Positions 1 to 64,000 of a stretch of DNA of 64,000 nucleotides are shown here, piece by piece. The DNA comes from Gemmatimonadota bacterium. Its GTDB lineage: Bacteria > Gemmatimonadota > Gemmatimonadetes > Gemmatimonadales > Gemmatimonadaceae. The notes beneath the pieces are model-generated. The model did no database searches and was not told the DNA's origin. It was given only the letters and a program-made list of their open reading frames with translations. Position numbers and translations under genes: made by a program. Positions within the stretch are counted from its first letter, which is position 1. The number at the start of each line of letters is the position of its first letter. The stretch is from positions 212,112 to 276,111 of the forward strand of contig JAHFCT010000001.1 in NCBI GenBank assembly GCA_023249375.1. Direction: 5' to 3'.

Positions 1-1015
1 CATTGAGCGAGGCAAACGACGCGATGCGCGAAAAAATCGTGTCGCGGAACACGTCCAGCGACAGCACGGGAACCGCCACCGCCACCATGAACAGCAGGAA
101 GATCCAATTGCGTCCCATCCGGCGCACGGGACCCATCAACTGCACGATCAGCAGTCCCACGATCAGCGCCACCCAGCTCGAGCGGGCGCGCGTCAACAGC
201 AGCGCCAGCAGTCCCAGCGTCAGCGAAATGACCATCCCGCGGCGCGCCGTACCCAGCATGAAGATCATCCCGACGAGCAGCGCCACGGCATACGGGCCCG
301 GCGAGTTCATCGTCCCGAACGCGCGAAAGCCAAATCGCACCGGCACGCCAATGGAAAACACTTCCGCCATCTCCATCCAGTAGCGGTCCCAGGCCGGCAT
401 CGTGGCAACCTGGTAGAGGCCGTACGCGGCGATCAGCGGCAGCGCCCATTGCAGGAAATCGAGAAACGACTCGCGCAACGCCGGCAGGATGCGCCAGTTG
501 AGGATCAGGTGCATCGAAAAGCTGATCGGCCCGATCCACGTGATCAGTGCATACGTGGCGGGAAACATCCCGACCTTCAGCACGCCGATGAAGAAGCCAT
601 ACGCCACGCCCGCCAGCGTCAGCGTGAACGGGTACAGCAGCGCCCCGCGCAGCTCGCGCGCGCGATAGAGGAGCGTCAGCATCGCCACCATCGTCGCCAG
701 TGTCGGTGCCACCAGCACGATGTTGGCTGGCTTGAACCCGTGTTGGTAGTCGATGACGCGCCGGACGAACGGCGTGAAGAACCAGAGGAAGAACACGAAC
801 GCCACGTAGCGGCTCGGCGCGCGGTAGTATGACACGAGCGCCGCCGTCACCGCGGCCGCCACGAACAGAATCGGATAGAGTCCGCCGCCCGCCCCAAGGA
901 GGCCGGCGAGCGTCACTATGCCGAAGAGGATGAAGGCGACGGTTGACGCCGACGCGGTCGAGCGTCCGCTGCGCTGCGCGGCCGGCGCCAACGGCCTGGC
1001 CGTCACCGCTTCCAT
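1..1015 (-). CDS. O-antigen ligase/polymerase-like membrane protein (C-terminus beyond window)
   Basis: The reverse strand is open from an ATG at 1015 to the left edge, so only about the first 338 residues are visible. The translation is strongly hydrophobic with about eight to ten predicted membrane segments. Near the visible end it carries TRARSSWVALIVGL, which resembles the conserved Wzy_C region of O-antigen ligases and polymerases (small arginine-rich motif followed by a membrane helix). It is the last visible gene of the minus-strand exopolysaccharide operon, 15 bp after the preceding gene. The likely role is polymerisation or ligation of lipid-linked repeat units on the periplasmic face of the inner membrane. 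Ligase and polymerase cannot be told apart from sequence. The family call is by motif and context only. Confidence 0.75.
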   Translation of the reverse strand, partial: MEAVTARPLAPAAQRSGRSTASASTVAFILFGIVTLAGLLGAGGGLYPILFVAAAVTAALVSYYRAPSRYVAFVFFLWFFTPFVRRVIDYQHGFKPANIVLVAPTLATMVAMLTLLYRARELRGALLYPFTLTLAGVAYGFFIGVLKVGMFPATYALITWIGPISFSMHLILNWRILPALRESFLDFLQWALPLIAAYGLYQVATMPAWDRYWMEMAEVFSIGVPVRFGFRAFGTMNSPGPYAVALLVGMIFMLGTARRGMVISLTLGLLALLLTRARSSWVALIVGLLIVQLMGPVRRMGRNWIFLLFMVAVAVPVLSLDVFRDTIFSRIASFASLN

Positions 1016-1030
1016 CAGTCCCCCGGGCCG

Positions 1031-1681
1031 CTAACGCGGCACACCGGAATGTCGGGTGCGCTGCTCGTCGCCGTCACGGCTCCGTCGCGCCCGCCGGATG
1101 CGGCGCCGTACCGTCTGGAACGCGTACGCCAGCAGGGCCACCGCAATGGTCGATGCGGTGCCGTGCGCAAACAGCGAGAACGGCGCCACGCCGGCGTCCA
1201 CCAGCTTGGAAGCATCCGGCGCGCCGGTGTCCACCGGTCCCTGCATGCCGTTCATCTTCGCCAGCAGCGAGACGTCGATGCCAAGCATCATGTTCGGCAG
1301 GGTCGAACTGAAGCCCGGGCTCAGGCGCGGGTCGCTGGCGCGGAAGACGAACATCGTCGTCAGCCACAGTCCCATGAGCATCAGCGTGCTCAGGTACACC
1401 ACGCGCGGCGGCGGCAGGTACCATTTGCGCGGCGTGCGCGACGAGTGCCGCCGTCGGCGTCCGGCCCACGGAGCGTCGAGAATCCACCACGTCAGCACCG
1501 AGACGAGCATGGTGCAGCCGAGGATCAGCGGCGCGACGAGCATCTCGGTGCCCGCCAGCAGGATGCCCGAGATCATGGCCGCGCTGAACTGCCCCGACGA
1601 CGGCACGCGGTCGGTCCCGGTATCGAAGATGTCGGGAACGAGCTCGGACTGCTTGCGGTCGGTTTCTGAATGTATGGCCAT
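1031..1681 (-). CDS. Unknown membrane protein in exopolysaccharide operon
   Basis: This 216-residue protein has three clear hydrophobic stretches at about residues 33-60, 92-111 and 168-190. Between the last two lies a polar, probably periplasmic loop rich in Gly, Pro and Asp, and the C-terminus is very basic (clusters of Arg). I do not recognise a family. It sits between the Wzc-like kinase gene (21 bp upstream) and the O-antigen ligase-like gene, so a role in polysaccharide assembly or export is likely from context only. The ATG at 1681 is the first in the frame. The arginine-rich tail is typical of cytoplasmic positive-inside anchoring. Confidence 0.6.
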   Translation of the reverse strand: MAIHSETDRKQSELVPDIFDTGTDRVPSSGQFSAAMISGILLAGTEMLVAPLILGCTMLVSVLTWWILDAPWAGRRRRHSSRTPRKWYLPPPRVVYLSTLMLMGLWLTTMFVFRASDPRLSPGFSSTLPNMMLGIDVSLLAKMNGMQGPVDTGAPDASKLVDAGVAPFSLFAHGTASTIAVALLAYAFQTVRRRIRRARRSRDGDEQRTRHSGVPR

Positions 1682-1702
1682 GGGCGCGTTCAGTCGGGGT
1701 TC

Positions 1703-4072
1703 CTACCTGCCGTACTCGTAATAGTAGCCGTAGCCCTGACGATAGCGCGACCCGCGGCGCAGTTCGACGTCGTTGAGCACGGCGCCCGCCAGGACGACCT
1801 GCACATTCTTCAGCTGCGCCACCGCGAACTTGAGCTCATCTCGGTCCGTCTTGTCCGAGCGCGCCACAAGCAGCAGCGCATCGGCATTCGCCGCAATCAG
1901 CGCCGCATCGGTGAACAGGTTGAGCGGCGGCGTGTCGAGAAGCACGTAATCGTACTGCTGGCGCAGGCGGTCGAACAGCGGCTGCAGCCGCGTGGCCACC
2001 AGCAGGTCGGCGGGATTCACGCTGGGCGGGCTGCCCAGCGGCAGCACGTCCACCGATCCGCCCGTCTCCATCGAGACGCGCCGAATGCACTCGCCGGGCG
2101 ATGCCTGGCCGTACATCAGGTCAAAGAAACCGGGGGCCGGCGGGATGCCAAACGCCTCGTGCACCGTGCCGCGGCGTGTTTCGGCGTCAATCAGGATCAC
2201 CCGCTGCCCTTGCTGCGCCAGCGTGATCGCCAGATTCACCACCGTCGTCGTCTTGCCGTCACCCGGCAAGGCGCTCGTCACGACAATCACTCGCGGCGCG
2301 CGCGGCGGCGTCAGGTAATTGAGGTTGGTGCGTAGCGCACGATACGCCTCGGCGGCTGGCGTGTGATACTCGCGCGCCGATCCCGGGGCCGATCCCCCCG
2401 AAGCCGCGCGATCGCGCGGCGCATCCGGACGCGCCTCCGCCTCGGTCGGCGGCAATCGGTACGCCCCCGACCGCGTCTGTTGCTGGAGATTCGGAATGAT
2501 GCCGACCACGGGCACGCCCACGATGTTGCGCAGGTCGCCCTCATCGTGAATCGTCGTGTCGAGCCAGTCGCGCAGGAAGGCCACGCCCACGCCGACGAGC
2601 AGGCCGGAGAAGATGGCGACGGCAAAGATCAGCGTCTGCGAGGAGTTCGCCTGCTGGTCCGCGCCCACCGCGTCGTCGAGCATCGACGCCGAGGAGTCGG
2701 GCACCGACGCCTGAATCTCGGCTTCCTTCAGCCGGCCCTGCACCATCTTCATCGTTTCCTGCAGCACCAGGCGGTCGCGCTCAAGGCGCTGAAAGCCCAT
2801 CGCTTCCTCGGGCATCAGCGCCAGCTTGTGCTGCAGCGAATCCACGCGGTGCTGGCGGTCCTCCACCAGCGACACGCGCTGGCTCAGGAAGGCGGCGGCG
2901 CGATCCTGAATCCGTTCCTGCACGTCCGTCATGCGGGCGTTCAGCGCCCGGACGTCGGGGTCATCCGCGGTGCGGCGCTGCAGCAGCGCGTCGCGCTCCG
3001 TGCGCAGCTGCTGCAGCGAGCTGACTTCGCTGGTCGCAATGCCAAGGAACTCCGGCGTCGCCATCGCACGCCGCAAGAACTCGTCGGCACCGGCCGGTCC
3101 CTGCTCGCTCAGCGGGGCGATCGCGCGCGCAATCGCGTCGCGCTCCAGCGTGATGCGGGTCATGTTGTCGCGGAGCAGGTTCATCTCCGAGACGAGGTCC
3201 TGGATCTTGCCGTCGATGCTCGAGACGCCGCGTGCCAGCAGGTAGTCGCGAATCTGCTGCTCCTGATCGTTCAGCTGCTCGCCGACGACCGCGACCTGCC
3301 GCTGCAGGTAGCTGACCGTTGAGCGCGCGCCGCTTGCCGCCAGATCGATGCGGCGCTTCACATAGGCACGGGACAGCACGTTGGGCACCTGCATCGCCTC
3401 CAACGGATCCTTGCCCGTGTACGAGATGCGCAGCACGTTGGCGTCGCGGCCGGCCTGCGCGACGCGCACGGCATCACGCAGCGCCGACGCCACGTCGTTG
3501 CGAGGAAAGACGGTGAACACCAGGCGATCGTAGCGCGACGCACCGCCCGCCAGCTGAATCCATCCCCCTTCAATCGGGATCGGCATCGAATCCGGAAAGC
3601 TGCCCAGCGACTTCTCGCTCGGCAGCAGGCGCACGTCGCGCATGCCGCGGCCGGTGCGGTCGAGCCGGAACGCCTGGGACGGCGCATCGGGATTGATGTG
3701 CGCGGCGCGCACCACTTCGCTCTTCAGCCGGCGCACGGGCTGGTACAGCCCAAGGCGCATGCCCAGCGAATCCACGACGTCATAGGCCAGCTGGCGGCTC
3801 GTGAGGATCTGCGTCGCGGTCGCGAGCACGTTCGTGTAATCGGAGGTGAACATGCCGAACGGGCTCGACGTGTTCTTCTCCTCGATGCGCACGGTCGCGG
3901 ACGACGAAAACACCGGGTCGATGCGGCGCACGGCAAGCATCGCGGCCGCCGTGGCCAGGCCGATGCAGATGACGATGATCCATGCGCTGCGGGCCACCGT
4001 CTGCCACGCGCGCCGAAGGTCGATTTCCTGATTCGCGTCGCCCGGATCGGCGAGGATTGGCAGCTGTTCCAC
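1703..4072 (-). CDS. Wzc-like polysaccharide chain-length regulator and BY-type tyrosine kinase
   Basis: This 789-residue protein fuses an N-terminal Wzz domain (membrane helix about residues 30-50, ion-stable periplasmic coiled coils about 220-420, second membrane helix about 475-495) to a C-terminal bacterial tyrosine kinase. Kinase motifs are intact: Walker A SALPGDGKTT near residue 600, Walker A' VILIDAE near 625 and Walker B VLLDTPP near 711-717. The tail ends in a tyrosine cluster (RYRQGYGYYYEYGR), the usual autophosphorylation site. Such proteins set chain length and cycle between phosphorylated and free forms during Wzy-dependent export. The start is a GTG at 4072 with an AGGTAGGA ribosome site overlapping the end of the upstream wza-like gene. 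The PHP phosphatase at 7806-8618 is a plausible antagonist. Confidence 0.92.
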   Translation of the reverse strand: MEQLPILADPGDANQEIDLRRAWQTVARSAWIIVICIGLATAAAMLAVRRIDPVFSSSATVRIEEKNTSSPFGMFTSDYTNVLATATQILTSRQLAYDVVDSLGMRLGLYQPVRRLKSEVVRAAHINPDAPSQAFRLDRTGRGMRDVRLLPSEKSLGSFPDSMPIPIEGGWIQLAGGASRYDRLVFTVFPRNDVASALRDAVRVAQAGRDANVLRISYTGKDPLEAMQVPNVLSRAYVKRRIDLAASGARSTVSYLQRQVAVVGEQLNDQEQQIRDYLLARGVSSIDGKIQDLVSEMNLLRDNMTRITLERDAIARAIAPLSEQGPAGADEFLRRAMATPEFLGIATSEVSSLQQLRTERDALLQRRTADDPDVRALNARMTDVQERIQDRAAAFLSQRVSLVEDRQHRVDSLQHKLALMPEEAMGFQRLERDRLVLQETMKMVQGRLKEAEIQASVPDSSASMLDDAVGADQQANSSQTLIFAVAIFSGLLVGVGVAFLRDWLDTTIHDEGDLRNIVGVPVVGIIPNLQQQTRSGAYRLPPTEAEARPDAPRDRAASGGSAPGSAREYHTPAAEAYRALRTNLNYLTPPRAPRVIVVTSALPGDGKTTTVVNLAITLAQQGQRVILIDAETRRGTVHEAFGIPPAPGFFDLMYGQASPGECIRRVSMETGGSVDVLPLGSPPSVNPADLLVATRLQPLFDRLRQQYDYVLLDTPPLNLFTDAALIAANADALLLVARSDKTDRDELKFAVAQLKNVQVVLAGAVLNDVELRRGSRYRQGYGYYYEYGR

Positions 4073-4079
4073 TGGGTTC

Positions 4080-4718
4080 CTACCTCTTCGACGAAATCAG
4101 AATGACCGACAGCAAGACGCTGATGGCGGCGCCGAACTGGTTGAACGTCATGATCCACGGCGCCCAGCGCTCGAGGAACGACGGATCGACCACGAGAATC
4201 GCGTCGCCTTCATCAAGCGCCACGCGGTCCAGCCGCAGATCGGCCGCCAGCGCATACCGGCTGCCATCGCGTCCCTTCTGCAGCAGGATGGTCGGCGTCT
4301 CGAGGCTCGTGCCGCGAATGCCGCCCGCCATCGCCACCGCACGGCTCACGGTCATGGTGGGCTCGATCTGCACCACGCCGGGATTTCTCACCTGGCCAAG
4401 CACGGGCAGCGACCGCACCAGCCCGACGTCCACGATGGCGTCGATGATGCGTTTCGTGTAGCCCGCCGTGATGACCGTGGAGAGAGAATCGGAGGTCAGT
4501 CCCGCTGCCAGGATGCGGCCGAGTCCGGGGACAAAGACCTCGCCCCGCCCGTTCACCACCCACTGTCCGCTGAGCTCGGGTTCGCGGTAGACGCGCACCT
4601 TGACTTCATCGCCCGGCAGCACGGTCCACGGACGATCCGGCAGGGGAGCCAGCGCCACGGGCGTGCGCGGGTTGCACGCCGCGAGCAGCAAGGCCGCGGC
4701 GGGCAGGGTGCGGCGCAT
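4080..4718 (-). CDS. Wza-like polysaccharide export lipoprotein
   Basis: This is a polysaccharide biosynthesis/export protein of about 212 residues. The chosen ATG at 4718 gives a compact lipoprotein signal (MRRTLPAAALLLAAC), so the mature protein begins at the lipobox cysteine. Longer in-frame starts up to 4796 would bury this signal and are less likely. After the cysteine comes the export domain (LPGDEVKVRVYREPELSG, where the family has LxPGDxLxIxVxxxPELS) and then a SLBB-like stretch (GQVRNPGVVQIEP). A hydrophobic C-terminal helix follows, matching the outer-membrane helix of Wza. The partner Wzc-like gene starts 7 bp downstream. It would form the outer-membrane exit channel. Confidence 0.88.
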   Translation of the reverse strand: MRRTLPAAALLLAACNPRTPVALAPLPDRPWTVLPGDEVKVRVYREPELSGQWVVNGRGEVFVPGLGRILAAGLTSDSLSTVITAGYTKRIIDAIVDVGLVRSLPVLGQVRNPGVVQIEPTMTVSRAVAMAGGIRGTSLETPTILLQKGRDGSRYALAADLRLDRVALDEGDAILVVDPSFLERWAPWIMTFNQFGAAISVLLSVILISSKR

Positions 4719-4814
4719 GGTTCGATTCAGGAGGAGACGCACGGTCGTTGGGAGCACAGAGTGAAAGACGAGAATCCGAGACATAACGATTGGCACAAAC
4801 GGACCGTCACGAGA

Positions 4815-6290
4815 CTAGAAGGCGCCCTTCATGGAAACCACCGCAGGCACCGTGCGAATCAGGATCACCAGATCGCGCCAGAGCGTCCAGCCGCGCACAT
4901 AGTCGGCCTCGAGTCGAACCACTTCCTCGAAGTCACGAATGGCATTCCGGCCGCCCACCTGCCACGGACCGGTGATCCCGGGAAGCACTTCGAACCGCAC
5001 AAAATGATGCGGCTCGTACCGGAGCACTTCCGACGGCAGCGCCGGCCGCGGACCGACGAGCGACATCTCGCCGCGCAGGACATTCCAGAGCTGCGGCAGT
5101 TCGTCAAGACTCGAGCGGCGCAGGAACCGGCCGATCGCCGTGAGCCGCGGGTCATTGGGCATCTTGAAGATCCGGTGCCCGCCATCGTGAATATTGTCAC
5201 GGGCCACCTCGGCCTGCCGGAACTCCGCGTCGGCCACCATCGTGCGGAACTTCAGGCAGACAAACGGGTCGCCGCCCAACCCGACACGCACTTGCCGGAA
5301 GAGCACCGGCCCGGGTGTCGTCAGCCGTACGAACAGGCTCACGATCCCGAGCACCGGCGACAGCACCAGCAGCCCAAACGCGGCACCCAGCAGATCAATC
5401 ATCCGCTTGAGCACGAGCTGTGACCCGACCAGCGCCGGACGCGAGAGCAGCATCAGCGGCTCCGAGCGCCGGAGCACAAACGATGGTTCGTCAAACTTGC
5501 GGAACGCTTCGCGTCGCGTCGCGTACACGCGCGCCCCAGCGCTTGATGCCGCGATCATCACGCTCTGCAGCGCGACGTCCGACACCGCGCCGACAAGTAC
5601 CAGCGCGTCGGCATTGGATTCGGCGATGCGGTCATAGAGGTGCGACATCCCCTCATTGCCCACCTCGCCCCAGTGCGGCGCGAGTTCGTAGACCGCCGGC
5701 ATCACGCGGCTCACCGCGCCTTCCGAACGGTCTCGGCGCAGCCGTTCGATCTCGGCGGCCGGTCCAAGCACGAGCGTGCGCGCCGCATCGAGCCGGCGGG
5801 GATCAATGGGGCTCAGCGCGCGCGACAGGCCGCGCCGCTGCACCAGCAGCGCCAGCCACAGCGTCACGAGCACCACGCCCACGGCAATCCAGCGTGTCAT
5901 CAGGCCGGGACCCCAGACTTCCGTCCAGCGCGGCAGCGCCAGACCCAGCAGCAACGCGATGAACATCCGCCACGGAATCGCCTGCCGTTCCGTGTAGCTG
6001 TAGCAGCGCGTTGCGACGAGGCAGAAGATGAGTGAGGTGAGACGGCGCGTGAGCGCCGGCGGCGCAATCGGAATAAGTCCGGTGAGAAACGCGTGGCCGT
6101 CGGTGCCAAGCAGCGGCTCCGCCCGCACGAACGGGAGCATCGCGAACGCCGTGAAGATCGCCGCCATCGTCAGCACGTCTGCCGCGACGATGATGGCGCC
6201 ATAGCTCACCTCGCGCCAAAATCGCCGGCGCTGCAAATCGAGCGCGCGATGGCGCAGCTCGAGTCGCGTGAGATGGGCTTGGCTGGACAT
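4815..6290 (-). CDS. Undecaprenyl-phosphate sugar phosphotransferase (WbaP/WcaJ type)
   Basis: This 491-residue integral membrane enzyme is expected to transfer the first sugar-1-phosphate onto undecaprenyl phosphate. The N-terminal half has four to five membrane helices and a CoA-binding/Rossmann-like soluble region around residues 165-265. The C-terminal catalytic domain shows the family motifs: [47 protein letters not shown] and the closing ITGPWQV. It is the first gene of the minus-strand exopolysaccharide operon, divergent from the PilT-like gene. No strong ribosome site is seen before the ATG at 6290. The specific sugar cannot be read from the sequence. Confidence 0.92.
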
Positions 6291-6628
6291 GGCGAGAGCG
6301 TCGGACCGGGAGGAGTTCAGGGACGAGCAGCGGGGTGCCCGAGACTTCGAACTGTGCGCGAATCAGCTGTTCATACGGAATTCAGGTCGATACCGAAAGC
6401 CCCCAACATCATATAGTAGGTTGTTGTCAGGAGTGCCCCTCGGTGCCGCTGTCCATCGCTTGACAGGAAGTTACGGGATTGTTTATCTTTCGTCCAGTAT
6501 AAAGAAACAGTACAGTTAGGATGCCGGATTACCGCTCTGCGTGTCATTACGGACAGGACGGTCGTCTTTGATCAAACATCGCCGGACCTCGTTCAAGTCT
6601 CCCGACCGCCCGGATCATCTTTGTGACC
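6291..6628. other. Divergent intergenic region, exopolysaccharide operon / PilT-like gene
   Basis: These 338 bp separate two divergent genes and are clearly richer in A+T than the flanks around 6400-6510. I see one good plus-strand sigma-70 type promoter (6460-6489). No convincing minus-strand promoter was found by eye for the exopolysaccharide operon, although a TATATG-like patch lies near 6410-6420. No ORF here looks real. Confidence 0.6.
6460..6489 (+). promoter_or_regulatory. Sigma-70 type promoter for PilT-like gene
   Basis: A perfect -35 hexamer TTGACA at 6460-6465 is followed 18 bp later by TATCTT at 6484-6489 (four of six matches to the -10 consensus). A start near 6497 would give a leader of about 130 nt. 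Confidence 0.5.
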
Positions 6629-7792
6629 ATGTCTGCTACCGTGAAGACTGACGAGACGCCCAGCCCGGGAGATGAACGGCGCTTCCGCCCAGGCGGCAGC
6701 GCGGCGCAGATCGAACGCCTGCGGCAGTTCCTGACGGAAGCCATTCAGCGCGGCGCGAGCGACGTGCACATTCGGGCGGGCGACGTCGTCTACGCCCGCA
6801 TTCACGGTCAACTGGTTCCGCTCGACACACCGGTCCTTGGCGCGCTCGACACGCGGGAACTCGCGATGCACATGCTCGCGACCGCGCCCAACGCGCCGAC
6901 GCTCGACGAAGTCCACGACTACACGGGTCCGTGGAGCGCACCGGGCATCGCGCGTTTTCGCATCAGCATCCTCAAGCAGCGCTCGTCGTACATGGTGGTC
7001 ATGCGCGTCATCCCCGACGTGCTCCCCACCTTCGAGTCGCTTGGCCTGCCCGCGTCGCTCGGCCGCACCGTGCTCAGTGACTTCGGCTTGGTGCTCATCA
7101 GCGGCGTCCCCGGCTCGGGCCGCACCAGCACCATGGCGGCGCTCGTCAACCATCTCAACGTGCACGCGCCGGCGCGTCGTCACGTGGTGTCAGTCGAGCC
7201 GTCGATCGAGTTTCTGCACAAGAGCCAGAAGTGCTCGGTGACGCAGCGCGAAGTCGGCATCGACACCGACTCGTACGTGGCCGGCATGCGCGCTGCGCTC
7301 GATCAGGACGCCGACGTTGTGGTGGTGGGCGAGTTGTCCGGCGCCGAGATGATCGAGATGGCCTTCCGCGCCGTCGAGCAGGGCCGCTTGGTGCTCGCCA
7401 AGACGCAGGCCGGCGACGTCACGAGCGCCATCAAGGCGCTGCTCGCCAACTTCCCGGCCGATGCACAGGACCAGGTGCGGTTGCATCTCGCCGAAACACT
7501 GCGCTGCGTCCTCGCCCAGCGGCTCCTGCCGCGTGCCGACGGCAACGGCCGCGTGCTCGCCGCCGAGTTGTTGCTGATGAATCCCGGCGTCCGCGAAGTG
7601 CTCAGCGATCCGGGCCGCCTGCACGAGCTGCGCGGCGTGCTCGCCGAGGGGCGCGCGCAATTCGGTACGCAGACGTTCGACCAGCATCTGGCGGATCTCG
7701 TGATCGCCGGCCGGGTCTCCTTCGACGTCGCGGTCATCCTCGCCACCAACTCGCTGGACTTCGAGCTGCAGCTGCGCGGTCTGCGCCGCTAA
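6629..7792 (+). CDS. PilT/PilU-like ATPase with degenerate catalytic motifs
   Basis: The protein is about 387 residues and keeps the full PilT layout: N-terminal PAS-like domain (GASDVHIRAGD), an FRISILKQR arginine stretch, then a RecA-like core. The core motifs are altered. The P-loop reads GVPGSGRTST, with Arg where family members have Lys. The Asp box is VEPSIEF rather than VEDPIEF. Walker B keeps its Glu (VVVVGE). The His box, normally ATLHT, reads AKTQAG. Normal type IV pilus retraction ATPases need these residues, so this may be a regulatory or inactive paralogue. It stands alone, divergent from the exopolysaccharide operon, with no other pilus gene nearby. The start is ATG 6629 or the GTG two codons earlier at 6623. 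Confidence 0.85.
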   Translation: MSATVKTDETPSPGDERRFRPGGSAAQIERLRQFLTEAIQRGASDVHIRAGDVVYARIHGQLVPLDTPVLGALDTRELAMHMLATAPNAPTLDEVHDYTGPWSAPGIARFRISILKQRSSYMVVMRVIPDVLPTFESLGLPASLGRTVLSDFGLVLISGVPGSGRTSTMAALVNHLNVHAPARRHVVSVEPSIEFLHKSQKCSVTQREVGIDTDSYVAGMRAALDQDADVVVVGELSGAEMIEMAFRAVEQGRLVLAKTQAGDVTSAIKALLANFPADAQDQVRLHLAETLRCVLAQRLLPRADGNGRVLAAELLLMNPGVREVLSDPGRLHELRGVLAEGRAQFGTQTFDQHLADLVIAGRVSFDVAVILATNSLDFELQLRGLRR

Positions 7793-7805
7793 GCGCGCCC
7801 TCGCA

Positions 7806-8618
7806 TCACCGCGAGCCGAGGAGCCGCGCCCACCACGGGCGCGGCTCTTTTGTTCGCGCTCCCGTTGGCGGAACGGGACGCGGCGACTCATCGCGCACGA
7901 GCCGCGCCGGATTTTCGCAGAACAGCAGCTCCGCAATCTCAGCCGCGCCGCTCTGTGCCAGCGCGGTTCTCGCCGCTGACACCGCCGGCGCGCCGCGGCC
8001 GTGGTAATCGGACGATCCGTATTCCACCCACCCGCGCGCGAGCAGCGCCAGCGCCCGGCGCTTGGGGCCGTCGCCGTGATTGCCGATGAGTGAACCGGCG
8101 TTCACCTGGAAGTACGCACCCGCATAGCGCAGCGCGACGAGTTGCTCAAGTGAATCATCGACGTTGCGGTAGCGCTCGGGATGTGCCAGCACCGGCTGGT
8201 ATCCGTTGGCGCGCAGCGCGCGCATGGCGTAGTCGGCGTGCGACAGCGGCAGTTGCAGGCCGGGATACTCGACGAGCACGTAGCGTCCGCCGTGCAAGCG
8301 CAGCCGCTCGTCCCTGACATCGGGGTCCGGCACATCGAGCATCAGCTCAACGCCGCGCAACAGCTGCACGCCGCTTGCCGCCACCTCGGCGTCGGAGCGG
8401 AGCGCCGCATACCCGGCGTCAAGCCGCGCGAGTCGCTCCGCCGCCATGGGAGGCGCGAGCGTCAGCGATCCGTCGAAATGCGGCGTCGTGATCGCTGTCG
8501 TCACGCCGTCGCGCGCCAGCGCTGCCACGGCCGCGCGCGACTCGGCGAGGTCTTGCGCCCCGTCATCGACTCCCGGAATCAGGTGGCTGTGGAAGTCGGT
8601 GGCGGTGCGCAGCGTCAT
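7806..8618 (-). CDS. CpsB/YwqE-type tyrosine-protein phosphatase (PHP domain)
   Basis: This 270-residue metal-dependent phosphatase of the PHP family opens with the diagnostic DFHSHLIPGVDDGA (residues 8-21), followed by TTPHF, RGVELML, LAHPERYRN and SSDYHGRG, which together supply the metal-binding His, Asp and Glu residues. Homologues (CpsB, YwqE) dephosphorylate the tyrosine-rich tail of Wzc/CpsD kinases and so tune capsule length. The matching kinase lies at 1703-4072 on the same strand, though separated by the divergent PilT-like gene. The gene overlaps the upstream epimerase gene by 4 bp (ATGA), implying co-translation. Confidence 0.9.
   Translation of the reverse strand: MTLRTATDFHSHLIPGVDDGAQDLAESRAAVAALARDGVTTAITTPHFDGSLTLAPPMAAERLARLDAGYAALRSDAEVAASGVQLLRGVELMLDVPDPDVRDERLRLHGGRYVLVEYPGLQLPLSHADYAMRALRANGYQPVLAHPERYRNVDDSLEQLVALRYAGAYFQVNAGSLIGNHGDGPKRRALALLARGWVEYGSSDYHGRGAPAVSAARTALAQSGAAEIAELLFCENPARLVRDESPRPVPPTGARTKEPRPWWARLLGSR
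7821..7851 (+). terminator. Rho-independent terminator of PilT-like gene
   Basis: An 11-bp perfect stem (GAGCCGCGCCC / GGGCGCGGCTC) with a 5-nt loop is followed by TTTT. It lies inside the 3' coding end of the convergent phosphatase gene; only the plus orientation has the T tract. Confidence 0.8.
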
Positions 8619-9499
8619 TCGTCTACCGCGGCGCGAAGCGCCGGCTCAAGGGCAGCGTGCCGGAACACATACCCGGCCGCGAGCAACCGGCGAGGCACTG
8701 CGCGCTGCGACGCCAGCAGCGTCCCGCGCGCCATCTCGCCGAACATCAAGTTGAGCGCGAACGCGGGGACGGGGAAGAGCGCGGGCCGCCGGACGACGCG
8801 GGCAAGCGCCGCCGTGAACTCCGCATTCGTCACCGGCACGGGTGCCACGGCGTTCACCGCGCCGTCGAGCACCGCGTGCTCGAGTGCGAAGCGCACGATG
8901 CCTAGCACATCCTCCATCGCGATCCAACTCATCCACTGCCGCCCGCTTCCCAGCCGTCCGCCGGCGCCGAGGCGAAAGGCCGGCATCATTTTCGCGAGCG
9001 CGCCGCCGTGCCGGTCGAGGACGACGCCAAAGCGCAAATGCACCGTGCGAATGCCCGCCGCGCGCGCGGCATCGGCGCTCGCCTCCCACGCCTTGCCCAC
9101 GTCAGCGAGGAAGTCGTGTCCCGTCGCGCCCGATTCATCAAGCACGGCATCGCCGGCATCGCCGTAGATGCCAACGGCCGACGCGCACACGAGCGCCCGC
9201 GGCGGCGGCGAGAGCGACGCGGCCGTGCGGGCAATGAGCGCGGTGCCGTTCACGCGACTGTTGCGAATTTCGCGGCGATGCACCGCCGTCCATCGTTCGC
9301 CGACGTTCGCGCCCGCGAGGTGCACAAAGGCGTCGATGCCCGCGCATGCGGCGGTGTCGATCGCTCCCGCCGCCGGATCCCAGCGCACGTCGGTGTCACG
9401 CCCGCGTCCAATGCACACCACGTCGTGCCCCGCCGCGCGCAGCGCCGGCAGCAGCTGCCGCCCAATGAGACCCGTGGCCCCCGTCACGCCAATGCGCAT
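8615..9499 (-). CDS. SDR-family epimerase (TIGR01777/YfcH type)
   Basis: This 294-residue NAD(P)-dependent short-chain dehydrogenase-like protein has a glycine-rich dinucleotide motif at its start (GVTGATGLIGRQL). Subfamily hallmarks follow: VHLAGANVGERWT, SRVNGTALIA and the C-terminal DUF1731-like segment around residues 245-285 (NAEFTAALARVVRRPALFPVP). The physiological substrate of the YfcH group is not established. It is translationally coupled (4-bp ATGA overlap) to the phosphatase gene, so the two share an mRNA, but a polysaccharide role is not shown by the sequence. Confidence 0.88.
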   Translation of the reverse strand: MRIGVTGATGLIGRQLLPALRAAGHDVVCIGRGRDTDVRWDPAAGAIDTAACAGIDAFVHLAGANVGERWTAVHRREIRNSRVNGTALIARTAASLSPPPRALVCASAVGIYGDAGDAVLDESGATGHDFLADVGKAWEASADAARAAGIRTVHLRFGVVLDRHGGALAKMMPAFRLGAGGRLGSGRQWMSWIAMEDVLGIVRFALEHAVLDGAVNAVAPVPVTNAEFTAALARVVRRPALFPVPAFALNLMFGEMARGTLLASQRAVPRRLLAAGYVFRHAALEPALRAAVDE

Positions 9500-9523
9500 C
9501 GCCCCTCACCGTCGCAATCGGGC

Positions 9524-10144
9524 CTACTCGTCCGGCAGATCCAGCAGTCTCCAGAGATACCAGCTCGCCACGGTGCGATACGGGGCCCACACGGCGCCGC
9601 GCCGCAGCACCTGCGTGGGCGTGGGCAGCCGGCGCAGTCCGTACGCGCGCTGCATGCCCTTCTGGATGCCGAGGTCCAGGTCGGGAAGCACATCGGGACG
9701 CCCGAGCCTGAACATCAGGAACATCTGCGCGGTCCAGCGCCCCACGCCCTTGATTTGCGTGAGCGTGTCGATGACGGCCGCATCATCGAGCTCGTGCAGG
9801 CGTTCCATGGGGAACCCGCGCTTGATCGCATGTGCGGAGAGATCCTTGACGTATTTCGTCTTCTGTCCGCTCAGGCCCGCCGCGCGCAGCGCCGCGTCGT
9901 CGGTTCCGAGCAGCTCACGCGGCCGCGGTTCGCGCCCGCCGAACAGCCCCAACACGCGCGCGTGAATGGTCGCCGCCGCCGAACCGCTGAGCTGCTGATA
10001 GACGATGGAGTGAAGCACCGCGCCGTAGTGCGACGCTTCGCGCGAGGTGCGCGCGCGAAACGGCCCGACGCGGTCGATGACGCCGGCGAGTACGGAATCC
10101 GTGGCGCGGAGATGCGCCAGCGCCTTCTTCACGGGAATCGGCAT
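9524..10144 (-). CDS. DNA-3-methyladenine glycosylase II (AlkA-like, HhH-GPD)
   Basis: This 206-residue HhH-GPD glycosylase is expected to excise alkylated bases. It shows the helix-hairpin-helix IKGVGRWTAQMFL at residues 131-143, and the catalytic Asp is probably D157 in LPDLDLGIQKG. A conserved SIVYQQLSGSAA segment (residues 46-57) precedes the HhH. It lacks the N-terminal domain of E. coli AlkA (282 residues), like many compact homologues. It lies 24 bp upstream of the epimerase gene on the same strand and may lead that operon. It has no link to the flagellar genes. Confidence 0.9.
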   Translation of the reverse strand: MPIPVKKALAHLRATDSVLAGVIDRVGPFRARTSREASHYGAVLHSIVYQQLSGSAAATIHARVLGLFGGREPRPRELLGTDDAALRAAGLSGQKTKYVKDLSAHAIKRGFPMERLHELDDAAVIDTLTQIKGVGRWTAQMFLMFRLGRPDVLPDLDLGIQKGMQRAYGLRRLPTPTQVLRRGAVWAPYRTVASWYLWRLLDLPDE

Positions 10145-10225
10145 GGTCGGGTGAAGTTAGCGACCGCACGCCGCCGTGTGCATGGTTGCCGCGAGCGCCA
10201 CGCGCCCGGGCGGCGCAAAATGCAA

Positions 10226-10249
10226 AGCCACCGGGTCTCCCCGGTGGCT
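10226..10249 (-). terminator. Terminator of the flgM-cheY-cheZ operon
   Basis: A perfect 10-bp stem (AGCCACCGGG / CCCGGTGGCT) with a 4-nt loop lies 25 bp beyond the cheZ stop. Read on the minus strand it is followed by TTGCATTTTGC, a T-rich tract. Confidence 0.75.
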
Positions 10250-10274
10250 GGCATCAGCGGACACGTTGTCGCGC

Positions 10275-10928
10275 TTACTCTTTGGGCGCGTCGGACTCGA
10301 AGATCTCGTCGGCCACGTGCTGCCGCACGTCGCGGTCCTTGGTGGTCGCGTTCGGATCATACGTCCCGCGGCCCGTGCCGTGCAGCGCCGCGCGCGCATC
10401 GTCGAGTCCGGTGACGTCAATCAGGTGCAGCACCGACAGCAGCTTCTCTTCCAGTTCCACCAGCACGTTGGCCGCGTAGCGGATCTGCTGGCTGGTGATG
10501 TCCTGGAACTGCAGCGCCTCCGTGATGGAGAACAGCTCGTTGCGCATCGCATCGCGCAGCTCCGCGCTCTTGCCCGTCTTTTCCGTATCGTCGGCGTCGA
10601 GCGTGTCGAGGATGCTCTGCGCCTTGTCGAGTGAGTCGAGAATGCCCGTCGCCGCCGACTCGGTCGTCGTGTTGACTTCCTCGAGCTTCGAGTGCGTGTG
10701 CTGCAGGCGCTCCACGGCCGCCGATTGCAGCTGCGTCTTGTTCTTCCGCAGGCTCTCAAGGATCTGCACGATCTCCTTGTTGGCCTGCTCGAGAATCATC
10801 GGAAGCACGCCGAGCGCGGAGCCGAGATGCTTGGCCGTGTCGACAGCCCCCAGCTCGCCGAGTTCGCTGTCGACAAGGCGAAGCGTCGCCTCGGAATCAT
10901 ACAGGACCTGCTGTACGCGTGTGGTCAT
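10275..10928 (-). CDS. cheZ: CheZ, CheY-P phosphatase
   Basis: This 217-residue mostly helical protein carries the catalytic signature FQDITSQQI. Asp and Gln fall at positions 143 and 147, the same numbering as the essential D143/Q147 of E. coli CheZ. A long helical hairpin with heptad character precedes it, and a linker leads to an acidic C-terminal helix (VADEIFESD) that would bind CheY. It would reset the flagellar switch by dephosphorylating CheY-P. It is the last gene of the minus-strand operon, directly after cheY (2 bp gap). No CheA, CheW or receptor genes are in the window, so the rest of the pathway is elsewhere. Confidence 0.9.
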   Translation of the reverse strand: MTTRVQQVLYDSEATLRLVDSELGELGAVDTAKHLGSALGVLPMILEQANKEIVQILESLRKNKTQLQSAAVERLQHTHSKLEEVNTTTESAATGILDSLDKAQSILDTLDADDTEKTGKSAELRDAMRNELFSITEALQFQDITSQQIRYAANVLVELEEKLLSVLHLIDVTGLDDARAALHGTGRGTYDPNATTKDRDVRQHVADEIFESDAPKE

Positions 10929-10930
10929 GG

Positions 10931-11305
10931 TCAGCTCGCGACAGGGGTACCGACCAGCGCGTCGATCTTTTCCTTCAAGACCTGCGGCGTGAACGGCTTG
11001 ACGATGTAGTTGTTGACTCCGGATTCCATGGCCGTGATGATGTCCTCGCGCACGGAGCGCGCCGTCACCATCAGGATGGGAATTGTCTTTCCGTCGTCGC
11101 GGGCACGCAGGGCGCGGGCGAGCTCGACGCCGCCCATGTTCGGCATGTTCCAGTCGGTGATGACGAATCCGATCTGGGGGCCGAACTTGGCGAGCGCGTC
11201 AGCGCCGTCGGCAGCTTCGACGATGTCGCTGATGCCGATGCGCTGCAGTGAATTGATCACGATGCGCCGCATCGTGGCCGAGTCGTCAACAACGAGGAAC
11301 TTCAT
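10931..11305 (-). CDS. cheY: CheY-like chemotaxis response regulator
   Basis: This 124-residue single-domain receiver has all key residues: acidic pair in VVDDSATMRR, phosphoacceptor Asp in VITDWNMPNMGG, switch Thr in MVTARS and Lys in IVKPFTP. The WNMPNM loop and lack of an output domain match flagellar CheY rather than a transcription factor. It would bind FliM (35608) when phosphorylated and be reset by the adjacent CheZ. It lies in the sigma-28 operon after flgM. Confidence 0.93.
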   Translation of the reverse strand: MKFLVVDDSATMRRIVINSLQRIGISDIVEAADGADALAKFGPQIGFVITDWNMPNMGGVELARALRARDDGKTIPILMVTARSVREDIITAMESGVNNYIVKPFTPQVLKEKIDALVGTPVAS

Positions 11306-11336
11306 GGCGGTGGAGCCTCGACAGCGATGTTCGGTG

Positions 11337-11642
11337 CTAAATGTCGCCGCGCTGCAGAATGCGGCGCGCGACGGTGTCTACGATCTGTGTTGCGTTGTAG
11401 GCGCCGGCAAGAATCCGCCCGCGTACTTCGGTGACGCGATCGGCTGACATGGACTCGCTGCCAGACAATGCACGCCCTGCATCGGAAATTTCGACGCTGT
11501 CGCGGCGCGGCTTGGCCGACGTCGCCGGGGTCTCCGGCTTGGCCGACTTGGACGAGCTGATGGCCTCGGCTGCCCCCGCCTCACGAACCGTCGAGGACGT
11601 GGCGGCAAGGACTTCAGGCGACGGCGTTCCGTTGATCTTCAT
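11337..11642 (-). CDS. flgM: FlgM, anti-sigma-28 factor
   Basis: This 101-residue protein has a disordered Ser/Ala/Lys-rich N-terminal half and the conserved C-terminal sigma-binding half (DSVEISDAGRAL, then DRVTEVRGRILAGAYN and VARRIL). It would hold FliA inactive until the hook is finished and then be exported through the flagellar apparatus. A strong ribosome site (GGAGGA at 11651-11656, reverse strand) supports the ATG at 11642. It is the fourth gene of the operon beginning at 12610, whose sigma-28 type promoter gives the expected feedback loop with fliA (44312). Confidence 0.9.
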   Translation of the reverse strand: MKINGTPSPEVLAATSSTVREAGAAEAISSSKSAKPETPATSAKPRRDSVEISDAGRALSGSESMSADRVTEVRGRILAGAYNATQIVDTVARRILQRGDI

Positions 11643-11724
11643 GATGTACTTCCTCCATAGGACTTCGTATCGGCCTGGCGAGCCGGAAACTTGAATTGTG
11701 CCAAGCCCTTACAACAATTCTGTC

Positions 11725-12009
11725 TTAGCGGATCACGTCGAGCTTGTGCGGCGCGGCGGACACGATGCCGCCGTTGGCCGCCCGCAGCGATTCACCGGCC
11801 CGCTCCCGCTGCGCCGCCCCGCGAAAATGCAGGATGCGTGCATCACCGGCGTGGCGCTCCATCCCCTGGGCCGCCTTGGCGATGAGGTCGGTCAATGGAC
11901 CGCCCGCATTGGCCTCCGCGGACTCGGACGACTCGACGAGGGCGGCAACGACTGCCGCCACCCGCGTCATGCCATCGGCCGTCACGCCTCGGCGGGAGGA
12001 CTGCTTCAC
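11725..12009 (-). CDS. Unknown small protein in flgM operon
   Basis: This 94-residue protein has no family I recognise. The middle (about residues 15-60) is Ala/Glu-rich and could form helices; the C-terminal part is Arg/Gly-rich. Its ATG overlaps the stop of the preceding gene (ATGA, 12006-12009) and it ends 82 bp before flgM. The overlap argues that it is translated and belongs to this flagellar late operon. Function is unknown; a chaperone or a regulator of FlgM or export are only contextual guesses. Confidence 0.55.
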   Translation of the reverse strand: MKQSSRRGVTADGMTRVAAVVAALVESSESAEANAGGPLTDLIAKAAQGMERHAGDARILHFRGAAQRERAGESLRAANGGIVSAAPHKLDVIR

Positions 12010-12428
12010 TTCATCAACCTCAGGACCGGACGGCCCAGATACGCCTCAGCGACCGTGCCAACCTGAGCGAGGTGCACGCGTTCGGCTTCCACGCGGTCGC
12101 GGGCCAGCTGTAGCCGCTCGGCCAGTTCTTCCGCAAAGCGCGACGGCTGGCCCGTAATGGTCACGGCCGGGGCCGGCGGCTCGGCAGTTGGCGCCGGGTC
12201 GTCGGCAAGGAGCTCACCGACTCCCTGGCCCACGCGCGCATCGAGATGCGACCAGACCGGGTCGAGCTCGGCGTCGCGCCAGGCAGGCAGGCCGCCCGGC
12301 GGCGTCCGGCGGTCAAAGATGAGCTGGGCCCGCACCATCTGGCTCATCAGTGATTCGCGCGGCGAGGCCGGCGCATCGGATGCGCGGCGCCACGACGGGT
12401 GGGTGAGTTCGTGTTTGGAAACACTCAT
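12006..12428 (-). CDS. Unknown 140-residue protein in flgM operon
   Basis: The N-terminus (MSVSKHELTHPSWRR) is polar and basic. The middle is Pro-rich, and the last 50 residues form a predicted amphipathic helix (RFAEELAERLQLARDRVEAE). The overall look, short and helical with a Pro-rich linker, resembles flagellar chaperones of the FlgN/FliT kind, but no diagnostic motif is present and FlgN is encoded elsewhere. The ATG at 12428 overlaps the stop of the upstream gene by 4 bp, and its own stop overlaps the next start by 4 bp, so three genes are translationally chained. A longer frame upstream to 12722 is rejected because it would cross the gene at 12425-12610 and the promoter. Confidence 0.6.
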   Translation of the reverse strand: MSVSKHELTHPSWRRASDAPASPRESLMSQMVRAQLIFDRRTPPGGLPAWRDAELDPVWSHLDARVGQGVGELLADDPAPTAEPPAPAVTITGQPSRFAEELAERLQLARDRVEAERVHLAQVGTVAEAYLGRPVLRLMK

Positions 12429-12610
12429 GGCTGTCCATCCTGCGAGTCGGCGGCCGCGCGTCCCTTTCCCTCGACGGAGAGCTCCACAACGTCCTGTGGC
12501 TCCGACGTGGCACTCCGCGTCCGTTCTCGGTCCCGCGACTTCTCTGTTGAGGCAGGACGCCGCGACGATCCTGTCGCCGGCCTGGCTCCGAGCAGTGCTT
12601 GAATGTTCAT
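12425..12610 (-). CDS. Unknown 61-residue leader protein of flgM operon
   Basis: This short, highly charged protein (MNIQALLGARPATG, then an Arg/Lys/Glu/Ser-rich stretch, then DVVELSVEGKG) is preceded by a perfect AGGAGG at 12621-12626 (reverse strand), 10 nt from the ATG at 12610, which is the strongest evidence that it is real. The DVVELSVEGK segment faintly resembles the DSVEISDAGR segment of FlgM, but the sigma-binding helices are absent. It is the first gene after the sigma-28 type promoter and is coupled to the next gene by an ATGA overlap. Function is unknown. Confidence 0.6.
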   Translation of the reverse strand: MNIQALLGARPATGSSRRPASTEKSRDRERTRSATSEPQDVVELSVEGKGRAAADSQDGQP

Positions 12611-12678
12611 AGCGGCGGCACCTCCTGTGCCGACCCCCCCGTGCAATTCGGGCTGGATACACTTCGCCCCTATCGCTG

Positions 12679-12706
12679 TGATCGACAGTCCCCCGGGAAT
12701 TCTTTA
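12679..12706 (-). promoter_or_regulatory. Sigma-28 type promoter for flgM-cheY-cheZ operon
   Basis: Read on the minus strand: TAAA (12706-12703), a 16-bp spacer, then GTCGATCA (12686-12679), close to the TAAA-N15/16-GCCGATAA consensus. The leader to the first ATG would be about 60 nt. Confidence 0.6.
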
Positions 12707-12795
12707 GCGTTTGCCGAAACAATTCTTCTGATTGGTGGAGATGGGCCCGGACGGACCGATACTGAGGGGGGCAACCCGGCGATCAGGAAGGCCGG

Positions 12796-12811
12796 TGGCA
12801 CGAATTGTGCG
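12796..12811 (+). promoter_or_regulatory. Sigma-54 type promoter for flgL operon
   Basis: TGGCACG-AATT-GTGC matches the TGGCACGNNNNTTGC consensus at every fixed position except one, with the GG and GC dinucleotides 12 bp apart. Predicted start is near 12822, 46 bp before flgL. Confidence 0.7.
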
Positions 12812-12867
12812 ACCCTTGTCGGCCATCACAGCGGTCACGACCGCGACTCCGGGGGGACGAAACGCCG

Positions 12868-13767
12868 ATGCGAATCACCAACAACATGGTCACCCAGCTT
12901 GCGGTGTCTCAGTTCGACACCTCACGGCAGAAGCTCGAGGAGGCCCAGCGCAAGGTCACGACCGGCAAGTCGTTCAGCTCGGCCTCGGAAGATCCCACCG
13001 CCGCCGTTTCGGTCATGGCCAACAACGGCGCGCTGCGCGCGCTCGACCAGTACAAACGGAACATCGACTCGGCGACCTCGCGCCTCTCGTTCGAGGAAAG
13101 CGCCACCAGCCAGTTGAGCGACTTGCTGAGCCGCGCCAAGGAACTGGCCGTGGCGCAGGCCACCGACACCTCGTCGCCGGAATCGCGGCAGGCTGCCAAG
13201 GCGGAGGTCAATCAGATCCTCCAGCAGGCCGTGGTGCTTGCCAACACGCAGGACGGCACCGGATTCCTTTTCGGCGGCACCAAGAGCGACCAGCCGCCGT
13301 TTACGGTGGACACCTCGGGCTCGGTGTACACGTTCTCCGCCTCGGGCGGCGCCGGCAATCGGCAGGTGGAGATTGCCGCTGGACAGCGCGCGAACACGGC
13401 GCACGATGGAACCCAGGTCTTTGGCACCACGAGCGCCGGTGTCCTCAAGACCATCCAGGATCTCGCGACGGCACTCGACACCGGAACGGCCGCGGCAGTC
13501 ACCGCGGTCATTCCCAATCTCGACTCCGCCTTTACGCACACGCAGACCGTCGTGAGCGAGGTTGGCGCGCGGCAGAACCAGATGCAGATCGCCTCGGCCA
13601 ACGTCTCGGCGTTCAGCCAGAACCTCGTGGCGCTCAACTCCAGCCTGCAAGATGTCGATCTTGAAACTGCGGTCACTGAACTGGTTGGCCGGCAAACCGC
13701 CTATCAGGCCGCCATGTCGGCCACGTCGCGGGTGATGAACCTGAACTTGACGGACTACCTGCGATGA
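12868..13767 (+). CDS. flgL: FlgL, hook-filament junction protein (HAP3)
   Basis: This 299-residue protein has flagellin-like N- and C-terminal coiled-coil segments: N-terminal MRITNNMVTQLAVSQ with SSASEDPTAA, and C-terminal DVDLETAVTEL then GRQTAYQAAMSATSRV. The end NLTDYLR is typical of FlgL. It forms the second junction layer between hook and filament. The ATG at 12868 is chosen because the sigma-54 start would be near 12822 and the protein begins with the conserved MRI. Its stop overlaps the fliW start (ATGA), so the two are co-translated. FlgK, its partner, is encoded far away at 50097. Confidence 0.93.
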   Translation: MRITNNMVTQLAVSQFDTSRQKLEEAQRKVTTGKSFSSASEDPTAAVSVMANNGALRALDQYKRNIDSATSRLSFEESATSQLSDLLSRAKELAVAQATDTSSPESRQAAKAEVNQILQQAVVLANTQDGTGFLFGGTKSDQPPFTVDTSGSVYTFSASGGAGNRQVEIAAGQRANTAHDGTQVFGTTSAGVLKTIQDLATALDTGTAAAVTAVIPNLDSAFTHTQTVVSEVGARQNQMQIASANVSAFSQNLVALNSSLQDVDLETAVTELVGRQTAYQAAMSATSRVMNLNLTDYLR

Positions 13768-14240
13768 CCCTTCCCTCCCCAGTCGAGCTGGCGATGCCCG
13801 CACGCCGCGTGGTGCGCTCGGAGTTGTTTGGCGCACTCGAACTTTCCGACAGCGATATCATCGAGTTCAGCGACGGTTTGCTGGGCTTCCCGGAGTGCCG
13901 TTCGTGGGCGCTCCTTCCCGGCACGAAGACGGGAACGGCCTGGCTGCAGTCAGCAGACCACGCCGCGCTGGTCTTCCTGCTCGTCGATCCTTTCATCTTC
14001 GTCGACGGCTACTCGGCCGAACTTTCCGACGGTGAGTTTCGCCGGCTTCAGGCCAAGGACGCCAGCGAGATCGCGGTCTTCTCGATCGTCACGCTGCCGC
14101 CACCCGGCCACCCGACGTGCACCGCCAATCTGCAGGGCCCCATCGTGCTGAACTTCAACGCGCGCCGCGGCCTGCAGGTAGTGTTGGGCGAAGGTCCCTT
14201 CGGTGTGCGCACGCCCATTCCCATGTCGGCGCTGCTCTAG
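13764..14240 (+). CDS. fliW: FliW, flagellar assembly factor and CsrA antagonist
   Basis: This 158-residue protein shows the FliW signatures IIEFSDGLLGFPECRSWALL and LVDPFIF near residues 70-76, and later SIVTLPP and ANLQGPIVLN. FliW binds CsrA and flagellin: free FliW sequesters CsrA when flagellin has been exported, allowing new flagellin translation. CsrA (51519) and fliC (15666) with a suitable leader are both in the window. The gene overlaps flgL by 4 bp. Confidence 0.93.
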   Translation: MTLPSPVELAMPARRVVRSELFGALELSDSDIIEFSDGLLGFPECRSWALLPGTKTGTAWLQSADHAALVFLLVDPFIFVDGYSAELSDGEFRRLQAKDASEIAVFSIVTLPPPGHPTCTANLQGPIVLNFNARRGLQVVLGEGPFGVRTPIPMSALL

Positions 14241-14269
14241 AAAATCCGCGCGCCGCGTCCGAGCGTTCC

Positions 14270-15478
14270 ATGCCGCTGCATCCACCGAAGATCGGCGCGG
14301 TCATCACCACGTACAATCGGCGCGACCTGCTCGGGCCGACGCTGCAGTCCGTGCTCTACCAGGACGGCGCCGATTCGTCGGTCATTGTGGTGGTCGACGA
14401 TGGTTCCACCGATGGCACCGTGGAGTACCTGCTCGACGAATTCGCCGCGGACATCGCGCACGTTGACGACCGCATTGCGGAGACATCGCTCGAGGGCAGC
14501 CCGCACGGCATGGTGCGCGTCATTCGCCAACAGAACCAGCACATTGCCGTCGCGCACAACACGGGAATCCGCGAGTTGCTGCGCCTCGAGTGCCCCTATC
14601 TCACGCATCTCGACGCCGAGGACCTCGCCTTTCCGAACAAGCATTGCGTGCTGGCGGCGTACCTCGACGCGCACCCCGGTGTCGGGCTCGTGCACGCCCA
14701 GTCGCAGGACATGTCGTTCGACGGCTTCCTTTTTTCAGAAGGCAGCGGTCCGTTCGAGCAGGTCTACCGGCGCGCGCGCCCCGAGGGCGCGTTCTGGGAA
14801 CGCGCGGCGCGCGGCGGGTTCCACGCGGGCGACCTGGCGCAGGGCAACTATGTGCACAATCAGACGACGATGTACACGCGCCGCGCGGTCACCGCGGCCG
14901 GCGAGGGGAACTGGTTCTCGGAGGGCATGCGCTACGGCTCCGACTGGACGTTCTATCAGCGGCTCGAGCGCGCGGGCGTGCCGTTTGGATTTGTTCCCGC
15001 GTACGTCGCGTTCACACGCGCACATACCGGCGGCATCTCCGGCACTCGCAGCAAAGGCCTGACGCTTGACCAAGCGCTGGTCCAGGCCGCGTCGAGCGAA
15101 GAACGGATGGAAAAAGCGGACGCCTATCAGTGGGCGCGCGCCAAGTGGCCGGCGGAGTTCGAGGAGGCGTTGCAGCGAACCGGGACCGATACAGACTTCG
15201 CCGCGCTGGCCGGTGCGCTGCAGGCGTCGCTCCGCCAGTTGGTTGACGCCGGCGATCTCGTCGATGCGCTCAATGTCGCGCATCGCATGCAGCGGCTGGC
15301 ACCGACGCCCAGCGGGCGCAGGCTCATTCGCGATCTCGTGGATGCGATCGTCGCACAGCTCGCCCACGGCGAGCCCTCCCTGCCGCTGGCCAAGCAGCTC
15401 TTCGCCCTGCAACCCTCGCCGCGGCACGCCGCGGCGCTGGCGCGGCTGCTGGCCGACGACGCGGCCGCCGTTCGCTGA
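14270..15478 (+). CDS. Family 2 glycosyltransferase, probably for flagellin
   Basis: This 402-residue enzyme has an N-terminal GT-A domain: VITTYNRRD at residues 11-19, VVDDGSTDGT near 41-50 and a metal-binding LDAED at 114-118. The last 130 residues are helical and TPR-like (repeated ALxxA helices), as in several protein O-glycosyltransferases. It lies between fliW and fliC, so flagellin is the likely acceptor, but that is contextual. The ATG at 14270, 29 bp after fliW, starts directly before the GT core; upstream in-frame starts lie within fliW and are rejected. The sugar donor is unknown. Confidence 0.82.
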   Translation: MPLHPPKIGAVITTYNRRDLLGPTLQSVLYQDGADSSVIVVVDDGSTDGTVEYLLDEFAADIAHVDDRIAETSLEGSPHGMVRVIRQQNQHIAVAHNTGIRELLRLECPYLTHLDAEDLAFPNKHCVLAAYLDAHPGVGLVHAQSQDMSFDGFLFSEGSGPFEQVYRRARPEGAFWERAARGGFHAGDLAQGNYVHNQTTMYTRRAVTAAGEGNWFSEGMRYGSDWTFYQRLERAGVPFGFVPAYVAFTRAHTGGISGTRSKGLTLDQALVQAASSEERMEKADAYQWARAKWPAEFEEALQRTGTDTDFAALAGALQASLRQLVDAGDLVDALNVAHRMQRLAPTPSGRRLIRDLVDAIVAQLAHGEPSLPLAKQLFALQPSPRHAAALARLLADDAAAVR

Positions 15479-15560
15479 CGCGTCGGCGCCCACATCTATG
15501 TAATTGGGCGCGAACGACTTGGGCGCGGGCAACGCCGGCAAAGATTTTTTCGCGAGACGG

Positions 15561-15588
15561 TAAAGTAATTCACCGGTCGCGCCGATAG
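15561..15588 (+). promoter_or_regulatory. Sigma-28 type promoter for fliC
   Basis: TAAA at 15561-15564 and GCCGATAG at 15581-15588 are separated by 16 bp. Seven of eight -10 bases match the flagellar sigma-28 consensus. Predicted start near 15595 leaves a leader of about 70 nt. Confidence 0.8.
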
Positions 15589-15599
15589 ACATCACTGAA

Positions 15600-15657
15600 G
15601 CGGGACACCAAGGTCCCGCCCTCGAGGGAACGGATTCCCTCACTTATCGCCAAGGAG
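15600..15657 (+). promoter_or_regulatory. fliC leader with two hairpins and two GGA sites (putative CsrA target)
   Basis: Two perfect 7-bp hairpins follow the promoter: 15600-15619 with a 6-nt loop, and 15624-15641 with the loop CGGA. A second GGA lies in the ribosome site AAGGAG (15652-15657). A GGA in a hairpin loop plus a GGA in the Shine-Dalgarno is the arrangement by which CsrA represses hag in Bacillus subtilis. Binding here is inferred. Confidence 0.5.
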
Positions 15658-15665
15658 TAGGCCAA

Positions 15666-16547
15666 ATGCGTATCAACACCAACGTTTCCGCGATCGTCGC
15701 GAACAACAACCTCAACAAGACCCAGAACGCCATCCAGTCGTCGTCTGAGAAGCTGTCGTCCGGCTTCCGGATCAACCATGCGGCCGATGACGCTGCTGGT
15801 CTTGCCGTTGCCAACACGTTCCGTTCTGACATTCGCGCGCTCTCGCAGGCTCAGCGCAACGCGGAGCAGGCCAGCGCCGTCGTGCAGATCGCTGAAGGCG
15901 GCGTGAGCTCGGTGCAGAAGCTGCTCGAGCGTATGAAGGAACTGGCTGCGCAGGCGCACTCGGACACCGTCGGCTCGACGGACCGTGACGTCATTCAGGT
16001 TGAGTTCGCGTCGCTGATCGACGAAATCGACCGTGTGGGACAGTCGACCGAGTTCGGTGGCAAGTCGCTGCTCGACGGCAACTATGTCGGTTCGTTCCTC
16101 GTCGGCGCCGCCCGCAATGCGGATTACGCCACGTGGGATATGGCTGCCAGCGTGACGCCGGCGGCTGACGCGACGATCAACGCCCTGTACATGGACGGCT
16201 CGGTGCTTGACGTGTCCACCACGACGCTCGGCGTCGACGGCCTCGACGTGTCCGGCGATGACGGCACGGGCGCGCAGGCTGCGCTTGAAGCGATCGACCT
16301 CGCCTTCACGCAGGTCGGCACGGCGTTCGGCAACATCGGCGCCCTGCAGAACCGCCTGACCAACGCGGTCGACAACGTCAAGACGACGATCGCCAACTAT
16401 CAGTCGGCCGAGAGCACCATCCGCGACCTCGACGTCGCCACGGAAATGGTGTCGTTCAGCAAGAACCAGATCCTCGCCCAGGCCGGCACGGCGATGCTGG
16501 CGCAGGCGAACCAGAGCGGCCAGGGCATCCTGAAGCTCCTGCAGTAA
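15666..16547 (+). CDS. fliC: FliC, flagellin
   Basis: This is a short flagellin of 293 residues. The N-terminal D0/D1 region (MRINTNVSAI, SSGFRINHAADDAAGLA) and C-terminal D1/D0 region (RDLDVATEMVSFSKNQIL, ending GILKLLQ) are well conserved. The central variable part is only about 80 residues, rich in Ala, Asp and Thr, offering possible O-glycosylation sites for the neighbouring glycosyltransferases. An AAGGAG ribosome site lies 8 nt before the ATG. The codon usage (more T-ending codons early) hints at high expression. It is transcribed from its own sigma-28 promoter as a single gene. Confidence 0.96.
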   Translation: MRINTNVSAIVANNNLNKTQNAIQSSSEKLSSGFRINHAADDAAGLAVANTFRSDIRALSQAQRNAEQASAVVQIAEGGVSSVQKLLERMKELAAQAHSDTVGSTDRDVIQVEFASLIDEIDRVGQSTEFGGKSLLDGNYVGSFLVGAARNADYATWDMAASVTPAADATINALYMDGSVLDVSTTTLGVDGLDVSGDDGTGAQAALEAIDLAFTQVGTAFGNIGALQNRLTNAVDNVKTTIANYQSAESTIRDLDVATEMVSFSKNQILAQAGTAMLAQANQSGQGILKLLQ

Positions 16548-16549
16548 AC

Positions 16550-16565
16550 TGGCACGGCTCTAGCA
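16550..16565 (+). promoter_or_regulatory. Sigma-54 type promoter for fliD operon
   Basis: TGGCACG-GCTC-TAGCA matches the -24/-12 consensus in all but one fixed position and has correct GG-GC spacing. It begins two bases after the fliC stop. Predicted start is near 16576, just before the large hairpin. Confidence 0.65.
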
Positions 16566-16578
16566 GTACGGTAGGTCA

Positions 16579-16608
16579 GCTCCCGGGGTCGGTCTCGACC
16601 CCGGGAGC
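16579..16608 (+). terminator. fliC terminator hairpin, also 5' end of fliD transcript
   Basis: A perfect 13-bp GC-rich stem (left arm 16579-16591, right arm 16596-16608) has a 4-nt loop. It lacks a T tract, so it may act more as an RNA 3' stabiliser of fliC. It also sits at the predicted 5' end of the sigma-54 transcript. Confidence 0.6.
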
Positions 16609-16648
16609 CTGATCTCACCCGAAAGAAGGCTGACCAAGGAAGGACACG

Positions 16649-18784
16649 ATGGCTGATCCAACCAGTACCGTCAACGGCGTCATCAGCGGCATTCAGTGGC
16701 AGACGATGGTCGATCAGATCATCGCCCTTGAATCGCAGCGCACGGTCACGCCGCTCACGACGCAGCAAACGACACTCACCAACGCCGCCGCAGCGTGGAA
16801 GGACTTCCAGACCGTCGTCGGCAGGTTCCGCGACGCGGCCAAGACGCTGCGTGACGGCACGGCTTTTGGCAGCCTGACCGCGAGCGGCGGCACCAGTTCG
16901 ACCACCGGCCGGTCGCTCGTCAGCGCCGCCGCGTCTGCCACCGCGACGCCAGGCTCCTACAGCATTGGCGTCGAGCAGCTCGCGTCCGCCGAGAAAGTCG
17001 GCAGCGGCGTCTTCGGCTCGACGTCGGCCGCCCTCGGCATCGCCGGCGCATTTCTCATCAACGGCCGCCGCGTCACGATCACCGGCAGCGACACGCTGAC
17101 CACCGTGCGCGACAAGATCAACGCGACGAATAGCGGCGCGACCAGGAGCGGCGTGTCCGCCGCGTTCTCCAAGTCGGGGGCGGGCACGCGGCTCGTGCTC
17201 ACCTCGGATGCGACCGGATCGTCCGGCGTGGAACTCGCGGATGTTTCCGGCAGCGCGTTGACCTCGCTGGGTTTCTCCGACGGCACCGTGCACGCGAATC
17301 TCGCGGCCAACGGCGCCACGCAGTCATTCGGCGTCAGCAGCAGCACTGCGACGTTCGCCGCCCTCTGGGGCATCCCGTTGCCGTCGCCATCGACCATTCA
17401 GGTCGGAGGCCAGACGATCTCGGTGGATTTCAGCACCGACACGCTGGCGTCGATCGCCGCGCAAATCAACGCGGCGACGGGTGTGGCCAACGCGGCGACG
17501 GTCGTGCAAGAGACGAGCGGCTCGCGCACATACTCGCGGCTCGACATCACGCTCCCGGTCTCGGCGGATGCCTCGGACGCCGCGGCGAGCGCCGCGACGC
17601 TGGCCGCCCTCGGTCTCTCCGTGGGCGGCCGCGCCGATGTGGCGCAACAACTCAAGAGCGCCAACGCGTTCACCGATGATGCCGCCGGCGGAATCTCCGC
17701 GACGGGCGGCACGCTGGTGACGAATCTGTCGGCCAACGGCACCAGCCTCGGTTTGCAGTCGGGCGACGTCGTCACGATGAGCGGGCGCCGCGGCGACGGC
17801 TCAGCAGTGTCGATCGCGCTCACGGTCACCGGTGCGACGACGCTGCAGAACCTGCTGGACGCGGCCAACAGCGGCGTCGGCAGCTTCGGCGCCGGATCGC
17901 GGACCGCCACGGTCTCCGTCGTCGGCGGCAAGGTGACGGTGACCGACGGCACCGCGGGCAGCTCGCAGCTTGCGCTGTCCATCTCCGCCACCCACAGCGG
18001 CACGGGCACGGTCTCCTTTGGCGCCATCGACAGCAGCAACGGAACCGCCGGGCTCAGCCGGCAGATCGTCGCCGGACGCGACGCCCGCTTTCTCGTCGAT
18101 GGCCAGTCGTTCACGCGCCGCACGAACTCCGCGAATGACGTGATCTCGGGTGTAACGCTGAATCTGCTCGGGGCCGAATCGGGGACAACCACCGATCTCC
18201 TGATCGACCGCAACACCGACGACATCACCAAGCAGGTGCAGTCGTTCGCGTCCGCGTACAATGCGGTGCGCAACTGGGCCAACACCAACACGGCAGACGG
18301 CAAGGCGCTCGCGCATAACTCGAGCATTCGCTCGATGGTGCAGTCGCTTTCCTCTGCGCTGCTCAAGCCGCTGACCGGACTCTCCGGCCAGTACGGCACC
18401 ACAGCACTGGTGGGGCTCAGCCGCGACAAGTTCGGCGTCATGTCCGTGGACACGACCAAGCTGCAGTCGGCGCTCGAGTCGTCCTTTGACGATGTGAAGG
18501 AGCTGTTTGGCCGCACCGGCGTCGGGGGCTCGCTGTATACCGCCGCCGATTCCATCGCCCGCGACGTGACCGGCAGCGCCGCGGTGCTCTCGACCGCGAG
18601 CACCACGCACGCGGGCACCCTCGACAACCGCATCCTTGCGGCGCAGGACCGCCTCGCCACCAAGAAGGCAACGCTGACCAAGCAGTTCATCGCCATGGAA
18701 ACTGCGATGAGCAAGGCGCAGTCGATGGGCAGCTCGCTGACATCGTCGATTAACGGCCTGTTCAACTACAACAAGACGCAGTAG
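16649..18784 (+). CDS. fliD: FliD, filament cap protein (HAP2)
   Basis: This 711-residue protein is much longer than E. coli FliD (about 470). The N-terminal domain (INGVISGIQWQTMVDQIIALE-like start, then LTTQQTTLTNAAAAWKDF) and the C-terminal domain (residues about 480-705, with DLLIDRNTDDITKQVQSF and a final coiled coil around RLATKKATLTKQF) are FliD-like. The extra length is repetitive Ser/Thr/Ala/Gly-rich beta sequence in the middle, probably extra surface domains of the cap. It leads the sigma-54 operon fliD-fliS-fliT-like-glycosyltransferase. Ribosome site AAGGA lies upstream near 16637. Confidence 0.93.
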   Translation: MADPTSTVNGVISGIQWQTMVDQIIALESQRTVTPLTTQQTTLTNAAAAWKDFQTVVGRFRDAAKTLRDGTAFGSLTASGGTSSTTGRSLVSAAASATATPGSYSIGVEQLASAEKVGSGVFGSTSAALGIAGAFLINGRRVTITGSDTLTTVRDKINATNSGATRSGVSAAFSKSGAGTRLVLTSDATGSSGVELADVSGSALTSLGFSDGTVHANLAANGATQSFGVSSSTATFAALWGIPLPSPSTIQVGGQTISVDFSTDTLASIAAQINAATGVANAATVVQETSGSRTYSRLDITLPVSADASDAAASAATLAALGLSVGGRADVAQQLKSANAFTDDAAGGISATGGTLVTNLSANGTSLGLQSGDVVTMSGRRGDGSAVSIALTVTGATTLQNLLDAANSGVGSFGAGSRTATVSVVGGKVTVTDGTAGSSQLALSISATHSGTGTVSFGAIDSSNGTAGLSRQIVAGRDARFLVDGQSFTRRTNSANDVISGVTLNLLGAESGTTTDLLIDRNTDDITKQVQSFASAYNAVRNWANTNTADGKALAHNSSIRSMVQSLSSALLKPLTGLSGQYGTTALVGLSRDKFGVMSVDTTKLQSALESSFDDVKELFGRTGVGGSLYTAADSIARDVTGSAAVLSTASTTHAGTLDNRILAAQDRLATKKATLTKQFIAMETAMSKAQSMGSSLTSSINGLFNYNKTQ

Positions 18785-18845
18785 GCGCTCCAGAAACCAC
18801 CTCGGTGGCCGATACTGGACTCAGGCTCTAGTCACGAGGTTTTTT

Positions 18846-19241
18846 GTGGCGTATCAAACGCTCGCCGGACGGTATCGCGAATCGGAAGTGCTCAGCGCCT
18901 CACCGCACCGGCTGCTGCTGCTCACGTTCGATTTCCTGCTGGCGCAGTTTGCGCGGGCCAAGATCGGCATGCAGACGAAGAACCTGGAACTGACGATCAC
19001 CGCGCTCGACAAGGCGCGCCAGGCGATCGGCGAGCTGCTGGGGACGCTGGACATGGAGAAGGGCGGCGAACTCGCGCATCGCCTGCGCTCCATCTACGTC
19101 TTCGAGTTCGGCGAACTCTCCGAACTCGGGCGCAACCATGACGTCGCGCGCCTTGAGCGCAACGCGACGCTCATGCGTGAGCTGCGCGAAGCCTTCGCCT
19201 CGGCGTCGGTCGCGCGACCGGCCACGGCGGAGGTCGCGTGA
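18846..19241 (+). CDS. fliS: FliS, flagellin export chaperone
   Basis: This 131-residue helical protein fits FliS: YQTLAGRYRESEVLSASPHRLLLLTFDFLL at the start corresponds to the family pattern of a conserved Tyr then P-x-x-L-I-x-x-L-Y-D. Helices around IGELLGTLDMEKGGELAHRL and the short C-terminal part match its four-helix bundle. It binds the flagellin C-terminus to stop premature polymerisation. The start is a GTG at 18846, with GAGG 6 nt upstream. The next gene overlaps it by 4 bp. Confidence 0.88.
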   Translation: MAYQTLAGRYRESEVLSASPHRLLLLTFDFLLAQFARAKIGMQTKNLELTITALDKARQAIGELLGTLDMEKGGELAHRLRSIYVFEFGELSELGRNHDVARLERNATLMRELREAFASASVARPATAEVA

Positions 19242-19627
19242 CGCAGGCGGCCGTTGCCAGCGGCGATGCCGCGCGCGCCCTCGCGCTGCTCCAGCAGCTG
19301 ACCGCCATGTGCGACGAGACCACCCGGGTGCTTCCGAATGATCCGTCGCGCATCTCGGCCATGCTCGAGTCGTTCGAGGAGACGCTTGCCCTCCTGGCGC
19401 CCGTGCTCGAAGTCGTCGGCAAGTCGCCGAGCGAGTCGCGCGACACCGTGATCGCGGCCGCGCTGCACGCCGCGGATCGCCATCAGGCACTGCTCGACGC
19501 CATCTCGCGCGAACTCGACCGTCTTTCCCATGCGATCGCCAGTATCAACGTCGCGTCGCAGGTGACGGCCGCCTACGCTGGCGGCTCTCCGGTCACCATG
19601 CGAGCCGTCTTTCAGGCGAACGGTTAG
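19238..19627 (+). CDS. FliT-like small helical protein
   Basis: This 129-residue, almost wholly helical protein has no catalytic motif. Its start, a GTG overlapping the fliS stop (GTGA), shows coupling. Size, helix content and position directly after fliS match FliT, the FliD chaperone and regulator, and LLQQLTAMCDETTRVL resembles the start of FliT/FlgN bundles. Sequence similarity alone is too weak to name it. It could equally be another FlgN-fold chaperone. Confidence 0.6.
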   Translation: MTQAAVASGDAARALALLQQLTAMCDETTRVLPNDPSRISAMLESFEETLALLAPVLEVVGKSPSESRDTVIAAALHAADRHQALLDAISRELDRLSHAIASINVASQVTAAYAGGSPVTMRAVFQANG

Positions 19628-19672
19628 GCCGGCCACAGCCGGGCCTTCCCGTCGGATACGCAGCGCATCGTC

Positions 19673-20248
19673 ATGGTCAACCTTCGCGACGTTTCCTGCT
19701 GCCTCATCACCAAGGACCCCCGGTATCCGGAGGTCCTGCTCTATCATGTCTCGCAGTTTGAGTTCGGAGAGATCCTCATCCTGACCAACTGCGACTCGCC
19801 ACACCGCAAGCACGAGCTGTTCAGCAAGGCCAAGTACGACCTGCTCTACTACCAGGACGACGACGCGATCTGTCCGATCGAAGAGTTGGCGCAGGCCGCC
19901 GATCCGGCGATCATCACCTGCGCGATGAAGACCGGGCATCTCGCCAAGTACGCGGACAGCCGCATCGCGCTGCTCGGCTGGGGATCGATCTTCAGCAAGG
20001 GCAAGCTGGACGTTCTCGAGCGGTACCGTGCCAAGTACGGAGCGGATTTTCTCTACCAGCGCGAGACCGAGCGCATTCTCACGTACCTGAACTACCCGCA
20101 GCAGCGGCTCGATCTGTTCATCGCGGATCTGCCGTCGCACGCGGCGCCGGATCGGCTGTCGATGCAGCCGCATCACTACGACTACATCCCGGAAGTCGAG
20201 GCGCGCTGCGCGACGCTCGACGCCGAGGCGCAGCTAGCCGCGGGCTGA
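19673..20248 (+). CDS. GT-A-like putative glycosyltransferase, short
   Basis: This 191-residue protein has features of a small GT-A fold: an N-terminal beta strand and loop (CCLITKDPRYPE), a strand-turn (GEILILTNCDSP) and a DDD metal-binding candidate in LLYYQDDDAICP near residue 62. It has no membrane segment. A role in decorating flagellin is inferred from its place, 45 bp after the FliT-like gene and facing another glycosyltransferase. The enzyme activity is not proven by motif; confidence rests on the fold-like pattern. Confidence 0.55.
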   Translation: MVNLRDVSCCLITKDPRYPEVLLYHVSQFEFGEILILTNCDSPHRKHELFSKAKYDLLYYQDDDAICPIEELAQAADPAIITCAMKTGHLAKYADSRIALLGWGSIFSKGKLDVLERYRAKYGADFLYQRETERILTYLNYPQQRLDLFIADLPSHAAPDRLSMQPHHYDYIPEVEARCATLDAEAQLAAG

Positions 20249-20265
20249 CCGCGGGATGTCGATCG

Positions 20266-20285
20266 GCACGGCAGTTAGGCCGTGC
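20266..20285. terminator. Possible bidirectional hairpin between convergent genes
   Basis: GCACGGC / GCCGTGC form a 7-bp stem with a 6-nt loop between the two convergent glycosyltransferase genes, overlapping the stop of the minus-strand gene. There is no T tract on either side, so termination strength is doubtful. Confidence 0.35.
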
Positions 20286-21261
20286 GCCGCGTGCCGCGTG
20301 CGAACTTCCGCCGCGCCGTGTCGATGGCGCCGAGCAGCCCAATGCGAAACCGCGCCGGCGTAAAGTGCCGCGCAACCGTCGACTGCGCCTCCGTGCCAAG
20401 CCGGCGAGCGAGCGCTTCGTCCGCAAGCAGACGCTCGGCGTAGCCACGCAGCTCCTCCGGCGTCCGCGCGAGATAGCCGTTCACGCCATGCTTGATCGGT
20501 GAACTCGGATGACGGTTGCCGATGACGGGCAATCCCGCCGCCATCGCTTCGATGCTCGCCATGTTGTAGCCGTCTTCGTAGCGGGGATCGGCCGTGTGAA
20601 TGAAGAAGCGATGTTCGGCGAATGCCGCCTTGAGCGCGTCCCAGCTTGCCGCCGCCGTCGTCCCGAACTCCTTGTTCTCGCCGATGAGCGTCACGGGCAG
20701 GCCCGCGAACGCCGCTTCGTGGAAATCCCACTCGAGATACTGCCGCCGCACCTGCACGTGGTTGGCGACGCGCAGGCCGGCCGCGCGCTCATACGTGGGC
20801 GTCAGGTACTCGGCCGGATCGGAGTAGAACGTGACGGCCTCGCCGCGTACGCCCCAGGTGGCGGCCTTGAATGACGACACGCCAATCACGTGCGCCGAGC
20901 GGAGCTTCAGATACTGCGCCAGTCGCTCACGCAGCGCGGCGGCGGTGACGCCTCCACCGCCGCTCTGCGCAATGCGCCAGTCGAGCGAGACATGGATCAT
21001 CAGCAGGGTTGGCGCGTCGACGTCCTTGAGGTCCATCAGGTCCGAGATGTTGTGCGCGATGACACAGTCCCAGGACGCACCGCGTTCAGCACGCACGTCC
21101 TCGAGCGTAAGGAACCGCGCGCGCGCGGGGATTGGCCGCATCCGTTCATCCCAGGCCTTCAGATCTCGGCCCGACAATCCGACGACGATGTCGAGATCGG
21201 CATCGAGCGTGCGGAGTTGGTAGATCCACGGTTCGTGGCAGTTCATGACGAGCAGGCGCAT
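20275..21261 (-). CDS. Family 4 glycosyltransferase (GT-B)
   Basis: This protein of about 328 residues has a GT-B layout. The C-terminal half has the GT4 signature, a Glu-rich EDGYNMASIEAMAAGLPVIG followed by NGYLARTPEEL and the helix LLADEALARRLG. The N-terminal half is less conserved (LLVMNCHEPWIYQL). The start at ATG 21261 is preferred over 21297 because it gives a compact beta-strand start and has GGGAAG upstream. Divergent from the sigma-54 activator and convergent with the small GT-A gene. It may glycosylate flagellin or belong to cell-surface polysaccharide synthesis; the substrate is unknown. Confidence 0.8.
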   Translation of the reverse strand: MRLLVMNCHEPWIYQLRTLDADLDIVVGLSGRDLKAWDERMRPIPARARFLTLEDVRAERGASWDCVIAHNISDLMDLKDVDAPTLLMIHVSLDWRIAQSGGGGVTAAALRERLAQYLKLRSAHVIGVSSFKAATWGVRGEAVTFYSDPAEYLTPTYERAAGLRVANHVQVRRQYLEWDFHEAAFAGLPVTLIGENKEFGTTAAASWDALKAAFAEHRFFIHTADPRYEDGYNMASIEAMAAGLPVIGNRHPSSPIKHGVNGYLARTPEELRGYAERLLADEALARRLGTEAQSTVARHFTPARFRIGLLGAIDTARRKFARGTRRTA

Positions 21262-21389
21262 GAGGCTTCCCAAACGGAGTTTCGTAGAACCCGGCAATAG
21301 TTGCCGAGTCGCCTAATTGGCGCTTTATTCCTTCGATATGGAGGCGCAAAAGTCGCGCCAGCTTGCTCTCCCGATCCGGTTGATGGTTT

Positions 21390-22913
21390 ATGGCCACTAT
21401 TCTGTACGTCGACGACGAACCATCGATTGGTCTGATCCTCGAGGACACGCTCGAACGTGCGGGCCACCAGTCGGTCGGCGCGCGCAGCGTCCCCGAGGCG
21501 ATGGAGGTGCTGGCGCGCGGCGGTGTCGACCTCATCATCTCGGACTACCGGATGCCTGGCCTCACCGGCCTGGAGTTCCTGAGCATCCTGCAGCGCGACG
21601 GCTACGATATCCCGCTGATCATGCTCACCGGATATGCCTCCATTGAGCACGCGGTGGCGAGCATCAAGGCGGGGGCGGTGGATTACATCACCAAGCCCGT
21701 ACGGCCGCAACAGCTCGAGCTCGCGGTGGATCAGGCACTCGAGTATGTGCGCCTGCGCCGAGAGAATGAGGCGCTGCGGCGCGAGGTGATGGAGTTCCGC
21801 AACGAGCGGCAAATCATCGGCGACAGTACGGCGATCCGGCGCATCCTGCAGACGGTGGCGATGGCGGCACCGACGCGCGCCACGGTGCTGCTGCAGGGCG
21901 AGAGTGGCACCGGCAAGGAGTTGTTTGCCCGTGCCATTCACGAGCAGAGCGACCGACGCGACCGACCATTCATCCAGCTCAACTGCGCCGCGTTGCCAGA
22001 GGGACTCATCGAGAGTTCGCTCTTCGGTCACGAGCGCGGCGCATTCACCGGCGCGGTAAAGCGGGTGGAGGGCGCGTTCGAACGGGCGCATCGCGGCACG
22101 CTGCTGCTCGATGAAATCTCCGAGATGAAGCTCGACCTGCAGTCCAAGCTCCTGCGCGTGTTGCAGGAGCAGGAGTTCGAGCGCGTGGGCGGCACGACCC
22201 CCATTCGCGTGGACGTGCGCGTCATCGCCACGACCAATCGTGACCTCGCCGCCGAGGCGGCAGCGGGGACGTTCCGGCAGGACCTGTTCTACCGACTCAG
22301 CGTGATTCCCGTGCTGATTCCGCCGCTGCGCGAGCGCAAGGACGATATTCCGTCGCTGGCCATGCGGTTCGCCGTGCGCACCGCCAGCGAGATGGGTAAA
22401 GAAGTCACCGGGTTCTCGCGCGAGGCGATCGACTACCTGCAGGATTACTCGTGGCCGGGTAACGTCCGCGAGCTGCAGCACTCGGTGGAGCGCGCCGTCA
22501 TCCTGACGCAGGACCCGATCATCCAACTGCACGCGTTCGACGCCAGTCGGTACGGGCTGACGCCGCATTCGGGGACGACCATCACGAGAGTTTCCGGCAG
22601 TTTCGCCGCGATTCCGGCTCCGAGAGTGGCGGAGTCAGCCGCACCTATTCCAACGCCAGCGGCTCCAATAGCCGCGACGCCCGTGGCGGCCGCGCCCGCT
22701 CCGGCCGCACCGGGCGCTCCACTGCGCAGCACCGGCGAGGTGCTGCTCTCGTCGCTCAATGTGAACGACGCGGAGCGCGTGCTGATACAGAAGGCTCTCG
22801 AAGCCACCGGCGGCAACCGCACCAAGGCGGCCGAGCTGCTGGGCATCAGTGTGCGCACGCTGCGCAACAAGCTGAACTCGCCATCGGACGAGGACGACGA
22901 GCTGACCGTGTGA
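21390..22913 (+). CDS. Sigma-54-dependent flagellar response regulator (FlrC/FleR/NtrC type)
   Basis: This 507-residue protein has three domains. The receiver (1-120) has the acidic pair, phosphoacceptor D52 in LIISDYRMPG, T80 and K102. The AAA+ core (about 140-375) has Walker A GESGTGKE (170-177), the sigma-54 contact loop GAFTGA (217-222), Walker B LLLDEI and the PGNVREL segment. After an Ala/Pro-rich linker (about 410-450) comes a Fis-type helix-turn-helix (LEATGGNRTKAAELLGI and SVRTLRNKLN). All motifs needed to activate sigma-54 are intact. It lies beside the flgB operon, and five sigma-54-like sites in the window are its likely targets. The cognate kinase is not obvious here; see the kinase-like gene at 51799. 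Confidence 0.93.
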   Translation: MATILYVDDEPSIGLILEDTLERAGHQSVGARSVPEAMEVLARGGVDLIISDYRMPGLTGLEFLSILQRDGYDIPLIMLTGYASIEHAVASIKAGAVDYITKPVRPQQLELAVDQALEYVRLRRENEALRREVMEFRNERQIIGDSTAIRRILQTVAMAAPTRATVLLQGESGTGKELFARAIHEQSDRRDRPFIQLNCAALPEGLIESSLFGHERGAFTGAVKRVEGAFERAHRGTLLLDEISEMKLDLQSKLLRVLQEQEFERVGGTTPIRVDVRVIATTNRDLAAEAAAGTFRQDLFYRLSVIPVLIPPLRERKDDIPSLAMRFAVRTASEMGKEVTGFSREAIDYLQDYSWPGNVRELQHSVERAVILTQDPIIQLHAFDASRYGLTPHSGTTITRVSGSFAAIPAPRVAESAAPIPTPAAPIAATPVAAAPAPAAPGAPLRSTGEVLLSSLNVNDAERVLIQKALEATGGNRTKAAELLGISVRTLRNKLNSPSDEDDELTV

Positions 22914-22935
22914 GCCGCTGGTAGAACAACACGAA

Positions 22936-22968
22936 GAGGGGACCTGAGCAAATCAGGTCCCCTCTTTT
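22936..22968 (+). terminator. Rho-independent terminator of sigma-54 activator gene
   Basis: A perfect 12-bp stem (GAGGGGACCTGA / TCAGGTCCCCTC) with a 5-nt loop is followed by TTTT, 22 bp after the stop codon. Confidence 0.9.
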
Positions 22969-23118
22969 CGTCGTCGTCGTGAGTGACCGAGGTCCACGGT
23001 CCGGTGAATTGCGCCGGGAAAAAGGTGCCGCATTGGGTTCTTGAGCGCTGAGAACCGCGACATTATAGACGCATCGAGTGGCATACAAATGTCTATTTAT
23101 CATTGTTAACACATTATA

Positions 23119-23131
23119 AATCAACAAGTTA
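23119..23131 (+). promoter_or_regulatory. IHF-like site upstream of flgB promoter
   Basis: AATCAA-CAAG-TTA matches the WATCAANNNNTTR consensus exactly. It lies between a candidate upstream activator site and the sigma-54 promoter, where IHF bends DNA in many sigma-54 systems. Whether this organism has IHF is unknown. Confidence 0.4.
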
Positions 23132-23161
23132 ATTCATATGCACGCACGTCGCTGTTCGGTC

Positions 23162-23177
23162 TGGCCCGACCCTTGCC
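23162..23177 (+). promoter_or_regulatory. Sigma-54 type promoter for flgB operon
   Basis: TGGCCCG-ACCC-TTGCC has GG and GC 12 bp apart and one mismatch at the fixed positions. Predicted start is near 23188, which excludes the in-frame ATG at 23173 as the flgB start. Confidence 0.7.
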
Positions 23178-23214
23178 CTTACCTATCGCGGACAAGTCGC
23201 ACTCCGGAGGCCGA

Positions 23215-23505
23215 ATGCCGTTTGACATGCTTGGCAGAATCAGCCAGACCACCCAAATGAAGCAAAGCCTGGACCTCTCGGTCCAGCGCACGCGGCAGAT
23301 CGCCGACCGCGTCGCACGCGCGACGGCCCTGCAGCAGGGCTTCGCACTCCCGGACACGCCGACCGCACCAGGCTCCTCGGAAAGCGGCCCCATCGATATC
23401 GAAGCCGAGATGGTGAGCCTCGCCGACGAACAGCTCCGCTTCGAAGCCACCAGCAAGCTGCTCCAGAAGACGTACGAGCAGATGCGCTCCGCGTTCAAAG
23501 CCTGA
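23215..23505 (+). CDS. flgB: FlgB, proximal rod protein (short form)
   Basis: At 96 residues this is shorter than typical FlgB (about 130-138). The C-terminal helix (EMVSLADEQLRFEATSKLLQ) matches the conserved rod-protein C-terminus in which an N-x-x-R/L-F helix repeats. The N-terminal part lacks the usual ANxANxxTPGY motif. Position as first gene before flgC supports the call. The ATG at 23215 has GGAGG 4-5 nt upstream and lies 27 nt downstream of the predicted sigma-54 start. It would polymerise into the rod just above the MS-ring. Confidence 0.72.
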   Translation: MPFDMLGRISQTTQMKQSLDLSVQRTRQIADRVARATALQQGFALPDTPTAPGSSESGPIDIEAEMVSLADEQLRFEATSKLLQKTYEQMRSAFKA

Positions 23506-24134
23506 TGCCAGACCCGATCAATCCCTCGCCGAGCGGCCCCTCGCTGGTGCGTCCGATGTTCCGCACCATGGGCATCGCCGCCAGCGGACTCTCGGCGCAG
23601 CGCCTGCGCATGGAAACGATCGCGACGAACATCGCGAACGCCGAAACGACGCACACCGCCGCCGGCGGCCCGTACCGCCGTCGCATGGTGCAGATGGAAG
23701 CGGCCACCGCCGACGACTTCCAGAAGTCGCTCTCGGCCGCCAAGGATGCCGCCGCCGACCGTCCGACCATCATCGGCCGTCAGCAGGCCGACGGCGCCGA
23801 TCCGATGGCCGCCGCCGAAGCGAAGTTCGAACAGCGCGTCAACGAGGCCGACAAGTTGTCGGGCCAGGCCGCCGAGGATGCGGCGAACGCCGCCGACAGT
23901 CAGGGCGACGGATGGGGCGTGAAGGTCAGCGCCATCGTCGAAGACCAGACGGCCGGTCCGCTTGTGTATGACCCGGCGCATCCCGACGCCGATGCCAACG
24001 GCTACGTCCGCTATCCGAATGTCCGCATCACCGATGAACTGGTGGACATGATGGATGCCAAGCGCATGTACGAAGCCAACGTCACCGTCTTCCAGGCTGC
24101 GAAGCAGATGCTTCGCCGCGCCATCGAGATCTGA
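23505..24134 (+). CDS. flgC: FlgC, proximal rod protein with long insertion
   Basis: This 209-residue protein begins with a short proline-rich lead and the rod-protein motif MGIAASGLSAQRLRMETIATNIANAETT. It ends with the FlgC signature YVRYPNV...DELVDMMDAKRMYEANVTVFQAAKQM in part. The family is usually about 134-150 residues; here about 70 residues of Ala/Asp/Gln-rich sequence (around 65-135) are inserted between the two helical ends. The gene starts inside the flgB stop (1-bp overlap). Confidence 0.85.
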   Translation: MPDPINPSPSGPSLVRPMFRTMGIAASGLSAQRLRMETIATNIANAETTHTAAGGPYRRRMVQMEAATADDFQKSLSAAKDAAADRPTIIGRQQADGADPMAAAEAKFEQRVNEADKLSGQAAEDAANAADSQGDGWGVKVSAIVEDQTAGPLVYDPAHPDADANGYVRYPNVRITDELVDMMDAKRMYEANVTVFQAAKQMLRRAIEI

Positions 24135-24142
24135 GGCCCGCC

Positions 24143-24499
24143 ATGAACGTCAACGGAATTCCTTCCTCGCTGCAGTCACTGCTCTCGGCCCGCGAACAGG
24201 TGCAAAAGCCTGAGGCGCACGGCCCCGCGGCGACGCAGGCACAGCGCACAACGACCGCCGGATCAGCCACGGCCGCCGCGGTGCAGGCCAAGCCAGCGGC
24301 GAACGCGGCGCTCACCGCGCAGGCGCCCGAGGGCACCGATCCCGCGCTGTGGAGCGTGCTGACGAGCGACGAACGCGCGTTTTTCTCGCGCGTCGTCACG
24401 TCGGGTCCGCTCACGTATTCGAAGATGGCGGCCGCTTCGGCGAGCCGTTCGGCCGCGATGCCGGCCATTCGCGGTGGCCGCATCGACTTCCGGGCCTGA
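24143..24499 (+). CDS. Unknown protein between flgC and fliE
   Basis: This 118-residue protein fits no family I recognise. It has a short N-terminal segment (MNVNGIPSSLQSLLSAR), an Ala/Thr/Gln-rich disordered middle, a folded-looking stretch (DPALWSVLTSDERAFFSR, near residues 66-83) and a basic tail ending GGRIDFRA. The first residues resemble the FlgM start (MKINGTPSPEV). It is 8 bp after flgC and 2 bp before fliE, so it is co-transcribed. A secreted or rod/MS-ring accessory role is only a contextual guess. Confidence 0.65.
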   Translation: MNVNGIPSSLQSLLSAREQVQKPEAHGPAATQAQRTTTAGSATAAAVQAKPAANAALTAQAPEGTDPALWSVLTSDERAFFSRVVTSGPLTYSKMAAASASRSAAMPAIRGGRIDFRA

Positions 24500-24501
24500 C
24501 C

Positions 24502-24807
24502 ATGACCGCCCCAATCGGTGGCATTGGCATCGGCGGTGGCATTGGCGACACCGGCGCGCGCGCCGTACCGGTCATCGGCACGGGCGGCAATTCGTTTGGC
24601 GACACGCTCAAGCGCGCGCTGAATGATGTCTCGGCGGCGCAGGACAAGTCTTCCGACACGCTGGGCGCTTTCTTGCGCGGTGAGCCGGTGGAACTGCATC
24701 AGGTGATGGCGGCGAGTGAAGAAGCCGGCATCGCGCTCGAAATGCTGATCGAAGTGCGCAACAAGTTTCTCGACGCGTACCGCACGCTGACCACGATGCA
24801 GGGCTGA
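24502..24807 (+). CDS. fliE: FliE, MS-ring/rod junction protein
   Basis: This 101-residue protein has a Gly/Ile-rich N-terminal repeat and the FliE core: FGDTLKRALNDVSAAQDKS, then the conserved VELHQVMAASEEAGIALEM and the final RNKFLDAYRTLTTMQ. Length matches E. coli FliE (104). It bridges the FliF ring and the rod. The ATG at 24502 follows the preceding stop by 2 bp. Confidence 0.93.
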   Translation: MTAPIGGIGIGGGIGDTGARAVPVIGTGGNSFGDTLKRALNDVSAAQDKSSDTLGAFLRGEPVELHQVMAASEEAGIALEMLIEVRNKFLDAYRTLTTMQG

Positions 24808-24839
24808 TTGCCCGCTGACGCCTGACCCCACTCCGCCTC

Positions 24840-26387
24840 ATGGCCTCCGCGCTCGACGACATCTTCTCACGTTTTGGTGGCACGCGCCGCGTGCTCATCT
24901 TCGCGTTTACGCTTGGCATCGCCGGCCTGATCTTTGTCGGATCGCGCGCCGTGACCAAGCCTGACCTCGTGCCGGCCATCTCGGATTTCCCCATCGAGAG
25001 CGCGTCGGAACTCACCGACAAGCTGACCAACGCCGGCGTGACCTTCCAGCTCGATCAGGGCGGCCGCTCGATCATGGTCTCCAAGAACGATCTCGCCAAG
25101 GCGCGCGTGGCGCTGGCCAAGGGCGGCCTGCCCGGCGGCGCACGCCCCGGCCTCGAACTGTTCGACCGGCCGTCGTGGGGCATGAATGAGTTTGCCCAGC
25201 GGGTCAACTACCGCCGCGCGCTCGAAGGCGAACTCGAACGCACCATTGGACACATGCGCGGCATCGAACGCGCCGAAGTGCATCTCGCGCTGCCCGACCA
25301 GGGCACGTTCCAGCAGGAGGGCAAGCAGGCCACGGCCAGCGTGCTGCTCGCGCTGCGCGGCAACGGCACGCCGATGCCCGACGTCGTGCAGGGGATCGCG
25401 CATCTCGTGTCCAACTCGGTGGACGGACTGCCCGCGGACAACGTGAGCATCCACGATGACATGGGCCGCCAGTGGACCGACCCGAACGACGGCAACGGCA
25501 CCACGGCGCTGAGCTCGCGCCAGCTGCGCACGCAGCAGGAAGTCGAGGCGGACCTGCAGAAGAAGGCGGAAGACCTGGTGCAGGGCGTCGTCGGCGCCGG
25601 CAACGCCAAGGTGCGCGTGTCCGCGCTGCTCAACTTCGACAAGGTGGAGCGCACGACCAACGCGGTGGATCCGGAGCGGCAGGCGATCGTCTCCGAAACC
25701 AAGAGCGAGATCGTGCCAGGCGCCGGCCAGACGGGCGCCGGCCAGACGCAGACGACCAATCAATACGAGAACACCAAGAGCACCGAGACCTACACGGCGA
25801 CGGTGGGCAACATCAAGAAGCTGAGCGTCGCGGTGCTGGTGAGCGACCGCCGCCTGATCGCGAAGGACAGCCTCGACACAATTCCGAAGTTCCAGGCGCG
25901 CAGCGCCGACGAACTGCAGCGCATCGACGCCCTGGTGCGCAGCGCGGTCGGCATCGACACCGCGCGCGGTGACGTGCTGAGCGTGCAGAGCTCGACGCCC
26001 GAGGTGATGCCGGTGGCGAAGGCCAAGGAAGAGGTCAAGCCGCTGATGCAGAAGCTGCAGGACAACAAGAGCTCGATGATCACGACGGCGGGGCTGATTG
26101 CCGCCATCGTCATCGCGCTGCTCGCCCTGCGCGCGCTCAAGTCGCCGGCGCCGACCACGCAGCAGCTCGCGTACGCGACGCCGCTGCCCGCACTGCCGGG
26201 ACAGGTGCAGCAGCCGGGCGCGCATGTGGAGGGCCAGCCGCAGTCGCGCTTTGTGCAGCAGCCGCCGCGCGCACCCATCGTGCTGCCGACGGCCAACACC
26301 GAAGTGCGCGACAAAGTGGCCTCGACCGTTGACCAGAACCCCGACGTTGCAGCCCGGCTCGTGAAGTCGTGGCTGAAGGAAGCGTAA
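24840..26387 (+). CDS. fliF: FliF, MS-ring protein
   Basis: This 515-residue protein has two membrane helices (about residues 17-36 and 411-433) flanking a periplasmic part with RBM-type domains (FDRPSWGMNEFAQRVNYRRA and IERAEVHLALP segments). The C-terminal cytoplasmic end VDQNPDVAARLVKSWLKEA is the conserved FliG-binding peptide. A Gln/Thr/Gly-rich loop lies at about 300-325. It is slightly shorter than E. coli FliF (552). It forms the base on which the export gate and C-ring assemble. Confidence 0.95.
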   Translation: MASALDDIFSRFGGTRRVLIFAFTLGIAGLIFVGSRAVTKPDLVPAISDFPIESASELTDKLTNAGVTFQLDQGGRSIMVSKNDLAKARVALAKGGLPGGARPGLELFDRPSWGMNEFAQRVNYRRALEGELERTIGHMRGIERAEVHLALPDQGTFQQEGKQATASVLLALRGNGTPMPDVVQGIAHLVSNSVDGLPADNVSIHDDMGRQWTDPNDGNGTTALSSRQLRTQQEVEADLQKKAEDLVQGVVGAGNAKVRVSALLNFDKVERTTNAVDPERQAIVSETKSEIVPGAGQTGAGQTQTTNQYENTKSTETYTATVGNIKKLSVAVLVSDRRLIAKDSLDTIPKFQARSADELQRIDALVRSAVGIDTARGDVLSVQSSTPEVMPVAKAKEEVKPLMQKLQDNKSSMITTAGLIAAIVIALLALRALKSPAPTTQQLAYATPLPALPGQVQQPGAHVEGQPQSRFVQQPPRAPIVLPTANTEVRDKVASTVDQNPDVAARLVKSWLKEA

Positions 26388-26390
26388 GCC

Positions 26391-27416
26391 ATGAGCACCG
26401 CACTGGTACGCCGTGATCAGCGCATGTCGGGACGCGAGAAGGCGGCGATCCTCTACATGGCGCTGGGCGCCGAGCAGTCCGCCAAGATCACGCAGCGCCT
26501 GAGCCAGGACGAAGTGGAGCTGATCTCGCTGGAGATCGCGAAGATCAACCGCGTCGAGCCGGAACAGGCCGAAGGCGTGCTGATGGAGTGGATCGAAATC
26601 GCGGTGGCCGGCGAAGCGGTGGCCACGGGCGGCGTCGACTACGCGCGCGAAGTGCTGGACAAGGCGTTCGGTCCGTCGAAGGCGAAGGAGATTCTCAAGC
26701 GCATCATGGGCCAGCTGGCCGACACGGCCGGCCTGCAGCGCCTGCGCAACGCCGATCCGCAGCAGATTGCCAACATGCTGCGCGGCGAGCATCCGCAGAC
26801 GATCGCCCTGATCCTCGCGCACCTGCCGGTGCCGCAGACGGCGGGCGTGCTGAAGGAACTCGATCCCTCCGTCGGCGGCGAAGTGACGTTTCGCATGGCG
26901 AAGATGGAAAAGGTCTCGCCCGAGATGCTGCTCCTCATCGAGCGGTCGTTCGGCGCGGAGACGGAACTGGACTTCCAGGCGGGGATGAGCCGCGCGGGCG
27001 GTCCGGCCGCGGTAGCCGGCGTCCTCAACCTGCTGCAGGGCGCGCTCGAAAAGACGCTGCTCGAGAAGATCACCGACCGCGATCACGCGCTAGCCGAGCA
27101 GATCAAGAACCTGATGTTCGTCTTCGAGGACATCTCGACGCTCGACGACCGCGCGCTGCAGCGCCTGCTGCGCGACATCGACGCCAAGACGCTGGCCCTC
27201 GCCCTGAAGGGAGCGAGCGGCGAGCTCAAGGAACGCATCATGTCGCAGATGTCGCAGCGTGCCGTGTCGGCCCTCAAGGAAGAAATGGAAATGCTGGGGC
27301 CGGTGCGGATGCGCGACGTCGAGACGGCCCAGTCGCAGATCGTGGTGCAGGTGCGCGCACTCGAGGAATCGGGCGAGATCGTGATTGGCGGCGGGGACGA
27401 GGTCGTTGTCTCGTAG
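26391..27416 (+). CDS. fliG: FliG, flagellar rotor switch protein
   Basis: This 341-residue protein (usual length about 331-340) has an N-terminal FliF-binding domain, the middle EHPQT motif (133-137) and the C-terminal charged torque helix region (ALQRLLRDIDAKTLALALKG). The residues for MotA contact are present. It follows fliF by 3 bp. The stop overlaps the likely start of fliH. Confidence 0.96.
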   Translation: MSTALVRRDQRMSGREKAAILYMALGAEQSAKITQRLSQDEVELISLEIAKINRVEPEQAEGVLMEWIEIAVAGEAVATGGVDYAREVLDKAFGPSKAKEILKRIMGQLADTAGLQRLRNADPQQIANMLRGEHPQTIALILAHLPVPQTAGVLKELDPSVGGEVTFRMAKMEKVSPEMLLLIERSFGAETELDFQAGMSRAGGPAAVAGVLNLLQGALEKTLLEKITDRDHALAEQIKNLMFVFEDISTLDDRALQRLLRDIDAKTLALALKGASGELKERIMSQMSQRAVSALKEEMEMLGPVRMRDVETAQSQIVVQVRALEESGEIVIGGGDEVVVS

Positions 27417-28068
27417 CGCCCGCGCGTTCCGTGGCGGCCTCGCGCCGTCGACCGGCGGCTCGTGGCGTCCCGGCGAAATCGCCGCGATGCCCATGCTGCT
27501 CGTCGACGACGAGCTGCCGCCGCTCGATCCGGTGGCGGAAGCACAGGCGCGCCACGAGAAAGAAATCCACGACGCCTACACCCTCGGATTCGAGGAGGGG
27601 CGTCACGAAGGGGAGCACGCCGAGCAGGCGCGCCTGCGCACCGCGCTGGCCGCCGCCGCGGAATCGATTGAAGTGCTGCGCGCGGGCGAAGAGCGCTGGC
27701 AGGGGATGATCGAGGAGAACATCTGCGCCCTCGCCGTCGCCATTGCGCGCCACATCATCGACCGTGAAGTGGCCGACAACCCGGAGATCCTCGAGAAGCT
27801 CGTCAAGCGCGCGCTCGGTGAATTCCCGATCGACCATCCGGTGCGTGTGCGCGTGAATCCCACCGACATGCAGATCATCCTCTCGCACGGTGGCCAGGCG
27901 GCGCTCGACGCGCTCACCGGTACGCCGGGGCGCGAGGCTCATTGGATCCCCGACTCACGCATTGCGCCCGGGGGAAGCGTGGTGGAAGGCCGCGACCGCA
28001 TCATCGATGGCCGCGTCGACACCGCACTCGAGCGCGTCTACCGCCGACTGACCTACAAGAATGCGTGA
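27406..28068 (+). CDS. fliH: FliH, FliI regulator of export apparatus
   Basis: The protein is about 220 residues. An N-terminal WRPGEIAAM-like segment resembles the conserved W-P peptide that anchors FliH to FlhA/FliN. A Glu/Arg-rich coiled coil (FEEGRHEGEHAEQARLR, the G/AxxxG-like repeat) leads to the C-terminal domain (VEGRDRIIDGRVDTALERV). The start is uncertain: TTG 27406 (overlapping fliG by 11 bp, with GGGGACGAGG before it) is preferred because it keeps the W-P segment. TTG 27385 or ATG 27487 are alternatives. The stop overlaps fliI by 8 bp. Confidence 0.88.
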   Translation: MSRSARAFRGGLAPSTGGSWRPGEIAAMPMLLVDDELPPLDPVAEAQARHEKEIHDAYTLGFEEGRHEGEHAEQARLRTALAAAAESIEVLRAGEERWQGMIEENICALAVAIARHIIDREVADNPEILEKLVKRALGEFPIDHPVRVRVNPTDMQIILSHGGQAALDALTGTPGREAHWIPDSRIAPGGSVVEGRDRIIDGRVDTALERVYRRLTYKNA

Positions 28069-29401
28069 AACGCCGTTTGCCCGCCGCATCTCCGAACTGT
28101 CGCGCTTTGCGCGCTACGGCCGCGTCGTTCGCATCACGGGCCTGGTCGTCGAAGCCATGGGCATCGACGTCGGCCTTGGCGAGATCTGCCGCATCTCCTC
28201 ACTGGGCGACGGACGCAGCGTGCTCGCCGAAGTGTGCGGCTTTCACGACAAGGGCGTGCTGCTGATGTCACTCGGCGAACTCGAGGGCGTGCACCCCGGA
28301 TCGATGGTGGTGCCACTTGGGCGTTCACTCGGCGTCTCGGTGGGACCGCAGCTGCTCGGGCGCGTGCTTGACGGCCTGGGACATCCCATTGATGGCGGCC
28401 CCAAGTTCGAAGCGATGGAGCGCGTGCCGCTCGCCAACGAGCCGCCCAATCCGCTGCACCGTCACGTCATCGACGAGCCGCTCGAGACGGGCGTGCGCAC
28501 GATCGACGGGTTGCTCACGATTGGACGCGGCCAGCGCATCGGCATCTTCTCGGGCTCGGGCGTGGGCAAGTCGACGCTGCTCGGAATGATCGCGCGCCGC
28601 GCCAAGGCCGACGTGAACGTGATTGCGCTGCTCGGCGAACGCGGCCGCGAAGTGCGCGATTTCATTGAGAACTCGCTCGGCCCCGAGGGGCTCGCGCGGT
28701 CGGTGCTTATTGTCGCCACCGGCGATCAGGCGGCGCTCGTGCGTGCGCGCGGCGCACTGGTGGCCACGGCAATTGCGGAGTACTTCCGCGATCAGGGCCA
28801 GCAGGTGCTGCTGATGGTGGATTCCGTCACGCGCGTGGCGATGGCGTGGCGAGAGATTGGTCTCGCCGTGGGCGAGCCACCGACGACGAAGGGGTATCCG
28901 CCGTCAGTGTTCGCGTCGCTGCCGCGCCTGCTCGAGCGCGCGGGCAACGCGGCGAAGGGCGGCATCACCGGCATCTACACCGTGCTCGTGGACGGCGACG
29001 ATTTCAACGAGCCGGTGGCCGACGCGGCGCGCTCGATTCTCGACGGCCACATCGTGCTCACGCGCAAGCTGGCGGCCAACGGGCATTACCCCGCCATTGA
29101 CATTCTCGAGAGCAAGAGCCGCGTCAAGGACGCGGTGACGCAGCGCGCGCAGCAGCAAGACGCCACCAAGTTCTCGCGGCTCGAGGCTGCGTATCGCGAA
29201 AAGGAAGACCTGATTCTGGTCGGCGCGTATCATCAGGGGAGCGATCCGCTGGTGGACGCGTCGCTGCAGCTGCGTGATCCAATGCTGAACTTCCTCCGCC
29301 AGCGTCCCGACGAACCGTCGGCGTTCGATGAATCACGCCAAGTGCTCGCTGGCCTGGGCCAGCGCATCGACGCCCTGACGAACCGCCGCACGGCGGCATG
29401 A
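28061..29401 (+). CDS. fliI: FliI, flagellum-specific export ATPase
   Basis: This 446-residue F1-type ATPase has an intact P-loop GSGVGKST (165-172), a Walker B region VLLMVDSVTRVAMAWREI and the SRxKDAVT-type helix (LESKSRVKDAVTQ). Length matches E. coli FliI (457). It energises substrate unloading at the export gate with FliH and FliJ, both adjacent and overlapping (8 and 4 bp). Confidence 0.97.
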   Translation: MRETPFARRISELSRFARYGRVVRITGLVVEAMGIDVGLGEICRISSLGDGRSVLAEVCGFHDKGVLLMSLGELEGVHPGSMVVPLGRSLGVSVGPQLLGRVLDGLGHPIDGGPKFEAMERVPLANEPPNPLHRHVIDEPLETGVRTIDGLLTIGRGQRIGIFSGSGVGKSTLLGMIARRAKADVNVIALLGERGREVRDFIENSLGPEGLARSVLIVATGDQAALVRARGALVATAIAEYFRDQGQQVLLMVDSVTRVAMAWREIGLAVGEPPTTKGYPPSVFASLPRLLERAGNAAKGGITGIYTVLVDGDDFNEPVADAARSILDGHIVLTRKLAANGHYPAIDILESKSRVKDAVTQRAQQQDATKFSRLEAAYREKEDLILVGAYHQGSDPLVDASLQLRDPMLNFLRQRPDEPSAFDESRQVLAGLGQRIDALTNRRTAA

Positions 29402-29862
29402 GCCGGTTCAAGTTCCGCCTCCAGCGACTGCTCGACCTGCGGCAGAAGAAGGAGAGCGAAGCCGCCAGCGCCGTGGCCGCCGCGCGCAACGCCGCCAAGG
29501 CGGCCACGCGTCGCGAGGAGGACCTGGTGGAGCGCCGAGACGCGACCCGGCAAGAGTTGCTCCCAGCGGCGGGTCAAACCGTCCGGGTGGCCAAGCTGCA
29601 TGAGATCGTTTTCCTTGTGCGCGCCCTGGATGACCGGGTTTTGGACGCCCATACGGCCACAACAGCCGCGGAACGGAGTGTGCAAGAGAAACTGGGTGAG
29701 CTGGGCGATGCCATGCGGGATCGCCGCATTCTCGACCGGCTCAAGGACCGACGTTCCGTGGAGTGGCGTGCCGAAGATGCCCGCCAGGAGCGCGAGGTCA
29801 TGGACGCGATCGCGCGCACCCGGTTTGTCGATGGCAAAAAACCTCAGCCCGAATCTGACTGA
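29398..29862 (+). CDS. fliJ: FliJ, export chaperone
   Basis: This 154-residue protein is one long helical hairpin (FRLQRLLDLRQKKESEAASA start, Glu/Arg-rich throughout), as expected of FliJ, the gamma-like stalk of the FliI ring. Size is usual (about 147). It overlaps fliI by 4 bp and the next gene by 1 bp. Confidence 0.88.
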   Translation: MSRFKFRLQRLLDLRQKKESEAASAVAAARNAAKAATRREEDLVERRDATRQELLPAAGQTVRVAKLHEIVFLVRALDDRVLDAHTATTAAERSVQEKLGELGDAMRDRRILDRLKDRRSVEWRAEDARQEREVMDAIARTRFVDGKKPQPESD

Positions 29863-30602
29863 TGATTCGCCTTGCCCTTCCGTTCCTTGTTGCCTTCCTG
29901 CTCGCGCTGGGCGGGACGACAGGATTGGCTGTCGTACAAGCCAAGAAACACGCCGCCGCAGTGGCGCATACCGCGACGGATTCCACGGCGGCCGCGACGG
30001 ACTCTGTGGCAAAGCCCGCTGTCGTCGATTCGGCTGCGGCCAAGCCGGTCGCGCCGACATCGGCCGTAGCCGCCGACAAGAAGCCTGAGGCGGCAGCCGC
30101 ACCGGCGGCGGCGAGCGCAACGAACTCGGCCGCGGCCGCGTCCGCCGCCGCGCCGGCGAAGTCACCTGAAAGCAAGCACGCCGCATCGCCGACACAGCCC
30201 GCCGCCGAGGAGCGTTCGACGCAGCAGCGCCCAACGCAGGTCGCCACCAACATCGCACCGCGCGGAAATGCCGCACCGGTTGGCGACGCGTCCGCGTTCA
30301 CCTCGCCGACTTCGGCGCCGCCTGCGAACGGTTCGCCGGCTTCGACGCCCGCGGGCGCAGCCTCGGGCGCTGCCGCCGGCAGCGTGACGAGTGCGCTGCG
30401 CGATTCACGGCTCGCGAAGATCTTCGGCAACATGCCCGCCAAAGATGCGGCCAAGGTGCTGGGGCAGATGGATGACAACGATGTGTCCCACATCCTGGCG
30501 AAGCTCACGGACCGGAAAGCGAGCGAGATCCTCGCCGTCTTCCCTGCCGAACGTGCCGCCGCGATTTCGAAGGCTGCGATCAAATCGAAAGAGGCGCCGT
30601 GA
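29862..30602 (+). CDS. MotE/YlxF-like membrane-anchored protein
   Basis: This 246-residue protein has an N-terminal membrane helix (residues 4-24), a long disordered Ala/Pro/Ser/Thr-rich stretch (about 30-180) and a C-terminal MgtE-N-like helical domain (LRDSRLAKIFGNMPAKDAAK, then MDDNDVSHILAKL). This is the architecture of YlxF/MotE, encoded between fliJ and fliK in many bacteria and linked to motor or basal-body function. The C-terminal domain would face the periplasm if the helix is an uncleaved anchor. The assignment is by position and architecture. Confidence 0.75.
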   Translation: MIRLALPFLVAFLLALGGTTGLAVVQAKKHAAAVAHTATDSTAAATDSVAKPAVVDSAAAKPVAPTSAVAADKKPEAAAAPAAASATNSAAAASAAAPAKSPESKHAASPTQPAAEERSTQQRPTQVATNIAPRGNAAPVGDASAFTSPTSAPPANGSPASTPAGAASGAAAGSVTSALRDSRLAKIFGNMPAKDAAKVLGQMDDNDVSHILAKLTDRKASEILAVFPAERAAAISKAAIKSKEAP

Positions 30603-32740
30603 CCCTTCCTGCCATCGGTGGCATCGCCTCTGCGATGCCCGCCTCGCCGTTTGAGTTGCTCGGAACCGCTCCGGCTTCCGCTGCGGGGCTGGGCGCCGGC
30701 GCTTCGGGCACATCGCCCGTTGATCCCGCGTTGCAGCCATTTGCGGGCGTGCTCGCACGCATCGTCGGACTGCAGGGCCCGGCGGAGAGCAAGGCGACGC
30801 CCGATGCCCAGTCAATGGTAGAGGCAGCGCTCGCATCACTGGAGTCGGCGTTGAGCGACGGCGTGACGCCGGCGGAAGGACTTGGTTCAAACGACGCGGG
30901 AACGTCGGCCATCAAGGCGCTGCTCGCGCAGGTCGCTCGCCAGGGGAACGGCGCCGCGACCGCGCCTTCACTGATGGCTGCCGATGGCGTCGTCGCGGCC
31001 GCTCCGCAAACGGATGTCAACGCGCAGGCGCTTGGAGCCGCGGCGATGATTGCGCCGGCGGCCTCGGTCGTCACAGTACCGACGGAGAGCGCGCGCACGA
31101 AGAACGCAGCCAGCGCGGCGGATGCGCGCGATGATGACACCGCGGCCTCACGAACCGGCGTCGATGACGACCGTCATGCGGCCGCCTCGCAGACGAACGC
31201 CTTCGCATCCAATGCGGCAGCGGTTGATCCGTCGGCCATCGTGCGAGAGACGGCGGCGCTCGATCCCGTCTTCCGCGCCAAGCTCGATCGCGTGATTGAG
31301 CGCATGGAAGCGGAGTACGGCCACAAGGTCACCATCGTCGAGACCGTGCGCAGCCAGACGCGCCAGGATGCGCTGTTTGAGCAGGGGCGTTCGGCGCCCG
31401 GCCAAGTCGTGACGTGGACGCGCAACTCGCGGCACGCCGATGGGCTCGCTGCTGACGTCATGATCGACGGTGGGTACGACAATGCGGCGGCGTTTGAGCG
31501 ATTGCAGCGCATTGCCCACGAGGAAGGGCTGCACACGCTGGGGTCGCGCGATGCGGGCCACCTCGAACTGCGCGTGCCGCAAGCGGGCGGATTCACCGCC
31601 AAGGTCAGTGCGGTGGCCACGCAGCAACCGGCGCTTCGCACCCCAACGTCCGCGACGCCGATGCTCAAGGCCGCGAGTCCGGCGGCAGGCATCGCCGACG
31701 GATCGAACGCGATGGCGCGCATTGCGCGCGTGGCGCGGGTGGCCGAAGTCGCCGTGTCGGCTGGCGTGGCGCGCGTCGCAAACGTGGCGCGGATCGCGAT
31801 GCCGGGCTCGTCGGGCGCAGCGCGCGCAACCGCTTCCGCAACCGCGCCGACCATCGCGCCAACACCGTCTGCTGCCCAAGGTTCAGCGGCATTCGCGGCG
31901 CCGTCAGTCAACACGGGTGCCCCAGCCGGCGCATCCACACAGTCGTCGTCGAGCGCGGCGTCTGCCGTCAACGCGCGCGATGCGTACGTTGCGCCGGCCG
32001 ACGCGCCAGGATTCAAGACGTCATCAGATACACCGAAGGCCGATCGCGGCGCGACGGCCAGCATCGAGATGCCGGCCGTTGCCGTGAAGGGAAGCGGCGC
32101 CGCCAAGTCTTCGACGCGCGACCGCATGACCGACGATGGCGCGCGTTCGACCCAGCGGCCTGTCGAGGCGGGCACGGTGCAGGGCGAAAGCGCCGCGGCG
32201 CCGTTTGTGCAGGCCGCTCGCGGCAACGCGGCGATCAGCGCAGCCAGTTCCGCCAGCGGACCAGATCAGACGTCGCGCGTCGCGCAAATCGACGCGCTCC
32301 ACGAACAGGCCGCGGCGCAGCCCGTCTCCTCCATGGTCCTGACCGTCGATGACGGACAGGGCGGCGCCGACCGCATTCGCGTCGATGTACGCGGCGGCAG
32401 CGTGGCATCGACCATCGACGTGCGCGACCAGGCGAGCGCCCAGCAACTGGCCGATCGCTCCGGTGAGCTCGCGCGCGCGCTCGAATCGCACGGCCTCGAA
32501 TCCGAAGGCGTGCGCGTGCGCGCCGTGGGGCAGCCGGCCGGCGCCGAGTTGCTGCGCGGCATCGGCGGCGGTGACGGCGCGTCACCGCGCGGACTCGCCG
32601 CCGCTCTCACCACGGATGCCTCGACGCCATCGCGGCGTGATCGCGACGAATCACGCGACCCGCACGCCAGCTTCGCACAGAAAGAGCAGGACTCACATCG
32701 CCAGCGCTCGCGTCGCGAGCGCGAGGAATCGCAGCCATGA
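30599..32740 (+). CDS. fliK: FliK hook-length control protein with embedded M15-type peptidase signature
   Basis: This 713-residue protein has two recognisable parts. Near the C-terminus (about 577-643) is the conserved FliK/Flg_hook domain: RIRVDVRGGSVASTIDVRD, then ELARALESHGLESEGVRV. Inside the N-terminal half (about 222-325) is a segment typical of M15/endolysin-type zinc peptidases: SRHADGLAADV gives H279 and D286, and GHLEL gives H321, the expected H-x6-D and H ligands. The rest is long, Ala/Ser-rich and low in structure, as in FliK rulers. FlgJ in this cluster lacks a cell-wall-cutting domain. Overlaps flgD by 4 bp. Confidence 0.85.
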   Translation: MTLPAIGGIASAMPASPFELLGTAPASAAGLGAGASGTSPVDPALQPFAGVLARIVGLQGPAESKATPDAQSMVEAALASLESALSDGVTPAEGLGSNDAGTSAIKALLAQVARQGNGAATAPSLMAADGVVAAAPQTDVNAQALGAAAMIAPAASVVTVPTESARTKNAASAADARDDDTAASRTGVDDDRHAAASQTNAFASNAAAVDPSAIVRETAALDPVFRAKLDRVIERMEAEYGHKVTIVETVRSQTRQDALFEQGRSAPGQVVTWTRNSRHADGLAADVMIDGGYDNAAAFERLQRIAHEEGLHTLGSRDAGHLELRVPQAGGFTAKVSAVATQQPALRTPTSATPMLKAASPAAGIADGSNAMARIARVARVAEVAVSAGVARVANVARIAMPGSSGAARATASATAPTIAPTPSAAQGSAAFAAPSVNTGAPAGASTQSSSSAASAVNARDAYVAPADAPGFKTSSDTPKADRGATASIEMPAVAVKGSGAAKSSTRDRMTDDGARSTQRPVEAGTVQGESAAAPFVQAARGNAAISAASSASGPDQTSRVAQIDALHEQAAAQPVSSMVLTVDDGQGGADRIRVDVRGGSVASTIDVRDQASAQQLADRSGELARALESHGLESEGVRVRAVGQPAGAELLRGIGGGDGASPRGLAAALTTDASTPSRRDRDESRDPHASFAQKEQDSHRQRSRREREESQP

Positions 32741-33408
32741 CCAGCCCCATTACATCGTCCACCAATAGCCCGTCCGTCTCGTCTGCGCTCACCGCAGGAG
32801 CGGGCGGCCCGATGGGCAAGGACCAGTTCGTCAAGCTCCTCGTCGCGCAGATGACGCACCAGGACCCGATGAACCCGATGGACAGTTCGCAGATGGCGTC
32901 TCAGCTGGCGCAGTTCTCGTCGGTGGAGCAGCTGATGAACATCAGCACCAAGCTCGACACGCAATCCACGGGCAACGCCTCGATGCTCGACGCGCTCGAC
33001 CGGAACGCCGCGCTCGGCATGATTGGCCGGACGGTCACGGCCGTCTCGGACGAAGTCACCGTGTCGGCGCACAGCGCGCCGAGTGCGCAGGCCGACGTGC
33101 CGTCGGACGGCGCGCATGTTCGAGTACGCATCGTTGATGCGGCCGGCCAGACGATTGGCACGACCGACTACGGCGTGCTCGCCAGCGGGCGGCAAACACT
33201 CGACTTGTCAAAGGCGCTCAAGTCCGTGCCTGATGGCAGTTACACCCTCAAGGTGGAGTCCATGGATACGTCGGGCGCCGCGACCGCGATGACGCCGATC
33301 CAGACGTTCAAGATCGACGGCCTTCGCTTTGGCACGAATGGTGCGGTACTCACATCCGGCAATAGGTCGGTTCCGATCGGAAACGTGATCGGGGTCGCCA
33401 GCAACTAA
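32737..33408 (+). CDS. flgD: FlgD, hook-cap protein
   Basis: This 223-residue protein starts with a disordered Ser/Thr segment then the family motif GKDQFVKLLVAQMTHQDPMNPMD. The C-terminal part has the FlgD fold (Fn3/tudor-like) with DYGVLASGRQTLDLS. Length matches E. coli FlgD (231). It caps the growing hook. ATG overlaps the fliK stop; flgE follows 18 bp later with AAGGAG. Confidence 0.95.
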   Translation: MTSPITSSTNSPSVSSALTAGAGGPMGKDQFVKLLVAQMTHQDPMNPMDSSQMASQLAQFSSVEQLMNISTKLDTQSTGNASMLDALDRNAALGMIGRTVTAVSDEVTVSAHSAPSAQADVPSDGAHVRVRIVDAAGQTIGTTDYGVLASGRQTLDLSKALKSVPDGSYTLKVESMDTSGAATAMTPIQTFKIDGLRFGTNGAVLTSGNRSVPIGNVIGVASN

Positions 33409-33426
33409 ACCAGTAAGGAGTTCACG

Positions 33427-34749
33427 ATGCTGCGCTCACTCTTCGCCGGCGTGTCCGGCCTCCGCAACCATCAGGTGCGGATGGATGTCATCGGCAACAA
33501 CATCTCGAACGTGAACACGGTTGCGTTCAAGTCGGGCCGCGTGACGTTCAAGGAAGGATTCGCCCAGATGCTGCAGGGCGGCAGCCGGCCACCGGGAGAC
33601 CAGGGCGGCATCAACCCCATTCAGGTGGGCCTTGGCATGCAGATCGGGTCGGTGGACACGATCTTCTCGCAGGGCAATCTCGAAACGACCGGCCTCAACA
33701 CCGACGTCGCCATTCAGGGTGACTCCTTCTTTGTCGCCCGAAAAGGTGGGCAGAGCTTCTATACGCGCTCGGGCAACTTCCAGGTGGACGCCAACGGCAA
33801 GCTCGTCGCGCCGACCAACGGATTTATCGTCCAAGGGCGCAGCGCCATCAACGGCGTGTTCCAGGACGGCATCTCCGACATTCAACTCCCGTTCGGGCAG
33901 AAGACCGCGGCGAAGGCGACGACGGGTTTCAAGCTCGCCGGCAACATCGATGCGTCGGTCACTGATTTCGACATCACCGATCCCGATGGCGCTGGTCCGC
34001 TGACCGGCGGCTTCAACGCCGACACGCGCGCCGTGCCCGCCAACAAGGACTCGTGGACCGAAACGTCGCTGACGACCTACGACTCGCTCGGCACCAAGCA
34101 TGACGTGAAGGCGTACTTGTACAAGACGGGCGCGAATACCTGGAACTGGGAAGTCGATCAGGCCGGACTCGTGGCCGCGGGCATTCCCGCCGCCAGCATC
34201 ACCGGCGCCGGCACCCTCACGTTCAACTCCGACGGTTCGCTCAATGCGGCCTCGTCGAGTACGATCTCGTTCGATCCTCCGGGCGCGGACCCGATGTCGA
34301 TCCAAGTCGACTTCGGCAGCGGCGTGAACGGGCTGACACAGTTCTCCTCGACGTCCACGGCGGTGCTGCGCGACCAGGATGGCTACACCTCGGGCACGCT
34401 GCAGAACTTCACGATCGATCGCACGGGCATCATCACGGGTTCGTTCACGAACGGCGTCAACGTGCCGCTCGCGCAGATCGTGCTCGCCGACTTCAACAAC
34501 CCGGCCGGCCTGCTCCGCATCGGTGACAACATGTACCAGGAGTCGGGCAACAGCGGCGGTGCGGTGCTCGGTTATGCCCTCCAGGGCAGCCAGTCCACGC
34601 TCACCTCGGGCGCGCTCGAAATGTCGAACGTCGACCTCGCGCAGGAGTTCACGTCGATGATCGTGGCCCAGCGCGGCTTCCAGGCGAACTCGAAGGTGAT
34701 CACGACGAGCGACGACCTGTTGCAGGAGCTGGTGAACCTCAAGCGGTAA
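33427..34749 (+). CDS. flgE: FlgE, hook protein
   Basis: This 440-residue protein has the rod/hook N-terminal motif (SLFAGVSGLRNHQVRMDVIG, NNISNVNTVAFKSGR) and the C-terminal motif (VDLAQEFTSMIVAQRGFQAN). The middle region has the usual FlgE beta domains. Length is a little above E. coli FlgE (402). AAGGAG ribosome site lies 9 nt before the ATG. It ends the flgB operon, followed by a hairpin. Confidence 0.96.
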   Translation: MLRSLFAGVSGLRNHQVRMDVIGNNISNVNTVAFKSGRVTFKEGFAQMLQGGSRPPGDQGGINPIQVGLGMQIGSVDTIFSQGNLETTGLNTDVAIQGDSFFVARKGGQSFYTRSGNFQVDANGKLVAPTNGFIVQGRSAINGVFQDGISDIQLPFGQKTAAKATTGFKLAGNIDASVTDFDITDPDGAGPLTGGFNADTRAVPANKDSWTETSLTTYDSLGTKHDVKAYLYKTGANTWNWEVDQAGLVAAGIPAASITGAGTLTFNSDGSLNAASSSTISFDPPGADPMSIQVDFGSGVNGLTQFSSTSTAVLRDQDGYTSGTLQNFTIDRTGIITGSFTNGVNVPLAQIVLADFNNPAGLLRIGDNMYQESGNSGGAVLGYALQGSQSTLTSGALEMSNVDLAQEFTSMIVAQRGFQANSKVITTSDDLLQELVNLKR

Positions 34750-34782
34750 GCGGAGCGGACGCAGCATTAACGCCGTAAACAG

Positions 34783-34807
34783 ACGGGCCGGCCGTGCGCC
34801 GGCCCGT
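34783..34807 (+). terminator. Terminator hairpin after flgE
   Basis: A perfect 10-bp stem (ACGGGCCGGC / GCCGGCCCGT) with a 5-nt loop is followed by TCTGAATT, a weak T tract. Confidence 0.65.
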
Positions 34808-34996
34808 TCTGAATTCCCCGAAAGTGTCGTCGGCTCTCACATCGGGTCGAATGCGCCGAGCAGCGGCACGATTTTCCGAGTTCGCCCAGCGGGAGCCTTC
34901 GGGCTTCGTCGCCGCCGCCGGTCGACACCACCACAGCAGTTCACAACTCGTTCACTGACTGCGCGTTAGCTGCTGTCGCGTGATGTGATAGTGCTG

Positions 34997-35012
34997 TGGT
35001 ACGGTCTGTGCG
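34997..35012 (+). promoter_or_regulatory. Sigma-54 type promoter for fliL operon
   Basis: TGGTACG-GTCT-GTGCG has GG and GC 12 bp apart; mismatches only at two weakly fixed positions. Predicted start near 35023 excludes the ATG at 35013 and supports 35055 as the fliL start. Confidence 0.65.
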
Positions 35013-35054
35013 ATGGAGACAGGTGAAGTACACGCCCTCTCCTCCATCAGAGCC

Positions 35055-35600
35055 ATGGCCGAGAACGAGCAAGCCCCAGAAAACGAAGAGACCGTACCGG
35101 CGACCCCGAGCGCTGGCAAGAAGATGGTTCCCATCCTGCTCGTCGTGCTGGGCGGCCTGATCTTCGGCGGAGCCTCCGGCTTCTTCATGGTCGGCCCGGC
35201 CGTCGCACGGAAGGTCACGGGCGCCGTCGTTGCCGCCAAGACCGACGCAAAGGAAGCGCCCGCGGCGAAGAACGCCGAAGCCGACGCACCCAGTGCCGAC
35301 TCCAAGATCTTCCTGCTCGACAACATGGTGCTCAACCCGGCCGGCTCGAGCGGACAGCGCTTCCTGCTCGTTTCGATTGCGTTGCGCCTGAAGGACGCCG
35401 AGACGGAAGCCGAGTTGAAGGCGCGCGACGCCGAAGTGCGCGACGCCCTGCTGCGTGTGCTGGGCGGCAAGCATGTCGAGGAACTCTCCGACATCTCGCA
35501 GCGCGACCGCATCAAGGAAGAGCTGCGCACGGCGCTCGACGCGGTCGTGAAGCCTGGCGCCGTGAAAGGATTGTATTTCCCACAGTTCGTGATCCAGTAG
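35055..35600 (+). CDS. fliL: FliL, basal-body associated protein
   Basis: This 181-residue single-pass membrane protein has a polar N-terminus, a membrane helix (about residues 22-45, VPILLVVLGGLIFGGASGFF), a short linker and the periplasmic FliL domain (KIFLLDNMVLNPAGSSGQRF, VSIALRLKDAETEAELKARD). FliL stabilises stators around the motor. The start is placed at 35055 because the sigma-54 element and its start lie just before; the earlier ATG 35013 is inside the initiation region. Confidence 0.88.
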   Translation: MAENEQAPENEETVPATPSAGKKMVPILLVVLGGLIFGGASGFFMVGPAVARKVTGAVVAAKTDAKEAPAAKNAEADAPSADSKIFLLDNMVLNPAGSSGQRFLLVSIALRLKDAETEAELKARDAEVRDALLRVLGGKHVEELSDISQRDRIKEELRTALDAVVKPGAVKGLYFPQFVIQ

Positions 35601-35607
35601 AGTCGCC

Positions 35608-36618
35608 ATGTCCTCCGAAACGCTTAGCCAGAACGAAATCGACCAACTGCTCGGCGGCTCGGGTTCGTCGTCGATGCACGCGGCGCCCCGCGCCGGCGGT
35701 GACGTTGATTATCAGCTCTACGACTTCCGGCGCCCGCATCGCGTCAGCAAGGAGCGCCTGCGCACGCTCGAGGCCATGTACGAGCGGTTGGTGAAATCGC
35801 TGGAAGCCTGGCTGCTGAGCCGCATCCGCGGGCAGGTGGAGCTGCGCCTGCAGAGCGTGGAACAGTTCAGCTTTGGCGAGTTCACGCTGTCGCTGCCGAC
35901 GCCGTGCGCGTCGTTCGGATTCGAGATCCTGAACACCGGCGGCCAGAAAGGCGTGATCGACGTCGGCCACGAGTTCGCCTACTACCTCGTGGACCGTTTC
36001 TTCGGCGGATCGGGGATGGCATCGGTGCCGACGCGGGCCATGTCGCCCGTGGAGCGCCTCGTCGTGCGCATGATGGTGGAGCGCACCACCGGCCTGCTCT
36101 GCGACATCTGGCAGGACCACGTCGAGTTCGATTTCGAACTCACGAGCTTCGAATCAATTCCCGAAATGGTGCAGGCCGCGAGCCGTGACGATCCCGTGCT
36201 CGTTGCCAGCATCGAAGTGAATGCCGGCAATGCGTCGTCGCTCATCCTCATCTGCCTGCCGTTCTCCGTGCTCGACAAGTTCTTCGCGTCCGGCGAGCAG
36301 CAGCGCGTGAAGGGCATGACGGGGTCGGAGCAGGAACGCCAGATCACGCGTGAACTCGCCGAGGTTTCCTTGCGCCAGATGCAAGTGGATATCACCGCGC
36401 GCCTGCCGGCCTTCGAAGTGCCCATGCGCCACCTGCTCGGCTTGCCCGTGGGCGCGGTGCTCACGACGGGCATCCCCACCGACACCAAGCTCGACATCAC
36501 GGTGGGCGGCCAGACGCGCTACCACGCAGCCGCCGGTCGCGTGGGCGGCAAGCTCGCCGTGCGGCTGCTCGACGCGCCGGGTGTTCCCGCGCCGCCGCCG
36601 CCGCTGCTGCGCCCGTAA
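35608..36618 (+). CDS. fliM: FliM, C-ring switch protein
   Basis: This 336-residue protein has the CheY-P binding peptide near the start (LSQNEIDQLLGG), the CheC-like middle domain (YDFRRPHRVSKERLRTL) and the C-terminal SpoA domain (VPMRHLLGLPVGAVLTTGI). Length matches E. coli FliM (334). The Gly/Ala-rich linker after the CheY-binding peptide is short. Confidence 0.96.
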   Translation: MSSETLSQNEIDQLLGGSGSSSMHAAPRAGGDVDYQLYDFRRPHRVSKERLRTLEAMYERLVKSLEAWLLSRIRGQVELRLQSVEQFSFGEFTLSLPTPCASFGFEILNTGGQKGVIDVGHEFAYYLVDRFFGGSGMASVPTRAMSPVERLVVRMMVERTTGLLCDIWQDHVEFDFELTSFESIPEMVQAASRDDPVLVASIEVNAGNASSLILICLPFSVLDKFFASGEQQRVKGMTGSEQERQITRELAEVSLRQMQVDITARLPAFEVPMRHLLGLPVGAVLTTGIPTDTKLDITVGGQTRYHAAAGRVGGKLAVRLLDAPGVPAPPPPLLRP

Positions 36619-36665
36619 CACCGCACCTGCCTGACGAACTCGCCTTCCCCTCTGCCTTCCTACCC

Positions 36666-37001
36666 ATGCCAGACGCTTCCATGAATCCCGATGTCTCGTC
36701 GCCGCAGTTCGCCGAGTTGGCCCCGACCGGGGCGGCGCAGAGCGAAGTGCCGCTGTCGATGCTGCTCGACCTCACGATTCCGGTGACCATTGAACTCGGC
36801 CGCACGCGCATGTCGGTGCAGGAAATCCTGCGGCTGGGCCGCGGCTCCGTGGTCCAGCTCGAACGGCTGGCGGGTGAGCCCATCGACGTCTTCGTTGGCG
36901 ACCGCCGATTCGCCGAGGGCGAAGTGGTGGTCATCGGCGAGCACTTTGGCATTCGCATCACGCGGCTCGTTGCGATGCTGTCGGGCGAGGTGGCGGCGTA
37001 A
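36666..37001 (+). CDS. fliN: FliN, C-ring protein
   Basis: This 111-residue protein has a single SpoA domain: LSMLLDLTIPVTIELGRTRM, then LGRGSVVQLERLAGEP and VVIGEHFGIRITRLV. Length is close to that of short FliN (E. coli 137). Binds FliM and FliH. ATG overlaps the next gene by 1 bp. Confidence 0.94.
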   Translation: MPDASMNPDVSSPQFAELAPTGAAQSEVPLSMLLDLTIPVTIELGRTRMSVQEILRLGRGSVVQLERLAGEPIDVFVGDRRFAEGEVVVIGEHFGIRITRLVAMLSGEVAA

Positions 37002-38398
37002 TGGCCACATCGCTGCTCGGCGTGCTCGGGGTGCTCGCGCTCGTGCTCGGGCTCCTCGTGCTGGCCCTGCGGTTCCTGAAGCGCTTCTCGCCGAACGGCG
37101 GTGCGAGCGCGACCAAGGTACCGCTGGAAGTCGTGCAGCGCCTCTCGCTGTCCCCCAAGCAGGGCATCGCGATCGTGCGCATCGGCGAGCGGCTGGTTGC
37201 CGTCTCGATGGGCGACGGCGGCGTGCGCGCGCTCGTGGAGCTTGACGCAGTGCCGGCCGCGGCCGCGGTGGCCGCTTCCGCCGCCGCGCCGCGCCGGATG
37301 GCTTCGTTGCTCACCACGCAGCCGACGGCCGCGCCGGTCGTTGCCAGTGCGTTGCCTGCCGACTTCCGCAACTTGCTGCGCACGGCGCTGCGCAGTTCGA
37401 CGACGCTGATCCTCATCGCCGCCGTGCTGATTCCCGCGGCAGTTCGCGCGCAGCAGCCCGCAGCGCCGCCTGCGGCACCGACCGCGGCGCAGATGCAACA
37501 GGCGATTTCGCAGGCCAGCAGCATGGTGACCGGCCCTGGCACTGGCGCGGCGAAGTCCGCGCCGGGCAACACCACGGCCGCGTCCGCAAAGGGCGCGGCC
37601 GATCAGCTCTCGGCCCTGGTAAAGCAGGTCAATCAGGCGGGGACGCGTTCGGCGGCGAAGGGTGCCACGAAGGGCGCCGGCGGGGCGAGCGATGCCGGGG
37701 ATCGCGGCGATGAGATGATCAGCCGCGCGGCGCCGACGATCGACCTGAAGGTGGCCGGCGGCGACGGCCTGCGCCTGTCGGGCACGGTGGGCGTCGTTGT
37801 GATGATGGGCATGCTGACGCTGCTGCCGACGCTGGTGCTGATGATGACCGGCTTCACGCGCATCCTCGTCGTGCTGCATTTCCTGCGGCAGGCGATGGGC
37901 ACGCAGAGTGCGCCACCGGCGCAGCTCATTGCCGGCCTCGCGCTGCTCATCACGGGCTTCGTGATGTCGCCGACGCTGGCCGAGGTGAACCGCACCGCGG
38001 TGCAGCCCTGGATGGACGGCAAGATCGAACAGACGCAAATGCTGTCGGAAGGCGTGAAGCCGTTCCGCACGTTCATGCTGCGCCAAGTGCGGCCGACGGA
38101 CCTCACGACGTTTGCGAACATCAGCGGCCAGCCGGTAGTGGGCGGCCCGCAGGATGTGCCGCTCGTCGTGCTCGTCTCGGCGTTCGTGACGAGCGAGCTG
38201 CGCACGGCTTTTCAGATCGGCTTCGCGCTGTTCCTGCCGTTCATCGTGATCGACGTCGTCGTGGCCTCGGTGCTGATGAGCATGGGCATGATGATGCTGC
38301 CGCCGGCGATGATCTCGCTCCCGTTCAAACTGCTGCTCTTCGTGCTCGTCGACGGTTGGTCGCTGATCGTCACGGGACTCGTGCAGAGCTTCCACTAA
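37001..38398 (+). CDS. FliO-FliP fusion, export gate protein
   Basis: This 465-residue single frame joins FliO and FliP, normally separate. Residues 1-95 look like FliO: membrane helix 8-24, then VPLEVVQRLSLSPKQGIAIV. Residues 126-150 look like a signal peptide (RTALRSSTTLILIAAVLIPA, then AVRA|QQP). Then comes an Ala/Gly/Ser linker to about 255. From about 262 on it is FliP: GMLTLLPTLVLMMTGFTRIL and several helices, ending VDGWSLIVTGLVQSFH. FliP is made with a cleaved signal peptide in E. coli, so cleavage at 150 could separate the two parts. An ATG at M100 (37298) could also start FliP alone. Confidence 0.9.
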   Translation: MATSLLGVLGVLALVLGLLVLALRFLKRFSPNGGASATKVPLEVVQRLSLSPKQGIAIVRIGERLVAVSMGDGGVRALVELDAVPAAAAVAASAAAPRRMASLLTTQPTAAPVVASALPADFRNLLRTALRSSTTLILIAAVLIPAAVRAQQPAAPPAAPTAAQMQQAISQASSMVTGPGTGAAKSAPGNTTAASAKGAADQLSALVKQVNQAGTRSAAKGATKGAGGASDAGDRGDEMISRAAPTIDLKVAGGDGLRLSGTVGVVVMMGMLTLLPTLVLMMTGFTRILVVLHFLRQAMGTQSAPPAQLIAGLALLITGFVMSPTLAEVNRTAVQPWMDGKIEQTQMLSEGVKPFRTFMLRQVRPTDLTTFANISGQPVVGGPQDVPLVVLVSAFVTSELRTAFQIGFALFLPFIVIDVVVASVLMSMGMMMLPPAMISLPFKLLLFVLVDGWSLIVTGLVQSFH

Positions 38399-38413
38399 CC
38401 ACACGCCCCTGCC

Positions 38414-38683
38414 ATGACCGACGCTGCCGTTGTTGACCTTGCCCGCAACGCCATCATGATGGCGCTCGCGCTCGCCGCGCCGATGCTCACCGTCGCGCTC
38501 GGCGTGGGCCTCGCGATCAGCGTGTTCCAGTCGGTGACGCAGATCCAGGATCAGACGCTCACCTTCGTGCCGAAGCTGATGGCGGTGACGGGCGTCTTCC
38601 TGCTCGGGCTGCCGTGGATGATCCAGACCGCGGTGAAGTACACCGCCGAGCTGTTCCGCGCGCTCCCGACGCTGGTGTCGTGA
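38414..38683 (+). CDS. fliQ: FliQ, export gate protein
   Basis: This 89-residue membrane protein has two helices (AIMMALALAAPMLTVALGVG and LMAVTGVFLLGLPWMI) and the family segment FQSVTQIQDQTLTFVPKL. Length is identical to E. coli FliQ (89). Overlaps fliR by 4 bp (GTGA). Confidence 0.96.
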   Translation: MTDAAVVDLARNAIMMALALAAPMLTVALGVGLAISVFQSVTQIQDQTLTFVPKLMAVTGVFLLGLPWMIQTAVKYTAELFRALPTLVS

Positions 38684-39465
38684 ACGCCGGGCTCGACCTG
38701 TTCGCGCCGGGAACCGGCGACGCGCTCGTGCTGACCGGCACGCGCGTCACCGGTCTCATGCTTATCGCGCCATCGCTGTCGTCGATCATCGTGCCACATC
38801 GCATCCGTGCGGCGGTGGTTGTGGCGCTCACCGCGCTGCTGACACCGGTGGCGCTGTCATCGCAGCGGCATCCGCACCTGACCGCGGCGGCGCTCGCGTC
38901 GGAACTGCTGGTTGGCTTCGCGATCGGCTTTGGTGCGTCGATTCTCGTCGGCGCCGCGGAGCAGGCCGGCGACGCGATGGCGATTCAGTCCGGACTCAGC
39001 GGCATGTCGATCCTCGACCCGACCGGATCGGAGCCGCTGCCGGTGATCGGGTCGTTTCTGCGCCTGTTCACCATCACGCTGCTGCTGACGCTGAACCTGC
39101 ACACCGTGATGATCACCACGCTGGCGGAATCGCTGCACGCGGTGCCGCTGGGCGCGGGGCTTGGCCTCGCCAACGGCATGCGTGAACTGGTCGGCCTGGG
39201 CGCGACGATGTTCGCGCTTGGCGTGCGCTTTGCCGCGCCGGTGATCGCGGTGATCCTGATTGTGAACGTTTCGCTGGCGGTGATGGGACGCGCCGCGCCG
39301 CAGCTCAACGTGCTGAGCGTGGCCTTCCCGATGCAAATCGCCGCCGGCCTGTTCGCACTGGCGGCCGCGCTGCCCGCGATGGCGGTGTTCTTCGGGGGCT
39401 GGGACTCCGTGTACCACGGCATGGTGGCCCGCGCCGTGGGCGGCTTCACCTTCATCGGTCGCTGA
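38680..39465 (+). CDS. fliR: FliR, export gate protein
   Basis: This 261-residue polytopic protein has about six membrane helices and shows the family segment LTGTRVTGLMLIAPSL and the C-terminal LNVLSVAFPMQIAAGL. Length equals E. coli FliR (261). The start is the GTG at 38680 overlapping the fliQ stop; an upstream in-frame ATG (38614) lies inside fliQ and is rejected. Confidence 0.94.
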   Translation: MNAGLDLFAPGTGDALVLTGTRVTGLMLIAPSLSSIIVPHRIRAAVVVALTALLTPVALSSQRHPHLTAAALASELLVGFAIGFGASILVGAAEQAGDAMAIQSGLSGMSILDPTGSEPLPVIGSFLRLFTITLLLTLNLHTVMITTLAESLHAVPLGAGLGLANGMRELVGLGATMFALGVRFAAPVIAVILIVNVSLAVMGRAAPQLNVLSVAFPMQIAAGLFALAAALPAMAVFFGGWDSVYHGMVARAVGGFTFIGR

Positions 39466-39467
39466 CG

Positions 39468-40562
39468 ATGGCTGATGACAGCGACATGGAGAAAACAGAA
39501 GCGCCAACCCCGAAACGACGGGAAGACGCTTTTAACGAAGGACGGGTTCCACGGTCACCCGAGCTGAATGCGGCGGTGCTCTTCCTCACGGCGTCGCTGG
39601 TCGTGAACGCGGTTGGCCCCGGCGCCGGCACACAGCTGATGTCGCTGTTCGGCACGACGCTCGCGCAGGTAGGCACGGGCGCCAAGGACCCGGGCACCGC
39701 CGTCGTGCTGCTGCGCACGACCGGTTTTGCGACGATGAAGATCATCGCGCTGCTGGCGTCGGGGTTCGGCGTCGCGGTGCTGGCCGTTGGCGGGCTGCAA
39801 GGGCGCGGACTTCTCTCGCTGCAGCCGCTGGCGCCGAAGTTCGAGCGGATGAACCCGATTGCCAACGCCAAGCGGCTGTTCTCGACGCAGCCGCTCGTGG
39901 ACCTCGCCAAGTCGCTGACCAAGATGGGGATCGTCGGCTGGGCCGTCTCCGGCGTGCTGACGCAGGGCTGGGGCGACCTGAACGATCTCGGCAGCCGCGA
40001 CATCATCGCGCTGTTCCCGATCGTGCAACACCTGACGGTGCAGATGCTCAAGAACGCCGGCCTCGCGTACCTGGCGCTGGCGTCGCTCGACTACGCGTAC
40101 CAGCTCTGGCAGCACGAAAAGAGCTTGAAGATGAGCAAGCAGGACGTGCGGCAGGAAACGAAGAACGACGAAGGCGACCCGATGCAGAAGCACCGGGCGC
40201 GTTCGCTGGCCCGCGCCCGCATCCGCCGCCAGATGTTCGCGGACGTCAAGACGGCCGACGTCGTGATCGTGAACCCGACGCACATCGCCATCGCCCTGCG
40301 CTACGACCCCGTGCAGGCGCCGGCGCCGATTGTGCTGGCGATGGGCCAGCGCAAGATCGCCGAGCGCATCAAGGCGCTGGCCTTCGAGCACAAAGTGCCG
40401 GTCATCGAGAACAAGCCGCTGGCCCGAGCCTTGCTAGCTAGTGCTCACATCGGACAGATGATTCCCGCCGAACTGTACGCCGCCGTCGCTGAAGTCCTTG
40501 CCTTCGTCATTCGCCAGCGCGCGCTTGCCTCGCTGCGCTGGAAAGGAACCGCCCTCGCATGA
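39468..40562 (+). CDS. flhB: FlhB, export gate substrate-specificity switch
   Basis: This 364-residue protein has four membrane helices and the cytoplasmic autocleavage motif NPTH at residues 269-272, the same numbering as Salmonella. The KTEAPTPKRREDAFNEGRVPRSPEL N-terminus is typical. The cleavage permits the switch from rod/hook to filament export, signalled by FliK. Overlaps flhA by 4 bp. Confidence 0.97.
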   Translation: MADDSDMEKTEAPTPKRREDAFNEGRVPRSPELNAAVLFLTASLVVNAVGPGAGTQLMSLFGTTLAQVGTGAKDPGTAVVLLRTTGFATMKIIALLASGFGVAVLAVGGLQGRGLLSLQPLAPKFERMNPIANAKRLFSTQPLVDLAKSLTKMGIVGWAVSGVLTQGWGDLNDLGSRDIIALFPIVQHLTVQMLKNAGLAYLALASLDYAYQLWQHEKSLKMSKQDVRQETKNDEGDPMQKHRARSLARARIRRQMFADVKTADVVIVNPTHIAIALRYDPVQAPAPIVLAMGQRKIAERIKALAFEHKVPVIENKPLARALLASAHIGQMIPAELYAAVAEVLAFVIRQRALASLRWKGTALA

Positions 40563-42640
40563 GCACCCTCGCCCGCCCTGTCGAGACCCGTGGCGCGCGC
40601 ACCGCCGAAATTGGCGTGGCGCTCGCCGTCGTCTTCATCATCGCGCTGCTGGTGGTGCCGCTGCCGCCATTCGTGCTCGACCTCTGCCTATCGCTCAGCA
40701 TCGGCATCTCGTTGGTGGTGCTGCTCGTCTCGCTGTACACGACCGATCCGCTCGAGTTCAGTTCGTTCCCGGCGCTCATCCTGCTGCTCACGCTGTTCCG
40801 GCTGGCGCTCAACGTCAGCAGTACGAGGCTCATCCTGTCGGAGGGGCACGCCGGGCAGGTCATCCAGGCGTTTGGCCAGTTTGTCATTGGTGGCAACTAC
40901 GCCGTGGGCGTGGTGCTGTTCCTCATTCTCGTCGGCATCAACTTCATCGTGATCACCAAGGGTGCCGGCCGTGTGGCAGAAGTTGCCGCCCGCTTCACCC
41001 TTGATGCGATGCCGGGCAAGCAGATGGCCATTGATGCCGACCTGTCGGCCGGGCTCATCGACGAGGGGACCGCCCGCAAGCGCCGTTCCGAGATCACGCA
41101 GCAGGCCGATTTCTACGGCGCGATGGATGGCGCCTCGAAGTTCGTGAAGGGCGACGCGATTGCCGGGCTGCTCATCACGTTCATCAACATTGTCGGCGGC
41201 ATCTTCATCGGCGTCGTGCAGAAGGGCATGCCGGCGGCACAGGCGGCGTCGACGTACACGATTCTCACGATCGGCGATGGCCTGGTGGCGCAGATCCCGG
41301 CGCTCATTGTCAGCACCGCGGCCGGCATCATGGTCACACATGCCGCCGGCGGCTCGCGCATCGGCAACCTGCTGGCGCGCCAACTCGGCGCGCATCCGCG
41401 CGCGGTCTGGATCGCGGCGGGTGTGCTCGCCACGCTCGCCGTCATCCCGGGCCTGCCGACGATGCCGTTCCTCGTGCTCGCCGGTGGACTGGCCGTCATG
41501 GGACGGATGTCGCAGACGGCCAAGGACGAACGCGATGAGGCCGCGGCGAACGCGGAGATCGTGCCCGTTGCCGACGCGGCGCCGCAGAATCCGCTCAAGG
41601 ACCTGCTGCAGATCGACCCGATCGAAATGGAAGTGGGCTACGCGCTCATCCCGCTGGTGGACGAGTCGCAGGGCGGCGACCTGCTCGAGCGCATCAGCCT
41701 GCTGCGCAAGCAGGCGGCCATCGAGCTGGGCATCCTGATTCCGTCGATTCGCATTCGCGACGACGTACGCCTGCCCGCCAACGAGTACATCATCAAGCTC
41801 CGCGGCAGCGAAGTGGCGCGCGCCGAAGTGCTGCCGCGCTTCTCGCTGGCGCTCGACACCGGGAGCGTCATCCAGGCCATCGACGGCATGGAGACGATCG
41901 ACCCGTCGTTCGGCATGCCGGCGCGCTGGATTGCCCCCGGGCGCAAGGCGGAAGCCGAGTCGCTGGGCTACGTCGTGGTCGAGCCGACGACGATGGTGGC
42001 CACGCACCTGATGGAGACGCTCAAGGCGAACGCCGCTGAGCTGCTTGGCCGCCAGGATGTGCAGGAGATGGTGGAGACGCTCAAGAAGTCACATCCGGCG
42101 CTGGTCGACGACCTCATTCCGAACAAGGTCTCGCTCGGCATGCTGCACCGCGTGCTGCAGCGCCTGTTGCGCGAGCGGGTGCCGATTCGCGACCTCGTCA
42201 CGATTCTCGAAGCACTGGGCGACACCGCCGACCAGACGAAGGACCCCGAGCAGCTCACGGAACACGTGCGCCGTTCGCTCTCTAACGTCATCGCCCGCTT
42301 GTACATGGACGACTCCGGGACGGTGCGCGGCATCACGCTCGGGGCGCGACTCGAGGCCTCGTTGATGGGGCTATTCAGCCCGCGCGCCTCGCTACCCGGC
42401 ACGTCGCTGCTGACGCCGGATGCGCTGGCAGGGCTTTTGCGTGAGTTGAACATGCTCGCCACGACTGGAGCATCAGACGGGCGATCGGTGCCGCTCGTGG
42501 TCCCGCCGGGACTGCGCGTCGGCATCCGCCGGCTCATCGAACCTGTCATGCCCTCCCTGCCCGTCGTATCGCTCGCCGAACTGCCCGCCACCATCCAGCT
42601 GACCAGCGTCGGCCATTGGGAAATGAAACATGCGGCTTGA
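40559..42640 (+). CDS. flhA: FlhA, export gate ion channel and chaperone dock
   Basis: This 693-residue protein has eight membrane helices in the first about 330 residues and the conserved FHIPEP region ([45 protein letters not shown] in part). The C-terminal cytoplasmic domain binds chaperone-substrate complexes. Length equals E. coli FlhA (692). Its 3' end overlaps the flhF start by 11 bp. Confidence 0.96.
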   Translation: [693 protein letters not shown]

Positions 42641-43448
42641 GACTTTCCGCGGTCCCGACTATGCCACCGCCTTCGCCTTCGCCAACAGCGAACTCGGCGA
42701 CGACGCCATTCTCGTCTGGTCGCGCAACATTCGCTACGGCACCGGCACCGGTGTCGAGGTGGCCTGCACAACCTCCGATTTGTTGTCTCAGTTCCGCAGC
42801 CGCGTGAGTCCGGGGACACCCCGGTTTTCCGCCGGCACGCGGCGCAGCGACGGCCGCCCGTTCATTCTCGCACTGGTTGGTCCGACGGGCGCCGGCAAGA
42901 CGACGACGGCGGCGAAGCTGGCGGTTCATCCCGATGCCTTTGGCGGGCTGAAGGTCGGATTCCTTTCACTCGACACGTACCGCGCCGGCGCCGTGGAGCA
43001 GCTGCAGAGCTATGCCGATGTCGCGGGACTCGATTTTGAACTGGCCTACGATTCACGCGACCTCGCTGGGGCGCTGACGCGTCTGGCCAAGTGCGACGTG
43101 ATCCTCGTCGACACGCCGGGGCGCGGCCCCAAATCCAACGGCGCCGCGTGGCGCGCAATGCTCAACCGGCTCGATCCGGACGAAACGCATTTTGTGGTTC
43201 CGGCGACGATGCGCACCGACTTGCTGCTCGCCGCGCGCTCGGACTACACCTCGATGGGCGCGTCGCACGCGATCATCACCAAGGTTGATGAAGTGCCGCT
43301 GGATTCCATGGTCGCCGTCTTCGCCGCCGAGGTCGGCATGCCGGTGCGCTGGGTGACCGACGGACAGGATGTGCCCACCGACCTGCGCGAAGCTGGCCCG
43401 ACGCTTATCGGCGCACTTGGCACCTGTCCCGCAATGGCGGCGGCATGA
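42630..43448 (+). CDS. flhF: FlhF, SRP-family GTPase of flagellar placement (short form)
   Basis: This 272-residue protein has a complete G domain: P-loop LVGPTGAGKTTTAAKL (about 82-97), LDTYRAGAVEQL, DTPGRGPKSN and the TKVDE specificity loop. Known FlhF proteins are about 360-450 residues with B, N and G domains. Here the G domain begins near residue 77, so the N domain appears absent and the N-terminal B domain is only about 60 residues. FlhF places flagella and recruits FliF. Overlaps flhA (11 bp) and flhG (4 bp). Confidence 0.88.
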   Translation: MRLETFRGPDYATAFAFANSELGDDAILVWSRNIRYGTGTGVEVACTTSDLLSQFRSRVSPGTPRFSAGTRRSDGRPFILALVGPTGAGKTTTAAKLAVHPDAFGGLKVGFLSLDTYRAGAVEQLQSYADVAGLDFELAYDSRDLAGALTRLAKCDVILVDTPGRGPKSNGAAWRAMLNRLDPDETHFVVPATMRTDLLLAARSDYTSMGASHAIITKVDEVPLDSMVAVFAAEVGMPVRWVTDGQDVPTDLREAGPTLIGALGTCPAMAAA

Positions 43449-44308
43449 GTTCGCAAACGGACGGACTGCGCCGGTTCGTGGTAGAGCGCGGACTTGGCGA
43501 CGGATGGACGCCGAGTGATGCGCGCGTGGTGCTGGTGGCCGCTGGCAAGGGCGGCATTGGCACATCGACGGTCGCGGCACTGCTCGCGCTGTCGTTCGCC
43601 GAGCAGGGCCGCCGCACGCTGCTCATCGATGGCGATGACCAAGCCGGCACGCAGCATCATTGGTTTGGCGTCGAACCGCGCATCGGCATTGGCGCGATGC
43701 GCACGAGCGGCATCGAGCCGCGCGAGGCGGTGATCCAGGCGTCCGAAATGCTCGATCTGCTGCCGGGCGGCGGTGTGGCCGACGCGGCGCAGCCGCTGCT
43801 GACCACGAGCGAGCGCCGGATGGTCTGGCGCCGCGTGGCTGGACTCTATTCCGACTACGACTTCGTGGTGATTGACGGCGGGTGCCGCCTCGACACCATC
43901 ATAGCGGCAAGCACTGCCGGGGTGCGGCGCCTGGCGGCGGTATCTGCCGCCGACCCGGTGGCCCTCGCAGCCACGTACGCCCTTTTGAAGGCCATCGACA
44001 GCCGTATTCCGGGCCTACCGGTGGATTTCGTAGCCAACGGGCACGACGAAGGGCGCGCCCGCGCCCTCTATGACCACGTGCAAATGGCGTCCCAGCGCTG
44101 GCTTCGGCGCGGCCTGAATTACGGTGGCACGATTCCTGAAGATGTGCACATGCGGGAACGGCTCGCAGCGGGCGGCACCTTTGCCGGCACTGCACCGAAC
44201 TCCCCGGCCGTCAGCGCCGCAGTCACGCTGGGAGGCCGAGTGATCGCCGAGCTGGACGATGTTGCGCGGCGTTCGATTGCACCGACCGCATACGCCTGGA
44301 GGCGTTGA
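43445..44308 (+). CDS. flhG: FlhG/FleN-like MinD-family protein with altered P-loop
   Basis: This 287-residue protein keeps the MinD/FlhG plan: deviant Walker A region VAAGKGGIGTST (32-43), a Walker A'-like LLIDGDDQAG and a D-containing FVVIDGGCRL. The P-loop lysine that follows GxG is Thr40, while the signature K35 remains. FlhG normally limits flagellar number by ATP-dependent dimerisation and acts on FlhF and sigma-54 activators. The loss of the P-loop Lys suggests weak or no ATP hydrolysis. The N-terminal QTDGLRRFV part could match the DQAxxLR activator helix. Overlaps flhF by 4 bp. Confidence 0.87.
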   Translation: MSSQTDGLRRFVVERGLGDGWTPSDARVVLVAAGKGGIGTSTVAALLALSFAEQGRRTLLIDGDDQAGTQHHWFGVEPRIGIGAMRTSGIEPREAVIQASEMLDLLPGGGVADAAQPLLTTSERRMVWRRVAGLYSDYDFVVIDGGCRLDTIIAASTAGVRRLAAVSAADPVALAATYALLKAIDSRIPGLPVDFVANGHDEGRARALYDHVQMASQRWLRRGLNYGGTIPEDVHMRERLAAGGTFAGTAPNSPAVSAAVTLGGRVIAELDDVARRSIAPTAYAWRR

Positions 44309-44311
44309 ACC

Positions 44312-45070
44312 ATGGATAGCAACGCGCTGTGGACGAAGTATCTCGGCGGTGATGCCGACGCCCGTCAGCAGCTCCTGAACGAGCATCTCGGGCTGGTGCA
44401 CTTTGTCGCCCGCCAGGTTGCCCGCGGACTCGCCGTTGACATGGATTTCGACGAACTCGTCAGCGCCGGCACGCTCGGGCTGATGAACGCGCTTGAGAGC
44501 TTCGATCCCAAGCGTGGACTCGCGTTCAGCACGTTTGCCGCGCCGCGCATTCGCGGGGCGATTCTCGACGAACTGCGCCGCCAGGATCACGTGCCGCGTT
44601 CGATCCGCCGCAAGACCCGCGAGATCAACGCCGCGCGCGAGTCGCTGTCGCGTCAGCTCTCGCGGCCGGTGACGGACCGAGAGACCGCAGACCGGCTTGG
44701 GGTGGATGTGGAAACGCTCTGGCGCTGGCAGGCCGACGTGGAAGGGGCGGTGCATCTGCCGCTCGACCGCAGCACGACGCCGCAGGATGATTCCGGCATC
44801 ACGCCGGTGGAACAGCTCGTGACGGAAGAGGAGAATGAGATCGAGAACCAGCTCAACCACGAGCAGGAAGTCGATCACCTTCGCGCCGCCATCATGAAGC
44901 TGAAGGAGCAGGAGCGCGTGGTGCTCTCGCTCTACTACTACGAAGAGCTCAAGCTGCACGAGATCGCCGAGATTCTCGAACTGACCGAATCACGCGTGTC
45001 GCAGATTCGTTCGAAGGCGCTGCAGCGCCTGCGCACCCAGATGGGCGCGCTGCGCGAGAACGTCGCCTGA
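44312..45070 (+). CDS. fliA: FliA, flagellar sigma-28
   Basis: This 252-residue sigma factor has region 2 (HLGLVHFVARQVARGL, DELVSAGTLGLMNALESFDP), region 3 (PRSIRRKTREINAARE) and region 4 (VVLSLYYYEELKLHEIAEIL, ESRVSQIRSKALQRLR). Length is as in other FliA (about 239-255). It would recognise the TAAR-N16-CGAT promoters seen before fliC, flgM operon and motA. FlgM (11337) is its antagonist. Follows flhG by 3 bp; the next gene starts at its stop (1-bp overlap). Confidence 0.96.
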   Translation: MDSNALWTKYLGGDADARQQLLNEHLGLVHFVARQVARGLAVDMDFDELVSAGTLGLMNALESFDPKRGLAFSTFAAPRIRGAILDELRRQDHVPRSIRRKTREINAARESLSRQLSRPVTDRETADRLGVDVETLWRWQADVEGAVHLPLDRSTTPQDDSGITPVEQLVTEEENEIENQLNHEQEVDHLRAAIMKLKEQERVVLSLYYYEELKLHEIAEILELTESRVSQIRSKALQRLRTQMGALRENVA

Positions 45071-45531
45071 TGCGTCGTCCCCTCGCGATCGCCAGCATGG
45101 CCGGACTCGCGCTGGCGCTCGCCGCCGTGCTGGCGGTGCGTGCCGGCTTGGAACGTCCGCTGCTGGCGGCCATCCGCACGGTTGATCCGCGCGTGGCCGC
45201 CTCGATGGTGATCGCGGCGGTGCTGGTGCAGGTGGCGCTCTTTCTCCGCGTGCGGGAGGACGAAGAGCGGCCGACGGCCGGGCGCACCCCCCGCGCGCCG
45301 CGGACGAAGCTGGGCCGTCGCGTGGCCATGGGCACCGGCAGCGTGCCGGTGATCGCTCGCCGCACCGGCCTGTCGCAGGATGTGGTGGCGCTGGCCTTGC
45401 GCCAAACCCGTGAGCCTGCTTCGCCCGTGAGCACCCCGGCGAGGACCCGGCAGAACCGGCCCATAACGGCAACTCTTGCCACGAGTTCGGGGTCGCTGAA
45501 CGGTCTCATCCGCCGTCTCACGCATTCCTGA
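45070..45531 (+). CDS. SwrB/YlxL-position small membrane protein
   Basis: This 153-residue protein has one or two N-terminal membrane helices (about 8-28, 48-62), an Arg/Pro-rich stretch and a predicted helix-turn-helix-like segment (SVPVIARRTGLSQDVVALAL, residues about 91-110). A similar membrane-plus-HTH protein (SwrB/YlxL) follows sigD in Bacillus and helps activate FliP assembly. The same position after fliA and the same layout suggest an analogue, but sequence identity cannot be judged by eye. Starts 1 bp within the fliA stop. Confidence 0.6.
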   Translation: MRRPLAIASMAGLALALAAVLAVRAGLERPLLAAIRTVDPRVAASMVIAAVLVQVALFLRVREDEERPTAGRTPRAPRTKLGRRVAMGTGSVPVIARRTGLSQDVVALALRQTREPASPVSTPARTRQNRPITATLATSSGSLNGLIRRLTHS

Positions 45532-45553
45532 GCCCCCGCGCCGCCGAATTCGG

Positions 45554-45569
45554 TGGCACGGTCGTTGCG
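45554..45569 (+). promoter_or_regulatory. Sigma-54 type promoter for flgF operon
   Basis: TGGCACG-GTCG-TTGCG matches the consensus at every fixed position, the best such site in the window. Predicted start near 45580, 23 bp before flgF. Confidence 0.8.
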
Positions 45570-45602
45570 CTACATCGGACCGGATTCAACCCGGACTTTG
45601 CC

Positions 45603-46301
45603 GTGGGCTCAAGCGTTCGACCAACCGGTCTCGAAAATGCCGCCGCCGCACTCCGCTACTGGGAGCGCCGGCAGGAAGTGGTCGCCAGCAACCTGGCGAA
45701 CGTCAACACGGACGGCTTCAAGGGCGAACGCGCCTTTGCCCGGTTGCTTGACGGCAACCTCCCCGTCGTCGACACCGCCACCGATTTCAGCACCGGCTCC
45801 ATCAGCCCCACCGGCAATCCGCTGGATGTGGCGATCAGTGGCGACGGGTTCTTCGTGGTCCAGACGCCCAAGGGCGAACGGCTCTCCCGCGGCGGTGCGC
45901 TTTCCATTGATGCCGACCGCCGGATCATCGATGCCAACGGCAACCAGCTGCAGGGCGTCGACGCGGTGCCGGCCGGAGCCAAGGTCATTGCCATCGACGG
46001 CCAGGGACGCGTTCGGGCCGACGGCAAGGACATCGGCAAGTTCCGCATCGAGACGGTGCCGCCGGGCACGAAGCTGCAGCACGAAGGGGGCGGCCAGTTC
46101 AGCACGACCGCTCCCCGCACCGAGGCCGACATGAACCGGACCAAGGTGCGGCAGGGCGCCATCGAAGGGAGCAACGTGAGTTCGCTCGAGTCGATGGTTG
46201 ACATGATCGCCGTGCAGCGCGCCTACGGCGCGGTGCAGAAGTCCATATCCGCCCTCGACGCCGTGCGCGGCATGGCGTCGTCGGACCTCGGCAAGCTGTA
46301 A
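45603..46301 (+). CDS. flgF: FlgF, proximal rod protein
   Basis: This 232-residue rod protein has the N-terminal motif YWERRQEVVASNLANVNTDG and the C-terminal VSSLESMVDMIAVQRAYGAV. It is close in length to E. coli FlgF (251). The start is the GTG at 45603, just downstream of the sigma-54 site; flgG follows at 24 bp. FlgF and FlgG are distinguished by order and by the flgG-like length of the next gene. Confidence 0.9.
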   Translation: MGSSVRPTGLENAAAALRYWERRQEVVASNLANVNTDGFKGERAFARLLDGNLPVVDTATDFSTGSISPTGNPLDVAISGDGFFVVQTPKGERLSRGGALSIDADRRIIDANGNQLQGVDAVPAGAKVIAIDGQGRVRADGKDIGKFRIETVPPGTKLQHEGGGQFSTTAPRTEADMNRTKVRQGAIEGSNVSSLESMVDMIAVQRAYGAVQKSISALDAVRGMASSDLGKL

Positions 46302-46325
46302 GCCCGACCTTTCAGGAGCCACCGC

Positions 46326-47114
46326 ATGGATCCCGCACTCCGCGCCGCCGCGAGCGGCATGATGGCACAGCAGACGCGCACCGAGGTGATCGCCAACAAC
46401 CTCGCCAACGTCAACACGACCGCGTTCAAGCGCAGCCGTGCGCACTTCGTCGACCTGCTCTACCAGACCGTGCAGGGCTCGGCGGCGGTGGGCAGCGCTG
46501 ACGCCGCCACGACACCCGCCGTGCAGGTAGGACGCGGCACGCGGCTCGCCGGCATCCAGCGGCTTCACTCGCAGGGCTCCGACGAACAGACCAACCGGCC
46601 GCTCGATCTTGCCATCGAGGGCGAGGGTTTCTTCCAGGTGCAGCTGCCCAACGGCGGCACGGGCTACACGCGTGACGGCGCCTTCGAGATGTCCGACACG
46701 GGCACGCTCGTCACGTCGGGCGGCCTCACGGTGCTCCCCGGCGTGAAGGTGCCGGCCGGCGCGTCGCAGATCACCATCGCGCAGAACGGCATCGTCAGCG
46801 TCAAGCAGGGCGACCAGACCGCACCGGTGGAAATCGGACGCATCGAACTCGCGCGCTTCGCGAACCCAAGCGGACTTGAGTCGCTGGGTGAGAACCTCTA
46901 CTCGGCGACGCCCGCATCGGGTGAGGCCGCGCCGGGATTCCCTGGTGACGAAGGCGTCGGGCGCCTGCTGCAAGGACACCTCGAAGCGAGCAACGTCGAA
47001 ATCGTGCAGGAGATGGTCGACATGATTGCCGCGATGCGCGCCTACGAGATCAACAGCAAGGCCATCAAGAACAGCGAGTCGATGTCGGACATCGCCAACA
47101 ACCTGGTGCGCTGA
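46326..47114 (+). CDS. flgG: FlgG, distal rod protein
   Basis: This 262-residue protein (E. coli 260) has RTEVIANNLANVNTTAFKRS at the N-terminus, RPLDLAIEGEGFFQV in the middle and EMVDMIAAMRAYEINSKAIK at the C-terminus, typical of FlgG. AGGAG lies 9 nt before the ATG. flgA follows by 5 bp. Confidence 0.95.
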   Translation: MDPALRAAASGMMAQQTRTEVIANNLANVNTTAFKRSRAHFVDLLYQTVQGSAAVGSADAATTPAVQVGRGTRLAGIQRLHSQGSDEQTNRPLDLAIEGEGFFQVQLPNGGTGYTRDGAFEMSDTGTLVTSGGLTVLPGVKVPAGASQITIAQNGIVSVKQGDQTAPVEIGRIELARFANPSGLESLGENLYSATPASGEAAPGFPGDEGVGRLLQGHLEASNVEIVQEMVDMIAAMRAYEINSKAIKNSESMSDIANNLVR

Positions 47115-47119
47115 GTTCC

Positions 47120-47560
47120 GTGACGCTCTTTCGCCGAGTTGCCATCGTTGCCGGCACCGCCGGCCTGCTCGCCGCCCTCGCCTCGACATTGAAGGCGCAG
47201 ACGGTGCAGGGGCCGCACGAGCTGGCGTCCGCCGGTGGACCGGTGGCGCTGCGCATGATGCCGCGAGGCACGGTGCTGCAGGCCGCCGATGTGGGTGGTG
47301 ACGCCGCCAGCGTGCTCGGCTTTGAGACGCAGCGCGTGATCAGCGCCGGTGAAACGCTCCGCGCCCCCGCCATTGCGCCGGCCGCCATCGTGCGCACCGG
47401 CGACGCGATTACCGTGCGCGTGGAAATGGACGGCATTACGGTGACTCGCGCCGGCATTGCACTTGGCACCGCGCGCATCGGCGCGCCGGTGCGTGTTCGT
47501 CTTGGCCAACATTCCCTGTCCGGCACCGCCGTCGCTCCCGGCGTCGTGCGCCTGCCGTGA
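47120..47560 (+). CDS. flgA: FlgA, P-ring chaperone (short form)
   Basis: This 146-residue protein has a secretion signal (RRVAIVAGTAGLLAALASTL, ending LKA) and a SAF-like domain (RGTVLQAADV and ISAGETLRAPAI). It is shorter than E. coli FlgA (219), lacking much of the N-terminal domain. It assists FlgI (48222) assembly in the periplasm. The start is a GTG. Stop overlaps the following frame by 4 bp. Confidence 0.82.
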   Translation: MTLFRRVAIVAGTAGLLAALASTLKAQTVQGPHELASAGGPVALRMMPRGTVLQAADVGGDAASVLGFETQRVISAGETLRAPAIAPAAIVRTGDAITVRVEMDGITVTRAGIALGTARIGAPVRVRLGQHSLSGTAVAPGVVRLP

Positions 47561-47571
47561 GGATCGACTTC

Positions 47572-48225
47572 ATGCGTCGTCTGCTCTCCACCACGCTCGT
47601 CTTCTTGTTCGCTGCGTCGTCCGCGGCGGCTCAAGCCAAAGCGCCCAAGAATGCCAAGGGCGCTGCCGTTGCACCGCCCGTCGACTCCGTCGCGCCACAG
47701 TACACCGGCCGCCAGTCGTGGACGTCCGATCGCTACCGTCTTGGCGTCGGTGACATCGTCACCGTGATGGTGAACGACCAGACGCTGGCGAGCGCGACCA
47801 CCAACAACTCGGCGAGTGACAAGCGCACCAAGGACATGGATTTTTCGGTGAAGCCGCCGGATGCGCCGACCAAGGCGTCGATGGCGATTGCCGCCAAGGC
47901 CGGCTTCAACAACAACGGCGACTCCAAGCAGAGTGGCGCGGCGACCCGCAACAACACCTTCCAGTCCACGCTGAGCGCGCGCGTGATCGCGGTGTCGCCC
48001 ACGGGGATGCTGCAGATTCGCGGCCGCAAGATGGTGAACGTCGACAAGAACCAGCAGGAAGTGACGCTCACCGGCTGGATTCGCCCGCAGGACATCGACA
48101 TCGGCAGCAACACCGTGGAGTCCACGCGCGTCGCCGACGCCGACATCGTCGTCTCGCAGAAGGGATCGCTGGGCAAGCCGCGCAGCGGCATCCTCTCGAA
48201 GGTCGTCGGGGCGATCTGGCCATGA
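47572..48225 (+). CDS. flgH: FlgH, L-ring protein without lipobox
   Basis: This protein of about 217 residues has an N-terminal signal peptide (RRLLSTTLVFLFAASSAAAQ) and the conserved FlgH core: YRLGVGDIVTVMVNDQTLAS near residues 52-71, and VNVDKNQQEVTLTGWIRPQD. E. coli FlgH is a lipoprotein with Cys at the lipobox. This one has an SSAAAQA-type signal peptidase I site and no Cys anywhere in the first 60 residues. The ATG at 47572 is preferred to the GTG 47557, which would overlap flgA. Confidence 0.88.
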   Translation: MRRLLSTTLVFLFAASSAAAQAKAPKNAKGAAVAPPVDSVAPQYTGRQSWTSDRYRLGVGDIVTVMVNDQTLASATTNNSASDKRTKDMDFSVKPPDAPTKASMAIAAKAGFNNNGDSKQSGAATRNNTFQSTLSARVIAVSPTGMLQIRGRKMVNVDKNQQEVTLTGWIRPQDIDIGSNTVESTRVADADIVVSQKGSLGKPRSGILSKVVGAIWP

Positions 48226-49295
48226 TCAACCCGGCCAACTTGCCCGCCCGCCGCGTGCGCCACGTGCTCGCGTGGCTTTGCATGTTCGCGGCCATGCTGA
48301 TGTTCGCCATGGAAGCGCGCGCCCAGGAAACGCGCGTGCGCGATCTGGTGCTCAGCGACCCGGTGCCGCCGGTGCGGCTCATGGGCTATGGCCTCGTGAC
48401 AGGTCTTGCCGGAACCGGCGACCGCGTGAGCGGCATCGCCGGCGCGGCACAGACGGTCACCTCGATCGTGAACCTGCTGCGCCGCTTTGACGTGGAGGTG
48501 CCGGCCGAGTTGCTGCGCACCAAGAACGTCGCGGCGGTGCTGGTGACCGCCGAGGTGTCGCCGTACCTGCGCCCGGGCGGCCGCTTTGAAGTGCGCGTCT
48601 CAAGCATTGGTGATGCCGCGTCGCTGCGCGGCGGTGTGCTGTGGATGACGCCGATGGTGGCCGACGCGGGGCAGCGCCCTGTCGGCGGCGCGCAGGGCGC
48701 GCTGCTGCTCAGCCCGTCGGCGATGTCGCGCTCGAGCAGCGAACCCAGCAACACGGCACGGATTCCGGATGGCGGCGTGCTCGAGGCGGAGATTCCCCGC
48801 CCCGCTCTCTCGGCATCCAACAAGCTGCTGTTGCGCGATCCGGACCTCGGCACCGCCACGCGCATTGCCGCGGCGATCGATTCGGTCTTTCAGACGCCCG
48901 GCACCGCGCGTGTTGATGATCCGGGAAGCATCACCATTGCGCCCAAGGACACGGGAGCGTCGTACGCGTCCACGCTCGCGCGCATTCGCGACGTGCGTCT
49001 GCACGCCGACCGCGCCGCGCGCGTCATCATCGATGCACGCGACGGCACCGTGGTAGCCGGCGGCGACCTCACGGTTGGCGAAGCCGTGGTCAGCCACGCC
49101 GGCGTCACGCTCACCGTCGGTCCAACCGCCGACACGTCACGCATCCGCGGCGATGTGCGCGTCGCCACCGGCACCAGTGTGCAGCGCATTGCGTCGGCAC
49201 TGCACGCGATTCAAACGTCACCCGCCGAGATCGCCGCGATCTTCGAGGGACTGAAGTCGGCCGGCGCGCTTTCCGCGGAGATCGTCGTTCGATGA
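48222..49295 (+). CDS. flgI: FlgI, P-ring protein
   Basis: This 357-residue protein (E. coli 365) has a signal peptide (LAWLCMFAAMLMFAMEARAQ) and the FlgI core: RVRDLVLSDPVPPVRLMGYGLVTGLAGTGD in part, NLLRRFDVEVP, KNVAAVLVTAEVSPY and SSIGDAASLRGGVLWMTP in part. Overlaps flgH by 4 bp and flgJ by 4 bp. Confidence 0.95.
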   Translation: MINPANLPARRVRHVLAWLCMFAAMLMFAMEARAQETRVRDLVLSDPVPPVRLMGYGLVTGLAGTGDRVSGIAGAAQTVTSIVNLLRRFDVEVPAELLRTKNVAAVLVTAEVSPYLRPGGRFEVRVSSIGDAASLRGGVLWMTPMVADAGQRPVGGAQGALLLSPSAMSRSSSEPSNTARIPDGGVLEAEIPRPALSASNKLLLRDPDLGTATRIAAAIDSVFQTPGTARVDDPGSITIAPKDTGASYASTLARIRDVRLHADRAARVIIDARDGTVVAGGDLTVGEAVVSHAGVTLTVGPTADTSRIRGDVRVATGTSVQRIASALHAIQTSPAEIAAIFEGLKSAGALSAEIVVR

Positions 49296-49585
49296 CCCGC
49301 GTTGACGGACCGTCAGCTGGCGGCCTTCCGACCGTTCCCGACCGCCTCGCGCGGCTCAAGGACACGAGCGGCAAGCTCGAAGGCGTCTTTGTCGAGCAGC
49401 TGTTCAAGGCGATGCGCGAGACGGTGCCGCAGGACGGCATCGCCGATGGCGGACAAGGCGAAGAGATCTTCAGCGGCATGTTCGACCAGAAGCTCGCGGA
49501 CCAGGTGCCGGCGCAATGGCATCGCGGCATCGCGAGCGCGCTCATGAAGGAACTGAAGGACCACGTGCGGCCGGAGTCCAAGTGA
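49292..49585 (+). CDS. flgJ: FlgJ, rod-binding domain only
   Basis: This 97-residue protein is the N-terminal rod-cap domain of FlgJ (LEGVFVEQLFKAMRETVPQD, GEEIFSGMFDQKLADQ). It lacks the C-terminal muramidase domain found in gamma- and beta-proteobacterial FlgJ (313 residues). The rod must therefore cross peptidoglycan with another enzyme; compare the M15-type domain within FliK. Overlaps flgI and flgN (GTGA) by 4 bp. Confidence 0.9.
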   Translation: MTRVDGPSAGGLPTVPDRLARLKDTSGKLEGVFVEQLFKAMRETVPQDGIADGGQGEEIFSGMFDQKLADQVPAQWHRGIASALMKELKDHVRPESK

Positions 49586-50097
49586 ACAGCGCCCTTCCTT
49601 ATGCGGTGGATGCGTCGCTCGTGAATGCCACGAGCACGGTCGCCGCACTCGTCGATTCCCTGCGCACCGAGGCGAGGCTCCTCGGCGATCTCGCGGCCAT
49701 CATGCGCCGGCAGCGCGAATCGGTGACGCACGACGACCTGCAGGGCGTCGACGATTCGGTCTTCTCCACGCACCGCGTACTCGTGACGCTTCAGGAAGCG
49801 CGCCGCCGCCGCCGTACGCTCAACCACGTGCTGGGCGAAGGCGATGACCTGAGCGTTGTTGCGCTGGAAGAGTTCTTCAACGGCGAACTGCCGACCAGCG
49901 TGGCGGAAGCCGCCGAGGCGCTGCGTGGCAGCGCGCTGGCGTTGCAGCAGGAAGTGACGGTGAACCGCCGCGTGCTGCGCGAAGCCATTTCCGCGGGCGA
50001 CCGCCAGGTGCAAATGCTCGTCAGCGCCGCCAACGGCGGCACGGGCGCCGGGGCCGTGCCCGCGAACGGCGGACGCCTCATCGACCGGAAAGTCTGA
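49582..50097 (+). CDS. flgN: FlgN-like chaperone of FlgK and FlgL
   Basis: This 171-residue helical protein begins with a GTG overlapping the flgJ stop. Features fitting FlgN: SLRTEARLLGDLAAIMRRQR near residues 22-41, then helices and the C-terminal LLSAANGG-like disordered tail with Gly/Ala. It directly precedes flgK, its client, whose start overlaps by 1 bp. The family is poorly conserved so identification is by position and helix pattern. Confidence 0.75.
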   Translation: MNSALPYAVDASLVNATSTVAALVDSLRTEARLLGDLAAIMRRQRESVTHDDLQGVDDSVFSTHRVLVTLQEARRRRRTLNHVLGEGDDLSVVALEEFFNGELPTSVAEAAEALRGSALALQQEVTVNRRVLREAISAGDRQVQMLVSAANGGTGAGAVPANGGRLIDRKV

Positions 50098-51509
50098 TGC
50101 CGGGCTTCGGCGGAATTCTCAGCATCGCGCGCAGCGCGCTCACCACCTCGCAGGCGGCGGTGCAGATCGCATCGCACAACATCGCCAACGCCAACACGCC
50201 CGGCTACAGCCGTCAGCGCGAAGTGCTCAGCGAAGGCACACCGGAGAACACACCGGCGGGCATCTTCGGCACCGGCGTGAGCCTCGTGAATGTGCAGCGC
50301 CAGCGCGACAGCATGCTCGATCAGGAGTACCGCCTAAGCAACGGCCAAGCCGGCGCGGCAGGCATGCGCTCCGACTACCTGCAGCGTGTGGAGAACGTCT
50401 TCGCCGAGCCGTCCGACAACGGGCTTTCGAATGCGCTCGACAAGTTCTACAACGCGTGGAGCGATCTGTCGTCGGATCCGAACAACCCCAGCGCCCGCAC
50501 GGCGGTGCAGCAGGCGGGTTCGACGCTGGCGCAGACGTTCAACGGCATCGCCAGCCAGCTCAGCAGCCTGAAGAGCGAGGCAGTGGACCGCGCACGTTCC
50601 ACGGTCGGCGACATCAACCGCATGGCCTCGCAGATTTCTGAACTGAACGGCCGCATCGTGGCCACGGAGAGCGGCGGCGGCACCGCCAGCGACTTGCGCG
50701 ACCAGCGCGACGTGCTGCTCGACACGATGAGCAAGAGCGCATCGGTGCGCGTCATCGAGCATACCGACGGCAGCGTGCAGGTGATGCTGGGCACCATCTC
50801 TCTGGTGGACGGCATCGGCGCCAAGCAGGTGCAGCTCACCAACACGACGACGATGGACTTCAACGTCGTCGGCAGCCCCGACAAGATTCGCTCGGTCGGC
50901 GGCGAGCTGGGCGCACTACAGGATGTCTACAACACCGACATCGCCGGCGTCGAGCAAGGGGTTGATGCGCTGGCCAACGCCGTCATCACCGACGTGAACA
51001 CGCTCCACCGCACGGGATGGTCGCCGGCCGCGGGCGCGGCGGGCAACTGGAACGCCGCGCTTGGTCCCACGGGCTCGAACGTCGATTTCTTCGACAGTGC
51101 CGCGGCGTCGGGCAACGCGGCCCACATGCAGCTGTCGGCCGCGGTGCAGGCGGACGCGCAGGCCATTGCGGCGGGCACCGCGCAGAACGAAACGGGCGAT
51201 AACTCGCTCGCCCTGTCCATGTCGGGACTGCGGGACAACGCGCCGTCGGCAGCCAACACCAACTTCGCGGCCGACTTCCGCACCCTCGTCGGCGGCATTG
51301 CCGGGCATCTGAACGAGGCCAAGAATTCATCGACGGTCTACACCACGCTGACCAGCCAGTCGGAGCAGCGGCGGACCGCGGTATTTGGCGTTTCGGTGGA
51401 CGAGGAGCTAATTCAGATCATGCGGCAGCAGCAGGCATATGCCGCAGCGTCCAAAATCGTGAAGACCGTGGACGAAATGATGCAGACGCTCCTCTCACTC
51501 AAACAATAA
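50097..51509 (+). CDS. flgK: FlgK, hook-filament junction protein (HAP1)
   Basis: This 470-residue protein (E. coli 547) has ALTTSQAAVQIASHNIANAN and TPGYSRQREV at the N-terminus and the C-terminal ELIQIMRQQQAYAAASKIVK and VDEMMQTLLSL. Middle domain is Ala/Asp-rich. First junction layer on the hook; FlgL (12868) is the second. Ends 9 bp before csrA. Confidence 0.95.
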   Translation: MPGFGGILSIARSALTTSQAAVQIASHNIANANTPGYSRQREVLSEGTPENTPAGIFGTGVSLVNVQRQRDSMLDQEYRLSNGQAGAAGMRSDYLQRVENVFAEPSDNGLSNALDKFYNAWSDLSSDPNNPSARTAVQQAGSTLAQTFNGIASQLSSLKSEAVDRARSTVGDINRMASQISELNGRIVATESGGGTASDLRDQRDVLLDTMSKSASVRVIEHTDGSVQVMLGTISLVDGIGAKQVQLTNTTTMDFNVVGSPDKIRSVGGELGALQDVYNTDIAGVEQGVDALANAVITDVNTLHRTGWSPAAGAAGNWNAALGPTGSNVDFFDSAAASGNAAHMQLSAAVQADAQAIAAGTAQNETGDNSLALSMSGLRDNAPSAANTNFAADFRTLVGGIAGHLNEAKNSSTVYTTLTSQSEQRRTAVFGVSVDEELIQIMRQQQAYAAASKIVKTVDEMMQTLLSLKQ

Positions 51510-51518
51510 GAGCCAGGG

Positions 51519-51764
51519 ATGCTCATTCTCACCCGCCGCGAAGGAGACGCGATCTACATCGACGGGGGAGTTCGGATCGTGGTCCTGTCCGTCGATCGGA
51601 AAGGCGTGCGGCTCGGCATCGAAGCGCCGCCGGATGTGCGCATCTTGCGCGGGGAAATCGTGGCCGAGGTGGAGAGCGCCACGAAGGGCGCGGCGACGGG
51701 CGAGAGCGCCAAGCCGCTGCTCGATCAGCTCCCGAAGCCCGCGCCGCGAAAACCGGACGCGTAG
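51519..51764 (+). CDS. csrA: CsrA, RNA-binding regulator
   Basis: This 81-residue protein has the CsrA start MLILTRREGDAIYI and the key Arg44 in RILRGEI. The core is the usual about 60 residues; the C-terminal 20 residues (Lys/Pro/Ala-rich) are an extra tail. It would bind GGA motifs in leaders, notably fliC, and be antagonised by FliW (13764). Its location at the end of the flgK operon is a common arrangement. AGGGATG gives a close ribosome site. Confidence 0.94.
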   Translation: MLILTRREGDAIYIDGGVRIVVLSVDRKGVRLGIEAPPDVRILRGEIVAEVESATKGAATGESAKPLLDQLPKPAPRKPDA

Positions 51765-51789
51765 ACCGGACACCGGGAACGAGACTCCG

Positions 51790-51811
51790 AGGGGCGCGTC
51801 AGCGCCCCTTT
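51790..51811 (+). terminator. Terminator of flgF-csrA operon
   Basis: An 8-bp stem (AGGGGCGC / GCGCCCCT) with a 4-nt loop is followed by TT. It lies 25 bp after the csrA stop and overlaps the last codons of the convergent gene at 51799. Confidence 0.65.
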
Positions 51812-52458
51812 CGTCGTTCGGCGGCGAGGGTCGGCAGGGCGAGCTCGGCCCACGGGTGGCCGGCGGCATCCTGTCCGCGCGTCGTCACGGCGCCCAAGAG
51901 TGAACTCATCCACTCGAGTGCCGGCCACGCCGCTCCGTCGGCTGGTGTCGCAGGGCGCGTCGTCGTGGCGCGCACGAACAGCTCGTCGTCGGTGCTGGTG
52001 AGTGCGACGGCGATGCCGTGCCCGTCCTCCTCGCCCTCGAGCGCGCGCGCCACGCCGACGAGCAGCACCAGAAGCGCCTGCGTGAGCAGCTGCCGCTGGC
52101 TGCGCACCGGGGGCGCGGCATCGAGCCCCGTCACTTGGCAGGGGAGCATTCGCAGGTCCAGATGGTGCGACAGCAGGGCGAGCGCGTCGTTGACCGGATC
52201 GGCCAGCACCATCGGTTCGCGGGCGGCGGCCAGTTCCACCGGCATCAGCCGGTAGAGACGCAGCAGCTGCTCAAACCGGCCCTCCTCGGCGGCGAGTGCC
52301 TCCACAATTTCGGCGTCGTACTCGGCCGACTCCTGCAGGACGGCAAGCAGGGTGTTGAGGGTGTTGATGCGATTCGACAGGGCGTGATTGAGCCCCCGGT
52401 GCAACCCGTTGGTGGCCTCGAAGATGGCGGCGGCAGCCGCTGGCGGGGGTGCTGGCAT
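51799..52458 (-). CDS. Minimal histidine-kinase/ChpT-like protein
   Basis: This 219-residue protein has a DHp-like helix pair with an H-box-like sequence (GLHRGLNHALSNRINTLNTL; H25) and an N-box-like helix (LLTQALLVLLVGVARAL), but no clear G1/G2 ATP-binding boxes (DxGxG, GxGxG). There is no sensor domain or membrane segment. This layout matches histidine phosphotransferases of the ChpT type or a degenerate kinase. It is divergent from motA and convergent with csrA. It could transfer phosphate to the FlrC-like regulator or CheY, but no evidence decides this. Confidence 0.55.
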   Translation of the reverse strand: MPAPPPAAAAAIFEATNGLHRGLNHALSNRINTLNTLLAVLQESAEYDAEIVEALAAEEGRFEQLLRLYRLMPVELAAAREPMVLADPVNDALALLSHHLDLRMLPCQVTGLDAAPPVRSQRQLLTQALLVLLVGVARALEGEEDGHGIAVALTSTDDELFVRATTTRPATPADGAAWPALEWMSSLLGAVTTRGQDAAGHPWAELALPTLAAERRKGR

Positions 52459-52474
52459 TTATCGAATTGCGGCG

Positions 52475-52502
52475 TAAGGAGTTGCGGGGTTGCGTCCGAT
52501 AC
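52475..52502 (+). promoter_or_regulatory. Sigma-28 type promoter for motAB
   Basis: TAAG (52475-52478), 16-bp spacer, TCCGATAC (52495-52502). Predicted start near 52510, which argues against the GTG at 52509 and for 52560 as motA start. Confidence 0.6.
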
Positions 52503-52559
52503 TAACTAGTGTCGGCGCGAGCCGCATCGGAGCCCTCTTCCACGGATGGACGGTCGGCT

Positions 52560-53417
52560 GTGTTTATTATTATCGGGCTAGTTGTCGTTTTTGGCGCCAT
52601 CATCGGCGGGTACACCATGGAACATGGTCACCTCGCCGTATTGGTGCAGCCCGCCGAGCTCATCATCATTGGTGGCGCGGGCATTGGGTCGTTTATCGTG
52701 GGCAACCCGCCCGCCGTCATGAAGGGCGCCCTGAACGAGACGCTGGCGCTGCTCAAGCCCAACCCCTACAACGAGACCGCGTACGGCGAGCTACTGCAAG
52801 CGCTGTACGACGTGTTCCAGAAGGCACGCAAGGACGGCCTGGTGGGGCTCGAGGCGCACATCGAAGAGCCCGAGAAGTCCGACATCTTCAAGAAATACCC
52901 CGGCTTCATGCATCACCACGATGCGGTCGCCATGCTGACGGACACGCTCAAGGTGCTGCTGACCGGCGCGGTCGAGGATCATCATCTCGAAGCGATCCTC
53001 GACGCCGACCTTGAGCAGCAGCATCACGAGGCGATGGCCGTGCCCAACGCAATCACGAAGGTGGGTGACGCGATGCCCGGCTTCGGCATTGTGGCCGCTG
53101 TCCTTGGGGTCGTGCTGACGATGGGGGCCATCGGCGGCGCGGTGTCGGAGATCGGCGAGAAGGTGGCGGCGGCGCTCGTCGGCACCTTCCTTGGCATCTT
53201 GCTCTGCTACGGCGTGATCGGACCGATCGCCCAGGCCATCGAAGGCCGCGTGCGCGCGCATTCCGCCTACATGCTGTGCATCAAGACGGCGCTGCTGGCG
53301 TTTGCGCGCGGTGATTCGCCGATGTCGGCCGTGGAGTTTGCGCGCCGCAACATCGAGCCCCTTGATCGTCCGTCATTTGCCGCGCTCGAGAATCTCACAC
53401 GGCGCCGCGCGGCGTAA
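52560..53417 (+). CDS. motA: MotA, flagellar stator ion-channel subunit
   Basis: This 285-residue protein (E. coli 295) has four membrane helices. The N-terminal MFIIIGLVVVFGAIIGGY aligns with the start of E. coli MotA, followed by VQPAELIIIGGAGIGSFIVG. The later GDAMPGFGIVAAVLGVVLTM and LVGTFLGILLCYGVIG helices match. The GTG at 52560 is chosen because it aligns with other MotA starts and lies below the sigma-28 promoter. motB follows 6 bp later. Confidence 0.94.
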   Translation: MFIIIGLVVVFGAIIGGYTMEHGHLAVLVQPAELIIIGGAGIGSFIVGNPPAVMKGALNETLALLKPNPYNETAYGELLQALYDVFQKARKDGLVGLEAHIEEPEKSDIFKKYPGFMHHHDAVAMLTDTLKVLLTGAVEDHHLEAILDADLEQQHHEAMAVPNAITKVGDAMPGFGIVAAVLGVVLTMGAIGGAVSEIGEKVAAALVGTFLGILLCYGVIGPIAQAIEGRVRAHSAYMLCIKTALLAFARGDSPMSAVEFARRNIEPLDRPSFAALENLTRRRAA

Positions 53418-53423
53418 TCGGCC

Positions 53424-54260
53424 ATGGCGAAGAAAACCGCGAAGCCCATCATCATCAAGCGCGTCAAGAAAGGCGGGCATGGCGGGCACCATGGCGGGTC
53501 GTGGAAAGTCGCGTACGCCGACTTCGTCACGGCGATGATGGCGTTCTTCATGGTCATGTGGCTGCTCGGCATGGACGACAAGACCAAGAAGGCCGTCGAG
53601 GGTTACTTCTCGAATCCGGTGGGCTACAAGCAGGGCTACGGCTCGGGCAGCAGTCCGCTGGCGACGGGCAGTTCGCCGGCGAAGCTGGCCGACGCGCAGA
53701 TCAAGGTCATTATCCATCGCTCCGAGGAAAAAGCGTTCGGCGAGGCCGCGCAGAAGATCAAGGGCAAGCTCGATGCCGCGAAGAGCAGCCTGGGGTCGGC
53801 GAAATTTGAAGTGACGGTGGCCGACGAAGGACTGCGCATCGAGATGATCGAGGATGGCGCCGGCGACACGTTCTTTCCGTCGGGCTCCGCGGCCGTCAAG
53901 GATGGGCTGCGCGAGGGCATCAAGCTCATCGCCGCCGAACTCATTCCGCTGCACAACGCGGTGATCGTGGAAGGGCACACCGATGCCACGCGCTACGGCG
54001 CGGCCGCCGGCTACACCAACTGGGAATTGTCCGCGGACCGTGCGAACGCCGCGCGGCGCATTCTCGAGGAAACGGGCTTCCCGGCGGCGCGCATCCACGA
54101 AGTGCGCGGGATGGCCGACACTCGGCCGCGCGTGCCCAACGATCCGTTTGCGGCGCAGAACCGTCGCATCACGCTGGTGCTGCCGTTCTCCAACTTGGAG
54201 ACCTCCACCGCCACGGCCCCGCAGGCGCCACCGGCGCCGGCGCGTCCCTCCGCCGGCTAG
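53424..54260 (+). CDS. motB: MotB, flagellar stator peptidoglycan-binding subunit
   Basis: This 278-residue protein has the critical ion-binding Asp in the membrane helix (VAYADFVTAMMAFFMVMWLL, D33) after a His/Gly-rich start, a linker and a C-terminal OmpA/MotB peptidoglycan-binding domain (VEGHTDA near 172 and NWELSADRANAARRIL). The C-terminal tail is Pro/Ala-rich. Forms the stator with MotA. Confidence 0.95.
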   Translation: MAKKTAKPIIIKRVKKGGHGGHHGGSWKVAYADFVTAMMAFFMVMWLLGMDDKTKKAVEGYFSNPVGYKQGYGSGSSPLATGSSPAKLADAQIKVIIHRSEEKAFGEAAQKIKGKLDAAKSSLGSAKFEVTVADEGLRIEMIEDGAGDTFFPSGSAAVKDGLREGIKLIAAELIPLHNAVIVEGHTDATRYGAAAGYTNWELSADRANAARRILEETGFPAARIHEVRGMADTRPRVPNDPFAAQNRRITLVLPFSNLETSTATAPQAPPAPARPSAG

Positions 54261-54261
54261 G

Positions 54262-55500
54262 CTAGGAACCGAGCAACGCGTCGCGCGCCCACTGCGCGGC
54301 TTCGCTGGTGATGGGCGGGAGTGCGCTCGTAACGCCCTCTGAGGCGGCAAGCACACTCGCCGCGTTCCAGTCACCACGCTGGCACGCCTCGGCCAAGCTG
54401 AGCACGTCGGCCAGCGGCCCTTCGCGCCGCAGGAGCGCGTCCTGCACATCGTCCACGACGTTGACTCGCGCCACGAGCGTCTCCATCGAGACGCCGAGCA
54501 GCGCATCGAGTGCGGAGAGCAGCCCGGTAAGAAACAGCGTGGACGCTTCGTTCGTGCGGTGCGCGGCGGTGGCGAGCAGTTCGCACATGCGCGCGCGCTC
54601 CACCGCGCTCAGCAGCCGTTCGGCGTCCACGTCGGTGGCGCGCGGCGCCGAAGCGCTGAACAGCAGCGCCAGCCAGCGGTGCAGCATGCCGCGCCCCACG
54701 AGACGAATGGCCTGCCGAATGGACGAGACGCCGCCAATGCCCATCGCGGCGCTGTTGGCAATGCGCAACAGGCGCAGCGCGAGCGCGGGATCCGTCTGGA
54801 ACGCCTCTTCGAGTTCGCGGTCGCTGGTGTCGGGCTTGCTCAGGCGATTCATCAGCGTGACAATGCCGGCGAGACGCGGCGGCAGATCCCGGCCGGTGAC
54901 AATCTCGGGGCGCGCAAAGACGTAGCCCTGGAAGTAATCGAACCCGGCGTGGCGCCAGGCGGCGAGCTGTTCCTGCGTCTCGACGCGTTCGGCGAGCAGC
55001 TTGATGCCGCTATGCTTGCGCAGTCGCGCCACCATGTCGCGCAGCGATTCCGGCGTCTGTCCGAGCACGTCGAGTTTGACGACCTGCGCGAGGCTCACGA
55101 ACGGCTCGTACTCGTCGCCGGCAACAAAGTCGTCGAGCGCGACATCGTACCCCGCTGCGCGCAGCGCCTGACACGCGCTTAGCGTCTCGGCGTTCGCCGG
55201 CACCGTCTCGAGAATCTCGATCATGCAGCGTGCCGCGTCGAGCACGCGCCAGTGCTGTCCGATGAGCATTTCGGTGGGGATGTTCACCCACGCACGCGCG
55301 CGTCCGATCAGTCGGTCGAAGCCGATGGAGAGCACGCCGTTGATGAGCGTCGTGCTCGACATCGTCACGTGATCCGCGCCGAGCGCCGCGCGGTCGGTGA
55401 TCGCCGCGCGGTAGAGGAGTTCGTAGCCGATCAGGCGATCTGCACGGTCGAAAATCGGCTGCCGCGCAACGAGCACGTCGGGGAGTTCGTTCCCCGTCAC
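54262..55500 (-). CDS. EAL-HDOD signalling protein (YuxH-like)
   Basis: The protein is about 412 residues. The N-terminal EAL-like domain is degenerate (YELLYR where EAL has E-A-L, KLDVLG and AERVETQEQ), so c-di-GMP hydrolysis is unlikely. The HDOD domain spans about residues 200-390 (FQTDPALALRLLRIANSAAM, SSIRQAIRLVGRGMLHRWLA). Such proteins modulate motility or c-di-GMP signalling. A longer frame up to 55818 is rejected because it would translate a tandem repeat as low-complexity Leu/Ala/Arg/Pro. The GTG at 55500 starts right before the EAL domain. Convergent with motB with a 1-bp gap. Confidence 0.85.
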   Translation of the reverse strand: MTGNELPDVLVARQPIFDRADRLIGYELLYRAAITDRAALGADHVTMSSTTLINGVLSIGFDRLIGRARAWVNIPTEMLIGQHWRVLDAARCMIEILETVPANAETLSACQALRAAGYDVALDDFVAGDEYEPFVSLAQVVKLDVLGQTPESLRDMVARLRKHSGIKLLAERVETQEQLAAWRHAGFDYFQGYVFARPEIVTGRDLPPRLAGIVTLMNRLSKPDTSDRELEEAFQTDPALALRLLRIANSAAMGIGGVSSIRQAIRLVGRGMLHRWLALLFSASAPRATDVDAERLLSAVERARMCELLATAAHRTNEASTLFLTGLLSALDALLGVSMETLVARVNVVDDVQDALLRREGPLADVLSLAEACQRGDWNAASVLAASEGVTSALPPITSEAAQWARDALLGS

Positions 55501-55598
55501 GAGATGCTCATTCCGAATGGCGCTGAATCGACGGCGGTCACAGGCGGCGCATGAAAGTAAGAGTCTCGAATACTTGCCTCGGCGTAGCCGCGGCGCGA

Positions 55599-55673
55599 GG
55601 GGGCGCGCCAACAGGGGGCGCGCCAACAGGGGGCGCGCCAACAGGGGGCGCGCCAACAGGGGGCGCGCCAACG
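55599..55673. repeat. Tandem 15-bp repeat (five copies)
   Basis: GGGGGCGCGCCAACA repeats five times head to tail (55599-55613 through 55659-55673, the last ending in G). Each unit contains the palindrome GGCGCGCC. It lies between the EAL-HDOD gene and the FadN-like gene. Confidence 0.95.
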
Positions 55674-55765
55674 AGCGTGGAACGCGAACAGTAGATTCCA
55701 CCGTGGCGCGGCACGCCCTGCTACCCGCGCCTTCCACAAACTGAAGGCCCCCCAGAGGAGCCCTG

Positions 55766-58081
55766 ATGCGCATCACGAAAGTCGGCGTGGTCGGCGCCGG
55801 CGTCATGGGGAGCGGCATTGCCGCCCTCGCGGCCTCCGCCGGCTACCCCGTGGTCCTGCTCGACATGCCGGGCAGCGACGATCCCGCCTCGAAGGAGCGC
55901 TCGGCGCCGGCTCGCACCGGTCTCGAAAAGGCCCGCAAGGCAAAGCCGGCGGCCTTTATGGATGTCGACCGCGCCGCGTTGGTCGTCACCGGCAATACGG
56001 CGGATCATCTGGAGTTGCTCGCCGACTGCGACTGGATTGTCGAAGTCATCATCGAGCAGCCCGGTCCCAAGCAGGAGCTGTTTGCGAAGCTCGAGAAGAT
56101 CGCACCGAACGCGATCGTGACGTCGAACACGTCGGGCATTCCCATGGACGTGCTGCTGCAGGGGCGCGGCGAAGCGTTCAAGCGGCAGTTCCTCGGCACG
56201 CACTATTTCAACCCGCCGCGCTACATGCACCTGCTCGAGATCATCCCGACGCCGTACACGGCGCCGGAGACGCTCGAGCGCATGCGTGAGTTCTCCGAGC
56301 GGTGCATGGGCAAGGGGATCGTGCTATGCAAGGACGTGCCCGGCTTCGTGGCGAATCGCCTTGGGGTCTTTGGCATGTTCGCGACGTTCAAGCTGATGGA
56401 TGAGTTTGGCCTCACCATCGATGAAGTGGATGGTCTGACGGGCGCGCTCATTGGGCGCGCCAAGACCGCGACGTTCCGCACGGGCGATCTGTCGGGCCTC
56501 GACGTGCTTGCGCACGTAAGCGCGGGGCTGTCGAAGGCCACCGGCGAAGACTTCACGCTGCCGCCGTGGGTGCACGAGGTCATCAAGCGCGGCTGGCTGG
56601 GCGACAAGACCGGCGGCGGCTTTTACAAGAAGTCGGGCAAGGACATCAAGACGCTCGACTGGCGCACGCTGGAATACGTGCCGCAGGTGCGGCTGTCCAC
56701 GCCCGAGATCGACGCGTTGCTCAAGCTGCCGGTGACGGAGCGGATCGCGAAGGTGCGCGATCTGCCGGGCACGTACGGTGACTTCCTGCGCAAGATGCTG
56801 ACGCTCGTCGCGTATCACACCGCGCGGCTCGCGCCCGAACTCGCGCACGACATCACCGGCGTGGATCACGCGCTCGAGTGGGGCTACGGCTGGGAGATGG
56901 GCCCGTTCCGCGTGATGGACGCGCTCGGCCTGGATTGGCTGCGCGCGCAGTTCACGGCACAGGGGTTCAAGGAACCTGCGCTTTTCAGTCAGGCCACGAA
57001 GGGCTTCTACGCGGGAAGCGGCAGCGCCGAGCAGATGGCGACGACCGCGGGGTATGCCGCTGTTCCCGCGATTGCGGGGCGCATCGACCTTTCGGCGCGT
57101 CGCGCCGACGGCCACGTCGTTGACGCGAACAAGGAAGCACGCGTCATCGACCTCGGTGACGGTGTGCTCTGCCTTGAGTTCTGCGGCAAGATGAACACGC
57201 TGGGCACCGGCGTCGTGGAGATGATCGCCAAGACGATTGACCGCGTCGCGAAGGGCCGGTACGCGGGGCTCGTGATTGGCAATGACGATCCGCGCACGTT
57301 CACCGCGGGCGCCAACCTCGCGCAGCAGGGCCCAGCGCTGATGAGCGGCGACTGGAAGGCCATTGAGGCCGGCATCGCCCGGTTCCAGAATGCATCGATG
57401 TCGCTGCGCCGCGCGCCCTTCCCCGTGGTGGCCGCGCCGTTCGGTCTGACGCTCGGTGGCGGTTGCGAGTTCTCGCTGCACTGCGACGCGGTGCAGCCGC
57501 ATGCCGAACTGTACATGGGACTGGTCGAAGTGGGCGTCGGCATTCTCCCGGCGGGCGGAGGCACAAAGGAATTGGCGTTCCGGTTCACCCAACAGCTCGC
57601 GGCGTACGACGACGCCGATCCGTTTGAGGGAATCAAGCGCGCGTTCAAGCTGATCGCGCTCGCGCAGGTCAGCACGAGTGCGCACGACGCGATCAAGCTT
57701 GGCTACCTCCGACATCGCGACCGTGTCACGATGAACCGCGACGTGCTGCTGAGCGACGCCAAGGCGCGCGTGCTCGATCTCGCGCCGGGCTACGTGGCGC
57801 CGCCGCCGATGACGATGCGCGCGCTGGGCCGCGAGGCGATGGCCAATCTTGATTATGCGCTCTTCTCGTTCCAGGAGGGTGGCCAGGCCACGGCGCACGA
57901 CGTGCGCATCGGACACGAGATTGCGCTCGTGCTATCGGGCGGCGATGGGCCGCCGCGCGACGTCACCGAACAGGATCTCATCGAGCTCGAACGCGAGTCG
58001 TGCCTTCGCCTCCTTGGCACCAGGGAGACACAGGCCCGCCTGCAGTACATGCTCGAGACCGGCAAACCGCTGCGCAACTGA
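55766..58081 (+). CDS. FadN-like 3-hydroxyacyl-CoA dehydrogenase/enoyl-CoA hydratase
   Basis: This 771-residue bifunctional enzyme of beta-oxidation has the dehydrogenase domain first (VGVVGAGVMGSGIAALAA at residues 6-23; TSNTSGIPMDVLL; HYFNPPRYMHLLEI) and a C-terminal hydratase-like domain (FTAGANLAQQ and APFGLTLGGGCEFS). This order matches FadN rather than FadB. It catalyses the steps from enoyl-CoA to 3-ketoacyl-CoA; the thiolase 52 bp downstream completes the cycle. The start is an ATG 9 bp after GGAGG. Confidence 0.92.
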   Translation: MRITKVGVVGAGVMGSGIAALAASAGYPVVLLDMPGSDDPASKERSAPARTGLEKARKAKPAAFMDVDRAALVVTGNTADHLELLADCDWIVEVIIEQPGPKQELFAKLEKIAPNAIVTSNTSGIPMDVLLQGRGEAFKRQFLGTHYFNPPRYMHLLEIIPTPYTAPETLERMREFSERCMGKGIVLCKDVPGFVANRLGVFGMFATFKLMDEFGLTIDEVDGLTGALIGRAKTATFRTGDLSGLDVLAHVSAGLSKATGEDFTLPPWVHEVIKRGWLGDKTGGGFYKKSGKDIKTLDWRTLEYVPQVRLSTPEIDALLKLPVTERIAKVRDLPGTYGDFLRKMLTLVAYHTARLAPELAHDITGVDHALEWGYGWEMGPFRVMDALGLDWLRAQFTAQGFKEPALFSQATKGFYAGSGSAEQMATTAGYAAVPAIAGRIDLSARRADGHVVDANKEARVIDLGDGVLCLEFCGKMNTLGTGVVEMIAKTIDRVAKGRYAGLVIGNDDPRTFTAGANLAQQGPALMSGDWKAIEAGIARFQNASMSLRRAPFPVVAAPFGLTLGGGCEFSLHCDAVQPHAELYMGLVEVGVGILPAGGGTKELAFRFTQQLAAYDDADPFEGIKRAFKLIALAQVSTSAHDAIKLGYLRHRDRVTMNRDVLLSDAKARVLDLAPGYVAPPPMTMRALGREAMANLDYALFSFQEGGQATAHDVRIGHEIALVLSGGDGPPRDVTEQDLIELERESCLRLLGTRETQARLQYMLETGKPLRN

Positions 58082-58133
58082 CCCACACCACGACAACGGC
58101 GGGCGCAACGTGTTTGCGCCGGGAGAGGATACG

Positions 58134-59309
58134 ATGCAACTGAAGGACGCAGTGATCGTGAGCGCGGTCAGGTCGGCCGTCGCTCGCGGCAAGAAGGACG
58201 GCAGCCTCGCCACCGTGCACGCGGTGGACTTGAGCGCCGAGATGCTGAAGGCCGTCGTGCAGCGGGCAACGATCGACGCCGCGCTGGTGGAGGACGTGAT
58301 CTGGGGATGCGCATTCCCCGAGGGAACGCAGGGGCTCAACATTGCGCGGCTCGCCGCGCTGCGCGCCGGCTATCCGGTGGACGTGTCGGGCGCGACGGTC
58401 AACCGGTTCTGCTCATCGGGACTGCAGAGCGTGGCATTCGCGGCGCAGAGCATCATGACCGGGCTGTGCGACGTCGTCGTCGCGGGCGGCATCGAGATGA
58501 TGAGCGCGGTGCCGATGTCTGGTTTCCACACGCGGTTGCACCCCGAGATGACGGAATCGAACATCGGCATGGGGCACACGGCCGAGCGTGTGGCGACTCG
58601 ATGGGGCATCACCCGCGATCAAACGGACAAGTTCGCGCTTGGTTCGCAGCAGAAGGCGGTGGCGGCCATCCAGCGCGGCGCGTTCGTCAATGAGATCGTC
58701 CCGATCCCCGTGCCGAAGGTCACGTGGAAAGGGACGAAGAAGTCCGTAGAGATGACGCAGTTCGCGGTGGACGAGATGCCGCGTGGCGACACGACCATCG
58801 AGGGGTTGGGCAAGCTGAAGCCAGCGTTCACGGTGAATGGTGTGTCAACCGCCGGCAACTCATCGCCACTCTCGGACGGGTCGGCGGCCGTGCTCCTGAT
58901 GAGCGCGGAGAAAGCGAAGGCACTTGGCCTCAAGCCGCTCGCGCGCTTCGTGACGTTCGCGACGGCGGGTGTGGCGCCGGACATCATGGGCGTCGGCCCC
59001 ATCAAGGCGGTGCCAAAGGCGCTGGCGAAGGCGGGGCTGAAGCTCAGCGACATCACGATGATTGAACTGAACGAGGCGTTTGCCGCGCAGGGTTTGGCGG
59101 TAATGAAGGATCTCGAGATGGACGCGGCACGCACCAACGTAAACGGTGGCGCGATCGCCCTCGGTCACCCGCTGGGCGCGACGGGCGCGAAGCTCACGAC
59201 GCAACTCGTGCACGCGCTTGGCGCGGCGGGCGGCGGGCTGGGGATGGTCACGATGTGCATCGGCGGCGGGATGGGCGCGGCGGGGATTTTTGAGGTGTTT
59301 GGGTCGTAG
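58134..59309 (+). CDS. Acetyl-CoA acyltransferase (thiolase)
   Basis: This 391-residue thiolase has C93 in NRFCSSGLQSV, H345 in GHPLGATGA and C375 in MCIGGGMG, the three catalytic residues. The likely role is the last step of fatty acid beta-oxidation with the upstream FadN-like enzyme. The ATG at 58134 is chosen with GGGAGAGG 6 nt upstream; earlier in-frame starts would lie inside the preceding gene. Confidence 0.95.
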   Translation: MQLKDAVIVSAVRSAVARGKKDGSLATVHAVDLSAEMLKAVVQRATIDAALVEDVIWGCAFPEGTQGLNIARLAALRAGYPVDVSGATVNRFCSSGLQSVAFAAQSIMTGLCDVVVAGGIEMMSAVPMSGFHTRLHPEMTESNIGMGHTAERVATRWGITRDQTDKFALGSQQKAVAAIQRGAFVNEIVPIPVPKVTWKGTKKSVEMTQFAVDEMPRGDTTIEGLGKLKPAFTVNGVSTAGNSSPLSDGSAAVLLMSAEKAKALGLKPLARFVTFATAGVAPDIMGVGPIKAVPKALAKAGLKLSDITMIELNEAFAAQGLAVMKDLEMDAARTNVNGGAIALGHPLGATGAKLTTQLVHALGAAGGGLGMVTMCIGGGMGAAGIFEVFGS

Positions 59310-59338
59310 CAGGTTCTTGGCGGCACGCCGCAGACGAA

Positions 59339-59370
59339 GGGGCGCGAAGAGAGAGATCTCTTGGCGCCCC
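59339..59370. terminator. Bidirectional terminator hairpin after thiolase
   Basis: GGGGCGC and GCGCCCC arms (59339-59345, 59364-59370) with an inner AAGAGA/TCTCTT pairing form a long stem with one mismatch; T tract is weak. It lies between convergent genes. Confidence 0.55.
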
Positions 59371-59454
59371 CTTCACCTTCAGACATCGCGGTAACCGCTA
59401 CACACGAAACCCGGCACTCGCGCGGATGTGCCCGATCTGCCCGATGTGCCGCTC

Positions 59455-59748
59455 TCAGATCTTCTCTCCATAGAGACGCTTTCGTTCGGCCGTGAAGTTC
59501 CACCACGGACGTGCCGCGCCTCCATCCGCAAAACGCGTGATGGACATGAAGACGTCGAGCACGCAGGGATCCTGCCGCGCCCGCGTCGCCGCGCAGAGCG
59601 CGTCGTACAGCGCCAGCGGATCCTTGCCGGCGAGCTGCGCCGGCGATGAAATGCCGATGCGCACGAGGTCCGCGGCAATGGATGGCCCGACGTTGGGCAG
59701 GTCGGTGAGCTGCCGCACGTGGCGTCGTTTGACCTTGGCGGGATTCAT
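59455..59748 (-). CDS. Cdd1-like helix-hairpin-helix protein (pathogenicity locus family)
   Basis: This 97-residue protein has a DLPNVGPSIAADLVRIGIS helix-hairpin-helix (residues about 15-34) and the family C-terminal segment LALYDALCAATRARQDPCVL followed by WWNFTAERKRLYG. The Cdd1 family (Pfam PF11731) has no known role; the HhH suggests nucleic acid binding. The ATG at 59748 is preferred; the longer start at 59868 lies in low-quality sequence. Confidence 0.8.
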   Translation of the reverse strand: MNPAKVKRRHVRQLTDLPNVGPSIAADLVRIGISSPAQLAGKDPLALYDALCAATRARQDPCVLDVFMSITRFADGGAARPWWNFTAERKRLYGEKI

Positions 59749-59909
59749 GTGCCATCCAACAGGGGGGACCGCTACAATGGCGTCACACGGGTTGAATCGC
59801 CAGTGCGTACGTGCGCGAGCCGCTGTTCGCGCTTGCGGTCGCGTGTTGGACGGCTCGATACTTATCACGTCGCATGCCCCCCGGTCCAGTTCTCATTCGC
59901 CAAGGGTGC

Positions 59910-61988
59910 ATGATGTCCGATGCCGCGCCATCCGCCGCTCGCTCGCCGTTGCATGCCGACCGGACTCCGGCGCGGCTCCTCGCGATCCCTCTCGCGCTGA
60001 TTCTCTTCGGCAGCCTCGGCGCGTACCTCGTGAAAACGGACTTTGGTCGGGTGGATGTGACCGGCTTCACGCTGCCAACGCAGGATGGGCAGTGGGTCAC
60101 CGCGGACATCTTCCGGCCGCTGGCGGCGTCCGCCAAGGATCCGGTGCCCCTCGTCGTCATCTGCCCGGGTTTCGAGCGCAGCAAAGAGACGCTCGACAGC
60201 TACGCCATCGAACTTGCGCGGCGCGGCATGGCGGTCATCACGATTGACCCGTACGCGCAGGGCGCGTCGAGCGCATCGCGTCAGCGGCGGTCGGCCAGCC
60301 TCGAAGGGTACGGTGTGGTGCCGATGGTCGAGTACATCGCCGGCACACCGAATCTCAACTATGTCGACAAGACGCGCATTGGCGCGGCCGGGTATTCGGC
60401 AGGCGGCAATGCGGTGCTGCAGGCCGCGTCGCTCTTTGGCGGCGGCAAGCCGCGCGTCGCAAAGCGTGCCGCACCGAAAGACTCTGCCGCCGCGGCCGCC
60501 AATGACTCATCCGCGCCGAAAGCGAAGCAATCGAAGTCCAAGAAGAAGCACGCGGCTGCCGAAACCGGTGTTAGCGCCAAGCCCACGGCGAAAGCGCTGA
60601 CGAAGCTCGCCGTAACGGCGAAGACCCTGGATGCCACGGAAGCACCGAAGCCCAAGCCACCAAGCAAACTGGCCGCGGTGTTTGTCGGCGGGTATGTGCT
60701 GACGCTCACCGACTCCTTGCTTGCCCCGGTGCGCTCGAACGTCGCGATGGACTACGCCTTTCACGACGAAGGCGCGTTCCGCAACGTCAACAAGAACGCG
60801 GATATGCGCACCGCGCCCGAGGCACTGCGGCTCGTCAACTCCGCGCTGCCGAAGGACAGTGCGATAGCCGCGGTCGAGATCGGGAAGGCCTACGGCGATC
60901 CGGCTGCGCGCACGATGCGCGTGGTGTACAACACCAACAACATCCATCCGCTGCTGCCCTACGATCCGCGCTCGGTTGCTCGCATGGCGGACTACTTCAC
61001 CACGGTGTTCGGCGCGAAGAGCGATGCGGCGGGCACGATGCAGCTCTGGGGGCTCAAGGAACTCTGTACGCTGATGGCGTTGGTGGGCGGACTGATGTTC
61101 CTGGTGCCGTTCGGCGCGGTGCTCCTGCGGACACCCGCGTTCAGCGGGCTCGTCAAACCGATTCCGGCCGCGCTCCCCAAGCCCGCGCGCACCGGCACCA
61201 TCATCTTCTGGACGACATTCGTGGTCGGCGCGCTGCTCGCCTGCTTCCTGTTCATTCCGATGGTGAAGGCGACGTTCGTCGTCTTTCCCGCGGCGAGCGC
61301 GGCGCAGCAGACGTGGTGGTTCCCGCAGCGAATCAACAACGCCGTGCTGCTCTGGGCGATGGCTAACGGGCTGATCGGACTGCTCGTCGTCTGGTTGACG
61401 TACCGCTTCTTCAGCCGGCAGCACGGCGTCACTCCCGACATGCTCGGCGTGCAGACCAGCGCTCACGAACTGGCACAGACGCTGCTTCTCGCGCTCGCCA
61501 TCGCCGGCGGGTTCTTCGCACTGCTGTTCGCGGCGTACGGCATCTTCCACACCGATTTCCGTTTCCTGTTCGTCTCGGCGCCGGCGTCGTTCCCACGGCG
61601 AATGGTGCTTGTCGCCCTCATGTACGTGCCGCTGTTCTTCATTTTCTATCTGGCCAACTCGATTCGCGTCAACTCGGCCAGCCGATTCGAAGGACAGCGG
61701 GAGTGGGTGAGCCTGCTCATTATGGGGCTGGGCAACTCCGTCGGCCTGGTGCTCATTCTGGGCATTCAGTACGCGAGCTTCGCGCTCACGGGCACGGTGT
61801 ACTGGACCGCCGAGTGGCTCTTCGCCAACCTGCTGTTCGGCATCATCCCGATGATGTTTCTGCTGCCGCTCTACAACCGGTGGTTCTTCCGGCTGACGGG
61901 GCGTGTCTGGCTCGGGCCGATGGTGACGTGCCTCGTCTTTGTGATGATGATGCTGACGAGCAACGTCTGCTACATCCCGCTCAGATAG
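59910..61988 (+). CDS. Alpha/beta hydrolase fused to polytopic membrane domain
   Basis: This protein of about 692 residues has a membrane helix (about 22-40), an alpha/beta hydrolase-like segment (VPLVVICPGFERSK, then nucleophile elbow GYSAGGN with S163), a low-complexity Lys/Ala-rich insert (about 178-252) inside the hydrolase domain, and a C-terminal half with about eight membrane helices. I do not know a named family for this fusion. The hydrolase probably acts outside the membrane. The ATG at 59910 has an AAGGG 4 nt upstream. Confidence 0.7.
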   Translation: MMSDAAPSAARSPLHADRTPARLLAIPLALILFGSLGAYLVKTDFGRVDVTGFTLPTQDGQWVTADIFRPLAASAKDPVPLVVICPGFERSKETLDSYAIELARRGMAVITIDPYAQGASSASRQRRSASLEGYGVVPMVEYIAGTPNLNYVDKTRIGAAGYSAGGNAVLQAASLFGGGKPRVAKRAAPKDSAAAAANDSSAPKAKQSKSKKKHAAAETGVSAKPTAKALTKLAVTAKTLDATEAPKPKPPSKLAAVFVGGYVLTLTDSLLAPVRSNVAMDYAFHDEGAFRNVNKNADMRTAPEALRLVNSALPKDSAIAAVEIGKAYGDPAARTMRVVYNTNNIHPLLPYDPRSVARMADYFTTVFGAKSDAAGTMQLWGLKELCTLMALVGGLMFLVPFGAVLLRTPAFSGLVKPIPAALPKPARTGTIIFWTTFVVGALLACFLFIPMVKATFVVFPAASAAQQTWWFPQRINNAVLLWAMANGLIGLLVVWLTYRFFSRQHGVTPDMLGVQTSAHELAQTLLLALAIAGGFFALLFAAYGIFHTDFRFLFVSAPASFPRRMVLVALMYVPLFFIFYLANSIRVNSASRFEGQREWVSLLIMGLGNSVGLVLILGIQYASFALTGTVYWTAEWLFANLLFGIIPMMFLLPLYNRWFFRLTGRVWLGPMVTCLVFVMMMLTSNVCYIPLR

Positions 61989-61999
61989 CAGCGTGCATC

Positions 62000-62043
62000 G
62001 ACGTTTAGCGCCAGTTTGTGACGACTGACGCTAGCGTCGATTG
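62000..62043. terminator. Imperfect hairpin between convergent genes
   Basis: An imperfect stem pairs ATCGACG and CGTCGAT and inner AGCG/CGCT, between the hydrolase gene and the TfoX-like gene; it overlaps the latter's stop. No T tract. Termination is plausible but weakly supported. Confidence 0.3.
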
Positions 62044-62558
62044 GCGGCGCGTTTGGACGATTTCGAAGCTGGCGATTTCCTCGCTGGCGATTTCCTGGCT
62101 GGCGGCTTCGCGGCGGACGATTTCTTTGCGCTCGGCTTCCTGGCGGCCACCTTGGCTTTCGGCTTCGTGCCGGGCTTCGCCTTGCCCGCTGATTTCCTGG
62201 CGGTCGGCTTCGCCGTCGTCTCGCTGAGCTTCGGTTTCTTCGCCGCCTTCTTCTTCGGCGCGGGCAGGGCGTCGTAGGTTGCCTCGATCAGTCGAACGAG
62301 CGTTTCCGGATCGTCGAGCAAGTCCGACACATTGAAGAACGGCTTCGCCCCTGGATACGGCGGTCCGTATGTGGGCACGCCGAGCACCGCTTCGCCGGCC
62401 GGCGTCGGCTTCACGAAGAACTGGTTGTCGGCGATGAGCGCCACGACCTTTCCGTGCCGGTAGAGCGCATATTCACCAAACATCTTGAGCACGGTGATCC
62501 CGCCGGTGGCCTGCAGTTGGTCGCAGACGTACTTGGCATAGCCGGCATCGGTGGCCAT
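62031..62558 (-). CDS. TfoX-N domain protein with Lys/Ala-rich tail
   Basis: This protein of about 175 residues has a TfoX N-terminal domain (residues about 6-105: YVCDQLQATGGITVLKMFGE, ALYRHGKVVALIADNQFFVK) followed by about 70 residues rich in Lys, Ala, Pro and Ser (e.g. ARKSPARKSPASKSS), similar to histone H1-like bacterial tails. TfoX proteins regulate competence in some bacteria but many TfoX-N-only proteins are of unknown role. The ATG at 62558 has GGAG 6 nt upstream. Confidence 0.8.
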   Translation of the reverse strand: MATDAGYAKYVCDQLQATGGITVLKMFGEYALYRHGKVVALIADNQFFVKPTPAGEAVLGVPTYGPPYPGAKPFFNVSDLLDDPETLVRLIEATYDALPAPKKKAAKKPKLSETTAKPTARKSAGKAKPGTKPKAKVAARKPSAKKSSAAKPPARKSPARKSPASKSSKRAANRR

Positions 62559-62820
62559 CGTCACTCCGGTGGAAGAGCGTTCGTGTGCAATTGGCGGCTG
62601 ACGGCACTCCCGCGCATCGTGGCAATGAGCGACAATTCACTGCGACACCGGCAGAAGGGCACATCCGAAGATCGCGGCAGGCGACGGAAGCGTCCAGTCG
62701 AAGCCCGGGCGCCCCACTGAAGGCACATCTGTACGCGAATCGGGTATTTGCAGAGTGTTGGCGGTGGTGCCGGTGGCACACCGCCCGTCTGACCGTCCCA
62801 CCCCAAAGCAATTTCCCACC

Positions 62821-63606
62821 ATGAAAGTTCAGTCACGGCTCACGATGTTGCTCGCGGTGTCCCTGCTTGGGGGCTGCTCCGTGGTCGACAAGATCACCGG
62901 CAACTCCAGCGACACGTGCAAGGGAGCCAGCGCGTACACTGCGGGTGCGACGATGGCCGGCACGCTCGGCGCGGGCAACTGCAAGGGTCCGACCGGCACC
63001 GCGGGCCAGCTCTATTCCATGACGCTGAGCCAGCAGGCCAACCTGCAGCTGACCGTGACGACTACCGCGTTCACGCCGTTTGTCGGGCTCTACACGAGTG
63101 CCGGAAAGATCGTGGCGGAGAACCTCACCGGCAGCCCGCTCAAGGCGTTTTTGCCGGCCGGCAGCTATCAGGTGCTGGTGACGCGCACCTCGGACAAGGA
63201 CGGCGCGTTTACGCTGACCAGCCCCACGTCCGCGCTTGGCGGCTGCGCCAGTTCCATCGGTTCGATCTCGGAGAGCGAGATTGGCGTCACGATACGCGGC
63301 GCCTCGTTCGGCGGCACGGTAACCGCCACCGACTGCGGCGCGGCGAACGCCAAGATGCACTGGTATCGTGTGCAGCTCGCGACGGGCGACACGATCAGCA
63401 CGGCGCTCACCGTCGATCGCGTGGCTGGCCTGTACCTGGTGAACTCGACGGGCACGACCATCGCCAGCAAGGAGATGACCGGCGCCGGATCGTGGAGCCA
63501 CACGTACGTTGCGACGGCGGACGGTTATTTCTCCGTGCACATCGAATCACGTGCGGTCAACGGTGTGAACAGCCTGCCGCTCAACTACACCGTCGCGGTT
63601 CACTAG
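62821..63606 (+). CDS. Secreted lipoprotein with PPC-like domains
   Basis: This 261-residue protein has a lipoprotein signal (MKVQSRLTMLLAVSLLGGC; lipobox Cys19) and then two repeated beta-rich halves (about residues 40-140 and 155-260), each with a GxLxxGxC-like start and an LxAxxYxVxV-type strand, resembling pre-peptidase C-terminal (PPC) domains. The ATG at 62821 is preferred over the upstream 62755 because it starts the signal. Function is unknown. Confidence 0.7.
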   Translation: MKVQSRLTMLLAVSLLGGCSVVDKITGNSSDTCKGASAYTAGATMAGTLGAGNCKGPTGTAGQLYSMTLSQQANLQLTVTTTAFTPFVGLYTSAGKIVAENLTGSPLKAFLPAGSYQVLVTRTSDKDGAFTLTSPTSALGGCASSIGSISESEIGVTIRGASFGGTVTATDCGAANAKMHWYRVQLATGDTISTALTVDRVAGLYLVNSTGTTIASKEMTGAGSWSHTYVATADGYFSVHIESRAVNGVNSLPLNYTVAVH

Positions 63607-63618
63607 CTCCCCCCGTCG

Positions 63619-63653
63619 ACGACGCCGCACGCGGAACTCGCGTGCGGCGTCGT
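63619..63653. terminator. Bidirectional terminator between lipoprotein and phosphofructokinase genes
   Basis: A perfect 15-bp stem (ACGACGCCGCACGCG / CGCGTGCGGCGTCGT) with a 5-nt loop is followed by TTT. It can serve both convergent genes. Confidence 0.8.
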
Positions 63654-63660
63654 TTGGCAC

Positions 63661-64000
63661 TTACCCCTCGCTCGTCATGATGAACAGCGGGGCGAGGTCG
63701 AAGCTGTGGAAGTACGGCCGGTAGCGCTCGGTGTTATAGAAGCGCTCGACGTTCACCACTTTCTTGGTGCTCGTCACCACATCCAGCGGGATGTTGCCGT
63801 AGCAGCCGTTCTTCACCACCACCAGCCGCCCGTGCACGCCCTGCAGCAAGAGGTCGAGCGCGAGGTTGCCGTATGCCATCGGCACAATCGAATCCATCGC
63901 GTCGGGATCACCACCGCGCACCAGGTAGCCCAGCTTCTGGTTGATGATGTGGACTTCCTTGCCGCCGTTGAACTGGGCGGTGCGCTTCTGCACCTCGTCC
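63661..64000 (-). CDS. 6-phosphofructokinase, C-terminal part (runs off window)
   Basis: The last about 112 residues of a phosphofructokinase family protein are visible on the reverse strand, open to the right edge. The stretch LGYLVRGGDPDAMDSIVPMA resembles the C-terminal substrate-binding region with an RGG pattern. Whether it is ATP- or pyrophosphate-dependent cannot be told from this part. It would phosphorylate fructose-6-phosphate in glycolysis. Confidence 0.75.
   Translation of the reverse strand, partial: DEVQKRTAQFNGGKEVHIINQKLGYLVRGGDPDAMDSIVPMAYGNLALDLLLQGVHGRLVVVKNGCYGNIPLDVVTSTKKVVNVERFYNTERYRPYFHSFDLAPLFIMTSEG

Follow-up and report, generated by a model that had tools for sequence, protein, structure and literature searches.

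Flagellar assembly and late gene expression are coupled by the export of FlgM, which acts as a checkpoint. FliT is the export chaperone of the cap protein FliD, and FlgN is the usual chaperone of FlgK and FlgL; CsrA and FliW are known partners in other bacteria. The part of FlgM that FliA is reported to bind is its C-terminus (PMC3595227), and in Salmonella the binding of FlgN, FliS and FliT to FlhA depends critically on tyrosines of these chaperones (PMC8527033).

The locus described here lies in a window of 64,000 nucleotides from a Gemmatimonadota bacterium of the Gemmatimonadaceae, the window being the whole stretch of DNA that was analysed, and consists of three small genes that precede flgM. 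The computational comparisons show that these are real, conserved genes with conserved promoters and linkage to flgM. Their assignment to the late flagellar genes, as claimed in the original prediction, is very probable and well supported by purifying selection, conserved sigma-28 promoters, strict synteny with flgM and the restriction of gene 2 to flgM-bearing genomes.

Layout and conservation of the three-gene set

The original prediction had placed open reading frames of 61, 140 and 94 residues at 11725-12610, and all three are present there on the minus strand, followed downstream on this strand by flgM, cheY and cheZ. The genes of the window that are relevant to this set are the following:

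12425-12610, minus strand: gene 1, 61 aa, half-FlgM-like
12006-12428, minus strand: gene 2, 140 aa, C-terminal helix core at residues 98-140 with the invariant Tyr130
11725-12009, minus strand: gene 3, 94 aa, GTG start, predicted two-helix protein with the C-terminal end LDVIR
11337-11642, minus strand: flgM, PF04316 at 20.6 bits (under the gathering score), TIGR03824 at 5.4e-6, matches the FlgM chains 9wsf_B and 1rp3_B
10931-11305, minus strand: cheY, PF00072, 9.6e-26
10275-10928, minus strand: cheZ, PF04344, 1.9e-8
12868-13767, plus strand: flgL, divergent neighbour of the three-gene set, flagellin N and C domains, flgL-fliW synteny
13764-14240, oriented opposite to the three-gene set: fliW
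19238-19627, plus strand: FliT-like gene directly after fliS, comparator for gene 2, no Pfam match of its own
44312-45070, plus strand: fliA (sigma-28), TIGR02479 FliA_WhiG, 3.5e-67
49582-50097, plus strand: flgN, adjoining flgK, PF05130, 5.1e-9
51519-51674, plus strand: csrA

ATGA overlaps had been described for both junctions of the set. This holds for genes 1 and 2, whereas genes 2 and 3 are joined by GTGA, which includes the GTG start of gene 3. A simple codon-usage gene caller picks genes 2 and 3 in the window, but picks gene 1 in relatives only.

Intact orthologues of all three genes occur in three sister species, giving four species with the window. The frameshifts in close relatives that the original prediction had named as counter-evidence were looked for in the sister species and none was found. 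Compared with the sister species, pN/pS was 0.21-0.30 for gene 1, 0.31-0.36 for gene 2 and 0.41-0.54 for gene 3, the corresponding values being 0.22-0.41 for flgM and 0.39 for flgL.

Of 179 genomes of the family, 101 yielded a FlgM match. Co-occurrence with flgM, which had been proposed as a check, was borne out for gene 2: it occurs in 15 genomes, all of which bear flgM, and in the loci read it always stands beside flgM; three further matches in genomes without flgM (E>0.003) look spurious. Among named relatives that carry gene 2, the nearest are Gemmatimonas and Gemmatimonadota metagenome-assembled genomes; within Gemmatimonas, flagella have been described for G. phototrophica and G. groenlandica (PMC9862903, PMC10581226). 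Strong matches to gene 1 were obtained in five genomes only, and most relatives with genes 2 and 3 lack this gene.

Two layouts were distinguished among the related loci. In the commoner type A, fliC-fliD-fliS is followed by a FliT-like gene, often by a further small variable gene, and then by flgM-cheY-cheZ. In type B, to which the window belongs, flgL-fliW diverges from gene 1 (where present), gene 2, gene 3, flgM and cheY, usually with cheZ in addition. The type B loci form one clade in a tree of flgL and fliW, in which some inner nodes are weakly supported, and the promoters, overlaps and gene order of the set are kept across genera. One type B genome (G004) lacks gene 2; it has a single gene, whose end (HIDATR) resembles that of gene 3. 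The type A gene just before flgM is 41-251 aa long as called and very different in sequence between genera, with the [LIV]-D ending usually kept (e.g., in L044, L046, L047, L066 and L092).

Promoters and leader of the set

Four sequence signals were located in and around the set:

12679-12706, minus strand: sigma-28-like promoter P1, TAAAGAAT-N12-GTCGATCA, 96 nt upstream of gene 1
12621-12626, minus strand: AGGAGG ribosome-binding site of gene 1, 10 nt upstream of its ATG
12616-12632, minus strand: hairpin in the gene 1 leader whose loop holds the Shine-Dalgarno sequence (GGCAC-AGGAG-GTGCC), a prediction shared by all four genus members
11669-11694, minus strand: sigma-28 promoter P2 of flgM, TCAAGTTT...GCCGAT, a strong box lying between gene 3 and flgM

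Both the AGGAGG motif and the sigma-28 type promoter before gene 1 had been claimed, and both were found. P1 was scored with a matrix derived from the sigma-28 boxes of flgM, leaving out the genus of the window. In the window the site is weak (p=0.02 against shuffles) and ranks among the weaker of those scored; a site of this type is nevertheless conserved at p<=0.025 in 12 of the 13 related loci scored (L049 being outside this set), the sole failing locus being L040 with p=0.195. Its distance to the start codon amounts to 90-96 nt where gene 1 leads the set and mostly to 36-37 nt where gene 2 leads. Before flgM, a sigma-28 box is present in 45 of 65 related loci, mostly about 50 nt from the start, compared to a mean of 0.4 and a maximum of 2 in shuffles. 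With P1 before the set and P2 before flgM, the set and flgM would therefore each have a promoter of their own, and read-through is possible; the gap from gene 3 to flgM has no reported terminator-like site. Thus, the description of the three genes as leading the flgM-cheY-cheZ operon stands in so far as the set precedes flgM and read-through may occur, but flgM has its own sigma-28 box, so that the three genes are a unit of their own, from which transcription can at most continue into flgM-cheY-cheZ.

The leader hairpin is not recognisable in G151, a genome outside the four genus members, and the gene 1 leaders overall are not unusually stable (z -2.2 to +0.4). Searches of Rfam around the locus returned no matches. 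Translational control at the gene 1 leader is conceivable from the sequence, csrA and fliW both being encoded in the window. A CsrA site in this leader was considered as a side remark only, since apart from the GGA it fits the known CsrA consensus poorly. The csrA gene itself lies directly after flgK and apart from fliW.

Relation of the products to FlgM and to export chaperones

The original prediction had recognised no known flagellar family in the three genes, and neither Pfam nor NCBIfam gave a match for any of them. Likewise, gene 1 was not matched by the curated FlgM models of these collections, and the curated FliT and FlgN models matched none of the 13 members of gene 2 and none of the 13 members of gene 3. 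Searches of PDB sequence profiles with genes 2 and 3 yielded nothing useful; the only match, 7bqm ('Chantal'), was dismissed (E=0.18). A Foldseek search of the PDB with the gene 3 model gave no match. The suggested roles as chaperones, FlgM-related export factors or assembly regulators pointed to the right area, as profile comparison relates gene 1 to FlgM and features of chaperones are seen in genes 2 and 3, but none of the three belongs to a curated family.

The five members of gene 1 have in common the N-terminus MNI[QK]AL[LI]GxRP and a block [DE]-x-V-E-[IL]-S-x-E-G-[KR], which in the window corresponds to:

12452-12493, minus strand: FlgM-type block DVVELSVEGKGRAA, gene 1 residues 40-53

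In a ranking by a FlgM motif matrix from which the genus of the window had been left out, the block of each of the four genus members outscored every one of the 810 non-FlgM proteins in the fetched loci, and that of the fifth member outscored all but one. Starting at its first residue, the gene 1 profile could be aligned to the N-terminal columns of FlgM (P=1.2e-5, compared to P>0.1 for eight other families), a score that was reached in none of 120 column shuffles, and its weak matches in other genomes fall within FlgM. Computational comparison thus shows that gene 1 resembles the N-terminal half of FlgM at the level of sequence. With FlgM (PF04316, TIGR03824) it shares the start MxI, a disordered-looking N-terminal half, a D-x-V-E-[IL]-S-x-[ED]-G-[KR] block and the position in a sigma-28-like unit, upstream of flgM itself. 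It differs in its length of only 61 aa and in the N-terminal block, which belongs to gene 1 and is no FlgM feature. Furthermore, the C-terminal part of FlgM, including the GAY and VAxxIL segments conserved in the FlgM alignment, is missing from all five members. As this is the part to which FliA is reported to bind, the gene 1 product probably does not inhibit sigma-28.

For gene 2, the alignment of 13 members revealed a C-terminal core F-[AG]-x2-L...R...L-x2-V-x2-V-A-x2-Y, in which Tyr130 is invariant in 13/13. AlphaFold2 predicted a helix at residues 95-131 with high local but low global confidence (pTM 0.25), and the N-terminal half looks unstructured or is poorly predicted. An end-to-end alignment of the core with the FliT-like family was obtained (P=7e-4; 0/120 shuffles), the next controls being FlgM (0.014) and FlgL (0.042); these comparisons are a handful among several dozen made, so that moderate P-values have to be read accordingly, and the column-shuffle null destroys helix periodicity. 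In a scan of single proteins with the gene 2 core, FliT-like proteins were not top-ranked, but several FlgMs were. This ranking suggested that gene 2 might correspond to part of the C-terminus of FlgM, which was rejected as the main reading, given P=0.014 for FlgM against 7e-4 for the FliT-like family and 2 of 120 shuffles that reached the FlgM score. Profile links of gene 2 to subsets of the type A genes are weak.

With FliT (PF05400) and the FliT-like genes after fliS, gene 2 shares the long C-terminal helix, the invariant tyrosine and the aligned C-terminal region. Its N-terminal half, however, is unrelated and variable, it precedes flgM instead of following fliS, and the window has a FliT-like gene besides it. 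PF05400 itself is matched by 2 of 12 aligned FliT-like proteins, that of the window not being among them.

The 13 members of gene 3 have short helical segments in common, and the model of the protein consists of two helices with a mean pLDDT of 70.9 but a pTM of 0.30. A C-terminal motif [LIVF][DN]x(1-3) is present in 12 of 13 gene 3 members, in 14 of the 20 type A genes that precede flgM and in 26 of the 38 FliT-like proteins, compared to 30 of 337 other unlabelled proteins; the motif was picked after seeing the sequences and loosened once, and its p-values are descriptive. The comparisons of gene 3 with the type A gene before flgM and with the FliT-like family were each reached by 0/120 shuffles, both being weak by hhalign's own estimate, and with P=0.015 the FliT-like family is not clearly separated from other helical flagellar families. 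Similarity of genes 2 and 3 to FliT-like proteins is thus moderately supported at the sequence level. Gene 3 encodes a small, predicted two-helix protein that ends in [LIV]-D-x, as does the FlgN (PF05130) of the window with LIDRKV. It differs from FlgN in length (94 aa compared to 171 aa), in having no PF05130 match and in the C-terminal tyrosine, none being invariant in the gene 3 alignment. An identity of gene 2 or gene 3 with flgN was rejected given the presence of flgN elsewhere in the window. Gene 3 is best read as the local form of a highly variable gene, which in Gemmatimonadaceae frequently stands before flgM.

Candidate roles in flagellar export

Taken together, the three genes may encode lineage-specific late flagellar export accessories, i.e., an exported half-FlgM and two small chaperone-like proteins, a reading to which we give an even chance. 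Once the hook is complete, sigma-28 would start transcription at P1 for genes 1-3 and at P2 for flgM-cheY-cheZ, which might also be reached by read-through from the P1 unit. Gene 1 would yield a half-FlgM with a FlgM-like N-terminus and the D-x-V-E-[IL]-S block. Since it lacks the sigma-28-binding part, a role of its product as exported passenger or as competitor in the FlgM export route appears more likely than one as anti-sigma factor. Genes 2 and 3 would provide small helical proteins working like the FliT and FlgN export chaperones, and by analogy the invariant tyrosine at the end of the C-terminal helix of gene 2 could, hypothetically, dock to FlhA. It counts against these roles that FlgN, FliS and a FliT-like protein are already encoded elsewhere in the window, so that a chaperone vacancy is not evident. 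If true, a FlgM-like protein without the sigma-28-binding part, translationally coupled to chaperone-like genes, would separate FlgM export from inhibition and make this separation testable.

The same evidence was weighed for other roles. Genes 2 and 3 might instead encode small exported, structural or assembly proteins of the hook-filament junction, e.g., a FlgL accessory, or regulators of flagellar gene expression: in the lineage they lie beside the divergent flgL, the N-terminal half of gene 2 has little predicted structure, and a dedicated FlgN is already encoded. As the FliT-like similarity of the C-terminus and the common C-terminal motif point to the chaperone class, we regard this as rather unlikely. 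A functional sigma-28 regulator, binding weakly via the shared FlgM block and modulating FlgM or acting as a second anti-sigma factor, is a still more doubtful role for gene 1. Its block does align with the segment D-x-V-x-[LI]-S in FlgM chains of solved structure and the gene lies in a sigma-28-like unit beside flgM, but the C-terminal FlgM region is lacking, and it is the FlgM C-terminus for which binding by FliA was reported (PMC3595227).

A narrower variant of the export accessories, in which gene 2 is the dedicated FlhA-docking chaperone of an exported gene 1 product and both form an export-checkpoint module beside the classical FlgM circuit, appears unlikely. An N-terminal gene 2 block, ESxxSQxxRAQxxFDR, is strongly conserved in the five genomes with gene 1. 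In the other eight gene 2 members, whose genomes lack gene 1, it was not recognised, but G139 and G140 among them keep a faintly similar stretch; as the genomes are related, this block tracking gene 1 is a lead only. Moreover, gene 1 is missing from most relatives with genes 2 and 3, and gene 2 can therefore not serve gene 1 alone. A decaying locus, with gene 1 as the leftover fragment of a flgM duplication and genes 2 and 3 as drifting, functionless remnants, would agree with the partial FlgM present in five genomes only and with the fast evolution of gene 3 (pN/pS up to 0.54), but is very improbable in view of the intact frames in four species, the low pN/pS of gene 1 and the promoters, overlaps and gene order conserved across genera. 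Returning to the export accessories, the comparison of loci shows the slot before flgM to be lineage-specific and fast-evolving in sequence, and genes of this kind therefore stay unannotated.

Some further genes were noted in the surrounding regions. In three loci of other genera (L045, L047 and L087), fliD and fliS are separated by an extra gene with the ending LIDRKF, LLDRKA or LLNRIG, similar to that of the FlgN of the window, which suggests a FlgN-like chaperone in an unusual place. The window encodes a family 2 glycosyltransferase (14237-15478, plus strand) between fliW and the flagellin gene, and in L041, L049, L058 and L064 unlabelled genes of about 1000 aa follow fliW, which are possibly involved in flagellin glycosylation.

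Follow-up and report, generated by a model that had tools for sequence, protein, structure and literature searches.

A hairpin conserved at the 3' end of flagellin messages in Gemmatimonadota, beside a lineage-specific sigma-54-like site

Among the described systems closest to the locus studied here, the malE 3' structure (PMC5927463) follows a first gene needed in bulk, precedes genes needed less and stabilises the upstream segment of the message. SRPS operons, one flagellar operon being named among them, contain a stem-loop in an intra-operon 3'-UTR after a highly needed gene (PMC8219983). In E. coli, the small RNA FliX derives from the fliC 3' region and exists in a short form with a REP sequence (PMC10578931). 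With regard to transcription, RpoN and FleQ govern FliS and FliD in P. aeruginosa, and FliA does so in P. putida (PMC7286023). A CsrA-FliW-flagellin switch has been described in B. subtilis and C. jejuni (PMC4894983, PMC6529632). A paper on the hairpin described below was not found in the open-access literature searched, and the puf passage of an mRNA-decay review (PMC3997798) was set aside as having no bearing on the fliC stem.

We analysed a stretch of 64,000 nucleotides of Gemmatimonadota DNA (the window), taken as Gemmatimonadaceae, which belongs to contig C11; all whole-genome counts refer to its genome of 3.8 Mb. The following features are discussed:

15561 to 15588, plus strand: sigma-28 promoter of fliC, TAAAGTAA-N12-GCCGATAG, score 24.0
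15600 to 15641, plus strand: fliC leader with two stem-loops, the second loop with CGGA (putative CsrA site)
15666 to 16547, plus strand: fliC, flagellin (Pfam Flagellin_N and Flagellin_C), stop TAA at 16545 to 16547
16550 to 16565, plus strand: sigma-54-like element TGGCACGGCTCTAGCA, lineage-specific, function uncertain
16570 to 16619, plus strand: fliC 3' hairpin without a U-tract; core of 13 perfect base pairs, 16579 to 16591 with 16596 to 16608
16636 to 16644, plus strand: putative Shine-Dalgarno sequence of fliD, AAGGAAGGA, read from the sequence
16649 to 18784, plus strand: fliD, filament cap (Pfam FliD_N and FliD_C)
21390 to 22913, in the window: sigma-54 activator gene

Between fliW and fliC lies an ORF (14270 to 15478) that we take, judging from its sequence, to be glycosyltransferase-like.

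Among the genomes drawn, FliD relatives were present in 83 of 179 from the family (Gemmatimonadaceae) and in 96 of 395 from the phylum. The regions upstream of fliD were compared in 97 relatives, or 98 sequences with the window, and a flagellin C-terminus was found directly upstream in 96. L072 and L128, which have no flagellin C-terminus before fliD, were left out, and the set analysed consists of the fliC-fliD spacers of the window and 95 relatives. Near-identical sequences occur among these 96 spacers, so that the counts are not independent.

The earlier note on this DNA had described a perfect 13-bp hairpin between fliC and fliD, and this was borne out, the pairs being closed by the loop GTCT. 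The minimum free energy fold extends the stem over the whole of the interval listed above, small bulges included, and the fliC-fliD spacer of the window folds with z = -2.48. With a score of 48.2, this is the top-scoring stem-loop of the window, in which 25 stems reach at least 30. No Rfam family matched the window at gathering score. The predicted start near 16576, which had been placed just before the hairpin, instead falls inside the lower stem, since the folded stem already begins at 16570.

As expected of a protective intercistronic hairpin, a stable stem-loop lies between the two genes in nearly all spacers. A stem score of at least 25 was obtained in 93 of the 96 spacers and one of at least 30 in 88, compared with 5.7 and 2.0, respectively, expected from dinucleotide shuffles. 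The stem has a median position 28 nt past the fliC stop and 30.5 nt short of fliD. Of 20 larger loci, 19 showed a stem of at least 30 in the 105 nt preceding fliD. Among the controls, eight other flagellar genes had 0 to 2 such stems each, and 40 were counted in 1000 random windows. A chance origin of the hairpin was ruled out by the shuffles together with these other flagellar genes.

Of 72 distinct segments, 51 entered the covariation alignment; the other 21, whose stem sequences are unrelated, were excluded by eye. In this alignment both sides had changed in 9 of 11 pairs and 97.1% of the cells were paired, a percentage raised by the fact that all 72 segments had been preselected for having a stem. 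None of 500 shuffles of the alignment attained any covariation measure, and pairing fell to 60–69% when the partner was slid by one column. Genera outside the alignment carry quite different stem sequences at the identical spacer position.

A covariance model was built, and that it locates the spacer in most larger loci follows from the way it was made. In the genome of the window, it gave the fliC hairpin as the sole clear place (33.6 bits; the next reached 23.9, with 150 of 3893 first-look candidates scored), and a general terminator hairpin is therefore unlikely. Weak additional matches were detected in L160. In G082, which has tandem flagellins, the first gene is followed by the same hairpin (L171, 1269 to 1312; stem 37.0, 44.6 bits), here with a T-richer tail; this flagellin was outside the training set of the model, and the next gene is another flagellin, not fliD. 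Exceptions are the first flagellin of G063, which has a weak stem only (25.2), and the flagellin-FliD-like junction of G135, at which no stem was found. Because it is conserved, covarying, nearly unique in the genome and present where flagellin precedes flagellin, we assign the hairpin to the flagellin mRNA rather than to fliD. Judged by these comparisons, it is an old element across the Gemmatimonadota relatives and probably keeps the flagellin message abundant. The proposal that it could end or protect the fliC mRNA is supported by its conservation, its covariation and its occurrence after a flagellin gene even without fliD.

Sigma-28 sites were scored against the sigma-28 consensus. A site of at least 18 was observed upstream of fliC in 86 of 87 sequences (relatives and window; 7.9 expected), with little variation in distance, and in the fliC-fliD spacer in only 6 of 96 (2.7 expected); the shuffles used for these counts, as for the -10 motif and the leader GGA, preserve base composition only. 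Where the hairpin is followed by at least 50 nt of spacer, the sigma-28 -10 motif GCCGA(T/C)A was found past it in 7 of 20 cases, compared with 1 among the 76 shorter spacers; in L066, one of the seven, the motif falls inside a second hairpin. The 8 nt behind the stem contain five or more T in 2 of 96 spacers, the window not among them, and the fliC 3' hairpin thus lacks the U-tract that follows the GC-rich stem of an intrinsic terminator. Over all 1305 stems, U-tract enrichment (8 following, 8 preceding) was uninformative, as the stem finder absorbs tails. Since U-tracts and spacer sigma-28 sites are scarce, transcription from the fliC sigma-28 promoter probably continues into fliD, and such read-through would be the simplest source of fliD mRNA in most members. 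The scan revealed few other promoters in the spacers, a count that covers the scored types, so that an unscored type could hide there. In the few relatives with a sigma-28 site past the hairpin, fliD need not depend on read-through. Elsewhere in the window, a T-tailed, terminator-like hairpin (22933 to 22967) follows the sigma-54 activator gene, and U-tailed hairpins hence seem available in this genome.

The -24/-12-like element that the earlier note had placed 2 bp past the fliC stop was also found. TGGCACGGCTCTAGCA (TGGCACG-N4-TAGCA) lies a little more than 80 nt upstream of the fliD start codon ATG, has GG-N10-GC at the correct spacing and deviates by an A for T at -14. It scored 15.5 on a hand-set matrix. 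When the 96 spacers plus the last 30 nt of fliC were scanned, only the window and L048 reached at least 12 (0.32 expected from shuffles), the match of L048 being inside the fliC gene; within the spacer, such a site was present in none of the 95 relatives. The 20 larger loci served as a positive control for the scoring. The gene at the flgB position, named by position (the window ORF has no Pfam match), has a sigma-54 site of 11.9–18.1 at 74–89 nt upstream in all 12 loci where it was found. For flgL, 12 loci gave matches, and 6 of the 9 clear orthologues (E below 1e-30) have a site of 13.9–16.5 at -60 to -78. A fliD match was obtained in all 20 loci, none with a sigma-54 site in the spacer.

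On a reference matrix derived from 20 sites at the flgB-position gene and flgL, some of them identical, the fliD site scored 14.2, within the leave-one-out range of 10.6–16.8, and 7 of 127,970 window positions scored as high. All 20 reference sites have T at -14. The pattern TGGCACGN4KTGC occurs six times in the genome, three of them in the window (reversed control pattern, 35), and TGGCACGN4TAGC three times (its control, 11). Sigma-54 sites were also observed in the window at 12796, 23162 and 33330, upstream of flgL, the flgB-position gene and a FlgE-like gene, respectively; the first two of these are kept in relatives. As sequences, both the match before fliD and the hairpin exceed chance, and conservation is seen only for the hairpin. 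The fliD site, rare and good but unconserved, is therefore either a recent gain or a chance match, and we consider a working lineage-specific sigma-54 promoter for fliD a tentative proposal, with the balance somewhat against it.

The reading that we favour, with a probability of about 0.58, is that the hairpin is a nuclease-protective 3' element of the flagellin mRNA in a fliC-fliD unit and sets the stoichiometry. Both genes would form one transcription unit, started at the fliC sigma-28 promoter. Because no U-tract stands behind the stem, polymerase would pass it often enough for some fliC-fliD RNA to be made. The stem would halt 3'-to-5' exonucleases, in addition to any partial termination, the fliC segment would persist and the fliD segment would decay, and one promoter could in this way provide flagellins by the thousand for every few copies of the cap protein. 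Read-through, protection and the stoichiometric effect are proposed by analogy with malE and the SRPS operons, starting from the observed presence, position and covariation of the hairpin, its attachment to flagellin, its lack of a U-tract and, in most spacers, the lack of another recognised promoter.

The capping arrangement put forward in the earlier note, in which the fliD mRNA begins near 16576 from a sigma-54 promoter at 16550 and carries the hairpin as a protected 5' end, the hairpin serving fliC as well, has a near-consensus and correctly spaced site in its favour, with a score inside the reference range, in a genome that contains rpoN and, at 21390 to 22913, a sigma-54 activator. There would be nothing odd about a sigma-54-dependent fliD as such, given the dependence of FliS and FliD on RpoN and FleQ reported for P. 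aeruginosa (PMC7286023). Nevertheless, the site is missing from the spacers of all 95 relatives although relatives retain those of flgL and the flgB-position gene, and its A at -14 departs from the T of every reference site. Further, the hairpin occurs without the promoter, and capping is thus not the reason for the hairpin. As a general design the arrangement is not supported; in this one genome, where the score lies within the conserved range, it is possible, and we regard it as unlikely though worth considering. Double use of the stem would accordingly be possible only in this lineage. A combined version, in which a flagellin 3' hairpin found phylum-wide sets flagellin over cap and has here acquired a new sigma-54 promoter, appears rather improbable; one stem would then close a sigma-28 mRNA at its 3' end and cap a sigma-54 mRNA at its 5' end.

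Termination at the stem, without a U-tract or assisted by Rho, with fliD having its own promoter, would agree with those relatives in which sigma-28 sequences lie between the hairpin and fliD (L089, score 25.0, and the seven long spacers above), with L131, which combines a T7 tract and a sigma-28 site there, and with the tail of the tandem copy in G082. Most spacers, however, lack both a U-tract and a recognised promoter, and the U-tailed hairpin at 22933 to 22967 indicates that such hairpins seem to be at hand; we therefore consider this reading rather improbable, while noting that sequence cannot separate protection from non-U-tract or Rho-assisted termination. Far less probable is a small regulatory RNA released from the fliC 3' end. 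FliX (PMC10578931) offers a precedent, but between genera the stem sequence changes while the hairpin remains, and alignment A1 shows no conserved unpaired seed.

The proposed protective 3' element may not be the only control on the flagellin message. A GGA is present in the loop of a fliC leader hairpin in 85 of 87 sequences (relatives and window), compared with 18.75 expected from shuffles. The window also contains fliW (13764 to 14240) and csrA (51519 to 51764). The leader hairpin and these two genes look like the CsrA-FliW-flagellin switch, and control of the message thus seems to act on its 5' as well as its 3' end, by leader GGA hairpins with fliW and csrA and by the 3' hairpin. An account at the RNA level of how neighbouring genes yield thousands of flagellins per few caps is seldom given, and a phylum-wide hairpin with drifting sequence and kept pairing makes the question of the flagellin/cap ratio directly testable. 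The better finding is this phylum-wide flagellin 3' hairpin, rather than the double use of promoter and hairpin.

Compared with the systems described at the outset, the hairpin resembles FliX (PMC10578931) in being a structured part of the 3' region of fliC. A REP element is present in FliX-S, whereas no sign of a small RNA was seen here. Sigma-54 control is the feature shared with the RpoN-dependent cap gene fliD of P. aeruginosa (PMC7286023), in contrast with which the site found here is unconserved in the relatives studied. The closer resemblance appears to be with known protective intercistronic hairpins of the malE and SRPS types. As in the SRPS operons (PMC8219983), a stem-loop follows a highly needed gene in what would be an intra-operon 3'-UTR, here in a different phylum. 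Like the malE structure (PMC5927463), it stands after a first gene needed in bulk and before one needed less, and it differs in being a single clean stem-loop after flagellin that is found phylum-wide with changing sequence.
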